This document shows positions 1-64,000 of a stretch of 64,000 nucleotides of DNA, one piece after another. The position numbers were made by a program, and so were the translations under genes. The DNA is from Lentzea atacamensis (GTDB lineage: Bacteria > Actinomycetota > Actinomycetes > Mycobacteriales > Pseudonocardiaceae), in the NCBI RefSeq assembly GCF_003269295.1, contig NZ_QLTT01000012.1, positions 8,811 to 72,810 on the forward strand, given 5' to 3'. Position 1 is the first letter of the stretch, and each line of letters opens with the position of its first letter. The notes below the pieces were generated by a model that saw only the letters and a list, made by a program, of their open reading frames with translations, was not told the DNA's origin and did no database searches.

Positions 1-615
1 CTGGAGAAGGAACAGCCGCCGTTCGCGAAGGAGTTCTTCGTGGGCGTCCCGGCCCCGGCAGGCGGCCTGCTGCTGCTCCTCCCCCTGATCATCGAGGAGC
101 AGGTCCGCCGCGACGGCTGGTGGAACTCCCCGATCGTCGTCGGCGTGTGGACCGTCATCGTCGCGATGCTGCTGGTCTCACGCATCCCGACGCTGTCCGT
201 GAAGACCGTGAAGGTGCCACCGCGCGCGGTGGCCCCCCTGCTGGTCCTCATCGGCCTGCTGGCCGCCGCGATCATCACGTTCCCGCTGGTGGCACTGATC
301 ATCGCGATGGTCGCGTACCTCGCGCACCTGCCGTACTCGGTGCGCCGGTACATGTGGCTGTCGAAGCACCCCGAGGCGTGGACCGTCACCGGGGCTGATC
401 GTCGCGCCATCAAGCGCGCCCACGGCGTGGCTGCCCGTCGGCTCGGCTTGCGTCAGCCGTTGCACGGACGCGTTGCCGGTGCGGCCATGCGCGCGGTGCG
501 TCGGCCTCGGCGTGACGCTTCGACCGCTGCCGCGGCCGACGGCACGATGCCTGCCGCAGGTGGACGGCGCCGTTCCTGGCGTCAGCTGGGCCTTCGCCGC
601 CACCACAAGTCCTGA
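1..615 (+). CDS. pssA: CDP-diacylglycerol--serine O-phosphatidyltransferase, C-terminal part (5' end outside window)
   Basis: The frame is open from base 1 and ends in TGA at 613-615. The product reads as the C-terminal half of an actinobacterial phosphatidylserine synthase: a KEFFVGVPAPAGG segment, then several hydrophobic helices (about residues 18-30, 40-58 and 75-108), and a basic tail rich in Arg. PssA makes phosphatidylserine from CDP-diacylglycerol and serine in the membrane. The catalytic CDP-alcohol phosphatidyltransferase motif lies upstream and is not visible. The internal GTG at 40 is not the true start. The neighbouring CDC48-like ATPase matches the mycobacterial pssA neighbourhood. 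A second, 5'-truncated copy lies at 3032-3646. Confidence 0.85.
   Translation: MEKEQPPFAKEFFVGVPAPAGGLLLLLPLIIEEQVRRDGWWNSPIVVGVWTVIVAMLLVSRIPTLSVKTVKVPPRAVAPLLVLIGLLAAAIITFPLVALIIAMVAYLAHLPYSVRRYMWLSKHPEAWTVTGADRRAIKRAHGVAARRLGLRQPLHGRVAGAAMRAVRRPRRDASTAAAADGTMPAAGGRRRSWRQLGLRRHHKS
1..615 (+). repeat. Direct repeat R1, copy A (pssA 3' end)
   Basis: This segment is repeated at 3032-3646. By eye the first 215 bases are identical and only about five mismatches occur in the first 500 bases. The last ~110 bases, which encode the C-terminal tail, are clearly diverged (tail ends LGLRRHHKS here, LGLRRQPKR in copy B). Base 1 pairs with base 3032, where copy B joins Rhs sequence. Confidence 0.9.
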
Positions 616-628
616 TCACCTGATCTGA

Positions 629-665
629 CTGAGGGCCGGACACGTTCATCGTGTCCGGCCCTCAG
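629..665. terminator. Bidirectional terminator hairpin between pssA and the SUKH-3 gene
   Basis: A perfect 16-bp inverted repeat (629-644 with 650-665) with a 5-nt loop TTCAT. It lies between two convergent genes. There is no strong U-tract, as is usual in high-GC actinomycetes. Confidence 0.8.
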
Positions 666-706
666 CTTTGGAGCAGGATCAGTACACCCCGTCTCCGCGA
701 GCAAAC

Positions 707-1147
707 TCAGGCGGAAGGATTGAGCCTCTCCGGCGCAACCCCCGTAACGAGCTGCTCCAACGCTTGATCCCCTACGTCGTACCGCAACGCCCAACGCGCA
801 AGCGCATATACGACACCCTCCTCATCAATTCCCAGGAAAAACTCCCCTTGACCAATCTCCCCCAAGGGAAAGAATTTCCGGTCAAACAGATCAGAAAGCT
901 CTGCAAATCTCGCCCCCTCTCCGATGGCAAGATCCGGGTCGAACTCGAACGGCTCCCGCGCACAGTTGACACCAGGACCTTCGACAACCACTCGAATTCC
1001 GCCGAACTCTCGAAGGAACTTCTCCGCCGCTTCGTGCCAGACGAACTCCGACAGAGAGTTCTTCCAGCGAGCGAGATCAACCTGACGATCCGACGCCCAG
1101 CCGGATCGCCGAAGAACATCTTCCACTTCTCGAGAGAATCGAGACAT
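707..1147 (-). CDS. SUKH-3 family immunity protein
   Basis: 146 aa. The pattern is that of SUKH-3 domain proteins: an N-terminal FSREVEDVLRRSGW, a central AAEKFLREFGGIRVVVEGPG, then REPFEFDP, FPLGEIGQGEFFLGIDEEG and an ALEQLVTGVAPERL tail. SUKH proteins neutralise contact-dependent or secreted polymorphic toxins, very often nucleases or deaminases. The ATG follows directly on the TAG of the Rhs tip (TAG|ATG at 1148/1147), so translation is probably coupled to the upstream toxin tip. This places it as the cognate immunity gene of the deaminase-like toxin at 1148-3031. Cytoplasmic; no signal peptide. Confidence 0.8.
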   Translation of the reverse strand: MSRFSREVEDVLRRSGWASDRQVDLARWKNSLSEFVWHEAAEKFLREFGGIRVVVEGPGVNCAREPFEFDPDLAIGEGARFAELSDLFDRKFFPLGEIGQGEFFLGIDEEGVVYALARWALRYDVGDQALEQLVTGVAPERLNPSA

Positions 1148-3031
1148 CTACGGCGTCCCCTTGAAGTCAATATTGAAATGATCAACCAGCGCTTGACAGC
1201 TCGCGCATGGCCCAATCATTCTCTTGAAGTTCGCGTTCCCTCTGGCGCGGCCTATCACGGCAGCAGCGGTAGCCCCAGTCGGGTCGAGCCCAGCATCCAA
1301 GGCCTCGGTCAAACACTGAACCAAACCGCAACCTCCATGATTCTTGCCCTGCTGCTGACCAGGAGGAATCCTGTCGAGGATTTCCTGGACCACCGGATGC
1401 ACTCGACGATTTCCGACACCCCCATCGCTATGAGCGACGATGGGGGCATGGCCGGGAACTTGCAGAGCTTCAATCGCGTTCGGGCGCTGAGAACCCGAGA
1501 GGTCCGCAACTGCTTCTGCTTCCGCAAGCACGGCGTCAACAACTCCACAGTTGTGAGAAAGGAACGCAGTGTTGCCTGCAAGCACAGAGTAGGTGTGGGC
1601 GCCGCTGACTGTCAGGTTGTGAACGCGCTGTTCAGCGCTCCACCTCCGCACCTGGACGACCTGCACCCAGGTCCCGGAAGACGTCTGCAACCAGACACCG
1701 GCAACGAGCTTGTCCGCCCGTACCCATTCCTTTAGCTCCGGCAGCCAGAACCGATGTCCATCAGTGGCGACGATCTTCTCGGACTGACCGTCAACCGTCA
1801 GCTGCACGAGGTTCTTGGAGCCATCACCGACGATGGTCCGCACCACGCCCTCAGCCCGGCTCTGACCAGTCTCCGGATCTGTAGCGAGGACTTGATCACC
1901 GAGTTTGATCTGCTCGATCGGTTTCGACGAGCCGTCGGCCATCAACACCCGCGTGCCCGGCACAAAACTGTTAACCAGGCACTTGGTCGCCGCCTCGGCG
2001 ACTTCCTCGGCCTTCTCCTCGACCCGGCGCAACCTCGCGGCGGCATCCGCGATCTTGTCGATGATCCGGTTAGCCTTCATGATCGCCTTGACGATCCGCT
2101 CAGCGGCCTGCACCAGCTTGATGACCTTCGCCGCCGGCACCAGGCTGGCACACGCGAGAATGTCGAAACTGGTGAAGCAATCCTTGACGTCGTTGATACC
2201 CGTCAGATCCATCAACAGGTCAAGCAACTCCGCAACAACAACGTCCCACCACGACTGCGAGTTGTTGGCCTCGCGCAAGTACTCCTCGTACTTGTCCTTA
2301 CCACCCGCGGCGTCATACCGAGCCTGCTGCGCCTTGTTGTACGCGGCATGAGCCGTACGCCGCTTGTTCGTCGCCGCCGGGTACGCCGCCGCGGACGCCT
2401 CGTCACCACCCGGCCAGTTACCAACGATGATGTTGCGTTCTTTGTCGATGCCGTAGTTGTGCCCGTCGGAACCAGTGCCGCCTTCCAGGTACATACCTGA
2501 CGGGTCGCTGAACGTCACCGGATTGTTGTTGCTGTACGAATACCCGTTGACCTGCTGCGGATTCGCCGTGTTCATGATCGGGTCGTCCGACAGGAACCGA
2601 CCGATCGCCGGGTCGTACTCCCGAGCACCCAAATGCGTCAGGCCGGAAGCATCACGCGTGCCACCCACGAAGCCCTTGTCGTCTAGCCATGAGCCGCCGT
2701 TCGGACCACGCGCCTTGCCGAACGGATCGAAGTACTGACGCTGATACGTCAGTTCGCCGGCCTTGACCGAGACAACCGGCGTGCCCTGATGGTCGCTTAC
2801 CTCATAAGACAACCGGCCACTCGAGTGACGCACCGCCACCACAGTGCCGCCGTGCGAGTAGTACCGCTTGCCCGAGACCTGCTTGGTGGCGTCGTCCTTC
2901 ACCAACTCCATTCCCTCGGGCAGATACAACGTCGTACGGCCCGGTTCACGCTTGATCAGTCGGCCGCCATCGGCGTCGTACAGGTACGACGACTCCTTGC
3001 CGGAAGCCTCGACGACCTTGGACGTACGGCC
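1148..3031 (-). pseudogene. Orphan Rhs C-terminal tip: Rhs core end + Hint domain + candidate deaminase toxin
   Basis: The frame is open from the junction at 3031 to TAG at 1148, but the first usable start is a TTG at 2929 without a ribosome site. It therefore looks like a displaced, promoterless tip. From the TTG: residues 1-143 are Rhs core, ending in the signature GLTHLGAREYDPAIGRFL and NPVTFSDPSG. Then comes a helical linker. At about 315-460 lies a Hint autoprotease domain (CLVNSFVPGTRVLMADGSS start, VHNLTVSGAHTYSV, end in SHNC). The last ~130 residues carry NHGGCGLVQCLTEAL and GPCASCQALVDHF, a layout like YwqJ-type deaminases (Cys/Glu motif, then PCxxC). A deaminase acting on nucleic acid is inferred. 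Its partner is the SUKH-3 gene directly downstream. Confidence 0.7.
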
Positions 3032-3033
3032 CT
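2806..3033. repeat. Direct repeat R2, copy A (Rhs core segment)
   Basis: A 228-bp stretch of Rhs core coding sequence, repeated at 4473-4700 with about five mismatches by eye. Right edge: the sequence switches to pssA at GGCCCT|GG (3033). Left edge: the two copies lose similarity where the C-terminal tips differ. Together with R1 it bounds the exchangeable immunity/tip cassette. Confidence 0.9.
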
Positions 3034-3646
3034 GGAGAAGGAACAGCCGCCGTTCGCGAAGGAGTTCTTCGTGGGCGTCCCGGCCCCGGCAGGCGGCCTG
3101 CTGCTGCTCCTCCCCCTGATCATCGAGGAGCAGGTCCGCCGCGACGGCTGGTGGAACTCCCCGATCGTCGTCGGCGTGTGGACCGTCATCGTCGCGATGC
3201 TGCTGGTCTCACGCATCCCGACGCTGTCCGTGAAGACCGTGAAGGTCCCCCCGCGCGCGGTAGCCCCCCTGCTGGTCCTCATCGGCCTGCTGGCCGCCGC
3301 GATCATCACGTTCCCGCTAGTGGCACTGATCATCGCGATGGTCGCGTACCTCGCGCACCTGCCGTACTCGGTGCGCCGGTACATGTGGCTGTCGAAGCAC
3401 CCCGAGGCGTGGACCGTCACCGGGGCTGATCGTCGCGCCATCAAGCGCGCCCACGGCGTGGCTGCCCGTCGGCTCGGCTTGCGTCAGCCGTTGCACGGAC
3501 GCGTCGCCGGTGCGGCCATGCGCGCGGTGCGCCAGCCTCGGCGTGACGCATCTACGGCTGTTGCGGCGGAGGGCACGGTGGCTGGCGCCAACGGGCGTCG
3601 TCGGTCTTGGCGGCAGTTGGGTCTTAGACGCCAACCCAAACGTTAA
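3032..3646 (+). pseudogene. Truncated second copy of the pssA 3' end (R1 copy B)
   Basis: Encodes the same C-terminal segment as 1-615 (KEFFVGVPAPAGG through the membrane helices), but is joined at its 5' side to antisense Rhs sequence and so lacks the catalytic part and any start. The frame runs on upstream into antisense rhs, which is not a gene. The last ~110 bases differ strongly from copy A. This suggests the copy came with the cassette from a related lineage, or that the two copies have been apart for some time. Which copy belongs to the functional pssA cannot be told without sequence left of base 1. Confidence 0.8.
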
Positions 3647-3740
3647 CCGGACTGCGCCCACATCAGCACCGAAGCCGCCACTCGATACGGCCCTCTCCGC
3701 TGACGTTGCCGTCAAACTGCTGTCCGATACCCAACACACA

Positions 3741-3775
3741 AGAGGCCCCACCGGAATCATACCGGTGGGGCCTCT
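3741..3775. terminator. Terminator hairpin downstream of pssA copy B
   Basis: A perfect 14-bp stem (3741-3754 with 3762-3775) with loop AATCATA, followed on + by CATATTTCA. It sits between the convergent pssA fragment and the immunity-like gene, the same place as the hairpin at 629-665 in the first unit. The sequence is unrelated to that one. Confidence 0.75.
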
Positions 3776-3794
3776 CATATTTCACTTCTGCTAC

Positions 3795-4229
3795 TCAGTC
3801 CAGCGCCACATTCCAAACACCGAACACCTCAACAAAATCTGGAGTTCGAATGATCAGATTCGGCGATCCTGGCCTGGTAGCCAGGAGCCCGTCTACGATG
3901 TCGCACACCTTGGCCGTGCCGAGCCCACCAGACACAGGCCAGACATGGCCGCCTTGATCACCCTCGCCGAATTCCTCACACAGGATCGCACTGTCAGGGT
4001 CAGGAAGCGCCCAGAGAGCAAAGAGACGGTCGTCGACAGTCGTTGCTTCCAGCCGTTCGGCGAACAACTTGAAGTACCAACAAGCATTCCCACCCTTGAG
4101 CCTCACGATCCCCTCGATCGGCCCATCGCGCCAGTCGAAGATGATCAGGACCAGCAGCTGGTCAAGCTTCCCCACAGAAATCTCATTCACCTTAACCCAC
4201 CCGAACACAGTATTGAAAGCCTTTTGCAC
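3795..4229 (-). CDS. Immunity-like protein of unknown family, partner of the lost second Rhs tip
   Basis: 144 aa; not assigned to a named family. It is acidic, has no signal peptide or membrane segment, and contains DWRDGPIEGIVRLKGG, CWYFKLFAERLEA, LWALPDPD and GHVWPVSGGLG. Its position, directly downstream of an Rhs 3' end and convergent with the pssA 3' end, is the same as that of the SUKH-3 gene in the first unit. That is the only evidence for an immunity role. Its GC content is lower than that of its chromosomal neighbours. The toxin it would neutralise appears deleted. Confidence 0.5.
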   Translation of the reverse strand: MQKAFNTVFGWVKVNEISVGKLDQLLVLIIFDWRDGPIEGIVRLKGGNACWYFKLFAERLEATTVDDRLFALWALPDPDSAILCEEFGEGDQGGHVWPVSGGLGTAKVCDIVDGLLATRPGSPNLIIRTPDFVEVFGVWNVALD

Positions 4230-4317
4230 TTTTGAGTCTACCGGCTTCGAAAGAATCAGAGTGTGATGCGTTGGAAGATTTCTAGTGGAGTGAAGATCAG
4301 CGAGAATCCTGCGTCTT

Positions 4318-5984
4318 CTATCTGACGCCTGGTTGCCATGGATGCGTTTTCCACAGGACCGTCAACCCCCCGCACCGAGACCCCGTGCCCGAATGACCTG
4401 GAGTTTTCTTCCGCCTTTGCTCTGCAGCAGAAAATCGACCAGTACTTTCCTTACTGGTCCCGAGCCGCGCAAAAGACAACCGGCCACTCGAGTGACGCAC
4501 CGCCACCACAGTGCCGCCGTGCGAGTAGTACCGCTTGCCCAAGACCTGCTTGGTGGCATCGTCCTTCACCAACTCCATTCCCTCGGGCAGATACAACGTC
4601 GTACGGCCCGGCTCACGCTTGATCAGTCGGCCGCCATCGGCGTCGTAGAGATACGACGACTCCTTGCCGGAAGCCTCGACGACCTTGGACGTACGGCCCT
4701 CGACGTCGTAGGAGATGGTCTGGGTGTTGCCCCGCGACCTTGCGAGTGGTGGTGTTGCCCGTCCTGTCGTAGCCGAACTCGTCACGCGCCATGCCGGACG
4801 GGCCCGTCTCGTCGATCGAGCGGACCACGTGCGGCTGGTTCGCCGGGTCGTAGTTGTACTTGCGGTTGACCACACCGGACGAGGTGGTCGTGCGCCCCAA
4901 CGTCCGGTTGCCGATCTTGTCGTAGCCGTAGTCGTACAAGTACGACGCCACACCGCCGAGAGACTCAGCGGTCGGCTCTCCCGCACAGTCACCTGACCGC
5001 GGTGTGAATGCCTTGGTCAGCCTGCGCAGCTTGTCGTAACGGAAGCATTGGGTGTCCCATGCCGTCGCATCACTTGGTTGATCAGCGATCCTCGTGACGT
5101 TGCCACCGGTGTCGTACGAGTACTTCCGGTTGGAGATCCGGTAATCGGTGTCCCGTGAACGGTCCACGATGGACTGTTCGAGCCGACGGGTGCCTTCCTC
5201 GAAGTAGTTCGTCAGCCACAACTGGTCGGGGCTCACGTCGGCGCCGAGGGTCAGTCGCAGCGGCCGGTTGCGTCCCACATCTGCGAGGCATCCCCGGTGA
5301 ACCGCACGGTCCCCTTGTCGTCCTTGGCCTCGAGCAGGCCGTCGCGCTGGCTCAGCTTGCCGCCCTTGACGTGCGAGCCGTAGGTGATCTTGCGGAGCTT
5401 CTCCGACTTCGCCGCCTCGGCGGTCTTCACCACCAGCAGCTGGCTGAACCCGGTCGCGGTCGCTTCGACCGTCAGATCGATGCCCGGCCAAACGTCTGAG
5501 TACGTCGTCTTGGCGCCATCGACTTTCGGTTCCGGCAACGCTTCCAGCCAGGTCAGACCCACCTCGACGCCGTCCTTGGCACCAGTGCGAGCGGCTTGTC
5601 CTTGCCGGCTCCGGCGAACTGGAGGTCCACCACAGCCGCCTCAGGACGGATCAGTCCGTCCGAGTGCTTGCGCAGCTTGGTGTCGACGGGAACCCACTTG
5701 TCCCCGCACTTCGCTCGTTCTGGCTTGAGCGACTGGATGAACGTCATCTTGCCGTTCGGGTTGGCGATCGTTTCCGTCGCCTCGGTCGTAAGCCCGGACA
5801 CCTTCACCGGCTTGTCGAACTTCCGCGCCGCCGCCATCGCGGACGCCTCGTTCGGCAGTTCGCTCGGAGCCGGCGCGGCGTTCGCGACCGGAGTGATGAA
5901 ACCAGCCGAAACGGCCAGTACAAGAGTGAACGCGCGCACGCCAAAGACGCGCGCCGATCTTTGGCGCATTGAGATTTCCCCCAA
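4318..5984 (-). pseudogene. Decayed secreted RHS-repeat protein (several frame breaks and a large internal deletion)
   Basis: Starts at ATG or GTG near 5984 with a signal peptide (FTLVLAVSAGFITPVANAAPAP). The reading then breaks three times. Near 5580 a base is missing (LALVPRTAS should continue as GLTWLEALPEPKV). Near 5275 the frame jumps from the N-terminal region (TGDASQMWDATG) straight to late core sequence (LTLGADVSPDQLWLTNYFEEGT), so most of the long YD-repeat core is gone. Near 4730 an extra G shifts KVAGNTQTISYDVEGRT. The 3' end leaves the core at HSSGRLS and finishes in about 50 residues of unrecognised sequence without the DPxG core end. Intact relatives are well over 1000 aa. Not expected to make a functional toxin carrier. 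Confidence 0.8.
4473..4700. repeat. Direct repeat R2, copy B (Rhs core segment)
   Basis: Counterpart of 2806-3033, offset by 1667 bases, with about five mismatches by eye. Here it is continuous with the rest of the Rhs core on its right, so this is the parental location. Confidence 0.9.
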
Positions 5985-6198
5985 ATTGGGCTGATGTCCC
6001 GCCGCCGCGCGACAACCGAGCCTCCCCGCCCGGATTCGGCACCACCCTGCCGTCGCCTCCGCAGTGCCCGGAAGACTCCGTTCAGGTCAATCGCGTCCCG
6101 AATGGTCTGGTGTGACCAATGTGTGACCGCCCATGCCGCTTGTGCATCTGTGACGCAGAGACATCAACCAACCGGCACGCTCGTCATGAAGAACTAGA
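5985..6198. promoter_or_regulatory. Divergent promoter region rhs / AAA ATPase
   Basis: 214 bp between two divergent genes. A direct repeat GTGTGACC occurs at 6110-6117 and 6121-6128, one helical turn apart, next to TGGTC/GACCA half-sites. These could be an operator. No clear -10 or -35 pair was identified. Confidence 0.35.
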
Positions 6199-8361
6199 GT
6201 GGTCGACGTGATCACGCTGACGGCTCGCCTGTCCCCGTCCGCACTGGACACCCGTCGCGGCGTTGTCCGCCTCCACCCGGAGGTGCTCGACGCCTTGGGC
6301 CTGCGCGCCTGGGACGCCGTGAAACTGACCGGCGCCCGCGTGAGTGCCGCCCTGGCCGCCGCCGGTGAACAACCGCCTGGTGTGGTCCTCGTCGACGACG
6401 TCACCCTGACCAACCTGGGCGTGGTCGAAGGCTCCGAAATCGTCGTGGCCCCGGTCCAGGTGGCGGGCGCGCGCTCGATCACCGTCGCCGGCTCCCGCCT
6501 GGCCACCACCGCCCTGACTCCCGATCACGTTCGGTTGGCGTTGACCGGCAAGGTGTTGACGGTGGGCGACAACGTCTCGCTGCTCCCCCAGGACCTCGCG
6601 CCGCCGCCCGGCGCCAACGTCTCCGAAACGCGTCGCAAGCTCTCCAACGCCATCGGCATGACGTGGACCAACGAGCTGATCACCATCACCTCCACCGACC
6701 CGGCGGGCCCGGTGGCCGTACAGCCGTCGAGCGTGGTGGGCTGGCGCTCCGCCTCAGCCCCGGCCGCCGAGGTGACTCCCGTTGTGGTGCAGGAAAAGCA
6801 CGAGGCGCTCCCGGTGACGGACCTGGTGGGTCAGAAGGACCAGGCCCGCCGCCTGACGGAATGGCTGGAACTGATGTTCCGCCAACCCGAACTGCTGACC
6901 CGCCTGGGCGCCTCGGCCCGCCTGGCGGCCATGGTCAGCGGCCCGGAAGGCGTCGGCAAGGCAACCCTCGTCCGAGCCGTGGCCCGCTCCGTGGACGCGT
7001 CGATCGTGGAACTGGCCGCGCCGAGCATCTCCGTGCTGGAACCGGGCGCGATGGCCAAGCAACTGGGCGACGCGATCGCTGGCGTCCCGGAACAACCGAC
7101 GGTCCTGCTGATCACCGACATCGACGCCCTGCTACCGGCGTCACCCCCGCCGGTGGCCACTGTGGTCCTGGACATCCTCCGCACGGCCGTGTCCCGCCCG
7201 AACCTGGCCCTGGTGGTCACCTCGGCCCGTGCCGAGTCGGTCGACTCCCGCCTGCGAGCCCCCGATCTGGTCGACCGCGAACTGACCCTCCCGCTCCCGG
7301 ACGGCGCCACCCGCACCGAACTGTTGCGCGTCCTGCTCCGCGACGTCCCACTGGAGTCCGATGTGGACTTCGGCGCGGTGGCCGAACGCGCCCCGGGCTT
7401 CGTGGCCGCCGACCTCTGCGCCCTGCGCCGCGAGGCAGCGGTCCGGGCAGCCCTGCGCCAGCGCGAAGTGGCAGAACCTCGCGTGGGCCAAGAAGATCTG
7501 CTGGGCGCCCTGAACACCGTCCGCCCCATCTCGATGTCCGCGTCCGACACCGTCCAGACCGGCGGACTGACCCTCGACGACGTGGGCGACATGACCGAGG
7601 TGAAGCAGGCCCTGACCGAAGCAGCCCTCTGGCCTCTCCGCTACCCGGACTCCTTCGCCCGCCTGGGCGTGGCTCCCCCGCGCGGTGTCCTGCTCTACGG
7701 CCCTCCCGGCTGCGGCAAGACCTTCCTGGTGCGCGCCCTGGCAGGCTCAGGCCAGCTCAACGTCCTGACCGTCAAGGGCGCCGAACTGATGGACAAGTTC
7801 GTGGGCGAGTCAGAACGAGCAGTCCGCGAGCTGTTCCGCCGCGCCGCCGACGCCGCCCCCGCCCTGGTGTTCCTGGACGAGGTGGACGCCCTGGCCCCAC
7901 GCCGAGGCCAGTCGTCCGACGCCGGTGTAGCAGACCGAGTAGTGGCAGCTCTGCTGACCGAACTCGACGGCGTGGAACCACTCCGCGACGTGGTGGTGAT
8001 CGGCGCAACGAACCGCCCCGACCTGCTGGACCCGGCGCTGCTGCGTCCTGGCCGCTTGGAGCGCCTCGTCTACGTGCCACCGCCAGACACCGACGCACGC
8101 ACCGAGATCCTCAAGGCCGCATCGCGCAACACGCCACTCACAGACGACGTGGACCTGGCCGCCCTGGCCGGCGAGCTGGAGGGGTACTCGGCCGCAGACT
8201 GCGCGGCTTTGGTGCGAGAAGCAGCGCTGACGGCAATGCGGGAGTCGCTGGAGGCAGCCGAGGTAACCCAGGCCCACCTGGCGAAGGCCCGCGAGGTGGT
8301 CCGCCCGTCGCTGGACCCGGTACAGCTGGCCTCGCTTGCGGCCTATGCAGCGACCCGCTGA
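6199..8361 (+). CDS. CDC48/p97-like AAA+ ATPase with two AAA domains
   Basis: 720 aa, GTG start. Residues 1-180 form a CDC48-type double-psi barrel N-domain (LSPSALDTRRGVVRLHPEVL). The first AAA domain has a weakened Walker A (GPEGVGKAT, ~250) and a Walker B with ITDIDALLP instead of DE, so it may bind but hydrolyse poorly. The second is canonical: GPPGCGKTF (~500), FLDEVDALAPRRG (~557), ATNRPDLLDPALLRPGRLERL. Such proteins unfold or remodel substrates in the cytoplasm. Mycobacteria carry a homologous ATPase (Rv0435c) beside pssA, so the Rhs material has separated two ancestrally adjacent genes. The substrate is unknown. Confidence 0.9.
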   Translation: MVDVITLTARLSPSALDTRRGVVRLHPEVLDALGLRAWDAVKLTGARVSAALAAAGEQPPGVVLVDDVTLTNLGVVEGSEIVVAPVQVAGARSITVAGSRLATTALTPDHVRLALTGKVLTVGDNVSLLPQDLAPPPGANVSETRRKLSNAIGMTWTNELITITSTDPAGPVAVQPSSVVGWRSASAPAAEVTPVVVQEKHEALPVTDLVGQKDQARRLTEWLELMFRQPELLTRLGASARLAAMVSGPEGVGKATLVRAVARSVDASIVELAAPSISVLEPGAMAKQLGDAIAGVPEQPTVLLITDIDALLPASPPPVATVVLDILRTAVSRPNLALVVTSARAESVDSRLRAPDLVDRELTLPLPDGATRTELLRVLLRDVPLESDVDFGAVAERAPGFVAADLCALRREAAVRAALRQREVAEPRVGQEDLLGALNTVRPISMSASDTVQTGGLTLDDVGDMTEVKQALTEAALWPLRYPDSFARLGVAPPRGVLLYGPPGCGKTFLVRALAGSGQLNVLTVKGAELMDKFVGESERAVRELFRRAADAAPALVFLDEVDALAPRRGQSSDAGVADRVVAALLTELDGVEPLRDVVVIGATNRPDLLDPALLRPGRLERLVYVPPPDTDARTEILKAASRNTPLTDDVDLAALAGELEGYSAADCAALVREAALTAMRESLEAAEVTQAHLAKAREVVRPSLDPVQLASLAAYAATR

Positions 8362-8419
8362 CGTTGATGAGGGGAGCTTTCCTCAACCCGAGGTTGAGGA
8401 AAGCTCCCCTCATCAACGT
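8361..8419. terminator. Perfect 27-bp hairpin between convergent genes
   Basis: Stem 8361-8387 pairs perfectly with 8393-8419; loop CCGAG. It overlaps the ATPase stop codon by one base and touches the stop of the opposite gene. The core GGGGAGCTTTCC resembles palindromic intergenic repeats I recall from Amycolatopsis-type genomes, so it may be a dispersed element used as a bidirectional terminator. Confidence 0.8.
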
Positions 8420-9019
8420 CTACTTGTTCTTAGAAGCGCCCTGATAGTCATTGGTGACGATCAAAATGATCCCGGGCGCGGACGACTGAATCCCGTCAAA
8501 CCGAGGCTCAACCCGAGCCCGCAACACCGAAGCCAGCTCCTTCGCAGAAGCCTCTTCCTCAGTCCCAGGCCGGAAGTACACGGTCGTAGTGGGAATCGTC
8601 CCCTGCGAGTAGTTCCCGGTCCCCTCGACATTCCACCCGTTGGCCCGGACATCGTCCGCAGCCTTGACCGCCAACCCGGTGATGGTCGAGTTGTTGTAAA
8701 CCCGAACCGGCACCTTCGCAGCCCCGGGCTGCGTAACGGGAGGCGGCGGCACCGCGGCAGAAGACGTGGGCGGCACAGTGGTGGTCGGCGGAACCGTGGT
8801 GGTCGTCCCCGCGGGCGCCGACGACGGTGTGGAAGGCGGCTCAGACCCGGTCTGAGCTGGAGGCGCGGTCGAACTCCCCTCAGCGGAGGGCGGTGTGTCA
8901 GACCCTCCACCGAAGAGGCTGACGACGCCGATGATCAAAGCCACCGCGGCTACACCCAGCAGAGCGAAGCCGGCGGCCTTTGCCGGACGGGACGGGCTTG
9001 CGGACTCGGGGGAGGTCAT
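8420..9019 (-). CDS. LytR_C domain membrane protein
   Basis: 199 aa from the ATG at 9019, which shares its A with the TGA of the upstream gene (TGATG). Layout: a short cytoplasmic N-terminus, one membrane helix (about 16-36, AAGFALLGVAAVALIIGVV), a Pro/Thr/Ser-rich linker to about residue 105, then an extracytoplasmic LytR_C domain (KVPVRVYNNSTITGLAVKAADDVRANGWNVEG). The orthologue in M. tuberculosis (Rv0431) sits in the same order beside a DUF3263 gene and def. Role in the envelope is presumed but not shown. Confidence 0.8.
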   Translation of the reverse strand: MTSPESASPSRPAKAAGFALLGVAAVALIIGVVSLFGGGSDTPPSAEGSSTAPPAQTGSEPPSTPSSAPAGTTTTVPPTTTVPPTSSAAVPPPPVTQPGAAKVPVRVYNNSTITGLAVKAADDVRANGWNVEGTGNYSQGTIPTTTVYFRPGTEEEASAKELASVLRARVEPRFDGIQSSAPGIILIVTNDYQGASKNK

Positions 9020-9318
9020 CAGTCCTCGGTGCTCCTGGCGCGTGCACGAACCCTGGCGCGGCCTGTCCGCACGCCGCGCAGCCGCTTGACCAGCATCGGG
9101 TCGGCAGCCAGTGCGGCTTCCTTCTCGATGAGGCCGTTCAGCAGCTGGTAGTAGCGGGTGGCCGACATGTCGAACAGTTCCCTGATGGCCTGTTCCTTGG
9201 ACCCCGAGTACTTCCACCACTGACGCTCGAACGCGAGCATCGTGCGTTCGCGGCTGGTCAGCCCATCAGCGGTAGCAAGCGCCTCGGCGTGATCCATCTG
9301 GCTCCCCACGGTCGCCAC
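9019..9318 (-). CDS. DUF3263 domain protein
   Basis: 99 aa, with the family core LTSRERTMLAFERQWWKYSGSKEQAIRELFDMSATRYYQLLN, which looks like a small helix-turn-helix-like fold, followed by a basic tail. The start could be the codon at 9318 or the ATG eight codons later (MDHAEALATADG). It is the first gene of a two-gene unit with the LytR_C gene. No biochemical function is established. Equivalent of Rv0430. Confidence 0.75.
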   Translation of the reverse strand: MATVGSQMDHAEALATADGLTSRERTMLAFERQWWKYSGSKEQAIRELFDMSATRYYQLLNGLIEKEAALAADPMLVKRLRGVRTGRARVRARARSTED

Positions 9319-9405
9319 ACCATCTCAGGTGTGGGCAATTCAATCACGTGATCGTTCCAACCTACCGCGCGACACCGACAGTTTTGGACGGCTTAAAGTC
9401 TGACC

Positions 9406-9984
9406 ATGGCCGTGCACCGCATCTGCATCGTTGGCGACCCCGTGCTCCACAACCCGACGCGCGAGGTCACCGAGTTCGACACCGAGCTGAAGACGCTCGT
9501 CGACGACATGTTCGAGACGATGGCAGCTGCTCAGGGAGTCGGCCTCGCGGCCAACCAGATCGGTGTCGACCTGCGGGTGTTCGTCTACGACTGCCCTGAT
9601 GACGAGGGCAACCAGCACCGCGGCGTGATCTGCAACCCCGTGCTGGAGACCTCCGAGATCCCGGAGACCATGCCGGATCCGGACGACGACTTCGAGGGCT
9701 GCCTGTCGGTGCCGGGTGAGGCGTACCCGACCGGACGCGCCCATTGGGCGAAGGTGACCGGGCAGGACGTCGACGGGCAGCCGTTCGAGGTCGAGGGCAC
9801 CGGGTTCTTCGCGCGCTGCCTGCAGCACGAGACCGACCACCTCAACGGCTACCTCTACATCGACCGCCTCGTCGGCCGGTACAAGAAGGAGTCGAAGCGG
9901 ATGCTGCGCGACAACGAGTGGGGCCAGCCGGGCCTTTCCTGGGACCCGGCCGACCCCTCGAACTTCGTGGACGACGAGGACTAG
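9406..9984 (+). CDS. def: Peptide deformylase
   Basis: 192 aa. Removes the formyl group from the N-terminal methionine of new proteins in the cytoplasm. All three family motifs are present: [20 protein letters not shown] (metal-binding Cys) and [14 protein letters not shown] (two metal-binding His and the catalytic Glu). Length is normal for the actinobacterial type with an extended C-terminus. Its stop overlaps the stop of the convergent aldo/keto reductase (9981-9984). Same neighbourhood as Rv0429c. Confidence 0.97.
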
Positions 9985-10922
9985 GGGCGGAGCACCGACT
10001 CCACCTGGGCCAGTTCCTCGGCCGTCAACGGCCCGAACTCCAGCGCAGCCGCGTTCTCCTCGACCTGAGCCACCGTCCGGACGCCCGGAATCGGGATCAG
10101 GCGAGGGGAGCGCGCCCAGAACCACGCCAGCGCGCCCTGGACCAGCGTCCGGCCGCCTGACGTCAGCACGTCCCGCACGGCCTCCCGCGCCTGGAAGTAC
10201 TCCGGCGAAGGCTTCCCGTCGACGAAGAAGCGCAGCCACGACGGGTTCGTGACGCGCACGTCGTCGGCCGGCAACGTCGAGAACGTCTCCCGCGCGAGCA
10301 GACCCATCGCGAGCGGACGACGGCACAGCACGGCGTACTCCCCCGCGTACATCTCCGGGTTGTCGAACAGCACGTTGATGTCGGCCTGAGCGGCCACCCC
10401 GTGCTCCCCGGCCGCGAAGAAACGCGCCCGCTCGACGTCGTCGGTGCTCCAGCCGTACGCGCGGATCTTGCCTGCGGCGACCAGCGCCTCGCACTCGTCC
10501 CTCAGCAGCGCGGCGTCCTCCAGCGGCAGGTCCCCGATGTGCAGCTGGTACAGGTCGATCCGGTCGGTGCCCAGTCGCCGCAACGACCCCTCGACGGCGC
10601 GGCGCAGGTACTCGACCGATCCTTCGTTCCCGGTCATCCGGCGGGTGGCGGCGTCGAACCCGCAACCCCACTTGGTCGCGATCAGCACGTCGTCACGCAC
10701 GGACGCAAACGCTTGCCCCACCAGCGTCTCCGAGTGCCCGCAGCCGTAGACGTCGGCCGTGTCGAACAGTCGCACGCCCAGCTCGAACGATCGCTGCAGC
10801 GCCTTCACCGACTCGGCGTCGTCGGCCGGTCCCCAGCCGACCTGCGATCCGTCCGGCCCCAGGAACGGCCCTCCCATGGCCCACGTTCCGAAACCCAGCT
10901 TCACGTTGTCCAGCTCTGTCAT
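9981..10922 (-). CDS. Aldo/keto reductase
   Basis: 313 aa from ATG 10922, chosen because GGAG lies just upstream and the product begins [18 protein letters not shown]; the frame is open further up but that part covers the promoter. Motifs: [17 protein letters not shown] (catalytic Asp/Tyr), ATKWGCGF (Lys), a BIDLYQLH-type strand ([11 protein letters not shown]) and [15 protein letters not shown] for NADP(H) binding. Reduces aldehydes or ketones; the substrate is unknown. Transcription likely starts from the MerR-type promoter immediately upstream, so it may respond to oxidants, metals or drugs. Confidence 0.88.
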
Positions 10923-10935
10923 GGCTCCTACCGAA

Positions 10936-10964
10936 CATCCTGGAGCGCGCTCCAGGTCAAGCCA
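10936..10964 (-). promoter_or_regulatory. MerR-family type promoter/operator of the aldo/keto reductase gene
   Basis: On the minus strand TTGACC (plus 10955-10960) overlaps a perfect 18-bp palindrome CCTGGAGCGCGCTCCAGG (10939-10956), about 20-30 bases before the ATG. A -35 box followed by a GC-rich palindrome inside an overlong spacer is typical of promoters activated by MerR-family regulators. No merR gene is in this window. The divergent lysE gene shares the region. Confidence 0.65.
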
Positions 10965-11007
10965 CTTCCAGGAAAATAAAATTGCTCTCATCGGCGACCA
11001 TCAAGGC

Positions 11008-11610
11008 ATGCCACTGGACAACCTCGTCGCCTTCATCGCGGCCTCGTTCCTCATCGCACTGTCGCCAGGACCCGGTACGGCCATGGTCCTGCGACAGTCG
11101 GTGCACGGACGAAAAGCCGCGCTGGCGACGGTGTTCGGCATGGAGGTCGGCGTCGCGTGCTGGGCGATCGCCGCGGCTCTGGGCATCTCGGTGCTGCTCA
11201 CGGCGTCCGAGATCGCCTACCACGGGCTTCGGATCGCCGGCGCGGTGTTCCTGATCTACCTGGGTGTCAAGGCGCTGATCAGCAAGAGCCTGCCGTCCGC
11301 GGAACCTCCGCCCGCCAGTCACGCCTTCCGCAGTGGACTGGTCGTGAACCTGGCCAACCCGAAGCTCGGCGTGTTCGCGATCTCGTTCCTACCGCAGTTC
11401 GTGCCTGCTGGGCAGGCCGGCCAGGGGGTTCTGCTCTTCCTCGCCGCGTTCTGGGTCGTCATCGACACCTTCTGGTACCTGATCATCGTGTCGATCCTGC
11501 ACACCATCCGCGGCTGGCTCGCCCGCCCGCGGGTCCGTCCCGCGCTCGAGAAGCTGTCGGGCGGCGTGCTGCTGGCGCTCGGAATCCGGCTGGTACTCGA
11601 CCCGCGTTGA
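11008..11610 (+). CDS. LysE/RhtB family amino-acid or metabolite exporter
   Basis: 200 aa from ATG 11008 (MPLDNLVAFIAASFLIALSPGPGTAMVLRQS). The SPGPG motif near residue 20 and six predicted membrane segments define the LysE/RhtB family, which exports amino acids, homoserine lactones or similar small molecules by proton antiport. The frame is open upstream but runs through the promoter of the divergent reductase. The last ~220 bases lie opposite the zinc-ribbon gene that reads from the other side. Substrate unknown. Confidence 0.88.
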   Translation: MPLDNLVAFIAASFLIALSPGPGTAMVLRQSVHGRKAALATVFGMEVGVACWAIAAALGISVLLTASEIAYHGLRIAGAVFLIYLGVKALISKSLPSAEPPPASHAFRSGLVVNLANPKLGVFAISFLPQFVPAGQAGQGVLLFLAAFWVVIDTFWYLIIVSILHTIRGWLARPRVRPALEKLSGGVLLALGIRLVLDPR

Positions 11611-12246
11611 GATCGGGTTGCCCCGGCGCCAGAACAGCTCGGGCAGTCCGGCCAGCTCAGCCATGGTGTGGCACGCGGCCATCGACGCGTAGCCACCGGC
11701 CAGCACGTGCGCGCGAACTCGGTCCAGACGGCCGAACTCGATCACCTCGCCGGCGATGAGGAACGGCAGCACCAGCCGCCAGGCCTGGACCACCGCGGGC
11801 CGGCGCCGGTGAGGTGCGCGCATGGCCGCGCGGGCGACCCGTAAAAGGTGCTCGTTCGCGCTCATGGTGTTCGGATGCGCCGCGTGGTCCCAGCTCCACC
11901 GGCGCTCCTCCGTGACGGCGCACCGCACGCACTCGACCGGTCCGGTGCCGAGCTCGGCACCGCACCTCGAACACGCCAGCAGCGTCATCGCCCAGTCCAC
12001 GCACGTCCACGGGTACTCGCCGACGTCGGAGGAGACCACCAGCTCGGCCAGTTCCCGGTCGGCGAGCTGCGACGACATCCGCAGGGCCTCCCAGTCCGCG
12101 AGCCAGAACTGGTCGAGCAGCTCGGCGCAGAAGCCGCAGTCGGGATAGCCACGACCTGCGAGTTCTCCGCACGAAGGGCATGCGGAGACCACGGCGGGAC
12201 GTTGACCGCGACGCGCGCCGGGCGGGAACGGCTGATGATCCGCCAC
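11389..12246 (-). CDS. Zinc-ribbon hypothetical protein, 3' end antisense to lysE
   Basis: 285 aa if started at GTG 12246; GTG 12192 is an alternative, and neither has a good ribosome site. Two Cys4-type ribbons are visible: CPSCGELAGRGYPDCGFC near the start and CSRCGAELGTGPVECVRC about 70 residues later. The middle is helical (VVQAWRLVLPFLIAGEVIEFGRLDRVRAHVLAGG). The recognisable protein ends near FWRRGNPIST at 11610. The frame has no stop until 11389, so the last ~70 residues are encoded opposite lysE. Function unknown; it may bind metal or nucleic acid. Confidence 0.6.
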   Translation of the reverse strand: MADHQPFPPGARRGQRPAVVSACPSCGELAGRGYPDCGFCAELLDQFWLADWEALRMSSQLADRELAELVVSSDVGEYPWTCVDWAMTLLACSRCGAELGTGPVECVRCAVTEERRWSWDHAAHPNTMSANEHLLRVARAAMRAPHRRRPAVVQAWRLVLPFLIAGEVIEFGRLDRVRAHVLAGGYASMAACHTMAELAGLPELFWRRGNPISTRVEYQPDSERQQHAARQLLERGTDPRAGEPAADGVQDRHDDQVPEGVDDDPERGEEEQNPLAGLPSRHELR

Positions 12247-12328
12247 CTGGAAGAGATTAGGGGCAAAGGGCGCCCTTGGCAGCTGTGGCGCGCGCTGACT
12301 ATGGTCGGGTCTCGACAACTCAACACAA

Positions 12329-14904
<2,576 letters not shown>

Positions 14905-15451
14905 CGGGCGTACATCGCCTTGAGGTCGGTCGTCTCGGGATCGAGCAGCCAGACCGTCAGGGCACCTTCCAGGAACGCGATCAGCTCCACGGCTCCTGCG
15001 TCCGAGAGCACTTCGGCGAAGTGCCGGCGCAGGAGCCGGTTGCGTTCCCGGAAGCGCCGCGTGATCTCGTCGTCGCGCGCCAGGTGCTCGGCCTGCAGGA
15101 CTGTGTGCAGCGTCGCCAAACCCTTGTGCGCCACGGTGTGTTCGGCGTCCTCGAGCAACGCAGTCACGAGATCTTTCGAGGAGACGCGCGCTGCGGCCCG
15201 TGCGTCGAACTCGTCCAGAACCGCCTTGAGCAGGTTCTCCTTCGACCCGAAGTGGTGGATCACCGCGGACGGCGTGACGCCCGCCTTCTTCGCGATGGCC
15301 GCGACGCCCGTGCCCGCGTACCCGTTGACGCCGAACAGCTCGATCGCGGCGTCGACGATCTCGCGACGTCGCTCGACGCCGCGCTGCTGCACCTGTCCCT
15401 TGATCCCGACGATGGGAAAAAGAGTAGCCGTCGCCATTAAGCTGAACAACC

Positions 15452-15880
15452 ATGCAGGAAAATGAGGTCAGGACAGAGCTGGTCATCCCCGCGCCGGTGG
15501 ATGACGTGTGGCGGGTGCTGGTGGACTTCGCCGGCTACGCCGACTGGAACCCCGTCATGGAGTACACGCACGTGGACGGGATGAAGACGAAGGTGAAGGC
15601 GGCCAAGGGCACGCCGTTCGAACGCGACTTCGAGGGCGAGATCACCTCGATGGATCCTTACTCGCTGACGTCCCAGGGTGGCGAGCAGGGGACGTTCTTC
15701 GGCCGCCACCGCTGGGAGCTCACGGAGGTCGACTGCGGCACGCACCTGGTGAACGCGGAGTCGTTCACCGGCACGATGGCCGCCGGCGTGCTGGCGCAGA
15801 CCCGTGACGTGCTCGTCGCGGAGTTCGATGCTTTCAACCAGGCGCTGCTTCGGCTCTTCTCCCACAGGCCGACGAGTTGA
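15452..15880 (+). CDS. SRPBCC (START/Bet v 1-like) domain protein
   Basis: 142 aa: VRTELVIPAPVDDVWRVLVDFAGYADWNPVM, then beta strands and a long C-terminal helix (TRDVLVAEFDAFNQALLRLF), the usual helix-grip fold with a hydrophobic ligand pocket. Such proteins bind or modify lipids, polyketides or aromatic compounds. Divergent from the tetR gene that likely controls it. The short spacing suggests a leaderless or very short-leader transcript. Ligand not predictable. Confidence 0.82.
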   Translation: MQENEVRTELVIPAPVDDVWRVLVDFAGYADWNPVMEYTHVDGMKTKVKAAKGTPFERDFEGEITSMDPYSLTSQGGEQGTFFGRHRWELTEVDCGTHLVNAESFTGTMAAGVLAQTRDVLVAEFDAFNQALLRLFSHRPTS

Positions 15881-15931
15881 GACGTAGGGTGTCGGGGGCC
15901 ACCGGCTCCCGGCATCCCTCAGGAGCGTGAC

Positions 15932-16420
15932 ATGTACTCATGGGAAGACTTCCCCGTTCTCCCGACTGAGCCCGTCACCGCCCGGACCGAGCCCGCGAAG
16001 AAGGAAATCCACGTCGGCTCCCTGCATTACGCCCTGTTGCCGGACAACGGATGGGGAGCGACGATCGCGTGGGAGGCGGGTCCTGAGCTCGCGGGCAGGA
16101 TCGCCGACGACGTGTCCGCCTACCACGTCGTGGAACGGACACGTGCCGGGAATTCGCGCGTCATCGCGGAACAGCGAACAGTTCCGCGAACCGAGGAAGA
16201 CCAGGACGTCATCGAAGAGTCCGTCAACGACTATCTTGCCGAGGCCGGCATTCCGCCACGACCGCGCGGATTCGCGTGGTACCTGAAGGTCCCACCCACG
16301 CGCAGTGGCCTGAAGGAGCTGGAACGGGCCATCATCGCGAAGGACACCACCGGCCTTCCGGTTGATGTACGTCGCGTGGCCCGAGCCGCACTCGCCGACT
16401 TCGGTCGAACAGCCGAATGA
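15932..16420 (+). CDS. Conserved actinobacterial hypothetical protein (resembles DUF5956)
   Basis: 162 aa, ATG with AGGAG 8-12 bases upstream. No signal peptide or membrane helix. Recognisable segments are LHYALLPDNGWGATIAWEAGP, ESVNDYLAEAGIPPRPRGFAWYLKVPP and a C-terminal VRRVARAALADFG. I recall similar patterns annotated as DUF5956, but this is from memory and uncertain. Lies 51 bases after the SRPBCC gene and may be co-transcribed. No function can be assigned. Confidence 0.6.
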   Translation: MYSWEDFPVLPTEPVTARTEPAKKEIHVGSLHYALLPDNGWGATIAWEAGPELAGRIADDVSAYHVVERTRAGNSRVIAEQRTVPRTEEDQDVIEESVNDYLAEAGIPPRPRGFAWYLKVPPTRSGLKELERAIIAKDTTGLPVDVRRVARAALADFGRTAE

Positions 16421-16456
16421 GCCGCCCCACTGCTCTGAGGCAGGTGGCCGGTTCGG

Positions 16457-16900
16457 CTACTTCGACTCTTCTCCGACCAGGGTCTCCAGCGCGTCCAACG
16501 CGTTCACGAGCGCCGCCACGTGCTCGGGCGTGAGCTGCTCGATCCGCCGTTGCAGCTCACGCACCCGCGCGGACCGCACACCGGAGACCATCGTCTCGCC
16601 CTCCGGCGTGGGCGTTGCGAGCCACGCGCGGCCGTCCTGCGGGTCGGGTTCCCGCTTCACGTACCCGGCCTCGACCAGTGCGGCGACGATGCGGGACAGC
16701 GTCGGGGGCGCCACGCCTTCCTTGTTCGCCAGGTCGCCGAGGCGCATGGGACCGCACCTCGCGAGCGTGGCGAGCGCGGAGACCGCGCCGGGGCCGAGTC
16801 CGGGGGAACCGGTGCGTCGCAGCAACCGGGCCAGCCGGCCGATCGCCAGGTACAGACGCGCGGTCGCGTCCTCGACCTCGGCGTCAATGGGGGCCGTCAC
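16457..16900 (-). CDS. MarR family transcriptional regulator
   Basis: 147 aa with the MarR winged helix: MRLGDLANKEGVAPPTLSRIVAALVEAGYVKREPDPQDGRAWLATPTPEG. The DxR wing motif (DPQDGR) is present. The long C-terminal helix forms the dimer interface. Convergent with the preceding hypothetical gene. No divergent target gene is evident; upstream lies the 235-bp interval before thiG. The ligand and regulon are unknown. Confidence 0.9.
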   Translation of the reverse strand: MTAPIDAEVEDATARLYLAIGRLARLLRRTGSPGLGPGAVSALATLARCGPMRLGDLANKEGVAPPTLSRIVAALVEAGYVKREPDPQDGRAWLATPTPEGETMVSGVRSARVRELQRRIEQLTPEHVAALVNALDALETLVGEESK

Positions 16901-17135
16901 GGCTAGTCGTCCTCCTCGGCGGAATTCAGGTAATGGTCAATCATCCCCCAGCACGTGTGTACCCAAGGTAGCGGCTCCTCGTCGTCGAGTTCTGGCGAAG
17001 AGCCAGAACGGATCCAGCGCCTCCATGGTGAATTTCTCACTCACAAAGGAGGAAACCCGATGCACCTCGTCGCCGTAGCCGGCCACCCCGGACGGGTGCT
17101 GACCGGAATTCCGCAGAACGCGGACTTCTTTCCGC
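16901..17135. other. Intergenic region with small ORF start and hairpin
   Basis: Contains an 8-bp hairpin (16989-16996 with 17002-17009, loop GAAGA) and an excellent ribosome site AAAGGAGG (17045-17052) 7 bases before ATG 17060. That start opens a frame (MHLVAVAGHPGRVLTGIPQN) that runs into the antisense strand of thiG, so only the first 25 or so codons lie outside it. It may be a gene remnant or a leader peptide. Confidence 0.35.
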
Positions 17136-18089
<954 letters not shown>

Positions 18090-18093
<4 letters not shown>

Positions 18094-19052
18094 GAGCTTC
18101 CTCCCTTGAGCAGCTCGACCACGAGACGAGCGGTGTGCGGGGCGAGCAGGAGACCGTTGCGGTGGTGGCCGGTCGCGGCGATCACGCCGGGTTCGAGCCA
18201 GCGCACGACCGGGACGTTGTCGGGGCTGCCCGCACGGAACCCGACGGCGGTCTCGGTCAGCGCGTATTCGGCGATGCCCGGCAGCACGGTTTCCGCGTCC
18301 CGCAACAGGTCCCGCACGCCGGCGACCGTCACGTCGGTGTCGAAGCCCGCCTCGTACTGGGTGGCGCCGACCACCAGGCCGTCGTCGCGCGGCACCAGGT
18401 ACACCGGCCGGCCGGAGACCAGCGCGCGGATCGTGTGCTTCGGCGGTGGCAGGGCACCTGGCCGATGCGTGAGCCTGAGGATCTCGCCCTTCACCGGGCG
18501 GATGACGTCGCGCAACGCGGGGTGCAGCCGGCCGCTCCACGCGCCGGCGGCGATCACCTGCACCGTTCCGTCCACATCGGACCGCACACCTGCTTCCACG
18601 CATGCCTTCCACAAAGCGGAAAGCAACGCGCGGTTGTCGACCGCGAGGTCACCCGACGCGTACACACCGCCACGGACCGCAGGCCCCAGCGACGGTTCCA
18701 GCGCGCGGATCTCCCGTGAGGTCAGCAGCTCCCCCGCGTGCCGCAGGTCGGCGAGATCACCGGGCTGGGTGCCGACCGCGAGAGTGCCCGCGGTGAACAG
18801 TTCGACACCGATCGACGACGCGAAGGCAGGCCACATCGCCAGTGCCTCAACACCCTGCGCCACCACGGCTTCCTCGCCGGGCCACGCCTCCGTGAGCGGC
18901 GCGAGCATGCCGCCCGCGACCCGTGAGCCCGCGTGCGGCGAGCCCTCGTCGGAAACGGAAACCGAGTAGCCGGCCCGTGCCGCGGCCAACGCGACGGACA
19001 GGCCGATGACACCGCCACCCCGGACGGACACTTCCACAGTCAAGGCATTCAC
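18090..19052 (-). CDS. thiO: Glycine oxidase (thiamine biosynthesis)
   Basis: 320 aa from GTG 19052; because that codon is only one base after AGGGAG, the TTG or GTG a few codons later may be the true start. FAD-dependent oxidase giving dehydroglycine for ThiG. The dinucleotide-binding fold starts at once: [27 protein letters not shown]. Also visible are [54 protein letters not shown] and [17 protein letters not shown]. Somewhat shorter than many ThiO. First gene after the second TPP riboswitch. Confidence 0.92.
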
Positions 19053-19053
19053 G

Positions 19054-19147
19054 CTCCCTGCGCCGGCATGACCCGGATCAGGTTCGACGGTCGGAGCGAA
19101 CCACGCTCCCTCTCAGCCCGGTCTTCTCCAGGCTCCCGTGCGGACCG
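19054..19147 (-). ncRNA. TPP riboswitch (THI element) upstream of thiO
   Basis: Read on the minus strand: CACGGGAGCC, CCGGGCTGAGAGGGAGCG, a short GC hairpin, then GACCGTCGAACCTGATC, CGGGTCATGCCGGCGCAGGGAG. All pyrophosphate- and pyrimidine-binding helices are recognisable. The 3' AGGGAG is also the ribosome site of thiO, so control at translation is likely, as for the thiC switch. Confidence 0.95.
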
Positions 19148-19175
19148 ACACCAACATAACGGTTACGGTGCGAGC

Positions 19176-19817
19176 GTGCCAGGACTCGACGGAAACCTGA
19201 TCAGGCAACGACTCGCCGACGCGACGCTCTACCTCTGCACGCCGAACCGGCCTGATCTGGCCGAGTTCGCCGATGCGGCGCTCGCCGGCGGGGTCGACAT
19301 CATCCAGTTGCGGGACAAGTCACTCGAGGCGAAGCAGGAGATCGCCGCCCTCGAGGTGCTCGCGGAAGCCTGTGCCGCGCACGGCAAGCTCCTCGCCGTG
19401 AACGACCGCGCGGACATCGCGTACGCGGTCAGGGCGGACGTGCTGCATCTCGGCCAGGACGACCTGCCGGTCTCGTGCGCGCGTCACGTCGTCGGCGAGG
19501 AGGTCGTCATCGGGCGCTCCACGCACGACGTGGACCAGATGCAGGCGGCGGCGACGCAGCACGGCGTGGACTACTTCTGCACGGGTCCGTGCTGGCCGAC
19601 GCCGACCAAGCCGGGACGTCCCGCACCGGGGCTCGACCTCGTCCGTGCCACGAAGGGCGTGCGGCGGCCGTGGTTCGCGATCGGCGGCATCGACCTGCAG
19701 AACCTCCACGAGGTCAAGGCCGCGGGAGCCACGCGCGTGGTCGTCGTGCGGGCCATCACCGACGCCGAGGACCCCAAGGCCGCCGCCGAGTCGTTCAAAG
19801 TTGAACTTAGTAGTTGA
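19176..19817 (+). CDS. thiE: Thiamine-phosphate synthase
   Basis: 213 aa from GTG 19176. Couples HMP-PP and thiazole phosphate. TIM-barrel motifs: [50 protein letters not shown], the diphosphate loop [16 protein letters not shown], and [14 protein letters not shown]. Divergent from thiO; the start is about 28 bases from the riboswitch 5' edge, so both promoters overlap. thiE itself has no riboswitch. The upstream frame is open through the riboswitch but is not coding. Confidence 0.95.
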
Positions 19818-19848
19818 AATTTGAACAAGCAGGCGTACGCTCGACGAC

Positions 19849-20610
19849 GTGAGCGCACCTGTGCTGTACCTGAGCCACGGGGCACCCCCGCTGGCTGACG
19901 ACGAGACGTGGACCAGAGAGCTCAAGGACTGGTCCGCCACCCTCCCGCGCCCGGAAGCCGTGCTCATGGTCTCCGCGCACTGGGAGGAGGCGCCGACGAC
20001 CATCGGCGCGACCGAGACCGTGCCGCTGGTCTACGACTTCTGGGGTTTCCCGCAGCGGTACTACGAGGTCACGTACGAGGCACCGGGCGCGCCCGAGCTC
20101 GCCGACGACGTCCGCAAGCTCCTCGGCGGGCACGTCGAGCAGGACGCCGAACGCGGTCTCGACCACGGCGCCTACGTGCCGCTCAAGGAGATGTTCCCCG
20201 AGGCCGACGTGCCGGTGCTGCAGATGTCGCTGCCCACGCTCGACCCGCGGCAGCTGCACGAGATCGGCCGCAAGCTCGCACCGTTGCGGGACAAGAACGT
20301 CCTGATCGTCGGCAGCGGGTTCATGACGCACAACCTGAGCTGCGTGAACTTCCCCGCCGGACCGGACTACGAGCCGCCGTCGTGGTCTGCCGAGTTCGAC
20401 GACTGGGCCAACCAGATGCTCTCCACCGGCGACGTGGACGCGTTGCTGGACTTCCAGCAGAAGGCTCCGGCCGCCGGAATCGCACATCCGAGGACTGAGC
20501 ACTTCGCGCCGTTGTTCGTGGCACTGGGCGCTGCGAGCGACGAGAAAGCCCGTACCAGCGTTGAAGGCTTCTGGTACGGGCTCTCGAAACGGTCGGTGCA
20601 GTTCAGTTAG
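19849..20610 (+). CDS. DODA-type extradiol dioxygenase (YgiD-like)
   Basis: 253 aa, GTG start. Class III ring-cleaving dioxygenase fold, related to 4,5-DOPA dioxygenase and YgiD. Conserved metal or active-site histidines are visible in YLSHGAPPL, LMVSAHWEE, GLDHGAYVPL and HPRTEHFAPL. Acts on catecholic substrates in the cytoplasm; the true substrate is unknown. The stop overlaps that of the convergent protease by 3 bases. Upstream, three TTGAA boxes (19801, 19814, 19821) lie just past the thiE end and could be part of its promoter or an operator. Confidence 0.88.
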   Translation: MSAPVLYLSHGAPPLADDETWTRELKDWSATLPRPEAVLMVSAHWEEAPTTIGATETVPLVYDFWGFPQRYYEVTYEAPGAPELADDVRKLLGGHVEQDAERGLDHGAYVPLKEMFPEADVPVLQMSLPTLDPRQLHEIGRKLAPLRDKNVLIVGSGFMTHNLSCVNFPAGPDYEPPSWSAEFDDWANQMLSTGDVDALLDFQQKAPAAGIAHPRTEHFAPLFVALGAASDEKARTSVEGFWYGLSKRSVQFS

Positions 20611-21758
20611 CCGCGCGTGAGGGTCAGGCCGTAGCGCGACAGGATCGGGTTGACCGGCTGGAAGAACGTGGTGCCGCCGGACGAGCAGTTGCCCGATCCA
20701 CCGGACGTCACGCCCTGGGCCTGGCCGAAGCCGGAGCCCGCCACCCACGAGCCACCGGAGTCACCGGGCTCCGCGCACGCGTTGGTGCGGGTGAGGCCGC
20801 GGACGGTGCCCTGCGGGTAGTTCACGGTCTGGTTCTTGGCCTGGACGGTGCCGCAGCGCCAGCCGGTGGTCGAGCCGGAGCGGCAGATCTGCGCGCCGAC
20901 AGCGGCTTCGGTGGAACCGCGGACGATGATGTTCGCGCCGCCGTAGCGGTTGACCCACGGCCGCGGGGTCCAGTTGGCGTTGGTGCGGACGTGCGCCATG
21001 TCGCTGCCGGGGAAGACCGAACCCGCGAACGTGCCCTGCGCGACCCGGTTGTAGCCGGAGACAGCGGTGCCGGCCCGGCCGCAGTGGCCCGCGGTCACAT
21101 AGCCGCCGGACACCGAGAAGCCGAGTGAGCAGCGGCCGCCGCCCATGTAGATGGCGTCGCCGCCGCGCAGGTCGTACAGCGGCGTCGGGTTCTCGGTCAC
21201 CTCTTCGACCGTGACGGCCGAGTTGATGGACTTCGCGGTCGCGATGAACTGCTCGGCCGCGGCGTCACGGGTGTTGCGGTTGACCTCGATCACGACGGCG
21301 TTGGACTTCTCGTCCACGCGCCAGCTGGTGACCGACTGGGGAGCGCTCATGAGGTCGAGCACCGACTTGGTGCCGTTGAGCTGGGTGAGCGAGTTCTTGA
21401 CGACCTTGACGTCGGCGCCGCTCACGGAGAGTCCCGACTTGGTCACCGCGACGGTCAGCTTGCCGCTCGCCTGGTCGATCCACGCTCCGCCGAACGCGTC
21501 GCCCAACGACGCCTTCGCTTGCTCGACGATTTCGCTCGACTTCTGGTCAGTGGCCAACCGGACGCGTGCCTGGTCAGCGTTCAGGCCCAAATCACGTTCC
21601 ACCGCTTGGAGCAATTCGGCCGGGTAGCTCTCCGTGTCGGAACCGGTTGGGGCGACTGGTGCGGCAGGGGCGCCAAACGCCGGTACGCTGAGAGCAGTGA
21701 CGACTCCGGTGGCGAGCAGAACGGCACCGGTGATACGGGCCGCACTCGTGCGGTTCAT
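20607..21758 (-). CDS. Secreted S1 serine protease with alpha-lytic type prodomain (streptogrisin-like)
   Basis: 383 aa. Signal peptide (residues 1-30, ITGAVLLATGVVTALSVPAFGAPA), an inhibitory/foldase prodomain (~31-190, with LGLNADQARVRLATDQ), then the mature chymotrypsin-like enzyme from about LYDLRGGDAIYMGGGRCSLGFSV. Catalytic residues: His in VTAGHCG, Asp in GSDMAHV, Ser in EPGDSGGSW. Three Cys pairs are likely. Secreted and self-processed, used to degrade extracellular protein. Transcribed alone; the leader contains hairpins. Confidence 0.95.
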   Translation of the reverse strand: MNRTSAARITGAVLLATGVVTALSVPAFGAPAAPVAPTGSDTESYPAELLQAVERDLGLNADQARVRLATDQKSSEIVEQAKASLGDAFGGAWIDQASGKLTVAVTKSGLSVSGADVKVVKNSLTQLNGTKSVLDLMSAPQSVTSWRVDEKSNAVVIEVNRNTRDAAAEQFIATAKSINSAVTVEEVTENPTPLYDLRGGDAIYMGGGRCSLGFSVSGGYVTAGHCGRAGTAVSGYNRVAQGTFAGSVFPGSDMAHVRTNANWTPRPWVNRYGGANIIVRGSTEAAVGAQICRSGSTTGWRCGTVQAKNQTVNYPQGTVRGLTRTNACAEPGDSGGSWVAGSGFGQAQGVTSGGSGNCSSGGTTFFQPVNPILSRYGLTLTRG

Positions 21759-22118
21759 CAGACGTCTCCCTCACTTTCGGGTGCAGGGGAACCCGAGAGA
21801 TCGGTTGCAGGGACCTCTCTCGGGGGCTCTAGGGGGACGGGTGGTGGGGCGGCGGCAGGGGTCGCCCCACCCCTCCCACCCTCGGTTGTCTCCTGGTTCT
21901 GACAGGGGCGCCGCGCTCAAGTGGTCCGGCCACGAGCCTCATCGCGCCCCTCCTCCCGGTCTCTTTCGGACCGATCCTTCGCCCGATCGAGTGACGTTAT
22001 GGGCCTGTTATCTATTACGCCCAACCTCGACCGTGGACGAAGTGTGTCACAGCTCACGACAGATCAACTGCGGTGCGTAGCAATTGACAGTTAACTATCG
22101 CTCAAAGTAGTGACGTGA
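21759..22118. promoter_or_regulatory. 360-bp upstream region of the protease gene with two leader hairpins
   Basis: No gene found. Two inverted repeats lie close to the protease start: 21792-21800 with 21816-21824 (9 bp, CCCGAGAGA arm) and 21843-21851 with 21863-21871 (9 bp). Both would fold in the mRNA leader. Further out is an AT-richer stretch (about 21995-22105, with TATCTATTACG and TTGACAGTTAACTATCG), a good candidate for promoters. Confidence 0.45.
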
Positions 22119-22613
22119 TCACCGAATGGGGTCGACAGTTGACGGCGGCGTCGAGCTGTCGGTCGGCTGTCGTGATCCTGTCGACGAGGTCGGCGGTCCG
22201 GTCGTCGTGGTGCTTTCGGTGGGCGGCTGACCGGACGTGGTCGGCGGGGCCGTCACGGTGATCGTTTCGGTCTTCGTCGTCTCGGTGTGCGTCTCGGTGT
22301 GGACGCTCGTGCTCGTCGTGGGTGTCGCGGGGTCCGCTGACGTCGGTTTGCCGGTGACGAGCTGAACGCTCGTGACGGTGAGGACGGTCACCACGAAGGC
22401 GAGCAGGCCGCCGACCGCGATTACCTGCCAACGCTTTTCGCGCTCCATCGACCGTTGATAGAGCACGGCGCCCACCGTGGTCACCACACTCGCGAGAGCC
22501 GCGCCGATGATGGTGCCGACGACGTTGAGGCGAAGGCTCAGCACAGCCGCGGTGACGGCGGCGAGCACACTCGCGACGAGCTTGACGGGGGTGATCTTCT
22601 CCTTCTCAGCCAT
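22119..22613 (-). CDS. Hypothetical membrane protein with Thr-rich tail
   Basis: 164 aa from ATG 22613 (MAEKEKITPVKLVASVLAAVTAAVLSLRLNVVGT). Hydrophobic segments at about 10-45 (two adjacent spans) and 68-90 surround a short basic loop (YQRSMEREKRW). The C-terminal 70 residues are almost all Thr, Ser, Pro and Glu (ETHTETTKTETITVTAPP), an extracytoplasmic linker-like tail. Such proteins are common in actinomycetes and have no assigned function. Divergent from the dehydratase genes. Confidence 0.7.
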   Translation of the reverse strand: MAEKEKITPVKLVASVLAAVTAAVLSLRLNVVGTIIGAALASVVTTVGAVLYQRSMEREKRWQVIAVGGLLAFVVTVLTVTSVQLVTGKPTSADPATPTTSTSVHTETHTETTKTETITVTAPPTTSGQPPTESTTTTGPPTSSTGSRQPTDSSTPPSTVDPIR

Positions 22614-22676
22614 GACACTTGTGGGACGTCGGGCACAGTTCACCGGTTGTGCGCCGGTGACGTGCATCATCGACAC

Positions 22677-23609
22677 ATGCGCTTGGTGACTCTCGAAGAC
22701 GTCCACGCGGCCGCCGCCACGATTGCCCCGCACGTCGTTCACACCCCGCTGCTGTCGTTCGACTCCGGACTGTGGATCAAGCCCGAGTGCCTGCAACCGA
22801 TCGGTGCCTTCAAGCAGCGCGGCGCGGTGAACGCGTTGTCCCGCATACCTTCCGAGGACCGCGCCCGTGGTGTCGTGGCGTATTCGAGCGGTAACCACGC
22901 GCAAGCAGTCGCTCACGCCGCTTCACTTCTGGGCATGACGGCGGCGATCGTCGTCCCGTCGAACACGCCACAGATGAAGATCGACGCCACGCGCGCCTGG
23001 GGCGCCGAGGTGTTCGTCGTGGGCATCACCGAACGCGAGTCGCGCGCCGCCGAACTGGTCGAGGAACGCGGCGCCACGCTGATCCCGCCGTTCGACCACC
23101 CGGACGTGATCGCCGGCCAGGGCACCATCGGCCTGGAGATCTGCGCGGATCTTCCCGACGTGGCCACGGTCCTGGTCCCGGTGAGCGGCGGTGGCCTGAT
23201 CGCCGGCGTGGCAACGGCCGTGAAGTCCTTGCGCCCCAACGTCCGCGTGATCGGCGTCGAACCCGAACTGGCCGCCGACGCCGCCGCCTCGTTCGCCGCG
23301 GGTTCGCTGGTCCGCTGGGACGCCCACGACCGCGCCCGCACCATCGCCGACGGCCTGCGCGCCGAACCGTCCGAGCTGACCTTCGCGCACATCCGCGAGT
23401 ACGTCGACGACATCGTGACCGTGACCGAGGACGAAATCCGCGCCGCGGTGAAGGAAATCGCCCGCCGCACCCGCGTCGTGTCCGAGACGAGCGGCGCGGT
23501 TCCCGTTGCGGCGTACCTGAACCGCTCGCTGCCCGCCGGCCCGGCCGTGGCGGTCGTGTCGGGCGGCAACATCGAACCCGCGCTGTTCGCGTCCCTGGTC
23601 AACCCGTGA
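22677..23609 (+). CDS. PLP-dependent threonine/serine dehydratase-like protein, paralogue 1
   Basis: 310 aa from ATG 22677. Fold type II PLP enzyme: PLP lysine in IGAFKQRGAVNAL, SSGNHAQAVAHAA, and the phosphate loop VSGGGLIAGVATAV. Catabolic threonine/serine dehydratases and serine racemases of this size lack the regulatory ACT domain, as here. The substrate is uncertain. Its TGA overlaps the GTG of a close paralogue (GTGA at 23606), so the pair is co-translated. Confidence 0.85.
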   Translation: MRLVTLEDVHAAAATIAPHVVHTPLLSFDSGLWIKPECLQPIGAFKQRGAVNALSRIPSEDRARGVVAYSSGNHAQAVAHAASLLGMTAAIVVPSNTPQMKIDATRAWGAEVFVVGITERESRAAELVEERGATLIPPFDHPDVIAGQGTIGLEICADLPDVATVLVPVSGGGLIAGVATAVKSLRPNVRVIGVEPELAADAAASFAAGSLVRWDAHDRARTIADGLRAEPSELTFAHIREYVDDIVTVTEDEIRAAVKEIARRTRVVSETSGAVPVAAYLNRSLPAGPAVAVVSGGNIEPALFASLVNP

Positions 23610-24520
23610 TCTCGCTGGACGACATCCGCGCGGCGGCAACGGTGATCGCGCCCCACGTGGTGCGCACGCCGCTGCTGCCGTTCGGTGCCGGGCGCTGGCT
23701 CAAGCCGGAGTCACTGCAACCGATCGGCGCGTTCAAGCTCCGCGGCGCGCTGAACGCCTTGGCGCGCCTGGAAAACCGCTCGCGCGGCGTGGTCGCCTAC
23801 TCCAGCGGCAACCACGCCCAGGCCGTCGCCTACGCGGCCCGCCTGCACGGCGTGCCCGCGGCGATCGTGATGCCGTACAACACCCCGGCGGTGAAGGTCG
23901 AGGCCACGCGGACGCTGGGAGCCGAGGTCTTCATCGTCGGCATCACCGAACGCGTCGAGCGCGCCGAGGCTCTGGTCGCCGAACGCGGCGCGGCACTGAT
24001 CCCGCCGTTCGACCACCCCGACGTGATCGCCGGGCAGGGCACCATCGGCCTGGAGATCCTGGCGGACCTGCCGGACGTCGACGCCGTCGTGGTGCCGATG
24101 TCCGGTGGCGGGCTGATCTCCGGTGTGGCCACGGCGATCAAGACCCTGCGCCCCGACGTCCGGGTGATCGGCGCAGAGCCGGCGCTGGCCGCCGACATCG
24201 CGGACTCGCTGCGCGCGGGCTCGCTGGTGCGCTGGGACCCGGTTGACCGCGCGCGCACGGTGGCGGACGCGTTGCGGGACGAGCCGTCCGGGCTGACGTG
24301 GGAGCACATCTCTGAGCTCGTGGACGACGTGATCACCGTGTCCGAGGACGAGATCCTGGCCTCGGTGGCCGATCTGGCTCGCCGTGCCCGGCTCGTTGCC
24401 GAGCCCAGTGGCGCGGTCGCGGTGGCGGCTCAGGCGAAGCTCGGTAGCGGGGTTGCGGTCGTGTCCGGCGGCAACGTCGACCCCGAGCTGCTGGCGGCGG
24501 CTCTCACAGCGCGGGCCTGA
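23606..24520 (+). CDS. PLP-dependent threonine/serine dehydratase-like protein, paralogue 2
   Basis: 304 aa, GTG start overlapping the previous stop. Collinear with paralogue 1 along its whole length (IGAFKLRGALNAL, SSGNHAQAVAYAA, IPPFDHPDVIAGQGTIGLEI, MSGGGLISGVATAIK). All catalytic motifs are kept, so both copies look active. A recent tandem duplication is the simplest origin. The two may form a hetero-oligomer or differ in substrate. Convergent with the MFS gene. Confidence 0.85.
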   Translation: MISLDDIRAAATVIAPHVVRTPLLPFGAGRWLKPESLQPIGAFKLRGALNALARLENRSRGVVAYSSGNHAQAVAYAARLHGVPAAIVMPYNTPAVKVEATRTLGAEVFIVGITERVERAEALVAERGAALIPPFDHPDVIAGQGTIGLEILADLPDVDAVVVPMSGGGLISGVATAIKTLRPDVRVIGAEPALAADIADSLRAGSLVRWDPVDRARTVADALRDEPSGLTWEHISELVDDVITVSEDEILASVADLARRARLVAEPSGAVAVAAQAKLGSGVAVVSGGNVDPELLAAALTARA

Positions 24521-24572
24521 CCGAGCGTGCCCAGCCGGGCCCGCCACCGGTCCTCGCCCTCCGCGAAACCGG

Positions 24573-26033
24573 TCAGCGGTGCACCTGCTCGCCGCCTGAC
24601 CTGATGTGCGTCGGCGGGCCCTCCACGCCGCAGTGCAGGCACTCGCCGGGGCGCGGGCAGTCCTGCTGTTCCGGCGCCGCGGACAGCACTCGGTTGTCGA
24701 TCCCGATGGCCAACAAGCCGCCGATGATCGACGCGACGGCGCACAGCACCAGGGCCATCTGCCAGCCGTCGGTCATGACCGCCGGGTTGGCGTAGTCGTC
24801 GCCCGTCAGGCCGACGGCCGCGGGCAGCACGGCCATCGCGAGGAGGCTGCCGGTGCGGGCCACGGCGTTGTTCACGCCGGACGCGACGCCCGCGTGGTGG
24901 TCGGGGGCCGAGGCGAGCACGGTTGCCGTCACCGGGGCGACCACCACCGCCAGGCCGATGCCGAACACCAGGACGCCCGGCAGTACGCCGGACAGGTAAG
25001 AGGCGCCCGGCTCGGCTCCTCGCAGCAACAGCATGCCGAGGCCCACCAGGAGGGGGCCGACGATCAGCTGCAGGCGCGGACCGTGGCGCTGGGCGATCTT
25101 GCCGGACGTCGAGGACGCCAGCAGCATGATGATCGTGATCGGCACGCTGGCCAGGCCCGACGCCGTCGGCGAGTAGCCGAGGGAGATCTGCAGCTGCAGG
25201 ACCAGCAGAACCATGACGCCGCCGAGGGCCGCGTAGACGAGGAACGTCAGGATGTTGGAAAGTAGGAATGTTCTGTTGTTGAACAATTCTACGGGGACCA
25301 GCGGGTCGGCCGACCGCTTCTGCAGCACGCCGAACGCCACCAGCGCGACCAGGCCGAGGATTGTCACAACGTAGGATTGTTCAACGATCCCACCTGTCAA
25401 CAATGCGAGGCCCACGGCGCCCACCAGCGCCGACAGGTAGTTGGGATGGCTGGCTGAGTCGTCACGGGACTCCGGCACGAACCGCAGCGCCATCCACACG
25501 CACAAGGCGGCCACCGGCAGGTTCACCAGGAACGCGAGCCGCCACGACCACGCCTGCACCAGCAGCCCGCCGACGAGCGGCCCAACGGCCGTGGCGACAC
25601 CGGAAAGCCCCGACCACGCGCCGATGGCCCGCGACCGGTCCTCCCGGTTGAACGACGCCTGCAAGATCGCCAACGCACCTGGCGTCAGCAGCGCCGCGCC
25701 CACACCCTGCAGCACCCGAGCAGCCACCAGCACCGGCACGCTCCACGCCGCACCGCACAACAGCGAGGCGACGCCGAACCAGATCACCCCGATCACGTAG
25801 ACCCGGCGCCGCCCGAACCGATCCCCCAGCGACCCCGCGATCAGGATCAGCGAGGCGAGCGCGAGCAGGTACCCGTTCAGGATCCACTGCAGGTCCGTGA
25901 CCGACGCGGTCAGCTCCGCGCCGATCCGGGGCAGCGCCACGTTGACGATCGTCCCGTCGAGCATCGCCATGCCCGAACCGAGGATCGTCGTGGCCAGCAC
26001 CGCGCGGGCACGCGGCGTACCCCAGGTGATCAT
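24573..26033 (-). CDS. MFS transporter, DHA2 (EmrB/QacA) family, 14 TM
   Basis: 486 aa. N-terminal drug:H+ antiporter motifs: GSGMAMLDGTIVNVALPRIG (motif D1), LIAGSLGDRFGRRRVYVIG (motif A) and GVGAALLTPGALAILQASF (motif C-like). About 14 hydrophobic spans. The C-terminus is odd: CPRPGECLHCG, which could bind metal. Starts 10 bases after the dasR stop on the same strand, so it is probably in one transcript with dasR. Drug or metabolite export is likely, substrate unknown. Two AT-rich stretches with rare codons lie near 25270 and 25375. Confidence 0.9.
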   Translation of the reverse strand: MITWGTPRARAVLATTILGSGMAMLDGTIVNVALPRIGAELTASVTDLQWILNGYLLALASLILIAGSLGDRFGRRRVYVIGVIWFGVASLLCGAAWSVPVLVAARVLQGVGAALLTPGALAILQASFNREDRSRAIGAWSGLSGVATAVGPLVGGLLVQAWSWRLAFLVNLPVAALCVWMALRFVPESRDDSASHPNYLSALVGAVGLALLTGGIVEQSYVVTILGLVALVAFGVLQKRSADPLVPVELFNNRTFLLSNILTFLVYAALGGVMVLLVLQLQISLGYSPTASGLASVPITIIMLLASSTSGKIAQRHGPRLQLIVGPLLVGLGMLLLRGAEPGASYLSGVLPGVLVFGIGLAVVVAPVTATVLASAPDHHAGVASGVNNAVARTGSLLAMAVLPAAVGLTGDDYANPAVMTDGWQMALVLCAVASIIGGLLAIGIDNRVLSAAPEQQDCPRPGECLHCGVEGPPTHIRSGGEQVHR

Positions 26034-26043
26034 GCGCCGCCGA

Positions 26044-26799
26044 TCAGGACGGCCGGTTCAGCGTGGCCACGAACTTGTACCGGTCACCTCGGTACACCGA
26101 GCGCACCCATTCGATCGGGTTGCCCTCGGTGTCGAACGAGTGCCGGGACAGCAGCAGCATCGGCAGGCCGATGTCGGCACCGAGCAGCTCTGCCTCTTCA
26201 GGCGAGGCCAGCGCGGTCTCGATGGTCTCCTCCGCGTGTCCCATCTCGACGCCGAACCGCTCCGACAGCACCTGGTAGAGCGAGGCGCCGGGAGCCAGGT
26301 AGCGGCGAAGCCCGCGGAACCGGCCGAGGGCCAGATGCGTGGTCTCGATCGCCATCGGCTCGTTGTCGGCGAGGCGCAGGCGGTGCAGACGCAGCACCTT
26401 GGCGCCGGGCCGCACGCCCAGGAGCCGGGCGAGCTCGGCTTCCGCGGGCATCTCGGAGGCCTCGATCAGCTTGGACGACGGCACGCGGCCCTGGGCTCGC
26501 ATGTCCTCTGTGTACGAAGACAGCTGCAACCTCTGGGCGACCTTGGGTTCGGCCGCGAAGGTGCCCTTGCCCTGCACACGGAGCAGCCGGCCCTCGACCG
26601 TCAGCTCGGCAAGCGCTTGCCGGACCGTCGTCCTGGAGACGTCGAACTCGGCGGCGAGCGAGCGTTCCGTGGGGATCGGGGAACCCGGCGGCAGCGCCCT
26701 CAACAGGTCGAGCAGGTGCCGCTTGAGACCCCAGTACTTCGGCTCGCGCTGCGCACGCGTCCTGGCGTCCACGCCTGATACAGGCGTCGTCTCCAGCAT
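26044..26799 (-). CDS. dasR: DasR-type GntR/HutC regulator of amino-sugar metabolism
   Basis: 251 aa from ATG 26799, preceded by GGAGGAGG. Winged-helix GntR domain ([52 protein letters not shown]), then a UTRA effector domain ([20 protein letters not shown], ending [20 protein letters not shown]). The match to Streptomyces DasR is close in both parts. DasR represses GlcNAc uptake and catabolism and is released by glucosamine-6-P or GlcNAc-6-P. Divergent from dasABC, with dre sites before dasA and nagA. Confidence 0.92.
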
Positions 26800-26961
26800 G
26801 GCCTCCTCCTCGCACTCCATGTCAGGCATCACAAGGATGCCTTGTCCGTGTCGTTTCGTGCGTTCGAACCCCCGTCAATCGACACGAAATTGGTCCGATG
26901 ACTCCGCAACGCTTTGGCAACGCGCTTGACAGGAGCAGTGACGCGGCACACGCTGTTCCGC

Positions 26962-26977
26962 ATTGGTCTACACCACT
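26962..26977. promoter_or_regulatory. DasR operator (dre) upstream of dasA
   Basis: ATTGGTCTACACCACT differs at two positions from the Streptomyces dre consensus ACTGGTCTAGACCACT. It lies 45 bases before the dasA start in the dasR-dasA divergent interval, so it could control both genes. A weaker TTGGTCCGATGACT-like sequence lies near 26890. Confidence 0.85.
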
Positions 26978-27022
26978 TGGGCGTTCCGGCCGTGGGGCCG
27001 GGCTTGCTGAAAGGGCGCGACT

Positions 27023-28297
27023 GTGAAGGGCTGGAGAGGACTCGCTGCTGGTGCCGCCGCACTGGCAGTGGCCGTGTCGGGATGTGGCACGAGCACGAAC
27101 AGCGGTAGCGGCACGGAGACCAAAGAGATCACCGTGTGGCTCATGGACGGTTCCGCGGCGCCGACCCTGACCGACGCTCTGAACAAGGAGTTCGAGAGCG
27201 CGAACGGCATCAAGGTCAAGTACGAGGTCCAGAAGTGGACCGGTATCCAGGAGAAGCTGACCACCGCGCTGGCCAGCAGCACCCCGCCCGACGTCATCGA
27301 GCTCGGCAACACCCAGACGGCGAGCTTCGCCGACCAGGGCACGCTGATGGACCTCACCGCGGACGCTGGCCAGTTCAACAGCGGCGAGTGGCTCGGCGGT
27401 CTGAAGGACTCGCTGACGCTGAACGGCAAGCAGTTCGGCATGCCGTTCTACGCCGCGAACCGCACCGTCATCTACCGCACCGACCTGTTCCAGGCGGCCG
27501 GCATCACGAAGCCGCCGACGTCGCGTGCCGAGTGGATCGACGCGATCAACAAGCTCAAGGCCGCGAACGCGTCCAACCCTGACTTCCAGGCTCTCTACCT
27601 GCCTGGTCAGTCCTGGTACTTCCTGCTCTCGCTGCTGTGGGACGAGGGCGGCGACGTCGCCACGCAGGACGGCGGCAAGTGGACCGGCAAGCTCGACACG
27701 CCGCAGGCCAAGGCGGGCTTCCAGGCCTACAAGGAGCTCTACGACGCGTCGGCCACCAAGAAGGCACCGGCTGACACGGACGAGGCCAAGCCGCAGCAGT
27801 ACGAGGTGTTCCAGACCGGCAACGTCGGCATGATGATCGGCCTGCCCTGGGAGCTCGGCAGCGCGACCAAGGACAAGCCGGAGCTGAAGGACAAGACCGC
27901 GGCGTTCCCGATCCCGTCCAAGAAGGCCGGCTCGACCGCGCCGGTGTTCCTCGGCGGCTCGAACCTCGCGATCCCGGCGGCCAGCAAGAACGCCGCTGCC
28001 GCGAAGAAGTACCTGGCGCTGCTGTCGTCCAAGAAGTACCAGGACATGCTCGCCGAGGGTGGCGCCGTGCCGGGCACCTCGAAGGACACCTCGAAGCTCG
28101 CCACCAACCCGGTCGGCAAGGCGCTGGCCGACTCCTCCCCGAACGGCAAGGTCACCCCGACCACGCCGAAGTGGGCGGCGGTCGAGGCCGGTCAGAACCC
28201 GCTGAAGGACGCGCTGACCGCGTACCTGTCCGGCGCCAAGTCGCTGGACCAGGCGACGAAGGACGCGAGCGAAGCCGTCACCAAGGCCATGGGCTAG
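27023..28297 (+). CDS. dasA: Sugar-binding lipoprotein of the das ABC transporter
   Basis: 424 aa, GTG start. Lipoprotein signal with lipobox AVSGC (Cys ~21), then a cluster B-type extracellular sugar-binding fold (EITVWLMDGSAAPTLTDALNKEFE, DVIELGNTQTASFADQG, GMPFYAANRTVIYRTDLF). Captures chitobiose or GlcNAc at the outside of the membrane for DasBC. Position next to dasR and a dre site supports the name. No ATPase gene is in the operon; in Streptomyces the shared ATPase MsiK is encoded elsewhere, and the same is likely here. Confidence 0.9.
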   Translation: MKGWRGLAAGAAALAVAVSGCGTSTNSGSGTETKEITVWLMDGSAAPTLTDALNKEFESANGIKVKYEVQKWTGIQEKLTTALASSTPPDVIELGNTQTASFADQGTLMDLTADAGQFNSGEWLGGLKDSLTLNGKQFGMPFYAANRTVIYRTDLFQAAGITKPPTSRAEWIDAINKLKAANASNPDFQALYLPGQSWYFLLSLLWDEGGDVATQDGGKWTGKLDTPQAKAGFQAYKELYDASATKKAPADTDEAKPQQYEVFQTGNVGMMIGLPWELGSATKDKPELKDKTAAFPIPSKKAGSTAPVFLGGSNLAIPAASKNAAAAKKYLALLSSKKYQDMLAEGGAVPGTSKDTSKLATNPVGKALADSSPNGKVTPTTPKWAAVEAGQNPLKDALTAYLSGAKSLDQATKDASEAVTKAMG

Positions 28298-28307
28298 CCC
28301 AGCTGAG

Positions 28308-29309
28308 ATGACGGCCGTCAAGACGACCGAAACGGCAGCGCCGGCCGGGGACATCACCCCGCCGGCGCTGCCGCCTGCCGTGACGGGTGGGGCGCCCAAG
28401 CGCCGCCACCGGGGCGGCGCCTTCGACCGGGCGCTGCCCTACCTGCTGCTGGCTCCGGCGCTCATCGCGATCCTCTGGCTGATCGGGTTCCCGGTCGTCT
28501 CGGTCTTCGTGACGAGCTTCCGCCAGCTCAACCTCGGCGAGCTGGTCCGCGGCGAGATCGTGTGGACCGGCATCGACAACTACGTGACGGTTCTCCAGGA
28601 CGAGCGCTTCTGGACCGTGACCCTGCGCACCGTCGCGTTCACCATCGCCGTCGTCGGCGCCTCGGTGGGCACGGGTCTGCTGATCGCACTGCTGATGCGC
28701 GTGCTCACCCCGTGGGTGCGGATCGCGCTGCAGGTCGCGATGCTCTGCGCGTGGGCCATGCCGATCCTGGCGTCCACCACCGTCTACCAGTGGATGTTCG
28801 ACCAGAACTACGGCATCTTGAACAAGACGCTGGTGCAGCTCGGGTTCGACTCCTTCGCCGGTTACTCGTGGTTCTCCTCCGGCACGTCGACGTTGTCGGT
28901 CGTCGGTCTGCTGATCGTGTGGCAGGCGATCCCGTTCCTCGCCTTCTCCCTCTACGCGGGGCTCGTCGGCATCCCCCGCGACCTCTACGAGGCCGCTGGC
29001 ATCGACGGCGCGACGGGCTGGCAGACGTTCCGCGCGGTCACGTGGCCGGAGATCCGGTCGCTGCTGATGATGGTGACGTTCCTGTCGACGCTGTGGGACT
29101 TCAAGGTCTTCGCCCAGATCTGGGTGTTCCGCGAGGGCGGACCGAGCGGTGAGAGCACGACGCTCGCAGTGCTGCAGTACCTGGAAGGCATCGCGAAGAG
29201 CCACTTCGGTGTCGCCGCCGCGATCAGCGTCCTGATGATGATCATCCTCGGCCTGATCACCTTCCAGTACCTGCGCAGGCTGCTGCAGACCGAGGAGGGC
29301 AAGATCTGA
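28308..29309 (+). CDS. dasB: das sugar ABC transporter permease 1
   Basis: 333 aa, MalF-like. Starts 10 bases after dasA. A Pro/Ala-rich cytoplasmic N-terminus (~1-40) is followed by six membrane helices, with the EAA loop LYEAAGIDGATGWQTFRAVTWPEI near residue 225 that docks the ATPase. Its TGA overlaps the next ATG by one base (TGATG at 29307-29311), so subunits are coupled. Confidence 0.9.
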   Translation: MTAVKTTETAAPAGDITPPALPPAVTGGAPKRRHRGGAFDRALPYLLLAPALIAILWLIGFPVVSVFVTSFRQLNLGELVRGEIVWTGIDNYVTVLQDERFWTVTLRTVAFTIAVVGASVGTGLLIALLMRVLTPWVRIALQVAMLCAWAMPILASTTVYQWMFDQNYGILNKTLVQLGFDSFAGYSWFSSGTSTLSVVGLLIVWQAIPFLAFSLYAGLVGIPRDLYEAAGIDGATGWQTFRAVTWPEIRSLLMMVTFLSTLWDFKVFAQIWVFREGGPSGESTTLAVLQYLEGIAKSHFGVAAAISVLMMIILGLITFQYLRRLLQTEEGKI

Positions 29310-30127
29310 TGCTCAAGAAGTCTGCCGCGAACGCCGCGGGCCTCCTGCTCGCGTTGTTCTTCCTGTTCCCGACGTACTGGATGATCACGTCCGCGTTGAA
29401 GCCCAAGGGCTCGACGATCACCTCGGACTACGACCTGATCCCGTTCTCGGTGACGTTCACCAACTTCATCACCGCGTGGACCAAGCCGGGTTTCCTGTCC
29501 GCACTGGGCAACAGCCTGATGGTGACGCTGACCGCGGTGCTCGCCGCGATCATCGTCGGCATCACCGCTGCCGTGGCCATGTCGCGCTTCGCGTTCCGCG
29601 GCCGCAAGAGCTTCGTGCTGCTGATGCTGGTCGCGCAAATGGCGCCGTTCGAGGCGTTGCTGATTCCGATGTTCCTGATGATGCGGGATCTTCAGCTCTA
29701 CGAACACCTTTCGTCGCTGGTGCTCGTCTACTTCGCGGTGACGCTGCCGTTCTGCGCGTGGACGTTGCGCGGCTTCGTGAACGGCATCCCGGTGGAGCTC
29801 GAAGAGGCCGCGATGGTCGACGGCTGCGGCCGCTGGGGCGCGTTCCAGAAGGTGACGCTGCCGTTGCTGGGACCGGGTCTGGTCGCCACGTCGGTGTTCG
29901 CGTTCATCACCGCGTGGAACGAGTTCCTGTTCGCCAAGGTGCTGATCCGCAGCCAGGACCTGGAAACCCTGCCGGTGTGGCTGTCCGGCTTCCAGACCGC
30001 GTTCGGCACCGACTGGGGTGGCGCGATGGCCGCCTCCGCGCTCTTCACGGTGCCGGCACTCGTTTTCTTCCTGATCGTGCAGCGCAAGATGGTCGCCGGT
30101 GTCACCGCCGGTGCAGTGAAGGGATGA
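29309..30127 (+). CDS. dasC: das sugar ABC transporter permease 2
   Basis: 272 aa, MalG-like, six membrane helices (LLLALFFLFPTYWMITSALKP at the start). EAA loop ELEEAAMVDGCGRWGAFQKVTLPLLGPG around residue 165. C-terminus ends KMVAGVTAGAVKG, typical for this subunit. Partner of DasB in the membrane channel. Followed after 3 bases by the GH3 gene. Confidence 0.9.
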   Translation: MLKKSAANAAGLLLALFFLFPTYWMITSALKPKGSTITSDYDLIPFSVTFTNFITAWTKPGFLSALGNSLMVTLTAVLAAIIVGITAAVAMSRFAFRGRKSFVLLMLVAQMAPFEALLIPMFLMMRDLQLYEHLSSLVLVYFAVTLPFCAWTLRGFVNGIPVELEEAAMVDGCGRWGAFQKVTLPLLGPGLVATSVFAFITAWNEFLFAKVLIRSQDLETLPVWLSGFQTAFGTDWGGAMAASALFTVPALVFFLIVQRKMVAGVTAGAVKG

Positions 30128-30130
30128 CAC

Positions 30131-31549
30131 GTGGATCAGTTGGCCGCTGCCGTTCTGCTGCCTGGGTTTCACGGAACGACCGCCCCCGACTGGTTGCTGC
30201 GGCGGGTCGCTGACGGTCTCGGCGGCGTGGTGCTCTTCGGCCGCAACGTCGTCGACGACGCCCAGGTGACCGCGCTGTGCGGTGAACTGCGTTCGGTGCG
30301 CCCGGACGTGGTGATCGGCATCGACGAGGAGGGCGGCGACGTCACTCGTCTCGACGCGGGCCACGGCTCCGAGGTGCCGGGAAACCACGCCCTGGGCGCG
30401 GCGGACGACCTGGACCTCACCCGCTCGGTCGCCGCGTCGATCGGCGCGCGGCTGGCGCATTGCGGCATCTCGCTGAACCTCGCGCCGTCCGCCGACCTCG
30501 TCCTCACCCTGGACGACCCGATCATCGGCGTCCGCTCGTTCGGTTCGGACCCCGTGCTGGCCGCGCGGCACGTCGCCGCGTGGGTCGAGGGACTGCAGGC
30601 CGTCGGCGTTGCCGCGTGTGCCAAGCACTTCCCCGGCCACGGAGCGTCCACTGAGGACTCCCACGAGCAGCTTCCGGTCCTGCCGCGCACCGAGGAACAA
30701 CTCCGCGCGGTGGAGCTGGTGCCGTTCCAGGCCGCCGTGCACGCGGGTGTGCGGTCGATCATGACCGGCCACCTCGTCGTGCCAGAGTGGGGCAGCGCGC
30801 CGGTGACGTTGAACAAGCACGCGATCGACCTGCTGCGCTCCGAGCTGGGCTTCACCGGCGCGGTGATCACCGACGGCCTGGACATGAAGGCCGTTGGTGG
30901 CGACTTGGCCGTCGGCGCCGTGCGCGCGCTGGCCGCGGGTGTCGACGCGCTGTGCCTCGGCGGCATCGCGCTGGACGACGACGACCTCCAGTGGCTGATC
31001 GAGTCGATCGTGGCCGCCGTGAAGTCCGGCGAGCTCTCCCAGGAACGCCTGGCTCAGGCGGCCGCGCGGTCACTGGCCCTCGGGCTTCCGCCGTCGACCG
31101 TCGACGCCCACGACGCCGGGATAGGTCTCACGGCCGCTCGACGTGCTGTCGAGGTGCGCGGCCGGGTTGATGTCGGTACGTCTCCGGTGGTCGTCGACCT
31201 GGTGGTGGACCCGTCCATCGCGGTGGGCGACGTCCCGTGGGGGCTCGGGCCGTATCTGCGCGAGGTGCTTCCCGGCACCGAGGTGATCGCGTCACGCGAC
31301 GTCTCCGCCGAAGAAGTTGCGCGGGCCGCCGGCGACCGGACGATTGTGGTGGTGACGCGAGACGCACATCGCCACACCAGCGCTCGACAACTGGTAACAA
31401 ACTTAACTAATCTGGGCCTGGACGTGGTGCACGTCGAAACCGGCGTGCCGGGTCCTGACCTGGGCAGCGTCGCCCGCATCGACACCCACGGCGGTTCTCG
31501 GGTGAGCCTCCGAGCCGCGGCCGAGCTGATCCTGAAAGGCACGACATGA
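30131..31549 (+). CDS. GH3 family beta-N-acetylhexosaminidase (DasD/NagZ-like)
   Basis: 472 aa, GTG start, no signal peptide, so cytoplasmic. GH3 catalytic features: ACAKHFPGHGASTEDSHEQLP (KH(F)PGH and the acid/base Asp/His loop) and the nucleophile in FTGAVITDGLDMKAVGG. IDEEGGDVTRL is the substrate entry motif. Would split imported chito-oligosaccharides or muropeptide sugars to GlcNAc. The C-terminal ~150 residues are less conserved. It contains a rare TTA leucine codon (31403-31405) in an AT-rich patch. Its TGA overlaps the next ATG (ATGA). Confidence 0.88.
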   Translation: MDQLAAAVLLPGFHGTTAPDWLLRRVADGLGGVVLFGRNVVDDAQVTALCGELRSVRPDVVIGIDEEGGDVTRLDAGHGSEVPGNHALGAADDLDLTRSVAASIGARLAHCGISLNLAPSADLVLTLDDPIIGVRSFGSDPVLAARHVAAWVEGLQAVGVAACAKHFPGHGASTEDSHEQLPVLPRTEEQLRAVELVPFQAAVHAGVRSIMTGHLVVPEWGSAPVTLNKHAIDLLRSELGFTGAVITDGLDMKAVGGDLAVGAVRALAAGVDALCLGGIALDDDDLQWLIESIVAAVKSGELSQERLAQAAARSLALGLPPSTVDAHDAGIGLTAARRAVEVRGRVDVGTSPVVVDLVVDPSIAVGDVPWGLGPYLREVLPGTEVIASRDVSAEEVARAAGDRTIVVVTRDAHRHTSARQLVTNLTNLGLDVVHVETGVPGPDLGSVARIDTHGGSRVSLRAAAELILKGTT

Positions 31550-32589
31550 CCACGCCCCAGCCTGGCCAGCACATGGCAGCGGAGATCGCCGCGCAGCCGT
31601 CGATCTTCTCCTCGCTCTACGCGTCACGTTCGTCGATCGCCGAGGTCGCCTCCGTGATCCGCGAGCGGGCGCCGCGCTTCGTGCTGTTCGCCGCGCGCGG
31701 GTCGAGCGACCACGCCGCTATCTACGCGAAGTACCTGACCGAGATCCTGCTGCAGCTCCCGGCCGGACTGGTCTCCGCCTCGACGACCACCCTCTACGGC
31801 GCCGAGCCCGACCTGCGCGACGTTCTGCTGATCACCGTCTCGCAGTCCGGTGGCTCTCCCGACCTGCTGGAGGTCACCGCCTCGGCCCGCCGCCGCGGTG
31901 CCCTGACCGTGGCCGTGACGAACACGCCGGAGTCCCCGCTCAACGCCGCCGCCGAGCTCTCGGTGGACGTCGCCGCGGGGGTCGAGCACGCGGTCGCCGC
32001 CACGAAGACGTACTCCGCGACCTTGCTGGCGCTGTACCTGCTGATCGACGCCGTGCGCGGTGGCGACGGCGCGGCGGCGGCCTCGCTGGGCGACCTGGCC
32101 CAGGTGACGCTGGACGCGTCGGCTCCGACGGTCGAGGAAGCGGTGCGGCGCTACCGGTTCGTGGACCGGGTGCTGACGACCGGGCGTGGCTACTCGTACG
32201 CGACGGCACTGGAAGCGTCGCTGAAGCTCGCCGAGACGTCGTACCTCGCGGCGCGGGCGTACAGCGGCGCGGACCTGCTGCACGGTCCCGTGGCTGCTGT
32301 CGACGGCGAAACCGCCGTGCTGGCGATCACGTCGCTGGGCAAGGGCGGCGACTCGCTGCTGGACGCGCTGGAGGTGGTGAACCAGCGCGGCGCGGACGTC
32401 GTGGCCGTCGGTTCCGCTTCCGAGAAGGTGCCTTCCGCGTTGTCGATCGGCATCCCGGAGACGGCAGAGGAAGTGGCGCCGGTGCTGGAAATCCTTCCGG
32501 TGCAACGCCTCGCGCACGGCCTGGCTCTGGCGCGCGGTGGGGACCCGGACAGTCCGCGGGGCCTGAACAAGGTCACCCGGACGCTGTGA
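31546..32589 (+). CDS. SIS-domain aminosugar isomerase/deaminase (NagB-II / GlmS-like)
   Basis: 347 aa. Two SIS domains: FVLFAARGSSDHAAIYAKYLTEI with ITVSQSGGSPDLLEV and ATKTYSATLLALYLL in the first, then FVDRVLTTGRGYSYATALEASLKLAETSYLAARAYSGADLLHGP in the second. This is the GlmS C-terminal fold without a glutaminase domain, as in NagB-II enzymes that convert glucosamine-6-P to fructose-6-P and ammonia. Last gene of the das operon, translationally coupled to the GH3 gene; it takes the NagB step. Ends in a strong terminator. Confidence 0.85.
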   Translation: MTTPQPGQHMAAEIAAQPSIFSSLYASRSSIAEVASVIRERAPRFVLFAARGSSDHAAIYAKYLTEILLQLPAGLVSASTTTLYGAEPDLRDVLLITVSQSGGSPDLLEVTASARRRGALTVAVTNTPESPLNAAAELSVDVAAGVEHAVAATKTYSATLLALYLLIDAVRGGDGAAAASLGDLAQVTLDASAPTVEEAVRRYRFVDRVLTTGRGYSYATALEASLKLAETSYLAARAYSGADLLHGPVAAVDGETAVLAITSLGKGGDSLLDALEVVNQRGADVVAVGSASEKVPSALSIGIPETAEEVAPVLEILPVQRLAHGLALARGGDPDSPRGLNKVTRTL

Positions 32590-32594
32590 AACGC

Positions 32595-32633
32595 CGAAAG
32601 GGCCGCCCGGATCTGCTCCGGGCGGCCCTTTCG
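32595..32633 (+). terminator. Intrinsic terminator of the das operon
   Basis: A 17-bp perfect stem (32595-32611 with 32617-32633), loop TCTGC, directly after the SIS gene; the right arm ends in CCCTTTCG. Confidence 0.9.
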
Positions 32634-32857
32634 TGTTGCTGCCGATCCGGACCCTGGATGGTGTTCTGCATTGTGATCAGCCCAGTGCTCATTGTTTCCG
32701 ATGTCGAAAACGCTACGTTGCGTTCACAATCAGAGGCAACGAGCACGGGCCAACGATCAGCATCTATTCAGTTCAGAGCCGCCATATTGTTGCAACGGCT
32801 CTGTTTTCAATGCAACGATCACGACTCAGCTTCGTTGCAATGAGTTCGTACGAAACG
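32634..32857. other. AT-richer convergent intergenic region with repeated GTTGC/GCAAC boxes
   Basis: No gene found. The stretch 32680-32850 is visibly richer in A+T than its surroundings. It carries at least five copies of a GTTGCAA-like word in both orientations (CGTTGCG near 32715, GGCAACG near 32735, GTTGCAACG near 32791, TGCAACG near 32812, CGTTGCAA near 32833). It lies between two convergent gene ends, so it is not an obvious promoter. Confidence 0.45.
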
Positions 32858-34057
32858 CTACTGACCCGCGGTCGCGTACCCGGCGGAGACGGGCTGAACG
32901 GGCACCTCGGCGTCGAACACGACCTCGCCGTCGACCCACACCCTCTTCGGGCGCAGGTCGTCGTCCCACCACACCAGGTCGGCGACAGCACCGGGCGCGA
33001 GACGGCCGAGACCGGACTCCCCGATGACCTCGGCCGGAACGATCGTGGCCGAAGCGAGCGCGTCCGCCATCGGCACACCCACGGACACGATGTTCCGCAC
33101 CGCGCGATCGAGCGTGAGGGCGGACCCGGCGATCGTCCCCTCCGGCGAACGCGGCACACCGTCCTCGGTCAGCAGCACGTCGGCGCCGCCGAGGTGGTAG
33201 CGACCGGGCGGCATCCCGGCCGCCGCAACGGCATCGGTGACCAGAGCGACCCGCGCCCCGGCCGCGTTGAACACCAACCGGCACACGTCCGGTCCCACGT
33301 GCGCGAGGTCAGCGATCAACCCGAGCGTGAAACGCTCGTCCACCAACGCCACACCGGGCACGCCGGGTTCGCGGTGGCCGAGCGGGCGCTGAGCATTGAA
33401 CAGGTGCGTGACCATGCGCGCGCCGGCGTCGGCCGCCGCACGCGTCTGCTCACCAGTGGCGTCGGAGTGGCCCACAGCGACCAGAACCCCGGCCTCGACG
33501 AGCCGCCGGACGGCCTCCAGGCCGCCGGGCTGCTCCGGCGCCATCGTCACCATCCGCAGGGCGCGGCGGAGCGTGTCGTCGTTGAGCAGAGCCGAAATCT
33601 GGTCCGGTCCCGGCTCGACCATGAACGACGGGTCGTGCACACCAGCCCGCTTCGGTGACAGAAACGGGCCCTCGAGGTGCACGCCGAGGGGACGCGCTCC
33701 CACTCCGTCCGGCAGCGCGGCCGAGGCGGCCAGCACCGCACGGGCCTGGCGCAGCACCACGTCGACGGGCGCGGTGATCAACGTCGGCAAGAACCGGGTC
33801 ACACCGGTCGAAGGCAGAGCCTCGGCCACCGACCGCATCCCGGCGGCGTCCACCTCGGCGAAGTCGACGCCCACGGCGCCGTTCACCTGGACGTCGACGA
33901 GGCCGGGTGTGAGCAGTCCGTCGGACAGAACCTCCGCGCCGGGTGGTGCTTCACCGGTGGTCACCTCGACGATGCGGCCGTCCCTGATCCGCACCGAGGC
34001 AGGACCGACGATCGTGCGACCGAGCAAAGCGCGCGGTGCTGCGACAACGGCGTCCAA
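32858..34057 (-). CDS. nagA: N-acetylglucosamine-6-phosphate deacetylase
   Basis: 399 aa from TTG 34057, chosen because AAGGAGG lies 5 bases upstream and the product then begins LDAVVAAPRALLG; the frame is open beyond but through the operator. Removes acetate from GlcNAc-6-P. Metal and catalytic motifs: GVHLEGPFLSPKRAGVHDP, VAVGHSDAT, THLFNAQRPLGHREPG and VTDAVAAAGM. Cytoplasmic. A dre-type palindrome overlaps its promoter, so it should be in the DasR regulon although transcribed towards the das operon. Confidence 0.93.
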   Translation of the reverse strand: MDAVVAAPRALLGRTIVGPASVRIRDGRIVEVTTGEAPPGAEVLSDGLLTPGLVDVQVNGAVGVDFAEVDAAGMRSVAEALPSTGVTRFLPTLITAPVDVVLRQARAVLAASAALPDGVGARPLGVHLEGPFLSPKRAGVHDPSFMVEPGPDQISALLNDDTLRRALRMVTMAPEQPGGLEAVRRLVEAGVLVAVGHSDATGEQTRAAADAGARMVTHLFNAQRPLGHREPGVPGVALVDERFTLGLIADLAHVGPDVCRLVFNAAGARVALVTDAVAAAGMPPGRYHLGGADVLLTEDGVPRSPEGTIAGSALTLDRAVRNIVSVGVPMADALASATIVPAEVIGESGLGRLAPGAVADLVWWDDDLRPKRVWVDGEVVFDAEVPVQPVSAGYATAGQ

Positions 34058-34069
34058 GATCCCTCCTTG

Positions 34070-34085
34070 AATGGTCCAGACCATT
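34070..34085. promoter_or_regulatory. DasR operator (dre) upstream of nagA
   Basis: AATGGTCCAGACCATT: two perfect 7-bp arms (AATGGTC/GACCATT) around CA. It keeps the TGGTC..GACCA core of the dre consensus and lies 13 bases upstream of the nagA TTG start. Confidence 0.8.
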
Positions 34086-34212
34086 ATGGCGACAACGGGG
34101 GTTCGCGTCACGTATCGTTAGTAGATAACCATCCCACATCCCAATCCGTGAATCACGGCCATTCGTGCGGGGGTGCGCCGAAGATGACCAACTGTGGCGC
34201 ATACTGGTCCTC

Positions 34213-34227
34213 AGACATCCGAGGTCT
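34213..34227. promoter_or_regulatory. Putative operator of the FadR-type GntR regulator
   Basis: AGACATCCGAGGTCT, an imperfect 15-bp palindrome centred 27 bases before the GntR start. Its ACATCCGA half matches, in reverse, the TCGGATGT half of the perfect palindrome at 45293-45307 before the fucose operon. The two sites may bind the same protein. Confidence 0.5.
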
Positions 34228-34246
34228 ACGACGAGTTGAGGGTGCC

Positions 34247-34921
34247 GTGGCAGTCACTGACGATGCGATCCTGCGCGTCAAGGAGATGATCGTTTCGGGC
34301 GAGCTCAAGCCCGGCGACCGCCTCCCGCGTGAGGCTGACCTGGCCGAACGCCTCGGCCTCTCGCGCAACTCCCTGCGCGAGGCCGTGAAGGCACTGTCAC
34401 TCGTCCGAGTGCTCGACGTCCGTCAGGGCGACGGCACGTACGTCTCGTCACTGCGCGCGGACGACCTGCTCGGCGCGCTCTCGTTCGTCCTCGACCTGCA
34501 CCGCGGCGAGGACTCGGTCCTCGAAGTTCTGCAGGTCCGCCGCATCCTCGAACCCGCTGCCGCCGCGATGGCCGCCCAGCGCATCGACCCGGACGAGGTC
34601 ATCAAGCTCCGCGCCCTGTGCGACGCCGCCGAGTCCGCGAAGTCCGTCGAGGAGCTCGTCGAGCACGACCTGGACTTCCACCGCGCCATCGCCCAGTGCT
34701 CCGGCAACGCCTACCTGGCCCAGCTGCTCGACACGCTGGCCGGGCCGACGGTCCGGGTGCGGATCTGGCGCGGCATCACGCAGTCGAACGCAGTGGATCG
34801 CACGGTGGCCGAGCACCGCGCCATCGTCGACGCGCTGGCCGCTCATCAGCCGGAGCTCGCCAGGAGCTGGTCGACGGTGCACGTGGCCGGCGTCGAGCAG
34901 TGGCTTTCAGACCTGGCGTAG
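34247..34921 (+). CDS. FadR-subfamily GntR transcriptional regulator
   Basis: 224 aa from GTG 34247. N-terminal winged helix (LKPGDRLPREADLAERLGLSRNSLREAVKALSLVRVLDVRQGDGTYVS) and C-terminal FCD effector domain with the metal-type positions DLDFHRAIAQCSGN and VAEHRAIVDAL. FCD regulators usually respond to sugar acids or other carboxylates. A self-operator lies just upstream, and a related palindrome precedes the fucose operon 11 kb away. It is therefore the best candidate for the fuconate-pathway regulator. The 3' end overlaps the lysR gene by 15 bases. Confidence 0.88.
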   Translation: MAVTDDAILRVKEMIVSGELKPGDRLPREADLAERLGLSRNSLREAVKALSLVRVLDVRQGDGTYVSSLRADDLLGALSFVLDLHRGEDSVLEVLQVRRILEPAAAAMAAQRIDPDEVIKLRALCDAAESAKSVEELVEHDLDFHRAIAQCSGNAYLAQLLDTLAGPTVRVRIWRGITQSNAVDRTVAEHRAIVDALAAHQPELARSWSTVHVAGVEQWLSDLA

Positions 34922-35785
34922 CTGCTCCAGCACCGCACGCACGGCGGGTTGCCCGTCCGCCCGATGCCGCACAACAGCAGACACCGTCCGGAACACCTGC
35001 TGCTTCAACGGCCGCAACGCCACCCCGGGCCGCCGCGCGACGGACGGCACCAGCGCCACCCCGAGCCCGGCCTCGACGAGCCCGCACATGACACCGAAGT
35101 CGTCGCAGTAGGCCTGCGCCCGCGGCACGAACCCCGCGGCCCCACACGCCCGCTGCGTCAGCTCGTGGCACGACGCGTCGGTGCGCGGCATGATCCACGG
35201 CCGGTCCGCGAGCAAAGACAGGTCCACAGAATCCTGCTGCACCAATGGGTCGCTCAACGGCAGCGCCACGTTCACCGGCTCCACGAACAGCTCGTGCGAC
35301 TCGCACGACTCGGGCAGCGAGCGCGGCATGATGTTGTACGAGTGGATGACCGCGATGTCGATGTCCCCACGCCGCAACGCCGGCAGTGAGGCTTCCGGTT
35401 CCATCTCGTGCACGAAAAGGTCCACATCGGACCCGTGCGCCGAGCGCAGCACCTGGATCACGCGCGGCAGCAAGGCCGCGACCGACACGAACGCGCCGAT
35501 CCGCACCACGCCGGAGACCGAGGTCCGCAGCGAGGCCAGGTCCGCCTCGGCGGCGGCGAGCTGGTCCAGCACCAGCTGCGTGTGCGCCGCCAGCACGTGT
35601 CCGGCGCGGGTCAGCGTCAACCGCCGGCCCTCGCGTTCGACCAGCGCGACGCCTGCCTCGCGTTCCAGGGCGGCCAGCTGCTGGGAGACCGCGGGAGACG
35701 TGACGTGCAGGGCCTCGGCTGCGGCGGTGACCGTGCCGTGGACCGAGAGAGCGTGGAGCAACCTCAACCGCCGAACGTCCAACAC
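34907..35785 (-). CDS. LysR family transcriptional regulator
   Basis: 292 aa from GTG 35785 (VLDVRRLRLLHALSVHGTVTAAAEALHVTSPAVSQQLAALEREAGVALVERE). The frame continues upstream without good support. DNA-binding domain 1-65, linker helix, then the two-lobed effector domain (VVRIGAFVSVAALLPRVIQVL). Divergent from dapA with about 70 bases between, so dapA is the likely target. Effector unknown. Confidence 0.88.
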   Translation of the reverse strand: MLDVRRLRLLHALSVHGTVTAAAEALHVTSPAVSQQLAALEREAGVALVEREGRRLTLTRAGHVLAAHTQLVLDQLAAAEADLASLRTSVSGVVRIGAFVSVAALLPRVIQVLRSAHGSDVDLFVHEMEPEASLPALRRGDIDIAVIHSYNIMPRSLPESCESHELFVEPVNVALPLSDPLVQQDSVDLSLLADRPWIMPRTDASCHELTQRACGAAGFVPRAQAYCDDFGVMCGLVEAGLGVALVPSVARRPGVALRPLKQQVFRTVSAVVRHRADGQPAVRAVLEQLRQV

Positions 35786-35856
35786 AAAGCTCAGCTTAAC
35801 ATTCCGGGCAGAACTTCTAACTGGAACTTCGCATATGTTCAAGTCACCCTGGAGTC

Positions 35857-36717
35857 ATGTTCGGACGAGTGCTGGTAGCGATGGTCACCCCGTTCACCCC
35901 CGACGGTGACCTGGACCTCAAGGGTGCGCAGGAGCTGGCGGCGCATCTCGTGGACAAACAACGCGTGGACGGGCTGGTCGTCAACGGCACGACCGGCGAG
36001 GCGCCGACCACGACCGACGCGGAGAAGGCGCAGGTCATCAAGGCTGTCGCCGAGGCCGTCGGTGACCGGGCCAAGGTGCTCGCGGGCGTCGGCACCAACT
36101 CCACCCGCCACACCATCGAGCTCGCCCGCCAGGCAGAGGAGAACGGCGCGCACGGCCTGCTCGTCGTGACGCCGTACTACAGCAAGCCCACGCAGGAGGG
36201 CGTCGAGAACCACTTCAGGCAGGTGGCCGACGCGTCCGGCCTGCCCGCGCTGCTCTACGACATCCCCGGCCGCACGGCGACGGCGATCGAGACGGAGACG
36301 CTGCTCCGGCTCGCCGAGCACCCGCGGATCGTCGGCGTGAAGGACTGCAAGGTCGACCTGCTGGCGACCGCGCGCGTCATCGCGGAGACCGGGCTCGACT
36401 ACTACTCCGGCAACGACGAGCTGATCCTGCCGCTGTACTCGATCGGTGGCGTCGGCACGGTCAGCACCGTCGGCCACGTCGTCGGCAACGAGATCAAGGC
36501 GATGCTCGACGCCTTCGACGAGGGCGACAACAAGGAAGCGCTGCGCCGCCACCAGGCCATGCTTCCGGTGTTCACGGCGATCATGACCCGCGAGCCCGGC
36601 GCGGTGGCGGTCAAGGCCGCGCTCAACCTGCTCGGTCTCCCGGCGGGTCCGGTCCGCGAGCCGCTGACCGGTGCCACGCCGAAGCTGATCAACGAGCTCA
36701 AGGCCCTGTTCGTCTAG
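35857..36717 (+). CDS. dapA: 4-hydroxy-tetrahydrodipicolinate synthase family protein
   Basis: 286 aa. TIM-barrel class I aldolase: VNGTTGEAPTTTDAEK (pyruvate site), VVTPYYSKPTQEG (Tyr), LYDIPGRTA and the Schiff-base lysine in IVGVKDCKVDLLA. Condenses pyruvate with aspartate semialdehyde for lysine and meso-DAP. It matches true actinobacterial DapA well. A keto-deoxy sugar acid aldolase role beside the fucose genes is possible but not needed, since the FAH hydrolase finishes that pathway. The stop overlaps that of the lactonase (36714-36717). Confidence 0.85.
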   Translation: MFGRVLVAMVTPFTPDGDLDLKGAQELAAHLVDKQRVDGLVVNGTTGEAPTTTDAEKAQVIKAVAEAVGDRAKVLAGVGTNSTRHTIELARQAEENGAHGLLVVTPYYSKPTQEGVENHFRQVADASGLPALLYDIPGRTATAIETETLLRLAEHPRIVGVKDCKVDLLATARVIAETGLDYYSGNDELILPLYSIGGVGTVSTVGHVVGNEIKAMLDAFDEGDNKEALRRHQAMLPVFTAIMTREPGAVAVKAALNLLGLPAGPVREPLTGATPKLINELKALFV

Positions 36718-37544
36718 AGCGCGTAGACCCGGCGAGCAGTGCCAGAGAAGATCGCGGCCTGCTCGTCGGGTGACAGCTCCGACACGAGTTCCCGAGCCGC
36801 GTCCAACCACTCGTCATAAGTGGCTGCCAGCAGGCAGACGGGCCAGTCGGAGCCGAACATCAGGCGGTCGGCGCCGAAAGCGTCGAGCACAACCTCGAAG
36901 TACGGCCGCAGATCAGCCGCGTCCCACGACTTCCAGTCGGCCTCGGTGACCAGGCCCGACAGCTTGCACGTCACGTTCTCGTGCTCCGCCAGCGACCGCA
37001 CCAGCTCGGCCCACTCACCCGCATCGGACCCGATCGCGGGCTTCGAGCAGTGGTCCAGCACGAAGGACACGTTCGGCAACGCCGCCACGGTCTTGCGCGC
37101 CGCCGGCAGCTGGTGCGGCAACGTCAGCAGCTCGTAGATCAGCCCGTACGAGCCGACAGCCGCGAGCCCGCGCCAGACGTCCTTGCGGCACAACCACTCC
37201 GGATCCGGCTCGCCCTGCACCTGATGCCGGATCCCGCGCAGCCACGCCCCGTTCGAGCCGTCCGTCAACGCCGCCAGCTCATCGCCGACGGCAGGCGAAG
37301 TCAGATCGGTCCAGCCCACCACCGCGGCCACGATGTCCGAAGACGCCGCCACCGCCAGGAACTCCGGCGTCTCCTCCGGCACGCACACCGTCTGCACCAG
37401 CACCGAAGCCGAGACCTCAGGTGCCGCGGCGACGAAGTCCGGTTCCAGGAACGACCGCCGGATCACGCCCATCGGCGGGTCGGTGATCCAGTCCTGGTCG
37501 CGGACGGACAGGTCCCACAGGTGGTGGTGGGCGTCGACGATCAC
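36714..37544 (-). CDS. L-fuconolactonase (amidohydrolase family 2)
   Basis: 276 aa from GTG 37544, overlapping the previous stop (GTGA). Hydrolyses L-fucono-1,5-lactone to L-fuconate. COG3618-type amidohydrolase motifs: VIVDAHHHLWDL, FVLDHCSKPAIG and DRLMFGSDWPVCL. Last gene of the fucose operon. The assignment rests on the family plus the complete pathway around it. The frame is open far upstream, through the reductase gene, in a shadow frame. Confidence 0.88.
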   Translation of the reverse strand: MIVDAHHHLWDLSVRDQDWITDPPMGVIRRSFLEPDFVAAAPEVSASVLVQTVCVPEETPEFLAVAASSDIVAAVVGWTDLTSPAVGDELAALTDGSNGAWLRGIRHQVQGEPDPEWLCRKDVWRGLAAVGSYGLIYELLTLPHQLPAARKTVAALPNVSFVLDHCSKPAIGSDAGEWAELVRSLAEHENVTCKLSGLVTEADWKSWDAADLRPYFEVVLDAFGADRLMFGSDWPVCLLAATYDEWLDAARELVSELSPDEQAAIFSGTARRVYAL

Positions 37545-38497
37545 GGCGTCGGCACCTCCGGGTCGAGCAGGTTCAACGCCTTCAGCTCGTTCCACAGGCC
37601 CGCGGGGATCGAAGCGGAGAAGTTCGCCGCGTTGGCCGTCATCTGCTCCGCCGTCCGCGACCCGATCACCACCGACACCACCGCGGGATGACCCAGCGGA
37701 AACTGGATCGCGGCCTGCGGCAGCGTCACACCGTGCCGCTCGCACACCTCGGCGATCGACCGGGCCCGCGTGACCAGCTCGGGCGGCGCGGTCTCGTAGT
37801 TGTACCTCGCGTCGGAGGGCACCTCGGGCTTCGACAGCAGCCCGGAGTTGAAGACGCCGCACGCCACCACCGAAACACCGCGTTCCGCGCACAGCGGCAG
37901 GAACGAGACCAGCGACGGCTGCTCCAGCAACGTGTACCGCCCGGCCAGCATCACCACGTCGATGTCGGTCTCGCGGACGAACCGCTCCGGCATCTCCCAC
38001 TGGTTCATGCCCACGCCGATGGCGCCGACCACGCCCTGCGACCGCAGGTCCTCCAGCGCCGGATAGGCCTCGCCGAACGCCACATCCCAGTGGTCGTCGG
38101 GATCGTGGATGTAGACGATCTCCACCCGGTCGGTGTCGAGACGCTCCAAAGAGGACTCGATCGACCTGCGGACCCCGTCCGCCGAGTAGTCCCGCACCCG
38201 GCGGAAGTGCCGCGGCACCGCGAAACCCTCGTCGTCCAGGCCCTCGCCGTCGAACGGCTCCAGCAGCCGGCCGACCTTCGTGGAGATCACGTACTCGTCG
38301 CGCGGCCGCCCGGCCAGCGCCACGCCCAGCCGCCGCTCCGACAGCCCGAGCCCGTAGTGCGGCGCGGTGTCGAAGTAGCGGACGCCGGTCTGCCACGCCG
38401 CCTCGACCGCACCGAAGGCCACCTCGTCGGAGACCTCCCGGTAGAGATTGCCGATCGGCGCAGCGCCGAAGCCCAGACGAGAAACAGCAACCTTCAC
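37541..38497 (-). CDS. Aldo/keto reductase, probable L-fucose dehydrogenase
   Basis: 318 aa from GTG 38497, which overlaps the mutarotase stop (GTGA). COG0667-type AKR: GVRYFDTAPHYGLGLSERRLG (Asp and Tyr), VISTKVGRLL (Lys), EIVYIHDPDDH, and VSVVIGSRTAEQMTAN. Would oxidise L-fucopyranose to the 1,5-lactone with NAD(P)+. In the Xanthomonas fucose pathway the dehydrogenase is also an AKR. The gene lies between mutarotase and lactonase, the order of the steps. Confidence 0.85.
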   Translation of the reverse strand: MKVAVSRLGFGAAPIGNLYREVSDEVAFGAVEAAWQTGVRYFDTAPHYGLGLSERRLGVALAGRPRDEYVISTKVGRLLEPFDGEGLDDEGFAVPRHFRRVRDYSADGVRRSIESSLERLDTDRVEIVYIHDPDDHWDVAFGEAYPALEDLRSQGVVGAIGVGMNQWEMPERFVRETDIDVVMLAGRYTLLEQPSLVSFLPLCAERGVSVVACGVFNSGLLSKPEVPSDARYNYETAPPELVTRARSIAEVCERHGVTLPQAAIQFPLGHPAVVSVVIGSRTAEQMTANAANFSASIPAGLWNELKALNLLDPEVPTP

Positions 38498-38805
38498 GGC
38501 AGCTCCCACACGAGTCGCACATCGGGTTCGGCGCCGGAGTAGTCGTCTTCGACCTCCAGCAGTTCAGCCATCTCAGCCTGCCATGGAATGTTGGCCGGGT
38601 GGGTGGCCAAATGGGCGCGCATGGCCTCGTAGTCGTCCACTTCGACGAGATGGAACAACTCACGGCCGGACCGCCAGATCCGCCACGAATGCACCCCGGC
38701 CTCGCGCAGCGCGACGTCCAGCTCGGCAGGAATCCGCGCGTGGATCCGGTCGTAGTCGGCCTCCCGCCCCTCACGAAGCCGGGTGTGCAGTGCGACGGTC
38801 TCCAC
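38494..38805 (-). CDS. L-rhamnose/L-fucose mutarotase (RhaM, COG3254 family)
   Basis: 103 aa. Small ferredoxin-like dimer: VALHTRLREGREADYDRIHARIPAELDVALREAGVHSWRIWRSGRELFHLVEVDDYEAM, then PANIPWQAEMAEL. Interconverts alpha- and beta-anomers of 6-deoxy hexoses. Relatives include L-rhamnose mutarotases and the L-fucose mutarotase of non-phosphorylating pathways. The context favours L-fucose. Confidence 0.88.
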   Translation of the reverse strand: METVALHTRLREGREADYDRIHARIPAELDVALREAGVHSWRIWRSGRELFHLVEVDDYEAMRAHLATHPANIPWQAEMAELLEVEDDYSGAEPDVRLVWELP

Positions 38806-38808
38806 GAC

Positions 38809-39825
38809 TCACTCCTGCTTCTGGCCGGTCGCGAACCGGGTCACGATCAGCGCGAGGATGATCACCGCGCCGTACGAGGCCTTGATGTAGAAGCCGGACA
38901 CGCCCTGCAGCCGCAGGATCTGCTCGACCAGGCCGAGCATCAGCACACCGGACAGCGCCCCGAAGAGCGTGCCCTTGCCGCCCTGCAGCGAGATGCCGCC
39001 GATCACCGCGGCCGCGAAGACCTGGAAGATCATGCCCTCGCCCTGCGTCGCGGCGACCGAACCGAGCCGCCCGGTCATCAGGATGCCCGCGATCACCGCC
39101 AGCACCGAGCCGATGATCAGCACGATCCACACCACGCGGTCCACCCGGATGCCCGCGGCACGCGCGGCCTCCGAGTTGCCGCCGATCGCGTACAACGAAC
39201 GGCCGGCGCGCAGGTACTTCAGCACGAAGATGCCCGCGGCGTAGCAGATGATGCAGATCCACACCGCCGCCGGCAGCCCGAGCCAGGTCGTGGAACCCAG
39301 GTACAGGAACGACTCCGGCACGTCGATCAGCGACTTGCCCTCGGTGATCGCGAGCTGCAGGCCGCGCAGCGCGGTCAGCATGCCCAGGGTCACCATGAAC
39401 CCGGACAGCCCGACCTTCAGGATCAAGAACCCGTTCAGGCCACCGATCGCGACACCGATGAGCAGGCACAACGGCAGCGCCATCCACGCGGCGAGCCCGA
39501 CGTCCAGCCCGCCGGACGACGCCGGGATGATCAACGCGACCGCCAGCGCGGGCGCGAGACCGACCGTGGACTCGAGCGACAGGTCCATCTTGCCGACGAT
39601 CAGGATCATCGCCTGGCCCAGCACCAGCAACGAGAGCTCGCTCTGCTGGGTCAGCACCGCGATCAGGTTGCCCGGTGTCAGGAAGATCGGCGAGAGGACC
39701 GCCCCGATGATCAGCAGAATGATGATCACAGGAACGAGCGCCAGGTCCTGATAGCGCGCGAACTGGAACTTCTGCCTGGGAGGCGGCGCAGGCGCCGAGA
39801 CCGGTGGTGTCATGGCCTTCGTCAT
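38809..39825 (-). CDS. Sugar ABC transporter permease (RbsC family), probable fucose uptake
   Basis: 338 aa, about nine to ten membrane helices after a Pro-rich N-terminus. RbsC/BPD_transp_2 motifs: GKMDLSLESTVGLAPALA and SGFMVTLGMLTALRGLQLAITEG, and AAAVIGGISLQGGKGTLFGALSGVLML. ATG overlaps the ATPase stop (ATGA). One permease gene serves as a homodimer in this family. Confidence 0.9.
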   Translation of the reverse strand: MTKAMTPPVSAPAPPPRQKFQFARYQDLALVPVIIILLIIGAVLSPIFLTPGNLIAVLTQQSELSLLVLGQAMILIVGKMDLSLESTVGLAPALAVALIIPASSGGLDVGLAAWMALPLCLLIGVAIGGLNGFLILKVGLSGFMVTLGMLTALRGLQLAITEGKSLIDVPESFLYLGSTTWLGLPAAVWICIICYAAGIFVLKYLRAGRSLYAIGGNSEAARAAGIRVDRVVWIVLIIGSVLAVIAGILMTGRLGSVAATQGEGMIFQVFAAAVIGGISLQGGKGTLFGALSGVLMLGLVEQILRLQGVSGFYIKASYGAVIILALIVTRFATGQKQE

Positions 39826-41297
39826 TCCGAGCTCATTCCTTCAATGGCGGCGATGAGTTCCTGGTCGCGCCAGCCGCGTGCGAACTCGCGCACCACCTGG
39901 CCGTGGAACATCACGAGAACACGGTCGCAAACGCGCAGGTCGTCGAGCTCGTCGGACACGACGATCGCCGCCTTGCCCCTGCGCGCCTGCGCGTCGACGA
40001 CCCCGAGCAGCGACTCCTTGGACTTCACGTCCACACCGGCGGTCGGGTTGATCAGCACCAGCACGGACGGGTCGTTGGCGAGTGCCCGCGCCATCACGAC
40101 CTTCTGCTGGTTGCCGCCGGACAGGTCGGACACGGGCTGGTCCGGCCCGGCGGCCTTGACGTCGTACGAGGCGATCGCGGTGCTGCCGGCGGAACGTTGC
40201 GCCGACGGCCACACGAAGGAGCCCACCGTGCTCATCGTCGCGTTCTCCGCGATCGACAGGTCGAGCACGAGCCCCTGGTGGTGGCGATCCCGTGGCACAC
40301 AACCGATCCCTGCCTTCAAGGCAGCCGGGACGTCACCGCCGCGCACCGCGGAGCCGTCCACCGAGATCGAGCCGGACGACGGCTTACGCAGCCCGTACAC
40401 GGTCTCGGCGAACTCGTGCTTGCCGGACGACGCGCTGCCCGCGAGCCCGATGACCTCGCCCCGCGTCGCCGACAGCGAGATGTCCGAAAAGGACTCCCCG
40501 CTCAACGCCGAGACCTTCAGCACCTCATCGGAGGAAGAGGGCCGGTCGTCACCGCTGGGCACGTTGAGCCCGCCCGCCTCACCGGTCATCGCCTCGATCA
40601 GGTCCGGCTTGGACATCTCGGCGACCGGCGCGGTGACGATGTGCCGCGCGTCGCGGTAGACCGTCACCGTCTGGCAGACCTCGTAGACCTCCTGCAGGTG
40701 GTGGGAGATGAAGAGGAACGTCACTCCCTTGTCCTGCAACGACCTCATCCGGTCGAACAGCCGCTCGATCGCCGGGCCGTCGAGCTGCGCGGTCGGCTCG
40801 TCGAGGATCACGAACCGGGAGCCGATCGACAGCGCCCGCGCGATCTCGACGAGCTGCCGCTGCTCGACGGTCAGCGCGGACACCAGCTCGTCCGGGTTGA
40901 CCGCGACGTCGTAGGTCTCCAGCAGCTCGGAAGCCTGGTGCCGCAGCTTCCTCCAGCTGATCAGGCCGCCGCCGAGGTCCTGCCGGTTGATGAACAGGTT
41001 CTCGGCGACCGACAGCTCCGGCACCACCGTCGACTTCTGGTACACGCACGCGACGTGACGGCGCCACGCCGCGCGGTCGGCGACGGGCGGCGCGGGTTCG
41101 CCGAAGAAGCTGACCTCACCCGCGTCCGGCACCTGCATGCCGGTCAGGATCGAGACCAGCGTCGACTTGCCCGCGCCGTTGCGACCGACGAGCGCGTGCG
41201 ACTCACCGGCCCGGATCTCGATGCCCACGTCGTCCAACGCGAGCGTCCGCCCGAACCGCTTCGTCACGCCACGCGCGGTGGCTGCGAATTCACTCAT
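39822..41297 (-). CDS. Sugar ABC transporter ATPase (RbsA/MglA type, two NBDs)
   Basis: 491 aa from ATG 41297. First NBD is canonical: LVGRNGAGKSTL (~38), VEQRQLVEIARALS, VILDEPTAQLD. Second NBD has a degenerate P-loop (LAGSASSGKHEFAE) but keeps VSDLSGGNQQKVVMARAL, the normal state for carbohydrate CUT2 ATPases. Start overlaps the binding-protein stop (ATGA). Energises uptake of the sugar handled by this operon, most likely L-fucose. Confidence 0.92.
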   Translation of the reverse strand: MSEFAATARGVTKRFGRTLALDDVGIEIRAGESHALVGRNGAGKSTLVSILTGMQVPDAGEVSFFGEPAPPVADRAAWRRHVACVYQKSTVVPELSVAENLFINRQDLGGGLISWRKLRHQASELLETYDVAVNPDELVSALTVEQRQLVEIARALSIGSRFVILDEPTAQLDGPAIERLFDRMRSLQDKGVTFLFISHHLQEVYEVCQTVTVYRDARHIVTAPVAEMSKPDLIEAMTGEAGGLNVPSGDDRPSSSDEVLKVSALSGESFSDISLSATRGEVIGLAGSASSGKHEFAETVYGLRKPSSGSISVDGSAVRGGDVPAALKAGIGCVPRDRHHQGLVLDLSIAENATMSTVGSFVWPSAQRSAGSTAIASYDVKAAGPDQPVSDLSGGNQQKVVMARALANDPSVLVLINPTAGVDVKSKESLLGVVDAQARRGKAAIVVSDELDDLRVCDRVLVMFHGQVVREFARGWRDQELIAAIEGMSSE

Positions 41298-42352
41298 TTC
41301 GCGATCTGGTTGCCCCAGAAGGCCTTGTCGTCGACGTTCTCCTTGGTGATCAGCGGTGCCGGGAGCTGGTCCTCCAGGCGGCCGCCGCCGACGTCGACGA
41401 TGGTGGAGTCGTGGTCGGTCTTGCCGGGCTGGAACGTCTTGCCCTCGACCGCGGCCTTGGCGTAGAAGAGCGCCCACTGCGCGTAGAGGTCGGCCGGCTG
41501 CGAGACGGTCGCGTCGATCTCACCCTTGCGGATGGCCTCCAGCTCCGACGGGATGCCGTCGTTGGAGACGATGAAGATGTGCTTGGGGTCGCTCGGCGGG
41601 ACCAGCAGGTTCTTCTGCCGCAGCACCTGCAGCGTCGGCGCGAGGAACACGCCACCGGCCTGCATGTAGATGCCGTTGATGTCCGGGTGCTGGTTGAGCC
41701 TGGTCTGCAGGGCCGCGGACGCCTTCGGGCCCTCCCAGTCGGTCGGCTCCTCGAACACCGTGATGCCGGGGTAGTTCTGCTTCATGCAGGCGGCGAACGC
41801 CTCGGAGCGGTCACGGCCGTTGACCGACGACAGCGCGCCCTGGAACTCGACGACCTTGCCCTTGCCACCGAGCTTGTCGCCGAGGAACTTGCAGGCCTTC
41901 TCGCCGTACGCCTTGTTGTCCGCGCGCACGACCATGTACGTCTTGCCCTTGTCCGGGCGGGTGTCGACGGTGATCACGGGGATCTTCGCCTTGTCGAGCC
42001 GATCAAGGGTGGACGCGATCGCGCCGGTGTCCTGCGGGGCCATCACGATCGCCTTGGCGCCCTGCGACTGCAACGACTGCGCGTTGGCGACCAGGTTCTC
42101 CACCTTGTTCTGCGAGTTGGTGGGGTTCAGCAGGTTGATGCCGAGTTCCTTGGCCTTGTCCGGGAAGTACTTGATGTACGAGTTCCAGAAGTCGGAGTCG
42201 GCCCGCGGGTGGTCGGCACCGATCGGGCCGACGCCACCAGCGCCTGTTCCGGCGGCTCCACCACCACAGGCGGTCAGTGTCAGTGCACCGGCGAGCGCGA
42301 GGCATACCGCGGCGGTGAGGTTGCGACGCTTCATTGTCGTGTTGCCTTTCAT
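41294..42352 (-). CDS. Sugar-binding lipoprotein of CUT2 ABC transporter, probable fucose binding
   Basis: 352 aa from ATG 42352, which overlaps the SDR stop; a second ATG six codons on is possible. Lipobox LTAC (LCLALAGALTLTACGGG). Type I periplasmic-binding fold: DSDFWNSYIKYFPDKAKELG, AIVMAPQDTGAIASTLDRLDKAKIPVITVDTRPD and GIYMQAGGVFLAPTLQVL. Anchored outside the membrane, delivers sugar to the permease. Confidence 0.9.
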   Translation of the reverse strand: MKGNTTMKRRNLTAAVCLALAGALTLTACGGGAAGTGAGGVGPIGADHPRADSDFWNSYIKYFPDKAKELGINLLNPTNSQNKVENLVANAQSLQSQGAKAIVMAPQDTGAIASTLDRLDKAKIPVITVDTRPDKGKTYMVVRADNKAYGEKACKFLGDKLGGKGKVVEFQGALSSVNGRDRSEAFAACMKQNYPGITVFEEPTDWEGPKASAALQTRLNQHPDINGIYMQAGGVFLAPTLQVLRQKNLLVPPSDPKHIFIVSNDGIPSELEAIRKGEIDATVSQPADLYAQWALFYAKAAVEGKTFQPGKTDHDSTIVDVGGGRLEDQLPAPLITKENVDDKAFWGNQIAK

Positions 42353-43101
42353 GACTGCTTGGGACGCAAGCGCAAGCCATACATGCCACCGTCGACGGCG
42401 AGAATCGTGCCTGCGGTGGAACCGGAAAGCGGGCTCGCCAGGTAGGCGATCGCGCCCGCGACCTCATCGGCGGAGACCAGACGGCCGTGCGGCTGGCGTG
42501 CCTCCAACGCGGCTCGTTCGGCTGCCGGATCCGGTGCCGAGTCGAGCAGACGGCCCACCCACGGGGTGTCCGCCGTGCCGGGAGCGACCGCGTTGACGCG
42601 AATGCCTTCGCGCACGTGGTCGGCGGCCATCGCGAGCGTCAGCGAGTACACCGCACCCTTACTGGCCGAGTAGAGAGCACGCTGCGGGAGCCCGGCCCAG
42701 GCAGCGATGGAACAGGTGTTGACGATCGCCGCCGACGGCGACTTCCGCAGGTGCGGCAACGCGGCCCGCGAGACGCGGACCATGCCGAGCACGTTGACGT
42801 CCAGCACTTTCGACCACTCGGCGTCGGTGTTGGCCGTGACGTCACCCTGCGCGCCGATGCCCGCGTTGTTGACGACGACGTCGAGACGGCCGAACCGCTG
42901 CACGACCTCGTCGATCGCGGCCTTCACGCTGTCGTCGTCGGACACGTCCGCGCGGATGCCGACGAGCGGGTCCTTCACGTCCGGGTTGAGATCCAGCGCC
43001 ACGACCGTCGCTCCCCTGCTCGACAGCAGGTTCGCCGTGGCGAGGCCGATGCCGGACGCGCCGCCGGTGACGACGGCGACAAGGCTTTCGAACTCAGTCA
43101 C
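42349..43101 (-). CDS. SDR oxidoreductase, probable 2-keto-3-deoxy-L-fuconate dehydrogenase
   Basis: 250 aa classical short-chain dehydrogenase: [15 protein letters not shown] (NAD binding), VVNNAGIG, catalytic Ser in [23 protein letters not shown] (Tyr/Lys), and a DGGMYG end. In the pathway it would oxidise C4 of 2-keto-3-deoxy-L-fuconate to the 2,4-diketo acid. An alternative is that it oxidises L-fucose, but the AKR can take that step. Overlaps the dehydratase gene by 8 bases. Confidence 0.85.
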
Positions 43102-44404
43102 TCTCGCCCTCCAATGCCGTCCACACCGGACCCTCTGGGTAGAGGTAGTCGGACAGCGTCTCGTCCTTGAGCTGAGCGGAGAATCCCGGCTCGGCGGGTG
43201 CCAGGTAGCGGCCGTTCTCGACGACGGCCGGGTCCAGGAAGTGCTCGTGCAGGTGGTCGACCCACTCGATCACGCGTTCGCCGATCTCGCCGGAGATCGC
43301 GACGTAGTCGAAGAACGACAGGTGCCTGACCAGCTCGCAGAGGCCGACGCCGCCCGCGTGCGGGCACACCGGCACCTCGAACTTCTTGGCCAGCAACAGG
43401 ATCGCGATGTTCTCGTTCACGCCCGCGACCCGGCACGCGTCGAGCTGCAGCACGTCGATCGCCCCGGCCTGGAGGAACTGCTTGAACACCACGCGGTTCT
43501 GCACGTGCTCACCGGTCGCGACCCTGATCGGGGCCAGCGCGTCGGCGATCGCGCGGTGCGCCAGCACGTCGTCCGGCGAGGTGGGCTCCTCGATCCAGTA
43601 CGGGTTGTACGGCGCCAGCTCACGCATCCAGCGCACCGCCGTGTCGACGTCCCAGCGCTGGTTCGCATCGACCGCCACGCGCACCTCGTCGCCGACGACC
43701 TCACGGGCGAGCTTCATCCGGCGCACGTCGTCGTCGAGGCTGCCGCCGACCTTGAGCTTGATCATGTCGAAGCCGTCGGCGAGCGCCTGGCGGGCGAGGC
43801 CGGCGAGCTTCTCGTCGGAGTAGCCGAGCCAGCCGGGTGACGTCGTGTACGCCGGATATCCGTCGCGGGCGACCGTTTCCGCGCGCTCGGCCTTGCCGCG
43901 CTCGACCTTGCGCAGGATCTGCAGCGCGTCGTCCGGCGTCAGCGCGTCGCTCAGGTAGCGGAAGTCGACGAGGCTGACGATCTCCTCCGGCGTCATCTGG
44001 GCGAGGAACCGCCAGACCGGTAGCCCGGCGCGGCGGGCGGCGAGGTCCCACGCGGCGTTGACGACGGCGCCGATCGCCATGTGCGCGACGCCCTTCTCGG
44101 GGCCGAGCCAGCGGATCTGCGAGTCGCCGATCAGCTCGAAGTACAGCTCTCCCAGCGCTTTCGCGTTCTCCGGCACGTCCTTGCCGACGACGTGCGGGGC
44201 GAGCGCCCTGATGGCGGCAGCCTGCACGTCGTTGCCACGGCCGATGGTGAACGCGAGCCCGTGGCCCTCCGGTCCGTCGTCGGTCCGCAGCACCACGTAC
44301 GCGGCGCTGTAGTCCGGGTCCGGGTTCATCGCGTCGGAGCCGTCGAGCTCGCGCGACGTGGGAAACCTGATGTCCAGGACGTCCAATGCGGTGATCTTGG
44401 GCAT
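43094..44404 (-). CDS. L-fuconate dehydratase (enolase superfamily)
   Basis: 436 aa, the long form typical for FucD. Converts L-fuconate to 2-keto-3-deoxy-L-fuconate. Mandelate-racemase subgroup motifs: [16 protein letters not shown] (catalytic Lys), [14 protein letters not shown] and [15 protein letters not shown] (metal ligands), [17 protein letters not shown], and [13 protein letters not shown] (His). N-terminal [24 protein letters not shown] is a fuconate dehydratase hallmark. Starts 3 bases after the FAH gene. Confidence 0.93.
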
Positions 44405-44407
44405 GGG

Positions 44408-45262
44408 TCAGGCCTGCCCGAGGGTCTGCTTCTGCCTGCCGAGACCCTCGATCTCCAGCTCGACGACGTCACCGGCGCGCAGGTACGGCTTGGGCTCCGG
44501 CTGGCCCAGCGCCACTCCAGCGGGTGTACCTGTGTTGATCACGTCACCCGGTCGAAGGACGAGGAACTGGCTCAGGTAGCGCACAATCTCCGCGACCGGG
44601 AAGATCATGTTCTTGGTGGACGAGTTCTGCTTGATCTCGCCGTTCACCCAGAGCCGCATCTCCAGGCTCTGCGGATCGGAGATCTCGTCGGCGGGCACGA
44701 GGAAGGGGCCGAGCGGGTTGAACGTCTCGCAGTTCTTGCCCTTGTCCCACGTCCCGCCGCGCTCGATCTGGAACTCCCGCTCGGAGACGTCGTGCGAGAG
44801 CACGTACGCGCCGACGCAGGCCAGAGCGTCCTCTTCGGACTCGAGGTAGCGAGCGGTGCGCCCGATGACGACGCCGAGCTCGACCTCCCAGTCGGTCTTC
44901 ACCGACCGGCGCGGGACGAGCACCTCGTCGTACGGGCCCACGATCGTGTCGGGCGTCTTGAGGAACATCACCGGCTCGCCGGGGATCTCCGCGCCGGTCT
45001 CCTCCGCGTGGTCGCGGTAGTTGAGGCCGATGCAGATGACCTTGCCGGGATGCGCGAGCGGCGGCCCGGTGCGGAGCCCCTCGACGTCAAGCACCTCCAG
45101 CTCACCGGCTTCGAGGGCCGCTCGGACGCGGGCGACGCCGTCGTTCGCGAGGAACGCGCCGTCGATGTCGGGCGTGATCGGCAGGAGGTCGTACGTGGCC
45201 CCGTCGTCAGTCCTCACCGCAGGACGTTCATCGCCGACCGGCCCCAGGCGCAAAAGCTGCAC
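44408..45262 (-). CDS. FAH-family hydrolase, probable 2,4-diketo-3-deoxy-L-fuconate hydrolase
   Basis: 284 aa from GTG 45262, preceded by GAGGAGGAACGGCC; earlier in-frame codons cross the operator and were rejected. FAH fold: ICIGLNYRDHAEETG, PVMFLKTPDTIVGP, DWEVELGVVIG (metal Glu), GYVLS-like VGAYVLSHDVSEREFQ and NTGTPAGVALG. Cleaves the diketo acid to pyruvate and L-lactate, ending the pathway. First gene of the nine-gene operon; the palindrome at 45293-45307 lies 31 bases upstream. Confidence 0.88.
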   Translation of the reverse strand: MQLLRLGPVGDERPAVRTDDGATYDLLPITPDIDGAFLANDGVARVRAALEAGELEVLDVEGLRTGPPLAHPGKVICIGLNYRDHAEETGAEIPGEPVMFLKTPDTIVGPYDEVLVPRRSVKTDWEVELGVVIGRTARYLESEEDALACVGAYVLSHDVSEREFQIERGGTWDKGKNCETFNPLGPFLVPADEISDPQSLEMRLWVNGEIKQNSSTKNMIFPVAEIVRYLSQFLVLRPGDVINTGTPAGVALGQPEPKPYLRAGDVVELEIEGLGRQKQTLGQA

Positions 45263-45292
45263 GGCCGTTCCTCCTCTACTCACACCGCCAAA

Positions 45293-45307
45293 ATACATCG
45301 GATGTAT
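45293..45307. promoter_or_regulatory. Perfect palindromic operator upstream of the fucose operon
   Basis: ATACATCGGATGTAT, two perfect 7-bp arms around G. The form (TACATCNGATGTA) is typical of FCD-type GntR regulators. It lies between the divergent fucose operon and the subtilase gene, and resembles the site at 34213-34227 before the GntR gene. Confidence 0.7.
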
Positions 45308-45374
45308 AGCCCCGCGAGGGCACGTTCGTCTAGGTCTCGACGTGAAGTCGTCCGATGAATAGGAGGGGTTGATC

Positions 45375-48191
45375 ATGAAGTTGGTGACCGCATCACTCCT
45401 GGCGGGCGCACTGCTCACACCATCCGGCCCAGCCGAGCGCGTAACCGTTTTCGTGGAGCTGACCTCGGTCGCTGCGGTCGACACAGCGACCGTTACACAG
45501 GCGCGTTCAGCCCGCGAGCGGACGTCGACCCAGGCTTCTCGAGTGGTTTCCCGGTCAGGTGGCCGGGAGGTTGCCCGAACGTCCAACGCCGTTCCCGGCG
45601 TGGTTCTCGCGACGGAAAAGTCCCGCCTGTCGGCTTTGTCGCGCATGCCCGAGGTGCGGGCCGTCCACCGGATGGTGCCGAAGAAGCTCGCGAACGCGCA
45701 CGCCGTCCGTCTCACACGGACCGCCGACGCGTGGAAGTCGTTCGGGCGGTTCGGCGACGGTGTCCGCATCGGCGTGATCGACACCGGAATCGACTACCGG
45801 CACGCGGACTTCGGTGGCGGCTCGTACCCGAACGCGAAGATCGTCGGCGGGCACGACTTCGCGGGTGACGAGTACACCGGGACGTCCGGGTCTCTGCCGG
45901 AGCCGGACGCGGATCCGATGGACTGCGATGGGCACGGCACGCATGTCGCCGGGACCGCGGCGGGGTTCGGGGTGAACAGCGACGGCTCCACCTATCGCGG
46001 GTCGTACTCCTCCGTCGACCTCGACTCGTTGAAGATCGGACCGGGGACGGCGCCTCGCGCGTTGCTCTACGCACTGAAGGTGTTCGGCTGCAAGGGCGGG
46101 ACGAACCTGACCGCGCAGGCGCTGGACTGGGCGCTCGATCCCAACGGTGACGGGGACTTCTCCGACCGGCTCGACGTGGTGAACCTGTCGCTGGGCAGCG
46201 ATTTCGGTGCTTCCGACGACCCGGACTCGTTGTTCGTGCGCAAGCTGGTGCAGCACGGGGTGGTCGTCGTCGCGGCGGCCGGGAACGGTGGCGACTTCTA
46301 CGACGTGGCAGGGTCGCCGGGCAACTCGCCCGAGGCGATCTCGGTGGCGAACAGCCGGGACGCGTTCTCGATGCTGGACGGACTGGAGGTGGCCGGCAAG
46401 CGGTGGCCGGGGCAGTACAGCCTCGGTTTCAAGCAGGCCTTCGACCTCACGATGCCGGTGGTGCGGCTTTCGTCCGATGTGGATGGCTGCAAGCCGATCG
46501 CAGAGCCGCTGGCAGGAAAGATCGTCTGGCTGGAGTGGGACGACAACGACGCCACTCGTGCCTGCGGTACCGCGGTTCGGACGGACAACGCCTGGAAAGC
46601 CGGGGCGGCCGGGGTGCTGCTGCCGACCTCCTTGCCGGTGTTCGCGGCCGCGATCGCCGGTAATGCACACATTCCGGCGTTTCAGCTGACGGCGGCGGCC
46701 GCTACCGCTTTGCGTCCCGCGTTGGAGGCCGGGACGCTGACGGTGCACCTGACGTCCGCGTTGAAGCTCGCGGTGCCGTCGTCGGAGCCCTCGATCGCGG
46801 ACACGATCACTCCGTCTTCTTCGCGGTCTCGTTCGTCGATCTCGCTGGCCGCGCCCGGTGACACGGTCTTCTCCGCCGCCGCGGGGACTGCCTCCGGCGG
46901 TGTTTCGCTGGGCGGGACGTCGATGGCTTCACCGCACGTCGCCGGGATCGCGGCGCTGCTGCGCGAGGCCCATCCGCAGTGGACCGTCGCGGAGATCAAG
47001 GCAACGTTGATGAACACCGCTTCCGGTGTCGTCCGGTCTGCCGACGGCGTACGCGAGGCACCGATGCGAGTCGGCGCCGGCCGTGTCGACGGACTCGCGG
47101 CTCTGTCAGCCGACGTGCTGGCGGTGGGCGATGCGTCGTTCGGCACGGTCGAGGTGGGCGGCCCGCTGCTGAACCACCGAACGATCCGACTGCTGAACAA
47201 GGGGACGACTCCCGTCCGCCTGCGCGCGCAGTACGAACCGATCACGTCGGTTCCCGGCGTGTCCTTCCGAGTCACCCCACCTCACCTGGCGCTGCCGCCG
47301 GGCGGATCGACGCTGGTCAGCGTGCAGCTGTGGATCTCGAACCCGTCGGCGCTGCGCAAGACACCAGACCCCACCGTCGCACTGGGCGAGGGACGGCAGT
47401 ACCTGGCGGAGGCGTCCGGCTTGGTGACGTTCTCGGGTGACCGTTCGCTGCGGGTGCCGGTCTACGCGGCACCGAAGCCGGTGTCGCGGCTGACCGTGGT
47501 CGCCGGCAGGGTCGCCGGCCAAGGCCTTGATCAACAGGACTACCGCGCCCGCATGACCGTGCTGCGGCTCGGCGCCCGCTCCGACCGGCTGCCCGCCTGC
47601 GGCCAGGACCTCCAGGACAACTGCGCCGTCAACCGCACGGCCCGTGGCGGCGATCTGCGTTACGTGGGCGCGACGGCGACGCCGGACCTGCTGGCGTTCG
47701 GCGTCGCGACCTGGGACACGTGGACCAATCTCGGCAGCAACACCAAGCCGAAGGTGCGGTTCTCCGCGGGCGGCAAGGACTTCGTGACCACGGCCGTGAA
47801 GCCGACCAACGCCGGTGACGAGGTGACGGCCGACCTCTGGCTGGCACGCACCGTCGTCGCGGACACCGAGGAGGTCGTGGACGAGCAGCCGCTGAACGGT
47901 CTGGACGGCTCCTCCGACACGAACGTGTTCGACAGCGACGTCGTCGTACTACCGGTGTCGCGCTCGGTGCTGCCGCCGGGCCCGGTGACCTACACCGTCG
48001 GCGTCGACGGCCCCTACACCGCGCCGGCGGACTCCGACGAGCTGATCGACGTTGCTCCTTCTGCCGTGTTCTCCTACGAGATGGTCGTCCCGTCACTGTC
48101 CACTGTGGTCCATCCGGGTGATCGGGTTCCGGCCGGGTCGCTGGTGTTCTTCCACCACAACGCAACCGGTAGCCGCGCGCTGACCAGGTGA
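45375..48191 (+). CDS. Secreted subtilisin-like (S8) protease with PA domain
   Basis: 938 aa from ATG 45375 after GGAGGGG. Signal peptide, short inhibitor I9-like propeptide (~20-110), catalytic domain with Asp in RIGVIDTGIDYRHADF (~136), His in CDGHGTHVAGTAAG (~190) and Ser in LGGTSMASPHVAGIAALL (~516). A protease-associated domain is inserted between His and Ser (~340-450, GKIVWLEWDDNDA, GAAGVLLPTSLP). The C-terminal ~370 residues are beta-rich fibronectin-like domains without a membrane anchor. A lactocepin-type large secreted protease. Confidence 0.92.
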   Translation: MKLVTASLLAGALLTPSGPAERVTVFVELTSVAAVDTATVTQARSARERTSTQASRVVSRSGGREVARTSNAVPGVVLATEKSRLSALSRMPEVRAVHRMVPKKLANAHAVRLTRTADAWKSFGRFGDGVRIGVIDTGIDYRHADFGGGSYPNAKIVGGHDFAGDEYTGTSGSLPEPDADPMDCDGHGTHVAGTAAGFGVNSDGSTYRGSYSSVDLDSLKIGPGTAPRALLYALKVFGCKGGTNLTAQALDWALDPNGDGDFSDRLDVVNLSLGSDFGASDDPDSLFVRKLVQHGVVVVAAAGNGGDFYDVAGSPGNSPEAISVANSRDAFSMLDGLEVAGKRWPGQYSLGFKQAFDLTMPVVRLSSDVDGCKPIAEPLAGKIVWLEWDDNDATRACGTAVRTDNAWKAGAAGVLLPTSLPVFAAAIAGNAHIPAFQLTAAAATALRPALEAGTLTVHLTSALKLAVPSSEPSIADTITPSSSRSRSSISLAAPGDTVFSAAAGTASGGVSLGGTSMASPHVAGIAALLREAHPQWTVAEIKATLMNTASGVVRSADGVREAPMRVGAGRVDGLAALSADVLAVGDASFGTVEVGGPLLNHRTIRLLNKGTTPVRLRAQYEPITSVPGVSFRVTPPHLALPPGGSTLVSVQLWISNPSALRKTPDPTVALGEGRQYLAEASGLVTFSGDRSLRVPVYAAPKPVSRLTVVAGRVAGQGLDQQDYRARMTVLRLGARSDRLPACGQDLQDNCAVNRTARGGDLRYVGATATPDLLAFGVATWDTWTNLGSNTKPKVRFSAGGKDFVTTAVKPTNAGDEVTADLWLARTVVADTEEVVDEQPLNGLDGSSDTNVFDSDVVVLPVSRSVLPPGPVTYTVGVDGPYTAPADSDELIDVAPSAVFSYEMVVPSLSTVVHPGDRVPAGSLVFFHHNATGSRALTR

Positions 48192-48242
48192 CACCCGGTT
48201 GGGCGTGCCCTCGCCGCGCGTCTCTCGGCATACTCGGTCGAT

Positions 48243-49160
48243 ATGGATCTGGTGGTCGGACTCGACGCGGGTGGCACGTCAACGAGGGCGCTGGTGCTCG
48301 ATCTCGACGGCGCCCGCCTGGGTCAGGGCGTGGCGGGCGGCGCGAACCCGAACTCGCACCCGCCATCGGTGGCCGCCGCCCACATAGGCGAGGCCCTGGC
48401 GGAAGCCCTGGACGGCCTCGACTCCCGCAAGGTCCGCTCCGGCGTCCTGGGCATGGCCGGCGCCTCGAAACTGTCCGACCCTGCCATCTCCGCGCTGTTC
48501 CAGGAAGCCTGGGAACGCGCGGGCCTGCAGTGCCCGATGCGCGTGATCACCGACTGCGAGGCCGCCTTCGCCACCGGCACGTCGTCCCCCGACGGCACGG
48601 TCCTGGTGGCGGGCACGGGTTCCATCGCAGGACGCGTGGTGGACCACCGCATGGTCGCCCAGTCCGGCGGCTACGGCTGGCTGATCGGCGACGACGGCTC
48701 GGCGTTCTGGCTGGGCCGCGAAGCCGTCCGCGCGACGTTGAGGCTGCTGGACCTCGGCGCACCTCTGGAAGGCCTCGCCACCGCGGTGCTGACGGCGGCC
48801 GGCGCGCGCGGCCGAGGCCAGCTGATCAACGCCGTCAACGCCCAGCCACCCATCGCGATGGCGCAGTTCGCCCCGCTCGTCAGCGCCGCCTACCACCACG
48901 GCGATCCAGAGGCCCTGACGATCGTGGCGTCCGCGGCACGGTTGCTCGCCGACACGGCCTCCGCCGTCCGCGAGCCGTCCGACACCTCCCCGATCGTGCT
49001 CGTGGGCAGTCTGATCAAGACGCCGGTCGGCACCCATCTGAAGCAGGAACTGCTCACGCGCAGCGACGCCCAGGTGATCATGGCGACGGAGGGAGCGGCG
49101 GGCGCGGCCTGGCTGGCCGCCGTTGACGTGCTGGGACCGACCGCCCCGCGGCCGGCTTAG
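48243..49160 (+). CDS. BadF/BadG-family N-acetylglucosamine kinase
   Basis: 305 aa. ASKHA kinase fold: VVGLDAGGTSTRALVLD (phosphate 1), ITDCEAAFATG, TVLVAGTGSIAG (phosphate 2), GGYGWLIGDDGSAFWLG and IVLVGSLIKTPVG (adenosine). These are the marks of eukaryote-type GlcNAc kinases. It makes GlcNAc-6-P from GlcNAc and so would feed NagA and the SIS enzyme of the das locus 15 kb away. Single gene; no dre-like site seen upstream. Confidence 0.87.
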   Translation: MDLVVGLDAGGTSTRALVLDLDGARLGQGVAGGANPNSHPPSVAAAHIGEALAEALDGLDSRKVRSGVLGMAGASKLSDPAISALFQEAWERAGLQCPMRVITDCEAAFATGTSSPDGTVLVAGTGSIAGRVVDHRMVAQSGGYGWLIGDDGSAFWLGREAVRATLRLLDLGAPLEGLATAVLTAAGARGRGQLINAVNAQPPIAMAQFAPLVSAAYHHGDPEALTIVASAARLLADTASAVREPSDTSPIVLVGSLIKTPVGTHLKQELLTRSDAQVIMATEGAAGAAWLAAVDVLGPTAPRPA

Positions 49161-49239
49161 AGCCACCGGGCGCTACAGATCACACTCGGATCGTCGCGTT
49201 CGGTGAGACCGGGCACCCGGAGTCTGCCAAGGTGCAACG

Positions 49240-49563
49240 GTGATCCACGTGCTCGCCGCCGGCTCCGACCCGGCCTACCTCTTCGGCCGGCTGATCGGGT
49301 TCCTCATCATCCCGATCATCGTCATCGCCGTGATCGTGTCGGCTCGCAACAGCCGGAAGAACCGCGAGCGGCAGCTGCAGCAGTACTGGGCACAGCAGCA
49401 GTACTACGCGCAGCAGCAACATCAGCAGCAGTACGGACCACCCCAGCAGCAGTACGGACCACCCCAGCAGCAGTACGGACCACCGCAGCAGCCTTACCCG
49501 CCCCAGCAGCAGTACCCCTACCCGCCGCAACAGCAGCAGTACCCGCCTCAGCACCCGCACTGA
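49240..49563 (+). CDS. Small membrane protein with Gln/Tyr/Pro repeats
   Basis: 107 aa, GTG start. One hydrophobic helix (about 14-33, LFGRLIGFLIIPIIVIAVIVSA), a basic stretch (RNSRKNRERQ), then a low-complexity tail of Gln, Tyr and Pro with three exact copies of QQQYGPP in tandem (about residues 62-85). The tail is cytoplasmic if the positive-inside rule holds. Aromatic/Gln/Pro tails of this type can self-associate. Function unknown. The coding repeat is visible as near-identical 21-base units around 49425-49490. Confidence 0.7.
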   Translation: MIHVLAAGSDPAYLFGRLIGFLIIPIIVIAVIVSARNSRKNRERQLQQYWAQQQYYAQQQHQQQYGPPQQQYGPPQQQYGPPQQPYPPQQQYPYPPQQQQYPPQHPH

Positions 49564-49594
49564 TCCTGCTGACGGCAACGCCTCTCGTGAAGGG

Positions 49595-50239
49595 CTACGC
49601 CTGCTCCGGCACCTGCGGGTGCCGGAACCCGGGATGCCCGGCGGGCAACGCGCGTCGAAGCAGCCACCCCGACGCCAAGATGCACACGATCTGCAACGGC
49701 CACGACAACGCCGCACGCAAGGTCGCCAGCCAGAACACCTGAGCGTCGAGCCACAACGGCGTGAACACCGCGACCCGCAGGACGTACTGCCCGACCCAAG
49801 CCCATGAGGCGACCGAGTAAGCGCGCAAAAGGGCAGGATCCCGCCGCCACCGCGCCTTCTGCCCCAGCAGCGTCCCGACGACGACACCCAGCAACGGCCA
49901 GCGCACCGCGATCGAACCCGCCCACGCGAGGGCCGAGGCCACGTTGGACAGCAGCTGGATGAGGAAGAAGTCCTCGACGCGCCCCGTGTAGAGGGCGATC
50001 AGCGCGGCAGCCACGACCAGCAGCACCGACAGGATCACCGCTCGGGGCTTCTCGCCGCGCGCGAAGCGCACGATGCCGATCACGACGCCGCACAGCACGG
50101 CCGTCACCGCACCCGCACCGATCGAGTGGCCCCAGATCAGCCAGCCCGCGACGAACGCCAGAGGCGGCAGGGAGGCGTCGAGGGCGCCGCCTCGGCCTCC
50201 GAGCAGTGATGCGAGCGACTCCTGGCGCACGTCGGTCAT
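49595..50239 (-). CDS. DUF3159 family membrane protein
   Basis: 214 aa, five to six membrane helices. Family-typical segments: LASLLGGRGGALDASLPPLAFVAGWL, VRFARGEKPRAVILSVLLV and VGTLLGQKARWRRDPALLRAYSVASWAWVGQYVLRVAVFTPLWL. Actinobacterial integral membrane protein of unknown function. A TTAGGT/ACCTAA palindrome lies 16 bases upstream of the ATG and may control it. Confidence 0.85.
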   Translation of the reverse strand: MTDVRQESLASLLGGRGGALDASLPPLAFVAGWLIWGHSIGAGAVTAVLCGVVIGIVRFARGEKPRAVILSVLLVVAAALIALYTGRVEDFFLIQLLSNVASALAWAGSIAVRWPLLGVVVGTLLGQKARWRRDPALLRAYSVASWAWVGQYVLRVAVFTPLWLDAQVFWLATLRAALSWPLQIVCILASGWLLRRALPAGHPGFRHPQVPEQA

Positions 50240-50254
50240 GGTTCCAGACTGCCT

Positions 50255-50268
50255 TAGGTGAACCTAAG
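50255..50268. promoter_or_regulatory. Palindrome TTAGGTGAACCTAA, possible iron-box-like operator
   Basis: Perfect 6-bp arms TTAGGT/ACCTAA around GA, followed by TCAGGTAA. The arms equal the ends of DtxR/IdeR/DmdR boxes, but the site is 14 rather than 19 bp, so the family is uncertain. It sits between divergent DUF3159 and ROK genes, closer to DUF3159. Confidence 0.5.
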
Positions 50269-50333
50269 TCAGGTAACGGACCCATATCGGGGATTGACCC
50301 CGGTGAACCAGGTCACTACCGTCTGCGGAAATC

Positions 50334-50352
50334 GTCTGGAAAGTTAACAGAC
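50334..50352. promoter_or_regulatory. Inverted repeat before the ROK gene, possible ROK operator
   Basis: GTCTGGAAAGTTAACAGAC: 5-bp arms GTCTG/CAGAC with an AAGTTAAC centre, 14 bases before the ROK start. ROK repressors often bind such AT-centred sites and autoregulate. Confidence 0.4.
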
Positions 50353-50365
50353 AGGAGCGGACCTA

Positions 50366-51577
50366 ATGCGTGCCGGAAGCCCACGACTGCTGCGGGAGAT
50401 CAACGACCGCGCAGCCATCGAGGCTTTGCTGCGCAACGGGCCGCTGACCAGGTCGGAGTTGGAGGGCCTGATCGGCCTCTCCAAGCCGGCGACCGCACAG
50501 CTGCTCACCCGGCTGGAAACCGCCGACACCGTGGTCCGCAACGGACTGCGCGGTGGTGGACGCGGGCCGCGTGCCCAGCTGTGGTCGGTCAACGGGGCCC
50601 TCGCGCACATCGCGGCAATCGACCTCACCCCCGAGACGGTCGACATCGCGATCGCGGACATCTCCGGTGCCGTGCTCACCGAGTACAAGGCGCCGATGCC
50701 CGTGAAGCACGGTGTGCTCGAGGCGCTCGTGAGCGCGGTCGGCAAGGCGTGCGGGCAGGCAGGTCTCGCGCCCGACCAGTTGCTGCACGTCGTGGTGGGC
50801 TGTCCTGGCGCGGTGAACCCCGCGAACGGCGAGCTCGCCTACGCGCCACATCTGCCCGGCTGGAGCGGTTTCGACATGCCCGGCCGGTTGCGGGAGCAGC
50901 TCGCGACGTCGGTGAGCGTCGAGAACGACGTCAACCTCGTCGCGCTGGAGGAGATGGTCGCCGGACGGGCCACGAAGGTGCGCGACTTCGTCGTCATCTG
51001 GCCCGCGGACCTCGTCGGTGCCGCTGTCGTGATCAACGGGGTGCTGCTGCGCGGCGCTTCCGGTGGCGCGGGCGAGATCGACGGGCTGATGATCCCCGAC
51101 CGCGCATCGGCCGACACCGACACCGACCGCTCCGGCGGCACGTTCGGTGAGCTGCTCAGCAACGCATCGATCTGCAAGCTCGCCAGGGCTCACGGGCTCG
51201 CCGCGCGCAACGGCCACGGTGCCGTGCGCAAGGCGTTGGCCGCGGGGCCGGCGGGCAGGGAGTTCATGGTCGATCTCGCCAGGCGCATCGCCACGGGTGT
51301 GGCCAGCGTCGTCGCGGTGCTCGACCCGGAACTCATCCTCCTGTCCGGCGACATCGCCCAGGCAGGGGGAGCCACGCTGAACGATCTCGTTGCCGCGGAA
51401 CTGCGGCAACTGGTGGTGCCGAGGACTCCGGTCCAGCTGGCCCTGGTGACCGGGAAGCCGGTGCGCAGCGGCGCACTGCACTCGGCACTGGCCGTCGCGC
51501 GCGAGCAGGTCTTCGGCCTGCCGGCAGCCACCACGGCTCCATTCCGCGGCCCTGTGGTCGCCGGGTCCCCACGTTGA
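50366..51577 (+). CDS. ROK family transcriptional regulator
   Basis: 403 aa. N-terminal winged helix (INDRAAIEALLRNGPLTRSELEGLIGLSKPATAQLLTRLE), then a ROK sugar-kinase-like domain. Substrate loop LVGAAVVINGVLLRGASGGAGEIDGL is kept, but the Zn motif CxCGxxGC is absent and the ATP motifs are weak, so it is a sensor rather than a kinase. Located 16 bases before the ABC transporter genes in the same direction, so it probably represses this operon and responds to its sugar. Confidence 0.9.
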   Translation: MRAGSPRLLREINDRAAIEALLRNGPLTRSELEGLIGLSKPATAQLLTRLETADTVVRNGLRGGGRGPRAQLWSVNGALAHIAAIDLTPETVDIAIADISGAVLTEYKAPMPVKHGVLEALVSAVGKACGQAGLAPDQLLHVVVGCPGAVNPANGELAYAPHLPGWSGFDMPGRLREQLATSVSVENDVNLVALEEMVAGRATKVRDFVVIWPADLVGAAVVINGVLLRGASGGAGEIDGLMIPDRASADTDTDRSGGTFGELLSNASICKLARAHGLAARNGHGAVRKALAAGPAGREFMVDLARRIATGVASVVAVLDPELILLSGDIAQAGGATLNDLVAAELRQLVVPRTPVQLALVTGKPVRSGALHSALAVAREQVFGLPAATTAPFRGPVVAGSPR

Positions 51578-51593
51578 TCGAGAAGGAGTGCAC

Positions 51594-52922
51594 ATGCGCA
51601 AGCACACCCGTGCTGCCTTGCTCTGTGTCGCCGCAGCGCTGACCCTCACCGCATGTGCGGCGGGCAAGGGTGGCGGCTCCACCACCGACGGTGCTGCCGC
51701 TGCTCCCGGTAAGGACGACAAGCTCACGCTCACGGTCTGGAGCAACTACTCCGACCGCGAGTACGAAGAGGTCACCAAGGCCCTCAAGACGTTCAACAAG
51801 AAGTTTCCGAACATCGAGATCAAGCACGAGGGCTCGCAGGACGACGACAAGATCACCGCGGGTATCCGGTCCGGCAACACCCCGGACGTCGCGCTGTCGT
51901 TCACCACCGACAACATCGGCCAGTTCTGCTCCTCCGGCGCGTTCCAGGCGCTGAAGCCGTACATCGACCGCGACAAGGTCGACCTGAACCAGATCTCCCC
52001 CGCGGTCAGGGAGTACACCGAGTACAAGGGCAACCGCTGCGCGATGCCCATGCTCACCGACGTGTACGCCATGTACTACAACAAGGACATGATGTCGGCC
52101 GGCGGCGTCACGGCCCCGCCGAAGACGCTGGACGAGCTGTTCGAGGCCGCGAAGAAGCTGACCAAGAGGGCACCGAACGGCGACATCGAGGTCGCGGGTT
52201 ACCTGCCCACGATGGGCTTCTACGCCAACCGCCCGACCATCCTGGCTCCGTCGTTCGGTGCCGAGTGGGAGAAGGACGGCAAGTCGGCGCTCGCCTCCTC
52301 GCCCGGTTTCGCCGAGATGATGACGTTCCAGAAGAAGCTCGTTGACTTCTACGGCTTCGACGCGCTGGAGCGCTTCCGCGCGGGTCTCGGCCAGGAGTAC
52401 TCGGCCGACCACGCGTTCCACCAGGGCAAGATCGCGATCATGATGGACGGCGAGTACCGCACCGCCTTCCTCAAGGCCCAGGCGCCGCAGATCAAGTTCG
52501 GCACGGCTCCGTTCCCGACCTGGAAGCCCGCCGACTACGGCACCGCCTTCACCACCGGCACGATCATGGGCATTCCCAAGGGCGCCAAGAACCCCGGCGC
52601 CGCGTGGGAGCTGATCAAGCACCTGTCGTTCGACACCGACACGATCGTCGATCTCTCCAACGCCATCAAGAACGTGCCGAGCACCAAGGCCGCGATGGAG
52701 AGCCCGAAGCTCCAGGTGGACGAGCAGTTCAAGACGTTCATCGACCTGGCCAAGAGTGACAAGCTCAAGGGCAACCCGGTCACCCCGATCGGTGACGCGC
52801 ACATCAAGGCCGTCACGGACTTCGCGGTGTCCTACACCTCCGGCAAGGTGCCGGACCTCGCAGCCGGTCTGAAGGAAGTCGACAAGAACATCGACGACCA
52901 GATCGCCAAGAGCGGCAAGTAA
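51594..52922 (+). CDS. Sugar-binding lipoprotein of CUT1 ABC transporter
   Basis: 442 aa from ATG 51594, with GAAGGAG 5 bases upstream. Lipobox LTAC (LCVAAALTLTACAAG). Extracellular solute-binding fold (LTLTVWSNYSDREYEEVTKALKTFNKKFPNIEI, DVALSFTTDNIGQF, MPMLTDVYAMYYNKDMM). Binds an oligo- or disaccharide; the GH4 enzyme in the operon points to a beta-glycoside. Confidence 0.9.
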   Translation: MRKHTRAALLCVAAALTLTACAAGKGGGSTTDGAAAAPGKDDKLTLTVWSNYSDREYEEVTKALKTFNKKFPNIEIKHEGSQDDDKITAGIRSGNTPDVALSFTTDNIGQFCSSGAFQALKPYIDRDKVDLNQISPAVREYTEYKGNRCAMPMLTDVYAMYYNKDMMSAGGVTAPPKTLDELFEAAKKLTKRAPNGDIEVAGYLPTMGFYANRPTILAPSFGAEWEKDGKSALASSPGFAEMMTFQKKLVDFYGFDALERFRAGLGQEYSADHAFHQGKIAIMMDGEYRTAFLKAQAPQIKFGTAPFPTWKPADYGTAFTTGTIMGIPKGAKNPGAAWELIKHLSFDTDTIVDLSNAIKNVPSTKAAMESPKLQVDEQFKTFIDLAKSDKLKGNPVTPIGDAHIKAVTDFAVSYTSGKVPDLAAGLKEVDKNIDDQIAKSGK

Positions 52923-52934
52923 GGGATTCCCACG

Positions 52935-53909
52935 ATGACCGCCACGCTCGGCGCTCGGCCCGCCCCCGGCAGGGGGCGGGCACGTGCCCGCCACCGTCTC
53001 GCCGTGCTCGGGTTCATGGCCCCGGCAATCATCGGCTTCGTCCTGTTCTTCGGCTATCCGCTGGTCGCCACGGTCGTCTTCTCGTTCACGAAGTACGACC
53101 TGATCAACGCGCCGGAGTTCAACGGCCTCGACAACTACACGTTCATGTTCAAGGATCCCCTGCTGATCAAGGCGATCACGAACACGCTGTGGTTCGTCCT
53201 GGTGCTCACGATCGCGCGGACGGTGTTCGCGCTGGGTGTGGCGTCGGTCATCGCTCGTCTCAAGTCGGGCGTCGGGTTGATCCGCACGCTCTGCTACCTG
53301 CCCTCGCTGGCACCGCCGGTGGCCGCGACACTCGTGTTCTTCATGGTGTTGCGCCCCAACGGTGGTCCGGTCGACAACCTGCTCGGTGTCTTCGGGATCG
53401 ACTCGCCGCTGTGGTTCTCCGACCCGGCGTGGGCCAAGCCCGGCATCACCGCGATCATGCTGTGGATCTCCGGCGACCTGATGATCATCATCCTGGCGGC
53501 GATCCTCGACGTGCCGCAGGAGCAGTACGAGGCGGCGGAGCTCGACGGCGCCGGCCCGATCCGGCGCTGGTGGCACGTCACGCTGCCGACGATCTCGCCG
53601 GTGCTGCTCTTCGGCATCGTGAACTCGGTGATCCTCGCGTTGCAGCTCTTCACACAGGCGGTCGTCGCGGGGTCGGCCGGCTCGGGAGCCGCGGACGCGA
53701 CGGGATCGACCAAATATCTCGGTTTCCCGGACAACTCGACGCTGACGTTCCCGGTTTACCTGTACACGCAGGGCTTCCGCTACTTCGACATGGGCTACGC
53801 GGCCGCGATGGCCACGCTCCTGTTCATCATCTCGTTCGCCGTGACCATCGTGCTGGTTCAGCGGATGCGCAAGAACTCCACCGCCGAGGAAGGGGGTCCG
53901 GGAGCATGA
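52935..53909 (+). CDS. Sugar ABC transporter permease (MalF type)
   Basis: 324 aa, six membrane helices, first at about 25-45 (AVLGFMAPAIIGFVLFFGYPLV). EAA loop QYEAAELDGAGPIRRWWHVTLPTISP near residue 200. Stop overlaps the next ATG (ATGA). No ATPase in the operon, so a shared MsiK-like ATPase is expected. Confidence 0.9.
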   Translation: MTATLGARPAPGRGRARARHRLAVLGFMAPAIIGFVLFFGYPLVATVVFSFTKYDLINAPEFNGLDNYTFMFKDPLLIKAITNTLWFVLVLTIARTVFALGVASVIARLKSGVGLIRTLCYLPSLAPPVAATLVFFMVLRPNGGPVDNLLGVFGIDSPLWFSDPAWAKPGITAIMLWISGDLMIIILAAILDVPQEQYEAAELDGAGPIRRWWHVTLPTISPVLLFGIVNSVILALQLFTQAVVAGSAGSGAADATGSTKYLGFPDNSTLTFPVYLYTQGFRYFDMGYAAAMATLLFIISFAVTIVLVQRMRKNSTAEEGGPGA

Positions 53910-54799
53910 CCGCCACGCTGACCAAACCACCGGTCGACGTCCCCGCGGATCCGGAGCAGCCGCGCAGGAAGCGCGACGTCGGCGGCTTCCTGAACTGGGT
54001 CGCCACGCACGCGATCGGCCTCGCGCTCGGCCTGATGTTCGCCACCCCCGTCGTGTTCGTCTTCCTCACCGCGGTGATGTCCGACGACCAGGCGTTCACC
54101 GCGGACCTGTGGCCGCGCGAGTGGCACTGGGAGAACTTCGTCGAGGTCTTCGACAAGGCCCCGCTGTTCCAGTACCTGATCAACAGCCTCACGTACTCGC
54201 TGCTCGCGACCGCCGGGATGCTGATCTCGTCGATCCCCGCGGCCTACGCGCTCGCGAAACTCCAGTGGCGCGGCCGGAACCTGGCCTTCCTGCTGGTCAT
54301 CGGCGCGATGATGCTGCCGCCGCAGGTCGTGGCGGTGCCGCTGTACGACACGTGGTCCTCACTCGGCCTGACGGGCACGCTGTGGCCGTTGGTCGTTCCT
54401 TACTTCTTGTTCGACGCGTTCAGCATCTTCCTGCTGCGCCAGTTCATGCTCACCATCCCGCAGTCCTATGTGGACGCGGCGAGGGTGGACGGCTGCTCGG
54501 AGTTCCAGGCGCTGGTCCGGGTCATCGTGCCGATGGCGAAGCCCGGCATCGCTGCCACCGCGCTGTTCTGCTTCCTCTTCACCTGGAACGACTACTTCGG
54601 CCCGTTGCTCTACACCGGCGAAGTGAAGGACCAGTGGACGTTGTCGCTGGCACTGGCGACGTTCAAGGGCATGCACATCGTCCAGTGGAACTCGTCGATG
54701 GCGGTGACGTTCCTGACGATGATCCCGGCCGTCGTCCTCTTCGTCTTCGCCCAGAAGTCGTTCGTCAAGGGAATCACGTTCACGGGAGTCAAGGGATGA
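53906..54799 (+). CDS. Sugar ABC transporter permease (MalG type)
   Basis: 297 aa from ATG 53906. Six membrane helices; EAA loop YVDAARVDGCSEFQALVRVIVPMAKPG (about residue 190); C-terminal QKSFVKGITFTGVKG. Both permeases begin MTATL, perhaps by chance. Its stop overlaps the GH4 start (ATGA). Confidence 0.9.
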   Translation: MTATLTKPPVDVPADPEQPRRKRDVGGFLNWVATHAIGLALGLMFATPVVFVFLTAVMSDDQAFTADLWPREWHWENFVEVFDKAPLFQYLINSLTYSLLATAGMLISSIPAAYALAKLQWRGRNLAFLLVIGAMMLPPQVVAVPLYDTWSSLGLTGTLWPLVVPYFLFDAFSIFLLRQFMLTIPQSYVDAARVDGCSEFQALVRVIVPMAKPGIAATALFCFLFTWNDYFGPLLYTGEVKDQWTLSLALATFKGMHIVQWNSSMAVTFLTMIPAVVLFVFAQKSFVKGITFTGVKG

Positions 54800-56064
54800 A
54801 ACTCACCGTCGTCGGTGGCGGGTCCACCTACACACCTGAGCTGATCGACGGCATCGCCGGCCGCCGCACCAGCCTGGCGGTGGACGAGATCGTCCTGGTC
54901 GACCCGGACGAGCACCGCCTCTCCGTCGTCGGCCCGTTCAGCCAGCGCCTGCTGGAGCACGCGGGTCACCCGGCGAAGGTGCGCACCACCACGTCGCTCG
55001 AGGATGGCGTCGAGGGCGCGTCCGCGGTGCTGCTGCAGCTGCGCGTGGGCGGCCAGAAGGCCCGCGCTTCGGACGAGACGTTCCCGCTGACCTGCGGTTG
55101 CGTCGGCCAGGAGACCACCGGTGCCGGAGGCCTCGCCAAGGCCCTGCGCACCGTGCCGGTGGTCCTGGACATCGCGGACAAGGTGCGCCGGCTGGCCGGC
55201 GAGGACACGTGGATCGTGAACTTCACGAACCCGGTCGGCATCGTGACGCGGGCCCTGCTGCAACACGGCCACAAGGCGATCGGCCTGTGCAACGTGGCGA
55301 TCACGTTCCAGCGCTGGACCTCCGCCCTGCTGGGCGTCGACCCGTCCACAGTGGAGCTGGAGCACGTCGGCCTGAACCACCTCACGTGGGAGCGCGGCGT
55401 CTACGTCGACGGCGTCGACCGCCTGCCCGAACTCCTCTCCGACCACGTCGAGGGACTGGCCGAGCACATCGGCATCGACGGCGCGCTGATGCGACGCCTG
55501 AACATGGTGCCCTCGTACTACCTGAACTACTTCTACAACCACGACGCCGTCGTGAAGAAGCAGCAGACCGAACCACCGCGCGCCGAAGTCGTGGCAGCGG
55601 TCGAAAAGGAGCTGCTGGACATCTACGGCGACCCGTCGGTCGTGACGAAGCCGGAACAGCTCGGCCAGCGCGGCGGCGCCTACTACTCCGAGGCGGCCGT
55701 ACAACTGGTGCACGCGCTGACAGGCGGCGCCGGCGCCGAAAAGCATGTGGTGAACGTGCAGAACAACGGCACCCTCCCGTTCCTGCCCGACGACGCCGTG
55801 ATCGAAGTTTCGTCCACTGTGGATTCTTCTGGTGGCGCACCGCTACCGGTCCGCCCCGTGGAACCGTCCATCTCCGGCCTGATCTCGCACGTGACCGCGT
55901 ACGAGTACCTGGCACTGGAGGCGGCACTCCACGGCAGCCGTGACCGAGTGGCGAACGCGCTGCTCGCCCACCCGCTGATCGGCCAGCACGCCATCGCGGA
56001 CCAGCTGGCCGACGAGCTGATCGCGCAGAACCGCGATCTGCTTCCGTGGGTGAAGGGAGCCTGA
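54796..56064 (+). CDS. GH4 family glycosidase (6-phospho-beta-glucosidase like)
   Basis: 422 aa. NAD+- and metal-dependent family 4: LTVVGGGSTYTPELIDGI (NAD), QLRVGGQKARASDETFPL, GCVGQETTGAGGLAKALR, NFTNPVGIVTRAL, GLCNV (metal Cys), and GLNHLTWERGVYV (metal His). Closest to 6-phospho-beta-glucosidases. These need a 6-phosphorylated substrate, yet uptake here is by an ABC system that does not phosphorylate. The kinase gene 5 bases downstream could supply the phosphate. Confidence 0.9.
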   Translation: MKLTVVGGGSTYTPELIDGIAGRRTSLAVDEIVLVDPDEHRLSVVGPFSQRLLEHAGHPAKVRTTTSLEDGVEGASAVLLQLRVGGQKARASDETFPLTCGCVGQETTGAGGLAKALRTVPVVLDIADKVRRLAGEDTWIVNFTNPVGIVTRALLQHGHKAIGLCNVAITFQRWTSALLGVDPSTVELEHVGLNHLTWERGVYVDGVDRLPELLSDHVEGLAEHIGIDGALMRRLNMVPSYYLNYFYNHDAVVKKQQTEPPRAEVVAAVEKELLDIYGDPSVVTKPEQLGQRGGAYYSEAAVQLVHALTGGAGAEKHVVNVQNNGTLPFLPDDAVIEVSSTVDSSGGAPLPVRPVEPSISGLISHVTAYEYLALEAALHGSRDRVANALLAHPLIGQHAIADQLADELIAQNRDLLPWVKGA

Positions 56065-56069
56065 AACCG

Positions 56070-57089
56070 ATGACCGACCGGGTGCTAGCCATCGACGGCG
56101 GGAACAGCAAAACCGCTGTGCTGCTGGTCGACGCGGACGGCAAGGTGCTGGCGCAGGTGCGCGGCCCCGGCGCCCCGCCGCAGACCGTGGGCATGAAGCG
56201 CGGACTGGACGTGTTCGAAAGCCTGGCACGCGAAGCCGCGGCACAAGCGGGCCTGTCCCCCGACGAGCCGATCGCCACGCACACAGCCGCCTACCTGGCC
56301 GGGGCCGACCTGCCCCGCGAGGAGGAGGACCTGACGCGAGCGATCTCCGAACGAGGCTGGTCCCCTTCCGTAGTGGTCGGCAACGACACCTTCGCCCTCC
56401 TCCGCTCCGGCACAGCCTCCGGTGTAGGCGTGGCCGTGGTGTGCGGCGCGGGCATCAACGCAGTCGGCGTGGCAGCAGACGGCCGCACCCACCGCTTCCC
56501 GGCCCTGGGCCCGATCTCCGGCGACTGGGGCGGCGGCGGCCACCTGGGCGAACAAGCCCTCTGGCTGGCAGTCCGAGCGGAAGACGGCCGAGGCAAGCCA
56601 ACCGAGCTCCTCCCAGCCCTCCTGGAACACTACGGCGAGACCTCAATCGCCGACGTGGTCGAAAAACTCCACTTCGAAGAAGTGAAGTTCGACCCGCACG
56701 CCCTCTGCCCGATCCTCTTCGAGGTCGCCGGCCACGGCGACCCGGTGGCCCGGTCCATCGTCGACCGCCTGATCGAGGAAATCGTTCTCCTGTCAACGGT
56801 GTCACTGCGCAAGCTCGACCTGGTGGACGAGGCCGTGGACGTCGTACTGGGCGGCGGCGTGATGACCGGCACGGGCGAAACAGTCCTGGCCCCGGTCCGC
56901 AGGCAAATCCTGGACGTGGCCCCTCTGGCCCAGGTCCGGGTGGTCGACCTCCCCCCAGTGGTAGGCGCCGCACTGCTGGGCCTGGACACCATCGGTGCCT
57001 CGCCGGGCGCAGAGCTGAGGCTGCGCTCGGCCTACGACGACCACCTGCCGGCCACAACGTCCACCCTGGACGTAGCGGCCAGCGGGTGA
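56070..57089 (+). CDS. BadF-family sugar kinase (GlcNAc kinase-like)
   Basis: 339 aa from ATG 56070, 5 bases after the GH4 stop. ASKHA fold: VLAIDGGNSKTAVLLVDADGKVL, VVGNDTFALLRSG, GVGVAVVCGAGINAVGVA, ISGDWGGGGHLGEQALW and VVLGGGVMTGTG. Phosphorylates a hexose or amino sugar, or perhaps the intact disaccharide before GH4 cleavage. Last gene of the ROK-ABC-GH4 operon. Distinct from the kinase at 48243. Confidence 0.85.
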   Translation: MTDRVLAIDGGNSKTAVLLVDADGKVLAQVRGPGAPPQTVGMKRGLDVFESLAREAAAQAGLSPDEPIATHTAAYLAGADLPREEEDLTRAISERGWSPSVVVGNDTFALLRSGTASGVGVAVVCGAGINAVGVAADGRTHRFPALGPISGDWGGGGHLGEQALWLAVRAEDGRGKPTELLPALLEHYGETSIADVVEKLHFEEVKFDPHALCPILFEVAGHGDPVARSIVDRLIEEIVLLSTVSLRKLDLVDEAVDVVLGGGVMTGTGETVLAPVRRQILDVAPLAQVRVVDLPPVVGAALLGLDTIGASPGAELRLRSAYDDHLPATTSTLDVAASG

Positions 57090-57095
57090 CAGACC

Positions 57096-57242
57096 CCGTC
57101 TCGGGGGGTAGATCGGCGGCGGCGCCCCCTGAGACGGTCCCAACCCCACTGCTCGGGGCAGACAGGCGGCGGCGTCCCGAGCAGTGGCCCAACCCCTTTC
57201 CGAGGGGGAGCTGATCGGCGGCGGCGCTCCCCTTCGGAAAGG
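57096..57242 (+). ncRNA. Three tandem hairpins with changing stems and a conserved 16-nt GGCGGCGGCG loop
   Basis: No gene is present in 57090-57471. Unit 1: stem 57096-57108 with 57125-57137. Unit 2: 57146-57158 with 57175-57187. Unit 3: 57195-57210 with 57227-57242. Stems of 13, 13 and 16 bp have different sequences but pair almost fully. Every loop is 16 nt: TAGATCGGCGGCGGCG, CAGACAGGCGGCGGCG, CTGATCGGCGGCGGCG. Units repeat every ~50 bases with CCCAACC-like linkers. Base changes that keep pairing point to selection on RNA or DNA structure. Class unknown. Confidence 0.7.
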
Positions 57243-57250
57243 TCCCACGG

Positions 57251-57292
57251 CCCCCGCAGCGACGTCACGCGCCGACGTCGCTGCGGGGGTTT
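57251..57292 (+). terminator. Strong intrinsic terminator after the hairpin array
   Basis: 16-bp perfect stem (57251-57266 with 57274-57289), loop ACGCGCC, followed by TTT. Ends the ROK/GH4/kinase operon after the three hairpins, so the array would be part of its 3' untranslated RNA. Confidence 0.88.
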
Positions 57293-57365
57293 CCCTTTGG
57301 GGCACACAAGTCCTCGCGCGGCACGCGCCACATCTCGCGAAGGCGAAGCCGAGCATGGCACGCCT

Positions 57366-57416
57366 GTTGCGTTGGGCGCGGTCAGATTGGCGGGGTCCGG
57401 AACCCGCCAACGCAAC
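57366..57416 (-). terminator. Two competing hairpins at the 3' end of the minus-strand hypothetical gene
   Basis: A 10-bp stem pairs 57366-57375 with 57107+300 region 57407-57416 (GTTGCGTTGG arm). An alternative 8-bp stem pairs 57387-57394 with 57403-57410 (TTGGCGGG arm). Both need 57407-57410, so they cannot fully coexist. Probably a terminator for the gene at 57472-57933. Confidence 0.5.
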
Positions 57417-57471
57417 CGGGGGACGACCCACCCAACCGGCGCGCAAACGCCGGAACGGCGCCCCCCCAAGA

Positions 57472-57933
57472 TCAGGGCTCAACCACAACGGACGACGAAG
57501 GCGAACCAGACACAGCCGAAGACGACAACGAAGGCAACGAAACCGAAGGCACCACAGTCGTCCCCACCACACTCACCCGAGGCTCCTCCCGCTCAACCTC
57601 CGGCGTGACAACAGGATTCGAATGCGGCGGCGAAGTAACCACAGGCCGCCCAGACGGCCGCCCCGACGGCGCCACCCGCACGGCGGAAGGCACAGGGGTG
57701 AACTCCATGGGCGGCTGATCCCCACCGATCTGAGCCACCTCAGGCTCAACGGGGGCAGCATCAGACGGCCCAGGTACCGTCACAACCCCGGTGGACATCG
57801 CCAGCCCGGCAAGAACCCCGACTGTGACAAGCGCGACACCCACCGAAACGGAGGGAAGCGGCAAACCAGAACGCACCCGCGAGAAGGTAGCGACCAAACA
57901 AGACGAATCCCCTCGATCCGCCTGCAGCGCCAC
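57472..57933 (-). CDS. Hypothetical membrane protein with Pro/Ser/Val-rich C-terminus
   Basis: 153 aa from GTG 57933, chosen for GAGGG 7 bases upstream; the frame is open further but that part is a low-complexity leader. Begins VALQADRGDSSCLVATFSRVRSGLP, then one membrane helix (about 28-50, LPSVSVGVALVTVGVLAGLAM) and an extracytoplasmic tail rich in Pro, Ser, Val and Thr (TPVPSAVRVAPSGRPSGRPVV). No family recognised. Confidence 0.5.
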   Translation of the reverse strand: MALQADRGDSSCLVATFSRVRSGLPLPSVSVGVALVTVGVLAGLAMSTGVVTVPGPSDAAPVEPEVAQIGGDQPPMEFTPVPSAVRVAPSGRPSGRPVVTSPPHSNPVVTPEVEREEPRVSVVGTTVVPSVSLPSLSSSAVSGSPSSSVVVEP

Positions 57934-58273
57934 TCGATAGCCCTCAAGCTTCCCTCTAACGAGTGGTAAAAGAATCGTCACCGAGAGCAAACAAAACCTA
58001 CGATGCCGTAACCGACGGTGGCGTAACCAGCGGTTGGTTGTGCATGCTAACCAGTCGCCTGCGAACGGGAGTCGCAGACGAAGCAGGCAACCAGGGCAAG
58101 GCGGGGCCAGCACAAGGGCCGCTGCAGGGCAGGCACGGGCTGACACAGGGGCCGACGCCAGGCCGAGCCAGGCAGGTAGGGGAAGCCAGCCAGGCAAGAC
58201 CAGCGCAGGCCCCCGGCAGGCCGAGCCAGAGCCAGACAGAGCAGGGGAAGTCGCGTTAGGCGAGGGGGATGTT
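57934..58273. other. 340-bp divergent region: AT-rich promoter part and CAGGC-rich repeat part
   Basis: No convincing gene. 57950-58040 is AT-richer and probably holds the divergent promoters. 58075-58260 is a low-complexity purine/C-rich tract with seven CAGGC words and a 13-nt direct repeat CAGGCCGAGCCAG (two copies near 58160 and 58217). It is open in the frame of the SGNH hydrolase, and could encode a disordered N-terminal extension, but the composition is unlike its neighbours. Confidence 0.4.
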
Positions 58274-59062
58274 GTGCTGCTGCGATGGAACAGTCTCGTG
58301 TCCCTGGGGGACAGCTTCACCGAGGGCATGGACGATCCAGGCCCAGGAGACACCTACATGGGTTGGGCAGACCGCCTGGCCGCGATGATCGCCGAGACGG
58401 CACCGGAGTTCAGGTACGCCAACTTCGCGATCAGAGGCAAGATGCTGCAGGAGATCGTCGACGAGCAGGTGCCGCTCGCGATCTCGCTCAAACCGGACCT
58501 TGTCACGTTCTGCGGGGGTGGCAACGACATCCTGGTCCCGAACAGCGACCCGGACGCACTGGCCGAGGTCTACGAGGTGGCCGTGGCCGACCTCAGGGCG
58601 GCGGGGTGCGACGTCGTGATCTTCACCGGCTTCGACACCCGCGCCACGCCGCTCCTCAGGAGCCTCAGGGGCAAGGTCGCCATCTACAACACGCACCTGT
58701 GGTCGATCGCCGAGCGCTACCACTGCCGCATGGTCGATCTCTGGTCGATGCACGTGCTGCACGACCGTCGCGCGTGGAGCGAGGACAGGCTGCACCTCTC
58801 GCCGGAAGGCCACCAGCGGGTCGCGCTCAAGGCCGCCCAGGTGCTCGGGCTGATGGACGACGACGCGTGGAACGAGCCGTGGCCCGCGCTGGAGCAGGCG
58901 GACTGGGTGACCCAGCGCAAGGCGGACCTCAAGTGGGCGCGTGAGCACGTGGTGCCGTGGATCGGCAGGCAGCTGCGGGGCGAGTCGATGGGCGACGGAC
59001 TGGCGCCGAAGCGGCCGGAGCTGTTGCCGCTGGCGCGGTGCACCGAAGAGAACTACCAATGA
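58274..59062 (+). CDS. SGNH/GDSL-family hydrolase
   Basis: 262 aa from GTG 58274, with GAGGGGG 5 bases upstream; a longer version starting at 58034 would add a Gln/Gly/Ala-rich stretch. Blocks: SLGDSFTEGM (Ser), ANFAIRGK (Gly), TFCGGGNDILV (Asn) and DRLHLSPEGHQRVA (Asp/His). Cytoplasmic lipase/esterase-like protein with a helical C-terminal extension (ADLKWAREHVVPWIGRQLRGES) found in actinobacterial members. Substrate unknown. Confidence 0.88.
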   Translation: MLLRWNSLVSLGDSFTEGMDDPGPGDTYMGWADRLAAMIAETAPEFRYANFAIRGKMLQEIVDEQVPLAISLKPDLVTFCGGGNDILVPNSDPDALAEVYEVAVADLRAAGCDVVIFTGFDTRATPLLRSLRGKVAIYNTHLWSIAERYHCRMVDLWSMHVLHDRRAWSEDRLHLSPEGHQRVALKAAQVLGLMDDDAWNEPWPALEQADWVTQRKADLKWAREHVVPWIGRQLRGESMGDGLAPKRPELLPLARCTEENYQ

Positions 59063-59069
59063 CAAGAGC

Positions 59070-59107
59070 GGCCCGACCGGCACTCTCCCCCGAATGCCGG
59101 TCGGGCC
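59070..59107. terminator. Terminator hairpin between SGNH hydrolase and SARP genes
   Basis: 12-13-bp stem (59071-59082 with 59095-59106), loop CTCTCCCCCGAA, between two convergent genes. Confidence 0.8.
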
Positions 59108-59203
59108 CTCTCACCGCAGGCGCCTTACCCCCTCGGTAATCCCCCACTCGGCGGCCTGCACATCCAACATCCCATGTTTTGGGACCAGACGACTAAACAC
59201 CCG

Positions 59204-61969
59204 CTAAACCTCGGACGACAGCGAGTCCAAAGCGGCCCGCACCTCGACCGCACGAGCCGAGTTGACCTGCGAGTACAGCCGCAGTGCCTCGGTCAATTCC
59301 GCTGCCGCAGCAACCCATTCCGCCCGCCGGAGCAGCACGCCGCCGAGCACCTGCCGGCCGAAACCCTCCAGGTAGGTCACTTCGGCGACGGCGGCCTGGT
59401 CGACGACCTGGCGTGCCAACGACTCCGCCTCGTCCAGTGAACCGGCTTCCAGGTGCAGCTCGGCCAGGTTCGCCAGGCCGCGGATCAACGCGACCTGGTC
59501 GCCGGAGCGCCGGTAGACCTCGACGGCGTGAGCTTGGTGCTGCAGCGCCACGTCGAGACGTCCGCGGGCCTGTTCGACCTGCGCCACGTTGTTCAGGCCG
59601 TGGCCCTCGCCGACGACGTCACCGGACTGCTGCGCGAGCTGCACCGACTCCCAGAAGTGCAGCAACGCCTCGTCGTGGTGCTGGAGCCGGAACAGGACGT
59701 CCGCGAGCTGGGCGAGTGTCAGCACCAGGTACTGGCGCTCACCGAGCTCGGTCGCGAGCCGGTGCGCGCGGCGGGCGTCGGGCAGCAGGACAGGACGTCC
59801 CAGTCTCGCGTTCGTCGTGTAGGTCGTGTCCAGCATCAGGATCTGGCCGAGGCGGCTCCCCGTCACCTCGGCCGCGGCCAGGCCGAACCCGACCAGGGCG
59901 ACCCACTCCCCCGTGAGTGCGCGCGCGGTCGCGTAGTGGTGCAACAGCCTCACCAGCTGCCACACCTGGTCGTGCAGGCCCGATTCGGCGGCCGCGTGCA
60001 CGACCGCCACGATGTTGGGCCATTCCTGGTCGAACCAGTCGATCGGGTCGCCGAACGCCGGCAGCGCGGTGGAACCGTTGTCCCCCAGCGCGAAGTCCAG
60101 GCCGTCCCTGGCCGGCCGGATGGCGCGGCGGACGTGGTCGCACGCGACGAGGTAGTAGTTCACCAGGCGCCGCAACGAGTCCAGGTCCGGTCGGCTCCCT
60201 TCCTGCACGTACAGGCGCACCAGCTCGTGCATCGTGAAGCCGTCCGGCCACGGCTCGGCCAGCAGGTTCACCCCGACCAGCTGGGTCAGCCGGTCGCGGG
60301 CCGAGTCGACGTGCGTCCTGGTCAGCGCGGCCACGGCGTGCGAGGACATCCAGCGGCCGGGCGCCATGCCGACGGACTTGAACACCTCGCCGAGCTCGGA
60401 CGGCAGGTCGCGGGTCGACAGGTCGAGCGCCCGCGACACCCCCACGCCTGCCTCAGGTAGGTCCAACCCACGCAACCGGTGCCCGTCGTCGGCCAGCTCC
60501 CCCACCAGCTCGTCGATCGTCCACTCCGGACTGATCACGAGCTTGGCCGCGGCCACCCGCAACGCCAGCGGCAGCCCTCCGCACAGCTCCGCGAGCTTGC
60601 GGGACGCCGCCGGGTCCTCCGACGACAACGGCTTGCCCAGCACGTCGTCCACCAGCTCGCGCGCGGCCTCGTCGTCCAGCGGGCCGAGCTTGCGGACGCG
60701 GGCGCTGTTCGTGACGACCAGCCGTTCCATCTTGCGGCGCGACGTCACCAGCACCACCGAGCCCGACCCCGGCGGCAGCAACGGCTGCACCTGCTCGAAG
60801 CCCGTCGCGTCGTCCAGCACCACCAGCACGCGGCGGCGGTTCAGCAGCGACCGGTAGAGCCCGACGCGGTCCTCCACCGCGACCGGCACGCCGTCCGCCG
60901 GTACGCCCAGCGCCACCAGGAACCTGGTCAGCACCTCGCCGGGTTCGGTGTCGCCGAGCGACGCGAACAGCACGCCGTGCTGGAACAGCTCGGAGTTCTC
61001 GTGACCCCACGTGATCGCGAGCGCGCTCTTGCCGACACCGGGGGCGCCGGTCAGCACGGCCACGGTCGTGCCCAGCAGGTTCCTGGACGCGCAGACGTTG
61101 TCCAGCCACGCCTTGTCGTCGTCACGGCCGAACAACCGCGAAGCCGCGGCGGGCAGAAGTGCCGGCGCCACGATGCCCGCACGGGGTGCGACGGGACGTG
61201 ACTCGACCGCTCCGATCAGGCTCAGCGCCGGGTCGTCGCGCAGCACCTGCTCCTGCAGCAACCTCAGCTGCGGGCCGGGGTCGATGCCGAGCTCCTCGCT
61301 CGCACGACGCTGGAACCGTTGGTACACCTCCAGAGCATCGGCACGCTGCCCGGACCGGTACAGCGCGCGCATGCTGTGCGCGACCAGGCGTTCCCGGTAC
61401 GGGTACTCGGTGCACAGCCCTCGCAGCTCCCCCACGAGCTCCAGGTGGCGGCCCAGTTCGAGCTCGGCGTCGATGCGTTCCTCCAACGCCGACAGCCGCA
61501 GCTCTTCGAGATCTGAGGTCATCGGGTCACCCGGTACGTCAGCGAGCACCGGCCCGCGCCACAGACCCAACGCCTCGCGCAGCAGACCCGCACGGATGGC
61601 GGCGGGCTTGCCGCGGGAGGACGCCACGAGCTGCCGGGCGCGGTGCAGGTCGAGACGCCACGGGTCCACGGTCAGCTGGTAACCGGTCGGCGTGGTGCGG
61701 ATGACCGCCGAACCCGTCGGGTCGGCCTCTTCCAGCAGCTTGCGCAACCGCGAGACGTAACCGTGCACGATCGTTCGCGCTGTGGCCGGCGGCGAGTCCG
61801 TCCACAGCGCGTCGACGATCTGGTCGATCGAGACGGGTCGGTTCGCCTCGACGACCAGCATGGCCAGCAGTCCGCGCATGCCGCGGCGGCCCAGCTGGAT
61901 CAGCCGGCCGTCCGCGAGCACCTGGAGTGGACCGAGCACGCCGAACTCGAGTCCGGTTTTGCTCCGCAT
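59204..61969 (-). CDS. AfsR/SARP-type regulator with NB-ARC and TPR domains
   Basis: 921 aa. OmpR-like winged helix (1-100, FGVLGPLQVLADGRLIQLGRRGMRGLLAMLVVEANRPVSIDQIVDALW), BTAD domain (~105-250), NB-ARC ATPase with Walker A LTGAPGVGKSALA (~308) and Walker B RRVLVVLDDA, then C-terminal TPR repeats (~690-900). AfsR-like proteins activate secondary-metabolite or developmental genes after ATP-dependent switching. No biosynthetic cluster is visible in the window, so it may be a pathway regulator for something further left or right, or a global one. ATG start at 61969. Confidence 0.93.
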   Translation of the reverse strand: MRSKTGLEFGVLGPLQVLADGRLIQLGRRGMRGLLAMLVVEANRPVSIDQIVDALWTDSPPATARTIVHGYVSRLRKLLEEADPTGSAVIRTTPTGYQLTVDPWRLDLHRARQLVASSRGKPAAIRAGLLREALGLWRGPVLADVPGDPMTSDLEELRLSALEERIDAELELGRHLELVGELRGLCTEYPYRERLVAHSMRALYRSGQRADALEVYQRFQRRASEELGIDPGPQLRLLQEQVLRDDPALSLIGAVESRPVAPRAGIVAPALLPAAASRLFGRDDDKAWLDNVCASRNLLGTTVAVLTGAPGVGKSALAITWGHENSELFQHGVLFASLGDTEPGEVLTRFLVALGVPADGVPVAVEDRVGLYRSLLNRRRVLVVLDDATGFEQVQPLLPPGSGSVVLVTSRRKMERLVVTNSARVRKLGPLDDEAARELVDDVLGKPLSSEDPAASRKLAELCGGLPLALRVAAAKLVISPEWTIDELVGELADDGHRLRGLDLPEAGVGVSRALDLSTRDLPSELGEVFKSVGMAPGRWMSSHAVAALTRTHVDSARDRLTQLVGVNLLAEPWPDGFTMHELVRLYVQEGSRPDLDSLRRLVNYYLVACDHVRRAIRPARDGLDFALGDNGSTALPAFGDPIDWFDQEWPNIVAVVHAAAESGLHDQVWQLVRLLHHYATARALTGEWVALVGFGLAAAEVTGSRLGQILMLDTTYTTNARLGRPVLLPDARRAHRLATELGERQYLVLTLAQLADVLFRLQHHDEALLHFWESVQLAQQSGDVVGEGHGLNNVAQVEQARGRLDVALQHQAHAVEVYRRSGDQVALIRGLANLAELHLEAGSLDEAESLARQVVDQAAVAEVTYLEGFGRQVLGGVLLRRAEWVAAAAELTEALRLYSQVNSARAVEVRAALDSLSSEV

Positions 61970-62071
61970 GCCCCTCCCTCACGCCCGCTGACCTCGTCAC
62001 TTCAACAGGTGTGCGAGCCGGGGTCTCAGATACAAGTGCGGTCCAAGTTCGCGGGACGCTACTGTTCATCT

Positions 62072-63106
62072 GTGCCGCGAGATCGTGACTCCGTGGTTGA
62101 CCGCGGCGCCGGGTGCCTCCTCGGCGGCGCTCTCGGTGATGCGCTCGGCGCGCCGGTGCAGTACCTCGGCTGGGCCGACATCCAGCGCGAACACGGCGCC
62201 GAAGGTGTGCTCGCACCACCGAAGCCCGCGCTCTTCACCGACGACACCCAGCTGACGCTCTTCACCGCCGACGGCTACCTGCGCGCCTGGGTGCGCGGGA
62301 AGCACACCGGCCAGTGGGAGCCGTCGGAGATGGTGTGGCACAGCTACCGGCGCTGGTTGATCACCCAGCAGCAACCGGCCCCCGAGCGGGGCGCGGTGGG
62401 ACTGCTCGCAGACGAACGGCTGTACGAGAGCCGTTCGCCGGGTTTGACGTGCCTGCGCGCACTCGCCTCGGAAACCATGTCGACACCGCAGAACCCGCAC
62501 AACGAGTCGTCCGGCTGCAACGGTGTCACCCGCACCGCGCCCGCCGGCTTCGCGCCGTCCGCAGCGATCGCGTACGACCTGGGCTGCCGGTTCGCGGCGA
62601 TCACCCACGGCGGCACCGGTGGCTGGGTGTCCGGCGGTGCGCTGGCGTTGCTGATCCACTTGCTCGCGGTGAAGGGCAGGCCGTTGCGTGAGGCGATCGA
62701 CCAGGTCATCGGCCGGGTGCTGCGCGACGACACGTACACGGCCACGGTGCTCACTCGCGCCGTGGTGCTGGCGGAGGAGCACGACGGCCAGTCGTCCGTG
62801 CGCGTCGACCGGCTCGGCAGCGGCTGGACCGGTCCGGAGGCGCTGGCGATAGCGGTCTACACCGTGCTGACGCATCCGAAGCCGGTGCAGTTCGTGGACG
62901 CGATGCGGGCTGCTGCCAACCACTCCGGTGGCAGCGACGCGACGGCGGCGTTGACGGGCAACGTGCTCGGCGCGCTGCACGGCACAGAAGCGCTGCCCCG
63001 CGACTGGCTGAGCGGCCTCGAGCTGGTGGACGTCCTCGACGAGATGGGCCGCGACCTCGGCCGGTCCGCGGTCAACCTCGAGTTCGACGAAAGCAAGTAC
63101 GTATGA
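62072..63106 (+). CDS. ADP-ribosylglycohydrolase family protein
   Basis: 344 aa from GTG 62072. Fold markers: RGAGCLLGGALGDALGAPVQYL, LFTDDTQLTLFTADGYLRA (Mg site TDDT), a middle THGGTGGWVSGGALALLIHLLA where most relatives have HGHP, and NHSGGSDATAALTGNVLGALHG for the second Mg site (usually GDSDT/S). The changed HGGTGG and SGGSDAT loops suggest an altered substrate. Removes ADP-ribose from proteins, nucleic acid or metabolites in the cytoplasm. Starts about 100 bases from the divergent SARP gene. Confidence 0.88.
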   Translation: MPRDRDSVVDRGAGCLLGGALGDALGAPVQYLGWADIQREHGAEGVLAPPKPALFTDDTQLTLFTADGYLRAWVRGKHTGQWEPSEMVWHSYRRWLITQQQPAPERGAVGLLADERLYESRSPGLTCLRALASETMSTPQNPHNESSGCNGVTRTAPAGFAPSAAIAYDLGCRFAAITHGGTGGWVSGGALALLIHLLAVKGRPLREAIDQVIGRVLRDDTYTATVLTRAVVLAEEHDGQSSVRVDRLGSGWTGPEALAIAVYTVLTHPKPVQFVDAMRAAANHSGGSDATAALTGNVLGALHGTEALPRDWLSGLELVDVLDEMGRDLGRSAVNLEFDESKYV

Positions 63107-63304
63107 GCACGCTGCCGCTGATCACCGTTGCGGGAGAACAGGAACAGCCCACGGGGAGCGCTCCCGAATTCGCTCGTCCGCGGGCTGTTCCGCACGAGTA
63201 GTTGGTCGACAGCAGGCCGGGTCTTGCCCCGAGCGCGAGCTCCGATCCAGCTCTTGATCAACGAAATCCGTGCCCCGGAGTCAAGGCTCCGTTGGGCGGG
63301 CATG
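63107..63304. other. Intergenic region between convergent genes with a large-loop inverted repeat
   Basis: 10-bp arms GGAACAGCCC (63141-63150) and GGGCTGTTCC (63182-63191) enclose 31 bases, a possible terminator of the ADP-ribosylglycohydrolase gene. The rest is not coding as far as I can see. Confidence 0.45.
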
Positions 63305-64000
63305 TTAACAGATGTGTACCGGAAGTCCAGGACTGGAGAACGCTCGACGATCTTCATCGACGATGAAGACCTCGCAGTCCTCCTGTGCGGCCGCCCACTC
63401 GATCCCGTCTCTGCCCAGCGCAAACGCTGCTGTGGCAGTGGTATCGGCGATCGCGAGGTCCTCGGCGAAAACCGTGACCGACAGAATTCCGGTGACGGGC
63501 TGACCGGTACGGCCGTCCAGGATGTGCTGACCGCGTTCGTACAACGCTGACGTGGCAACGGCTCCGTCCCGCACACCGAGCACGACGCAGAGCTGGTCGG
63601 CGATCTCGGGATGGCGAACGCCCACACGCCAAGGCTTTCCCGGTTCCGGCTCACCGGCCGTGACGACGTCGCCGCCCGCGTTCACGCAGTACGTCGACGC
63701 GCCGCCCTCGCGCAGGATGTCGGCGGCGCGCTGCACGGCCCAGCCCTTCACCACCGCGCACGGGTCGAGGCCGCGTCCCGGCACGTTGGCCGTGAACGCG
63801 CCGCCCGTCGACTCCTCGTACCAGTCGCACAGCGAGAGCACCTCGACCAGGTCCGGGGTGAGCTCATCCCTGGTGAGCTCACCCCGGTCCAGTCTGGACA
63901 CTTCACTGTCCGGCTTGAACGGCGAGAACTGGGCGTCCGCCTCCCTCAACCACGCGAACGCCCGCTCGGCCAGTGCGGCGTCCCCGTCACGCAGGTCCAC
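63305..64000 (-). CDS. apbE: FAD:protein FMN transferase, N-terminus cut by window end
   Basis: 231 residues visible; the frame is open to the window edge and the usual N-terminal GT.(S/Y) segment is outside. ApbE attaches FMN to threonine of redox proteins or acts in flavin handling, usually outside the membrane or at it. Visible motifs: READAQFSPFKPDSEVSRLDRGE, DPCAVVKGWAVQRAADILR, YCVNAGGDVVTAG (FAD/Mg), VATSALYERGQHILDGRTGQPV and the Mg-binding ADTTATAAFALG. A transferred flavoprotein partner is not in the window. Confidence 0.9.
   Translation of the reverse strand: MDLRDGDAALAERAFAWLREADAQFSPFKPDSEVSRLDRGELTRDELTPDLVEVLSLCDWYEESTGGAFTANVPGRGLDPCAVVKGWAVQRAADILREGGASTYCVNAGGDVVTAGEPEPGKPWRVGVRHPEIADQLCVVLGVRDGAVATSALYERGQHILDGRTGQPVTGILSVTVFAEDLAIADTTATAAFALGRDGIEWAAAQEDCEVFIVDEDRRAFSSPGLPVHIC

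Follow-up and report, generated by a model that had tools for sequence, protein, structure and literature searches.

A candidate structured RNA with repeated hairpin loops behind the sugar-kinase gene of Lentzea

What could maintain three tandem hairpins, built on stems of differing sequence and sharing the same bases at their apices, immediately after the final gene of a putative sugar-uptake operon? The question concerns a short segment of the window, that is, the whole stretch of 64,000 nucleotides of Lentzea atacamensis DNA that was analyzed here (host genome, 9.3 Mb). For this segment, the original prediction had offered a repeated protein-binding RNA motif, a 3'-UTR sponge or a DNA element as possible identities. 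We address the question by locating the array within its operon, by following it across related genomes, and by weighing what might recognize its loops.

The array within its operon

The same-strand gene cluster that runs from a ROK regulator through a solute-binding protein, two permeases and a GH4 glycosidase to a sugar kinase (Table 1) is read as an operon, with the start of the GH4 gene taken as the ATG that overlaps the stop codon of the upstream gene. The order from ROK to GH4 is kept in all 11 relatives that were read, in three of which the available stretch ends before the kinase. The NagK_SO3507 model scores the kinase far under its cut-off. A second BadF-type kinase gene (48243-49160, + strand) ends about 1.2 kb upstream of the ROK gene. 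Among the 10 Lentzea operons read, the sole interrupted one belongs to G011, one of the two genomes that lack the array, where an OrfB_IS605/TnpB-type gene (Pfam PF01385, PF07282) lies between the second permease and GH4 (locus L173, 5287-6507, minus strand). Separately, a similar-looking gene start was read directly 5' of the kinase in L026 and L028, and G016 (L169) carries an extra ~240 nt, with partly similar ends, at the junction of the second permease and GH4.

Table 1. Coordinates of the array and of the surrounding features in the window
Feature	Position	Strand	Remarks
ROK regulator	50366-51577	+	upstream operon gene
Solute-binding protein	51588-52922	+	upstream operon gene
Two ABC sugar permeases	52935-53909, 53906-54799	+	upstream operon genes
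GH4 family glycosidase	54796-56064	+	Pfam PF02056 and PF11975
BadF/NagK-type sugar kinase	56046-57089	+	Pfam PF01869; last gene of operon
Hairpin 1 (H1)	57096-57137	+	CCGTCTC... / ...GAGACGG; apical GATCGGCGGCGGCG; arms 57096-57108/57125-57137, 92% complementary, 16 nt between
Hairpin 2 (H2)	57146-57187	+	CCACTGCTCGGG / CCCGAGCAGTGG; apical GACAGGCGGCGGCG; arms 57146-57157/57176-57187, 100% complementary, 18 nt between (16 with an added G-U pair)
Hairpin 3 (H3)	57195-57242	+	CCTTTCCGAGGGGGAGC / GCTCCCCTTCGGAAAGG; apical TGATCGGCGGCGGC; arms 57195-57211/57226-57242, 94% complementary, 14 nt between
Apical core GGCGGCGGCG of H1	57115-57124	+	same core at 57165-57174 (H2) and 57217-57226 (H3)
Terminator-like hairpin	57251-57298	+	16-bp stem 57251-57266/57274-57289, 16/16 paired; loop ACGCGCC (57267-57273); tail TTTCCCTTT

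Three tandem hairpins are indeed present where they had been predicted, between the kinase stop codon, 6 nt before H1, and the terminator, and the expected period of about 50 bases is borne out by start-to-start spacings of 50 and 52 between the aligned hairpin copies. The claim that stems of differing sequence stay paired also stands, except that the stems are longer than had been given, with arms of 12-17 nt. By contrast, the invariant 16-nt loop was an overstatement: between the arms lie 14-18 nt, of which 8-10 are invariant, the part common to the three loops being GGCGGCGGCG only, and the left half is variable (TAGATC, CAGACA, TGATC). The predicted fold of 57085-57300 has a free energy of -140.4 kcal/mol, compared with a mean of -106.7 (sd 5.2; z -6.5) for 200 dinucleotide shuffles, none of which folds as well. 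In H1 and H3, and not in H2, RNAfold closes part of the 'loop' into UCG-GCGG-CGG, above unpaired purines. This apical mini-stem (positions -2:+7, -1:+6 and 0:+5) has standard pairs in 57 of 66 distinct units, which is no evidence of covariation because its 3' side never varies.

The strong terminator that had been predicted downstream is convincing by eye and in comparison among genomes, but a consensus terminator scan of 56800-57600 reported none; perhaps, and this is a guess, a G-T extension of the stem consumes two T residues of the tail. The terminator stem covaries across 21 sequences. Of the 22 Lentzea sequences with the array, 19 were aligned, and 17 of these have the terminator loop ACGCGCC. 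A GCGCC version of the loop occurs in two Saccharothrix, and such conservation of a loop seems unusual for a terminator. In three Lentzea genomes (L080, L088 and L095), none of the downstream genes of the window lies within 4 kb of the kinase and the array is kept.

Pairing and distribution across genomes

The pairing of three different stems within one locus had been taken as direct evidence of covariation. Such evidence is weak alone, unrelated hairpins also being paired, and it is the comparison between genomes that makes the case. Of 24 Lentzea genomes, 22 have the array on the 3' side of the orthologous kinase when the loci are read without any model, L. xinjiangensis and L. fradiae being the species without it, and a covariance model built from 28 of the units in these loci recovers the same 22. 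In an alignment of 66 distinct units, which was fitted to the structure of the model, 97.9% of the cells form standard pairs, compared with 74.5 for shuffled alignments; both sides have changed in 11 of the 13 pairs, with 196 double-change cells against a shuffled mean of 50.5; and the covariation score is 0.672, as opposed to 0.207 in shuffles and 0.03-0.13 (maximum 0.128) when the structure is slid along the alignment. MAFFT alignments that comprise orthologs only and were not fitted to the structure point in the same direction with less variation. In the outer stem of H3, all pairs are standard (100%) and 4 of 8 have changed on both sides, a count reached by 0 of 500 shuffles; in H2, pairs are likewise 100% standard, with a covariation score reached by 1 of 500 shuffles and 2 of 13 pairs changed on both sides, which 135 of 500 shuffles reached. 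H1 is uninformative within the genus because its outer stem hardly varies (identity 0.994). Farther away, in Saccharothrix and Umezawaea, most stems are wholly different, for example CCGGTGCGGGGGAG, and yet are paired, although units with disrupted stems do exist (Lentzea sp. NBRC 105346).

The mismatches that are tolerated carry information on the strand. When gapless stems were called by Watson-Crick pairs only, 61 units yielded 33 G-U against 3 A-C combinations, and at the 13 model pairs of the 66 units the numbers are 47 and 7, all these being counts over related units rather than independent events. This excess points to selection on the RNA of the plus strand. As far as sequence comparison can establish it, then, the array is conserved as a plus-strand RNA structure, the stem sequence of which can change if pairing is kept; both the 66-unit covariation and the ortholog alignments uphold the proposal that a 3' UTR carries a covarying RNA array here, and the RNA-structure part of the reading is well supported. 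Coding, or readthrough of the kinase stop codon, was rejected as an explanation: of 45 spacings between cores, 33 are not divisible by 3 (the three residues modulo 3 are represented 24, 12 and 9 times), and counting from the stop codon places the first core in every reading frame (8, 8 and 6 of 22).

The taxonomic range seems narrow. The model matches 29 of 64 named kinase-homologue loci at E <= 0.01, namely, 20 of 22 in the Lentzea group, both from Umezawaea, 6 of 11 from Saccharothrix and the single one from Solihabitans, and none of the other 28 kinase-homologue loci, including those of Streptomyces and Actinokineospora, at the same threshold. In all, four genera have the array together with the kinase gene. 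Among 297 genomes of the family, 32 match (E <= 0.01): the 22 of 24 Lentzea, three of the Umezawaea group, six of the Saccharothrix group and a single weak case in genus g20 (E 0.008), in which the inner stem is mostly unpaired and the kinase is absent from the 3.4-kb contig. All 10 matching genomes from the Saccharothrix and Umezawaea groups, nine of them found in the family search and one in the order-wide search, have the hairpins immediately 3' of a kinase that is 70-73% identical. Wider searches used the model R2, stricter filters and the best 15-20 candidates per genome. Of 397 genomes of the order, 11 match, comprising three Lentzea, two of the Saccharothrix group and six isolated weak cases (E 0.010-0.046 for one genome, where about 20 are expected by chance at E 0.05), and of 394 genomes of the class, four match, one being the genome studied here and the other three weak. 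The kinase is present in none of the nine weak order- and class-level loci (3 kb each). The true range may be somewhat wider, given that so few candidates per genome were scored in these two samples. Within Lentzea genomes, 20 sub-threshold matches (24.6-29.1 bits, E 0.08-0.84) are taken as chance after eight sequences were retrieved and three aligned. The search of actinomycete genomes with a covariance model, which had been suggested as a check, has thus produced further examples in which pairing is kept, rather than none or unpaired ones.

Where the array occurs, the number of cores is generally 1-3. Locus L021 has two hairpins, and L023 (Lentzea sp. NBRC 105346, 2512-2812) has five cores on stems that are largely different and in two cases disrupted, such that natural variants with 0, 1, 2, 3 or 5 cores are available. 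In two units of L023, a GATACAGCGG insertion is present and most of the stem is gone, as if units were duplicating and decaying. The array is evidently dispensable, because two Lentzea species and 5 of the 11 Saccharothrix loci are without it.

The conserved core and what might read it

In contrast to the stems, the apex does not change: all 66 distinct units carry the same GGCGGCGG, next to variable bases on its 5' side. This invariance is partly circular, given that the units were found by a core-trained model or by the core itself. No core-less units were seen in the arrays when 24 loci were read by eye. In a comparison of the 20 three-hairpin Lentzea genomes, the identity of the ten-base core is 0.956-0.972, that of the outer stems 0.854-0.994, and that of the six bases to the left of the core 0.48-0.71, whereas mean pairwise identity at four-fold sites of the kinase is 0.64. 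The core stands far above both the four-fold sites and its own left flank, and is therefore under selection of its own.

Stems that are free to change, a fixed apex, repetition and a 3'-UTR position together resemble a multivalent recognition element for a trans-acting factor. The reading that we favor, tentatively and with somewhat less than even confidence, is that the array is a multivalent 3'-UTR docking site for a trans-acting binder, probably a protein, which would tune decay or processing of the mRNA or else be titrated. Under this scenario, the array would be transcribed together with the operon as the 3' UTR of its mRNA, each unit being a long clamp stem that presents the fixed GGCGGCGG apex; the apex would be read copy by copy by the factor, most likely an RNA-binding protein; and multivalent binding would set the life-time or the processing of the operon mRNA, either by protection or by recruitment of an RNase. 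Alternatively, the 3' UTR, once released, might titrate the factor. Long stems of this kind would be natural substrates of RNase III, and cleavage by this enzyme could set the 3' UTR free as a small, stable RNA. Since exact-word searches and the 6C RNA yielded no complementary RNA site, a protein is favored as the binder; what counts against docking is that a low-complexity, G-rich core is an unusual target for a protein. A protein-binding motif or sponge, one of the identities originally offered, accordingly remains the best guess, its RNA part being supported by the comparison of genomes, whereas the binder and its effect are what we infer. A more far-reaching version, that the array represents a new, uncatalogued RNA family, the GGCGGCGG apex of which is a multivalent dock or sponge for a candidate actinobacterial RNA-binding protein and couples expression of the sugar-uptake operon to the level of free protein, strikes us as rather doubtful.

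The loop might also have no partner at all, in which case the stacked stems would mechanically protect the 3' end, blocking 3'-to-5' exoribonucleases or stopping Rho. The high stability of the long stems that immediately follow the last gene, the variation in the number of cores from 1 to 5, and the apparent absence, by eye, of the downstream terminator from several arrays (L097, L102, L104, L022, L098, L099 and L111) are all compatible with such a role. It leaves unexplained, however, a core that is 96-97% identical next to left-hand bases at 48-71% and four-fold sites at 64%, and we consider it unlikely.

About equally improbable, in our assessment, is that the partner is another RNA, the 3' UTR being or releasing a small RNA that pairs with C-rich sites, or acting as a decoy for a small RNA. 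Decoys of the latter kind have a precedent in chb mRNA, which plays this role for ChiX. SroC, in excerpts of a review (PMC9438474), is a sponge for GcvB, and the same excerpts present the 90-nt s-SodF of Streptomyces as a small RNA derived, like SroC, from the 3' UTR of a metabolic mRNA that ends in a terminator. In favor of an RNA partner are the short fixed motif, set on several loops, and a 3' UTR with its own terminator, and, judged from sequence, the array lies where such 3'-UTR-derived RNAs lie, between stop codon and terminator; by this analogy, its release as a stable RNA is plausible. Unlike s-SodF and SroC, the array has three copies of one loop, and no complementary target was found for it in pairing tests that covered exact words and the 6C RNA. 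The complementary word CCGCCGCC occurs 0-4 times in each of 12 operon regions, at 22 sites in total, and no place is common to more than two of the 12 genomes (codon ~111 of P2 in two Lentzea; near the ROK end in one Umezawaea and one Saccharothrix genome, 3 codons apart), such that cis antisense pairing with the operon was rejected. Exact complements of GATCGGCGGCGGCG outside the array number four in the host genome, all in stop-to-stop frames of at least 261 codons, and thus probably lie within genes. The 6C RNA (RF01066), of which the genome has one copy over the cut-off (C12:198013-198087, on the same contig, outside the window), was rejected as a trans partner: its best duplex with the array loop (-12.5 kcal/mol) is interrupted and falls on the first C-run loop of 6C, and among 1984 stretches of 120 nt taken at random from the window, 1977 do as well or better. 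A G-quadruplex, considered on paper, was rejected too, a fourth GG having to come from the stem.

Control of termination in cis, by a kissing interaction between the terminator loop ACGCGCC and GGCGC of an array loop, is quite improbable. The two loops are complementary over 5 nt, and both the conservation of the terminator loop (17 of 19 aligned Lentzea) and covariation of the terminator stem would fit, but a random 7-nt loop at 70% GC matches likewise in 5.7% of trials, no compensatory change between terminator and array loops was seen, and by eye that terminator is missing in two Umezawaea, three Saccharothrix, Solihabitans and L. jiangxiensis. Finally, a DNA-level element (a REP- or MITE-like repeat, a recombination site or a cruciform), to which the repeated inverted structures and the extra, partly broken units of one genome might hint, is the least probable identity, and a DNA repeat or mobile element was rejected: in the genomes read, the array occupies a constant position after the kinase, the bias of G-U over A-C is strong (33 to 3), there are no dispersed strong copies, with nothing outside arrays better than E 0.08 among the 150 best candidates scored in each of 24 genomes, and the suggested search of the host genome for the loop flanked by an inverted repeat gave three matches to a looser pattern, all within the array.

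Relation to known RNAs

The array had been presented as matching no known class, and this proved correct for Rfam 15, in which no family reaches its gathering score at the array; the 13 matches up to E 5 at 56900-57500 are all well under gathering, and the sodF_sRNA model yields chance-level 21.8 and 20.8 bits (gathering, 46). No report of the array was found in the open-licence literature. We describe it as a candidate structured RNA that displays one loop in tandem and has a narrow taxonomic range.

Several known systems are similar in part. The CsrB and RsmZ RNAs, which are separate genes and not operon 3' UTRs, show GGA to CsrA on many hairpins. The array resembles sponges of this type in that one short motif is set on many hairpins, in their case for one protein, and differs in that its shared apex is GGCGGCGG, not GGA, and in that it is set in an operon 3' UTR. 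The 6C RNA is likewise an actinobacterial set of tandem hairpins with low-complexity loops, but these hold C runs, and the array gave no match to the 6C model. The ANTAR substrate RNAs of EutV, NasR and AmiR are, according to excerpts of PMC3369931, hairpins with 3-bp stems and hexanucleotide loops bearing A1 and G4, which sit in leader regions and compete with a terminator. As in the array, the dual hairpins of this class combine tandem arrangement and conserved loop residues with proximity to a terminator, and their loops are read by a protein (same excerpts, PMC3369931). The differences are substantial: the arms in the array are 12-17 nt long, with 14-18 nt between them and a GGCGGCGG apex; a GCGG tetraloop is predicted as the sub-fold of H1 and H3; and the array follows the last gene, where the terminator stem is distinct from H3, the predicted fold containing both.

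To our knowledge, Hfq-like global RNA matchmakers are not established in actinomycetes. In the excerpts of the review cited above, the sRNA-related RNA-binding protein of Streptomyces is called 'currently elusive' (PMC9438474). A short RNA that repeats one loop three times, has swappable stems and comes in natural variants with 0, 1, 2, 3 or 5 cores would be a near-ideal bait for such a protein, and a simple phenotype for scoring is provided by the conserved operon.

The only matches in the window that exceed an Rfam 15 gathering score are two TPP riboswitches, at 12320-12444 (+) and 19038-19149 (-). At 8360-8420 of the window, a perfect inverted repeat of 28 bp encloses a 5-nt loop and is the longest of the hairpins listed.
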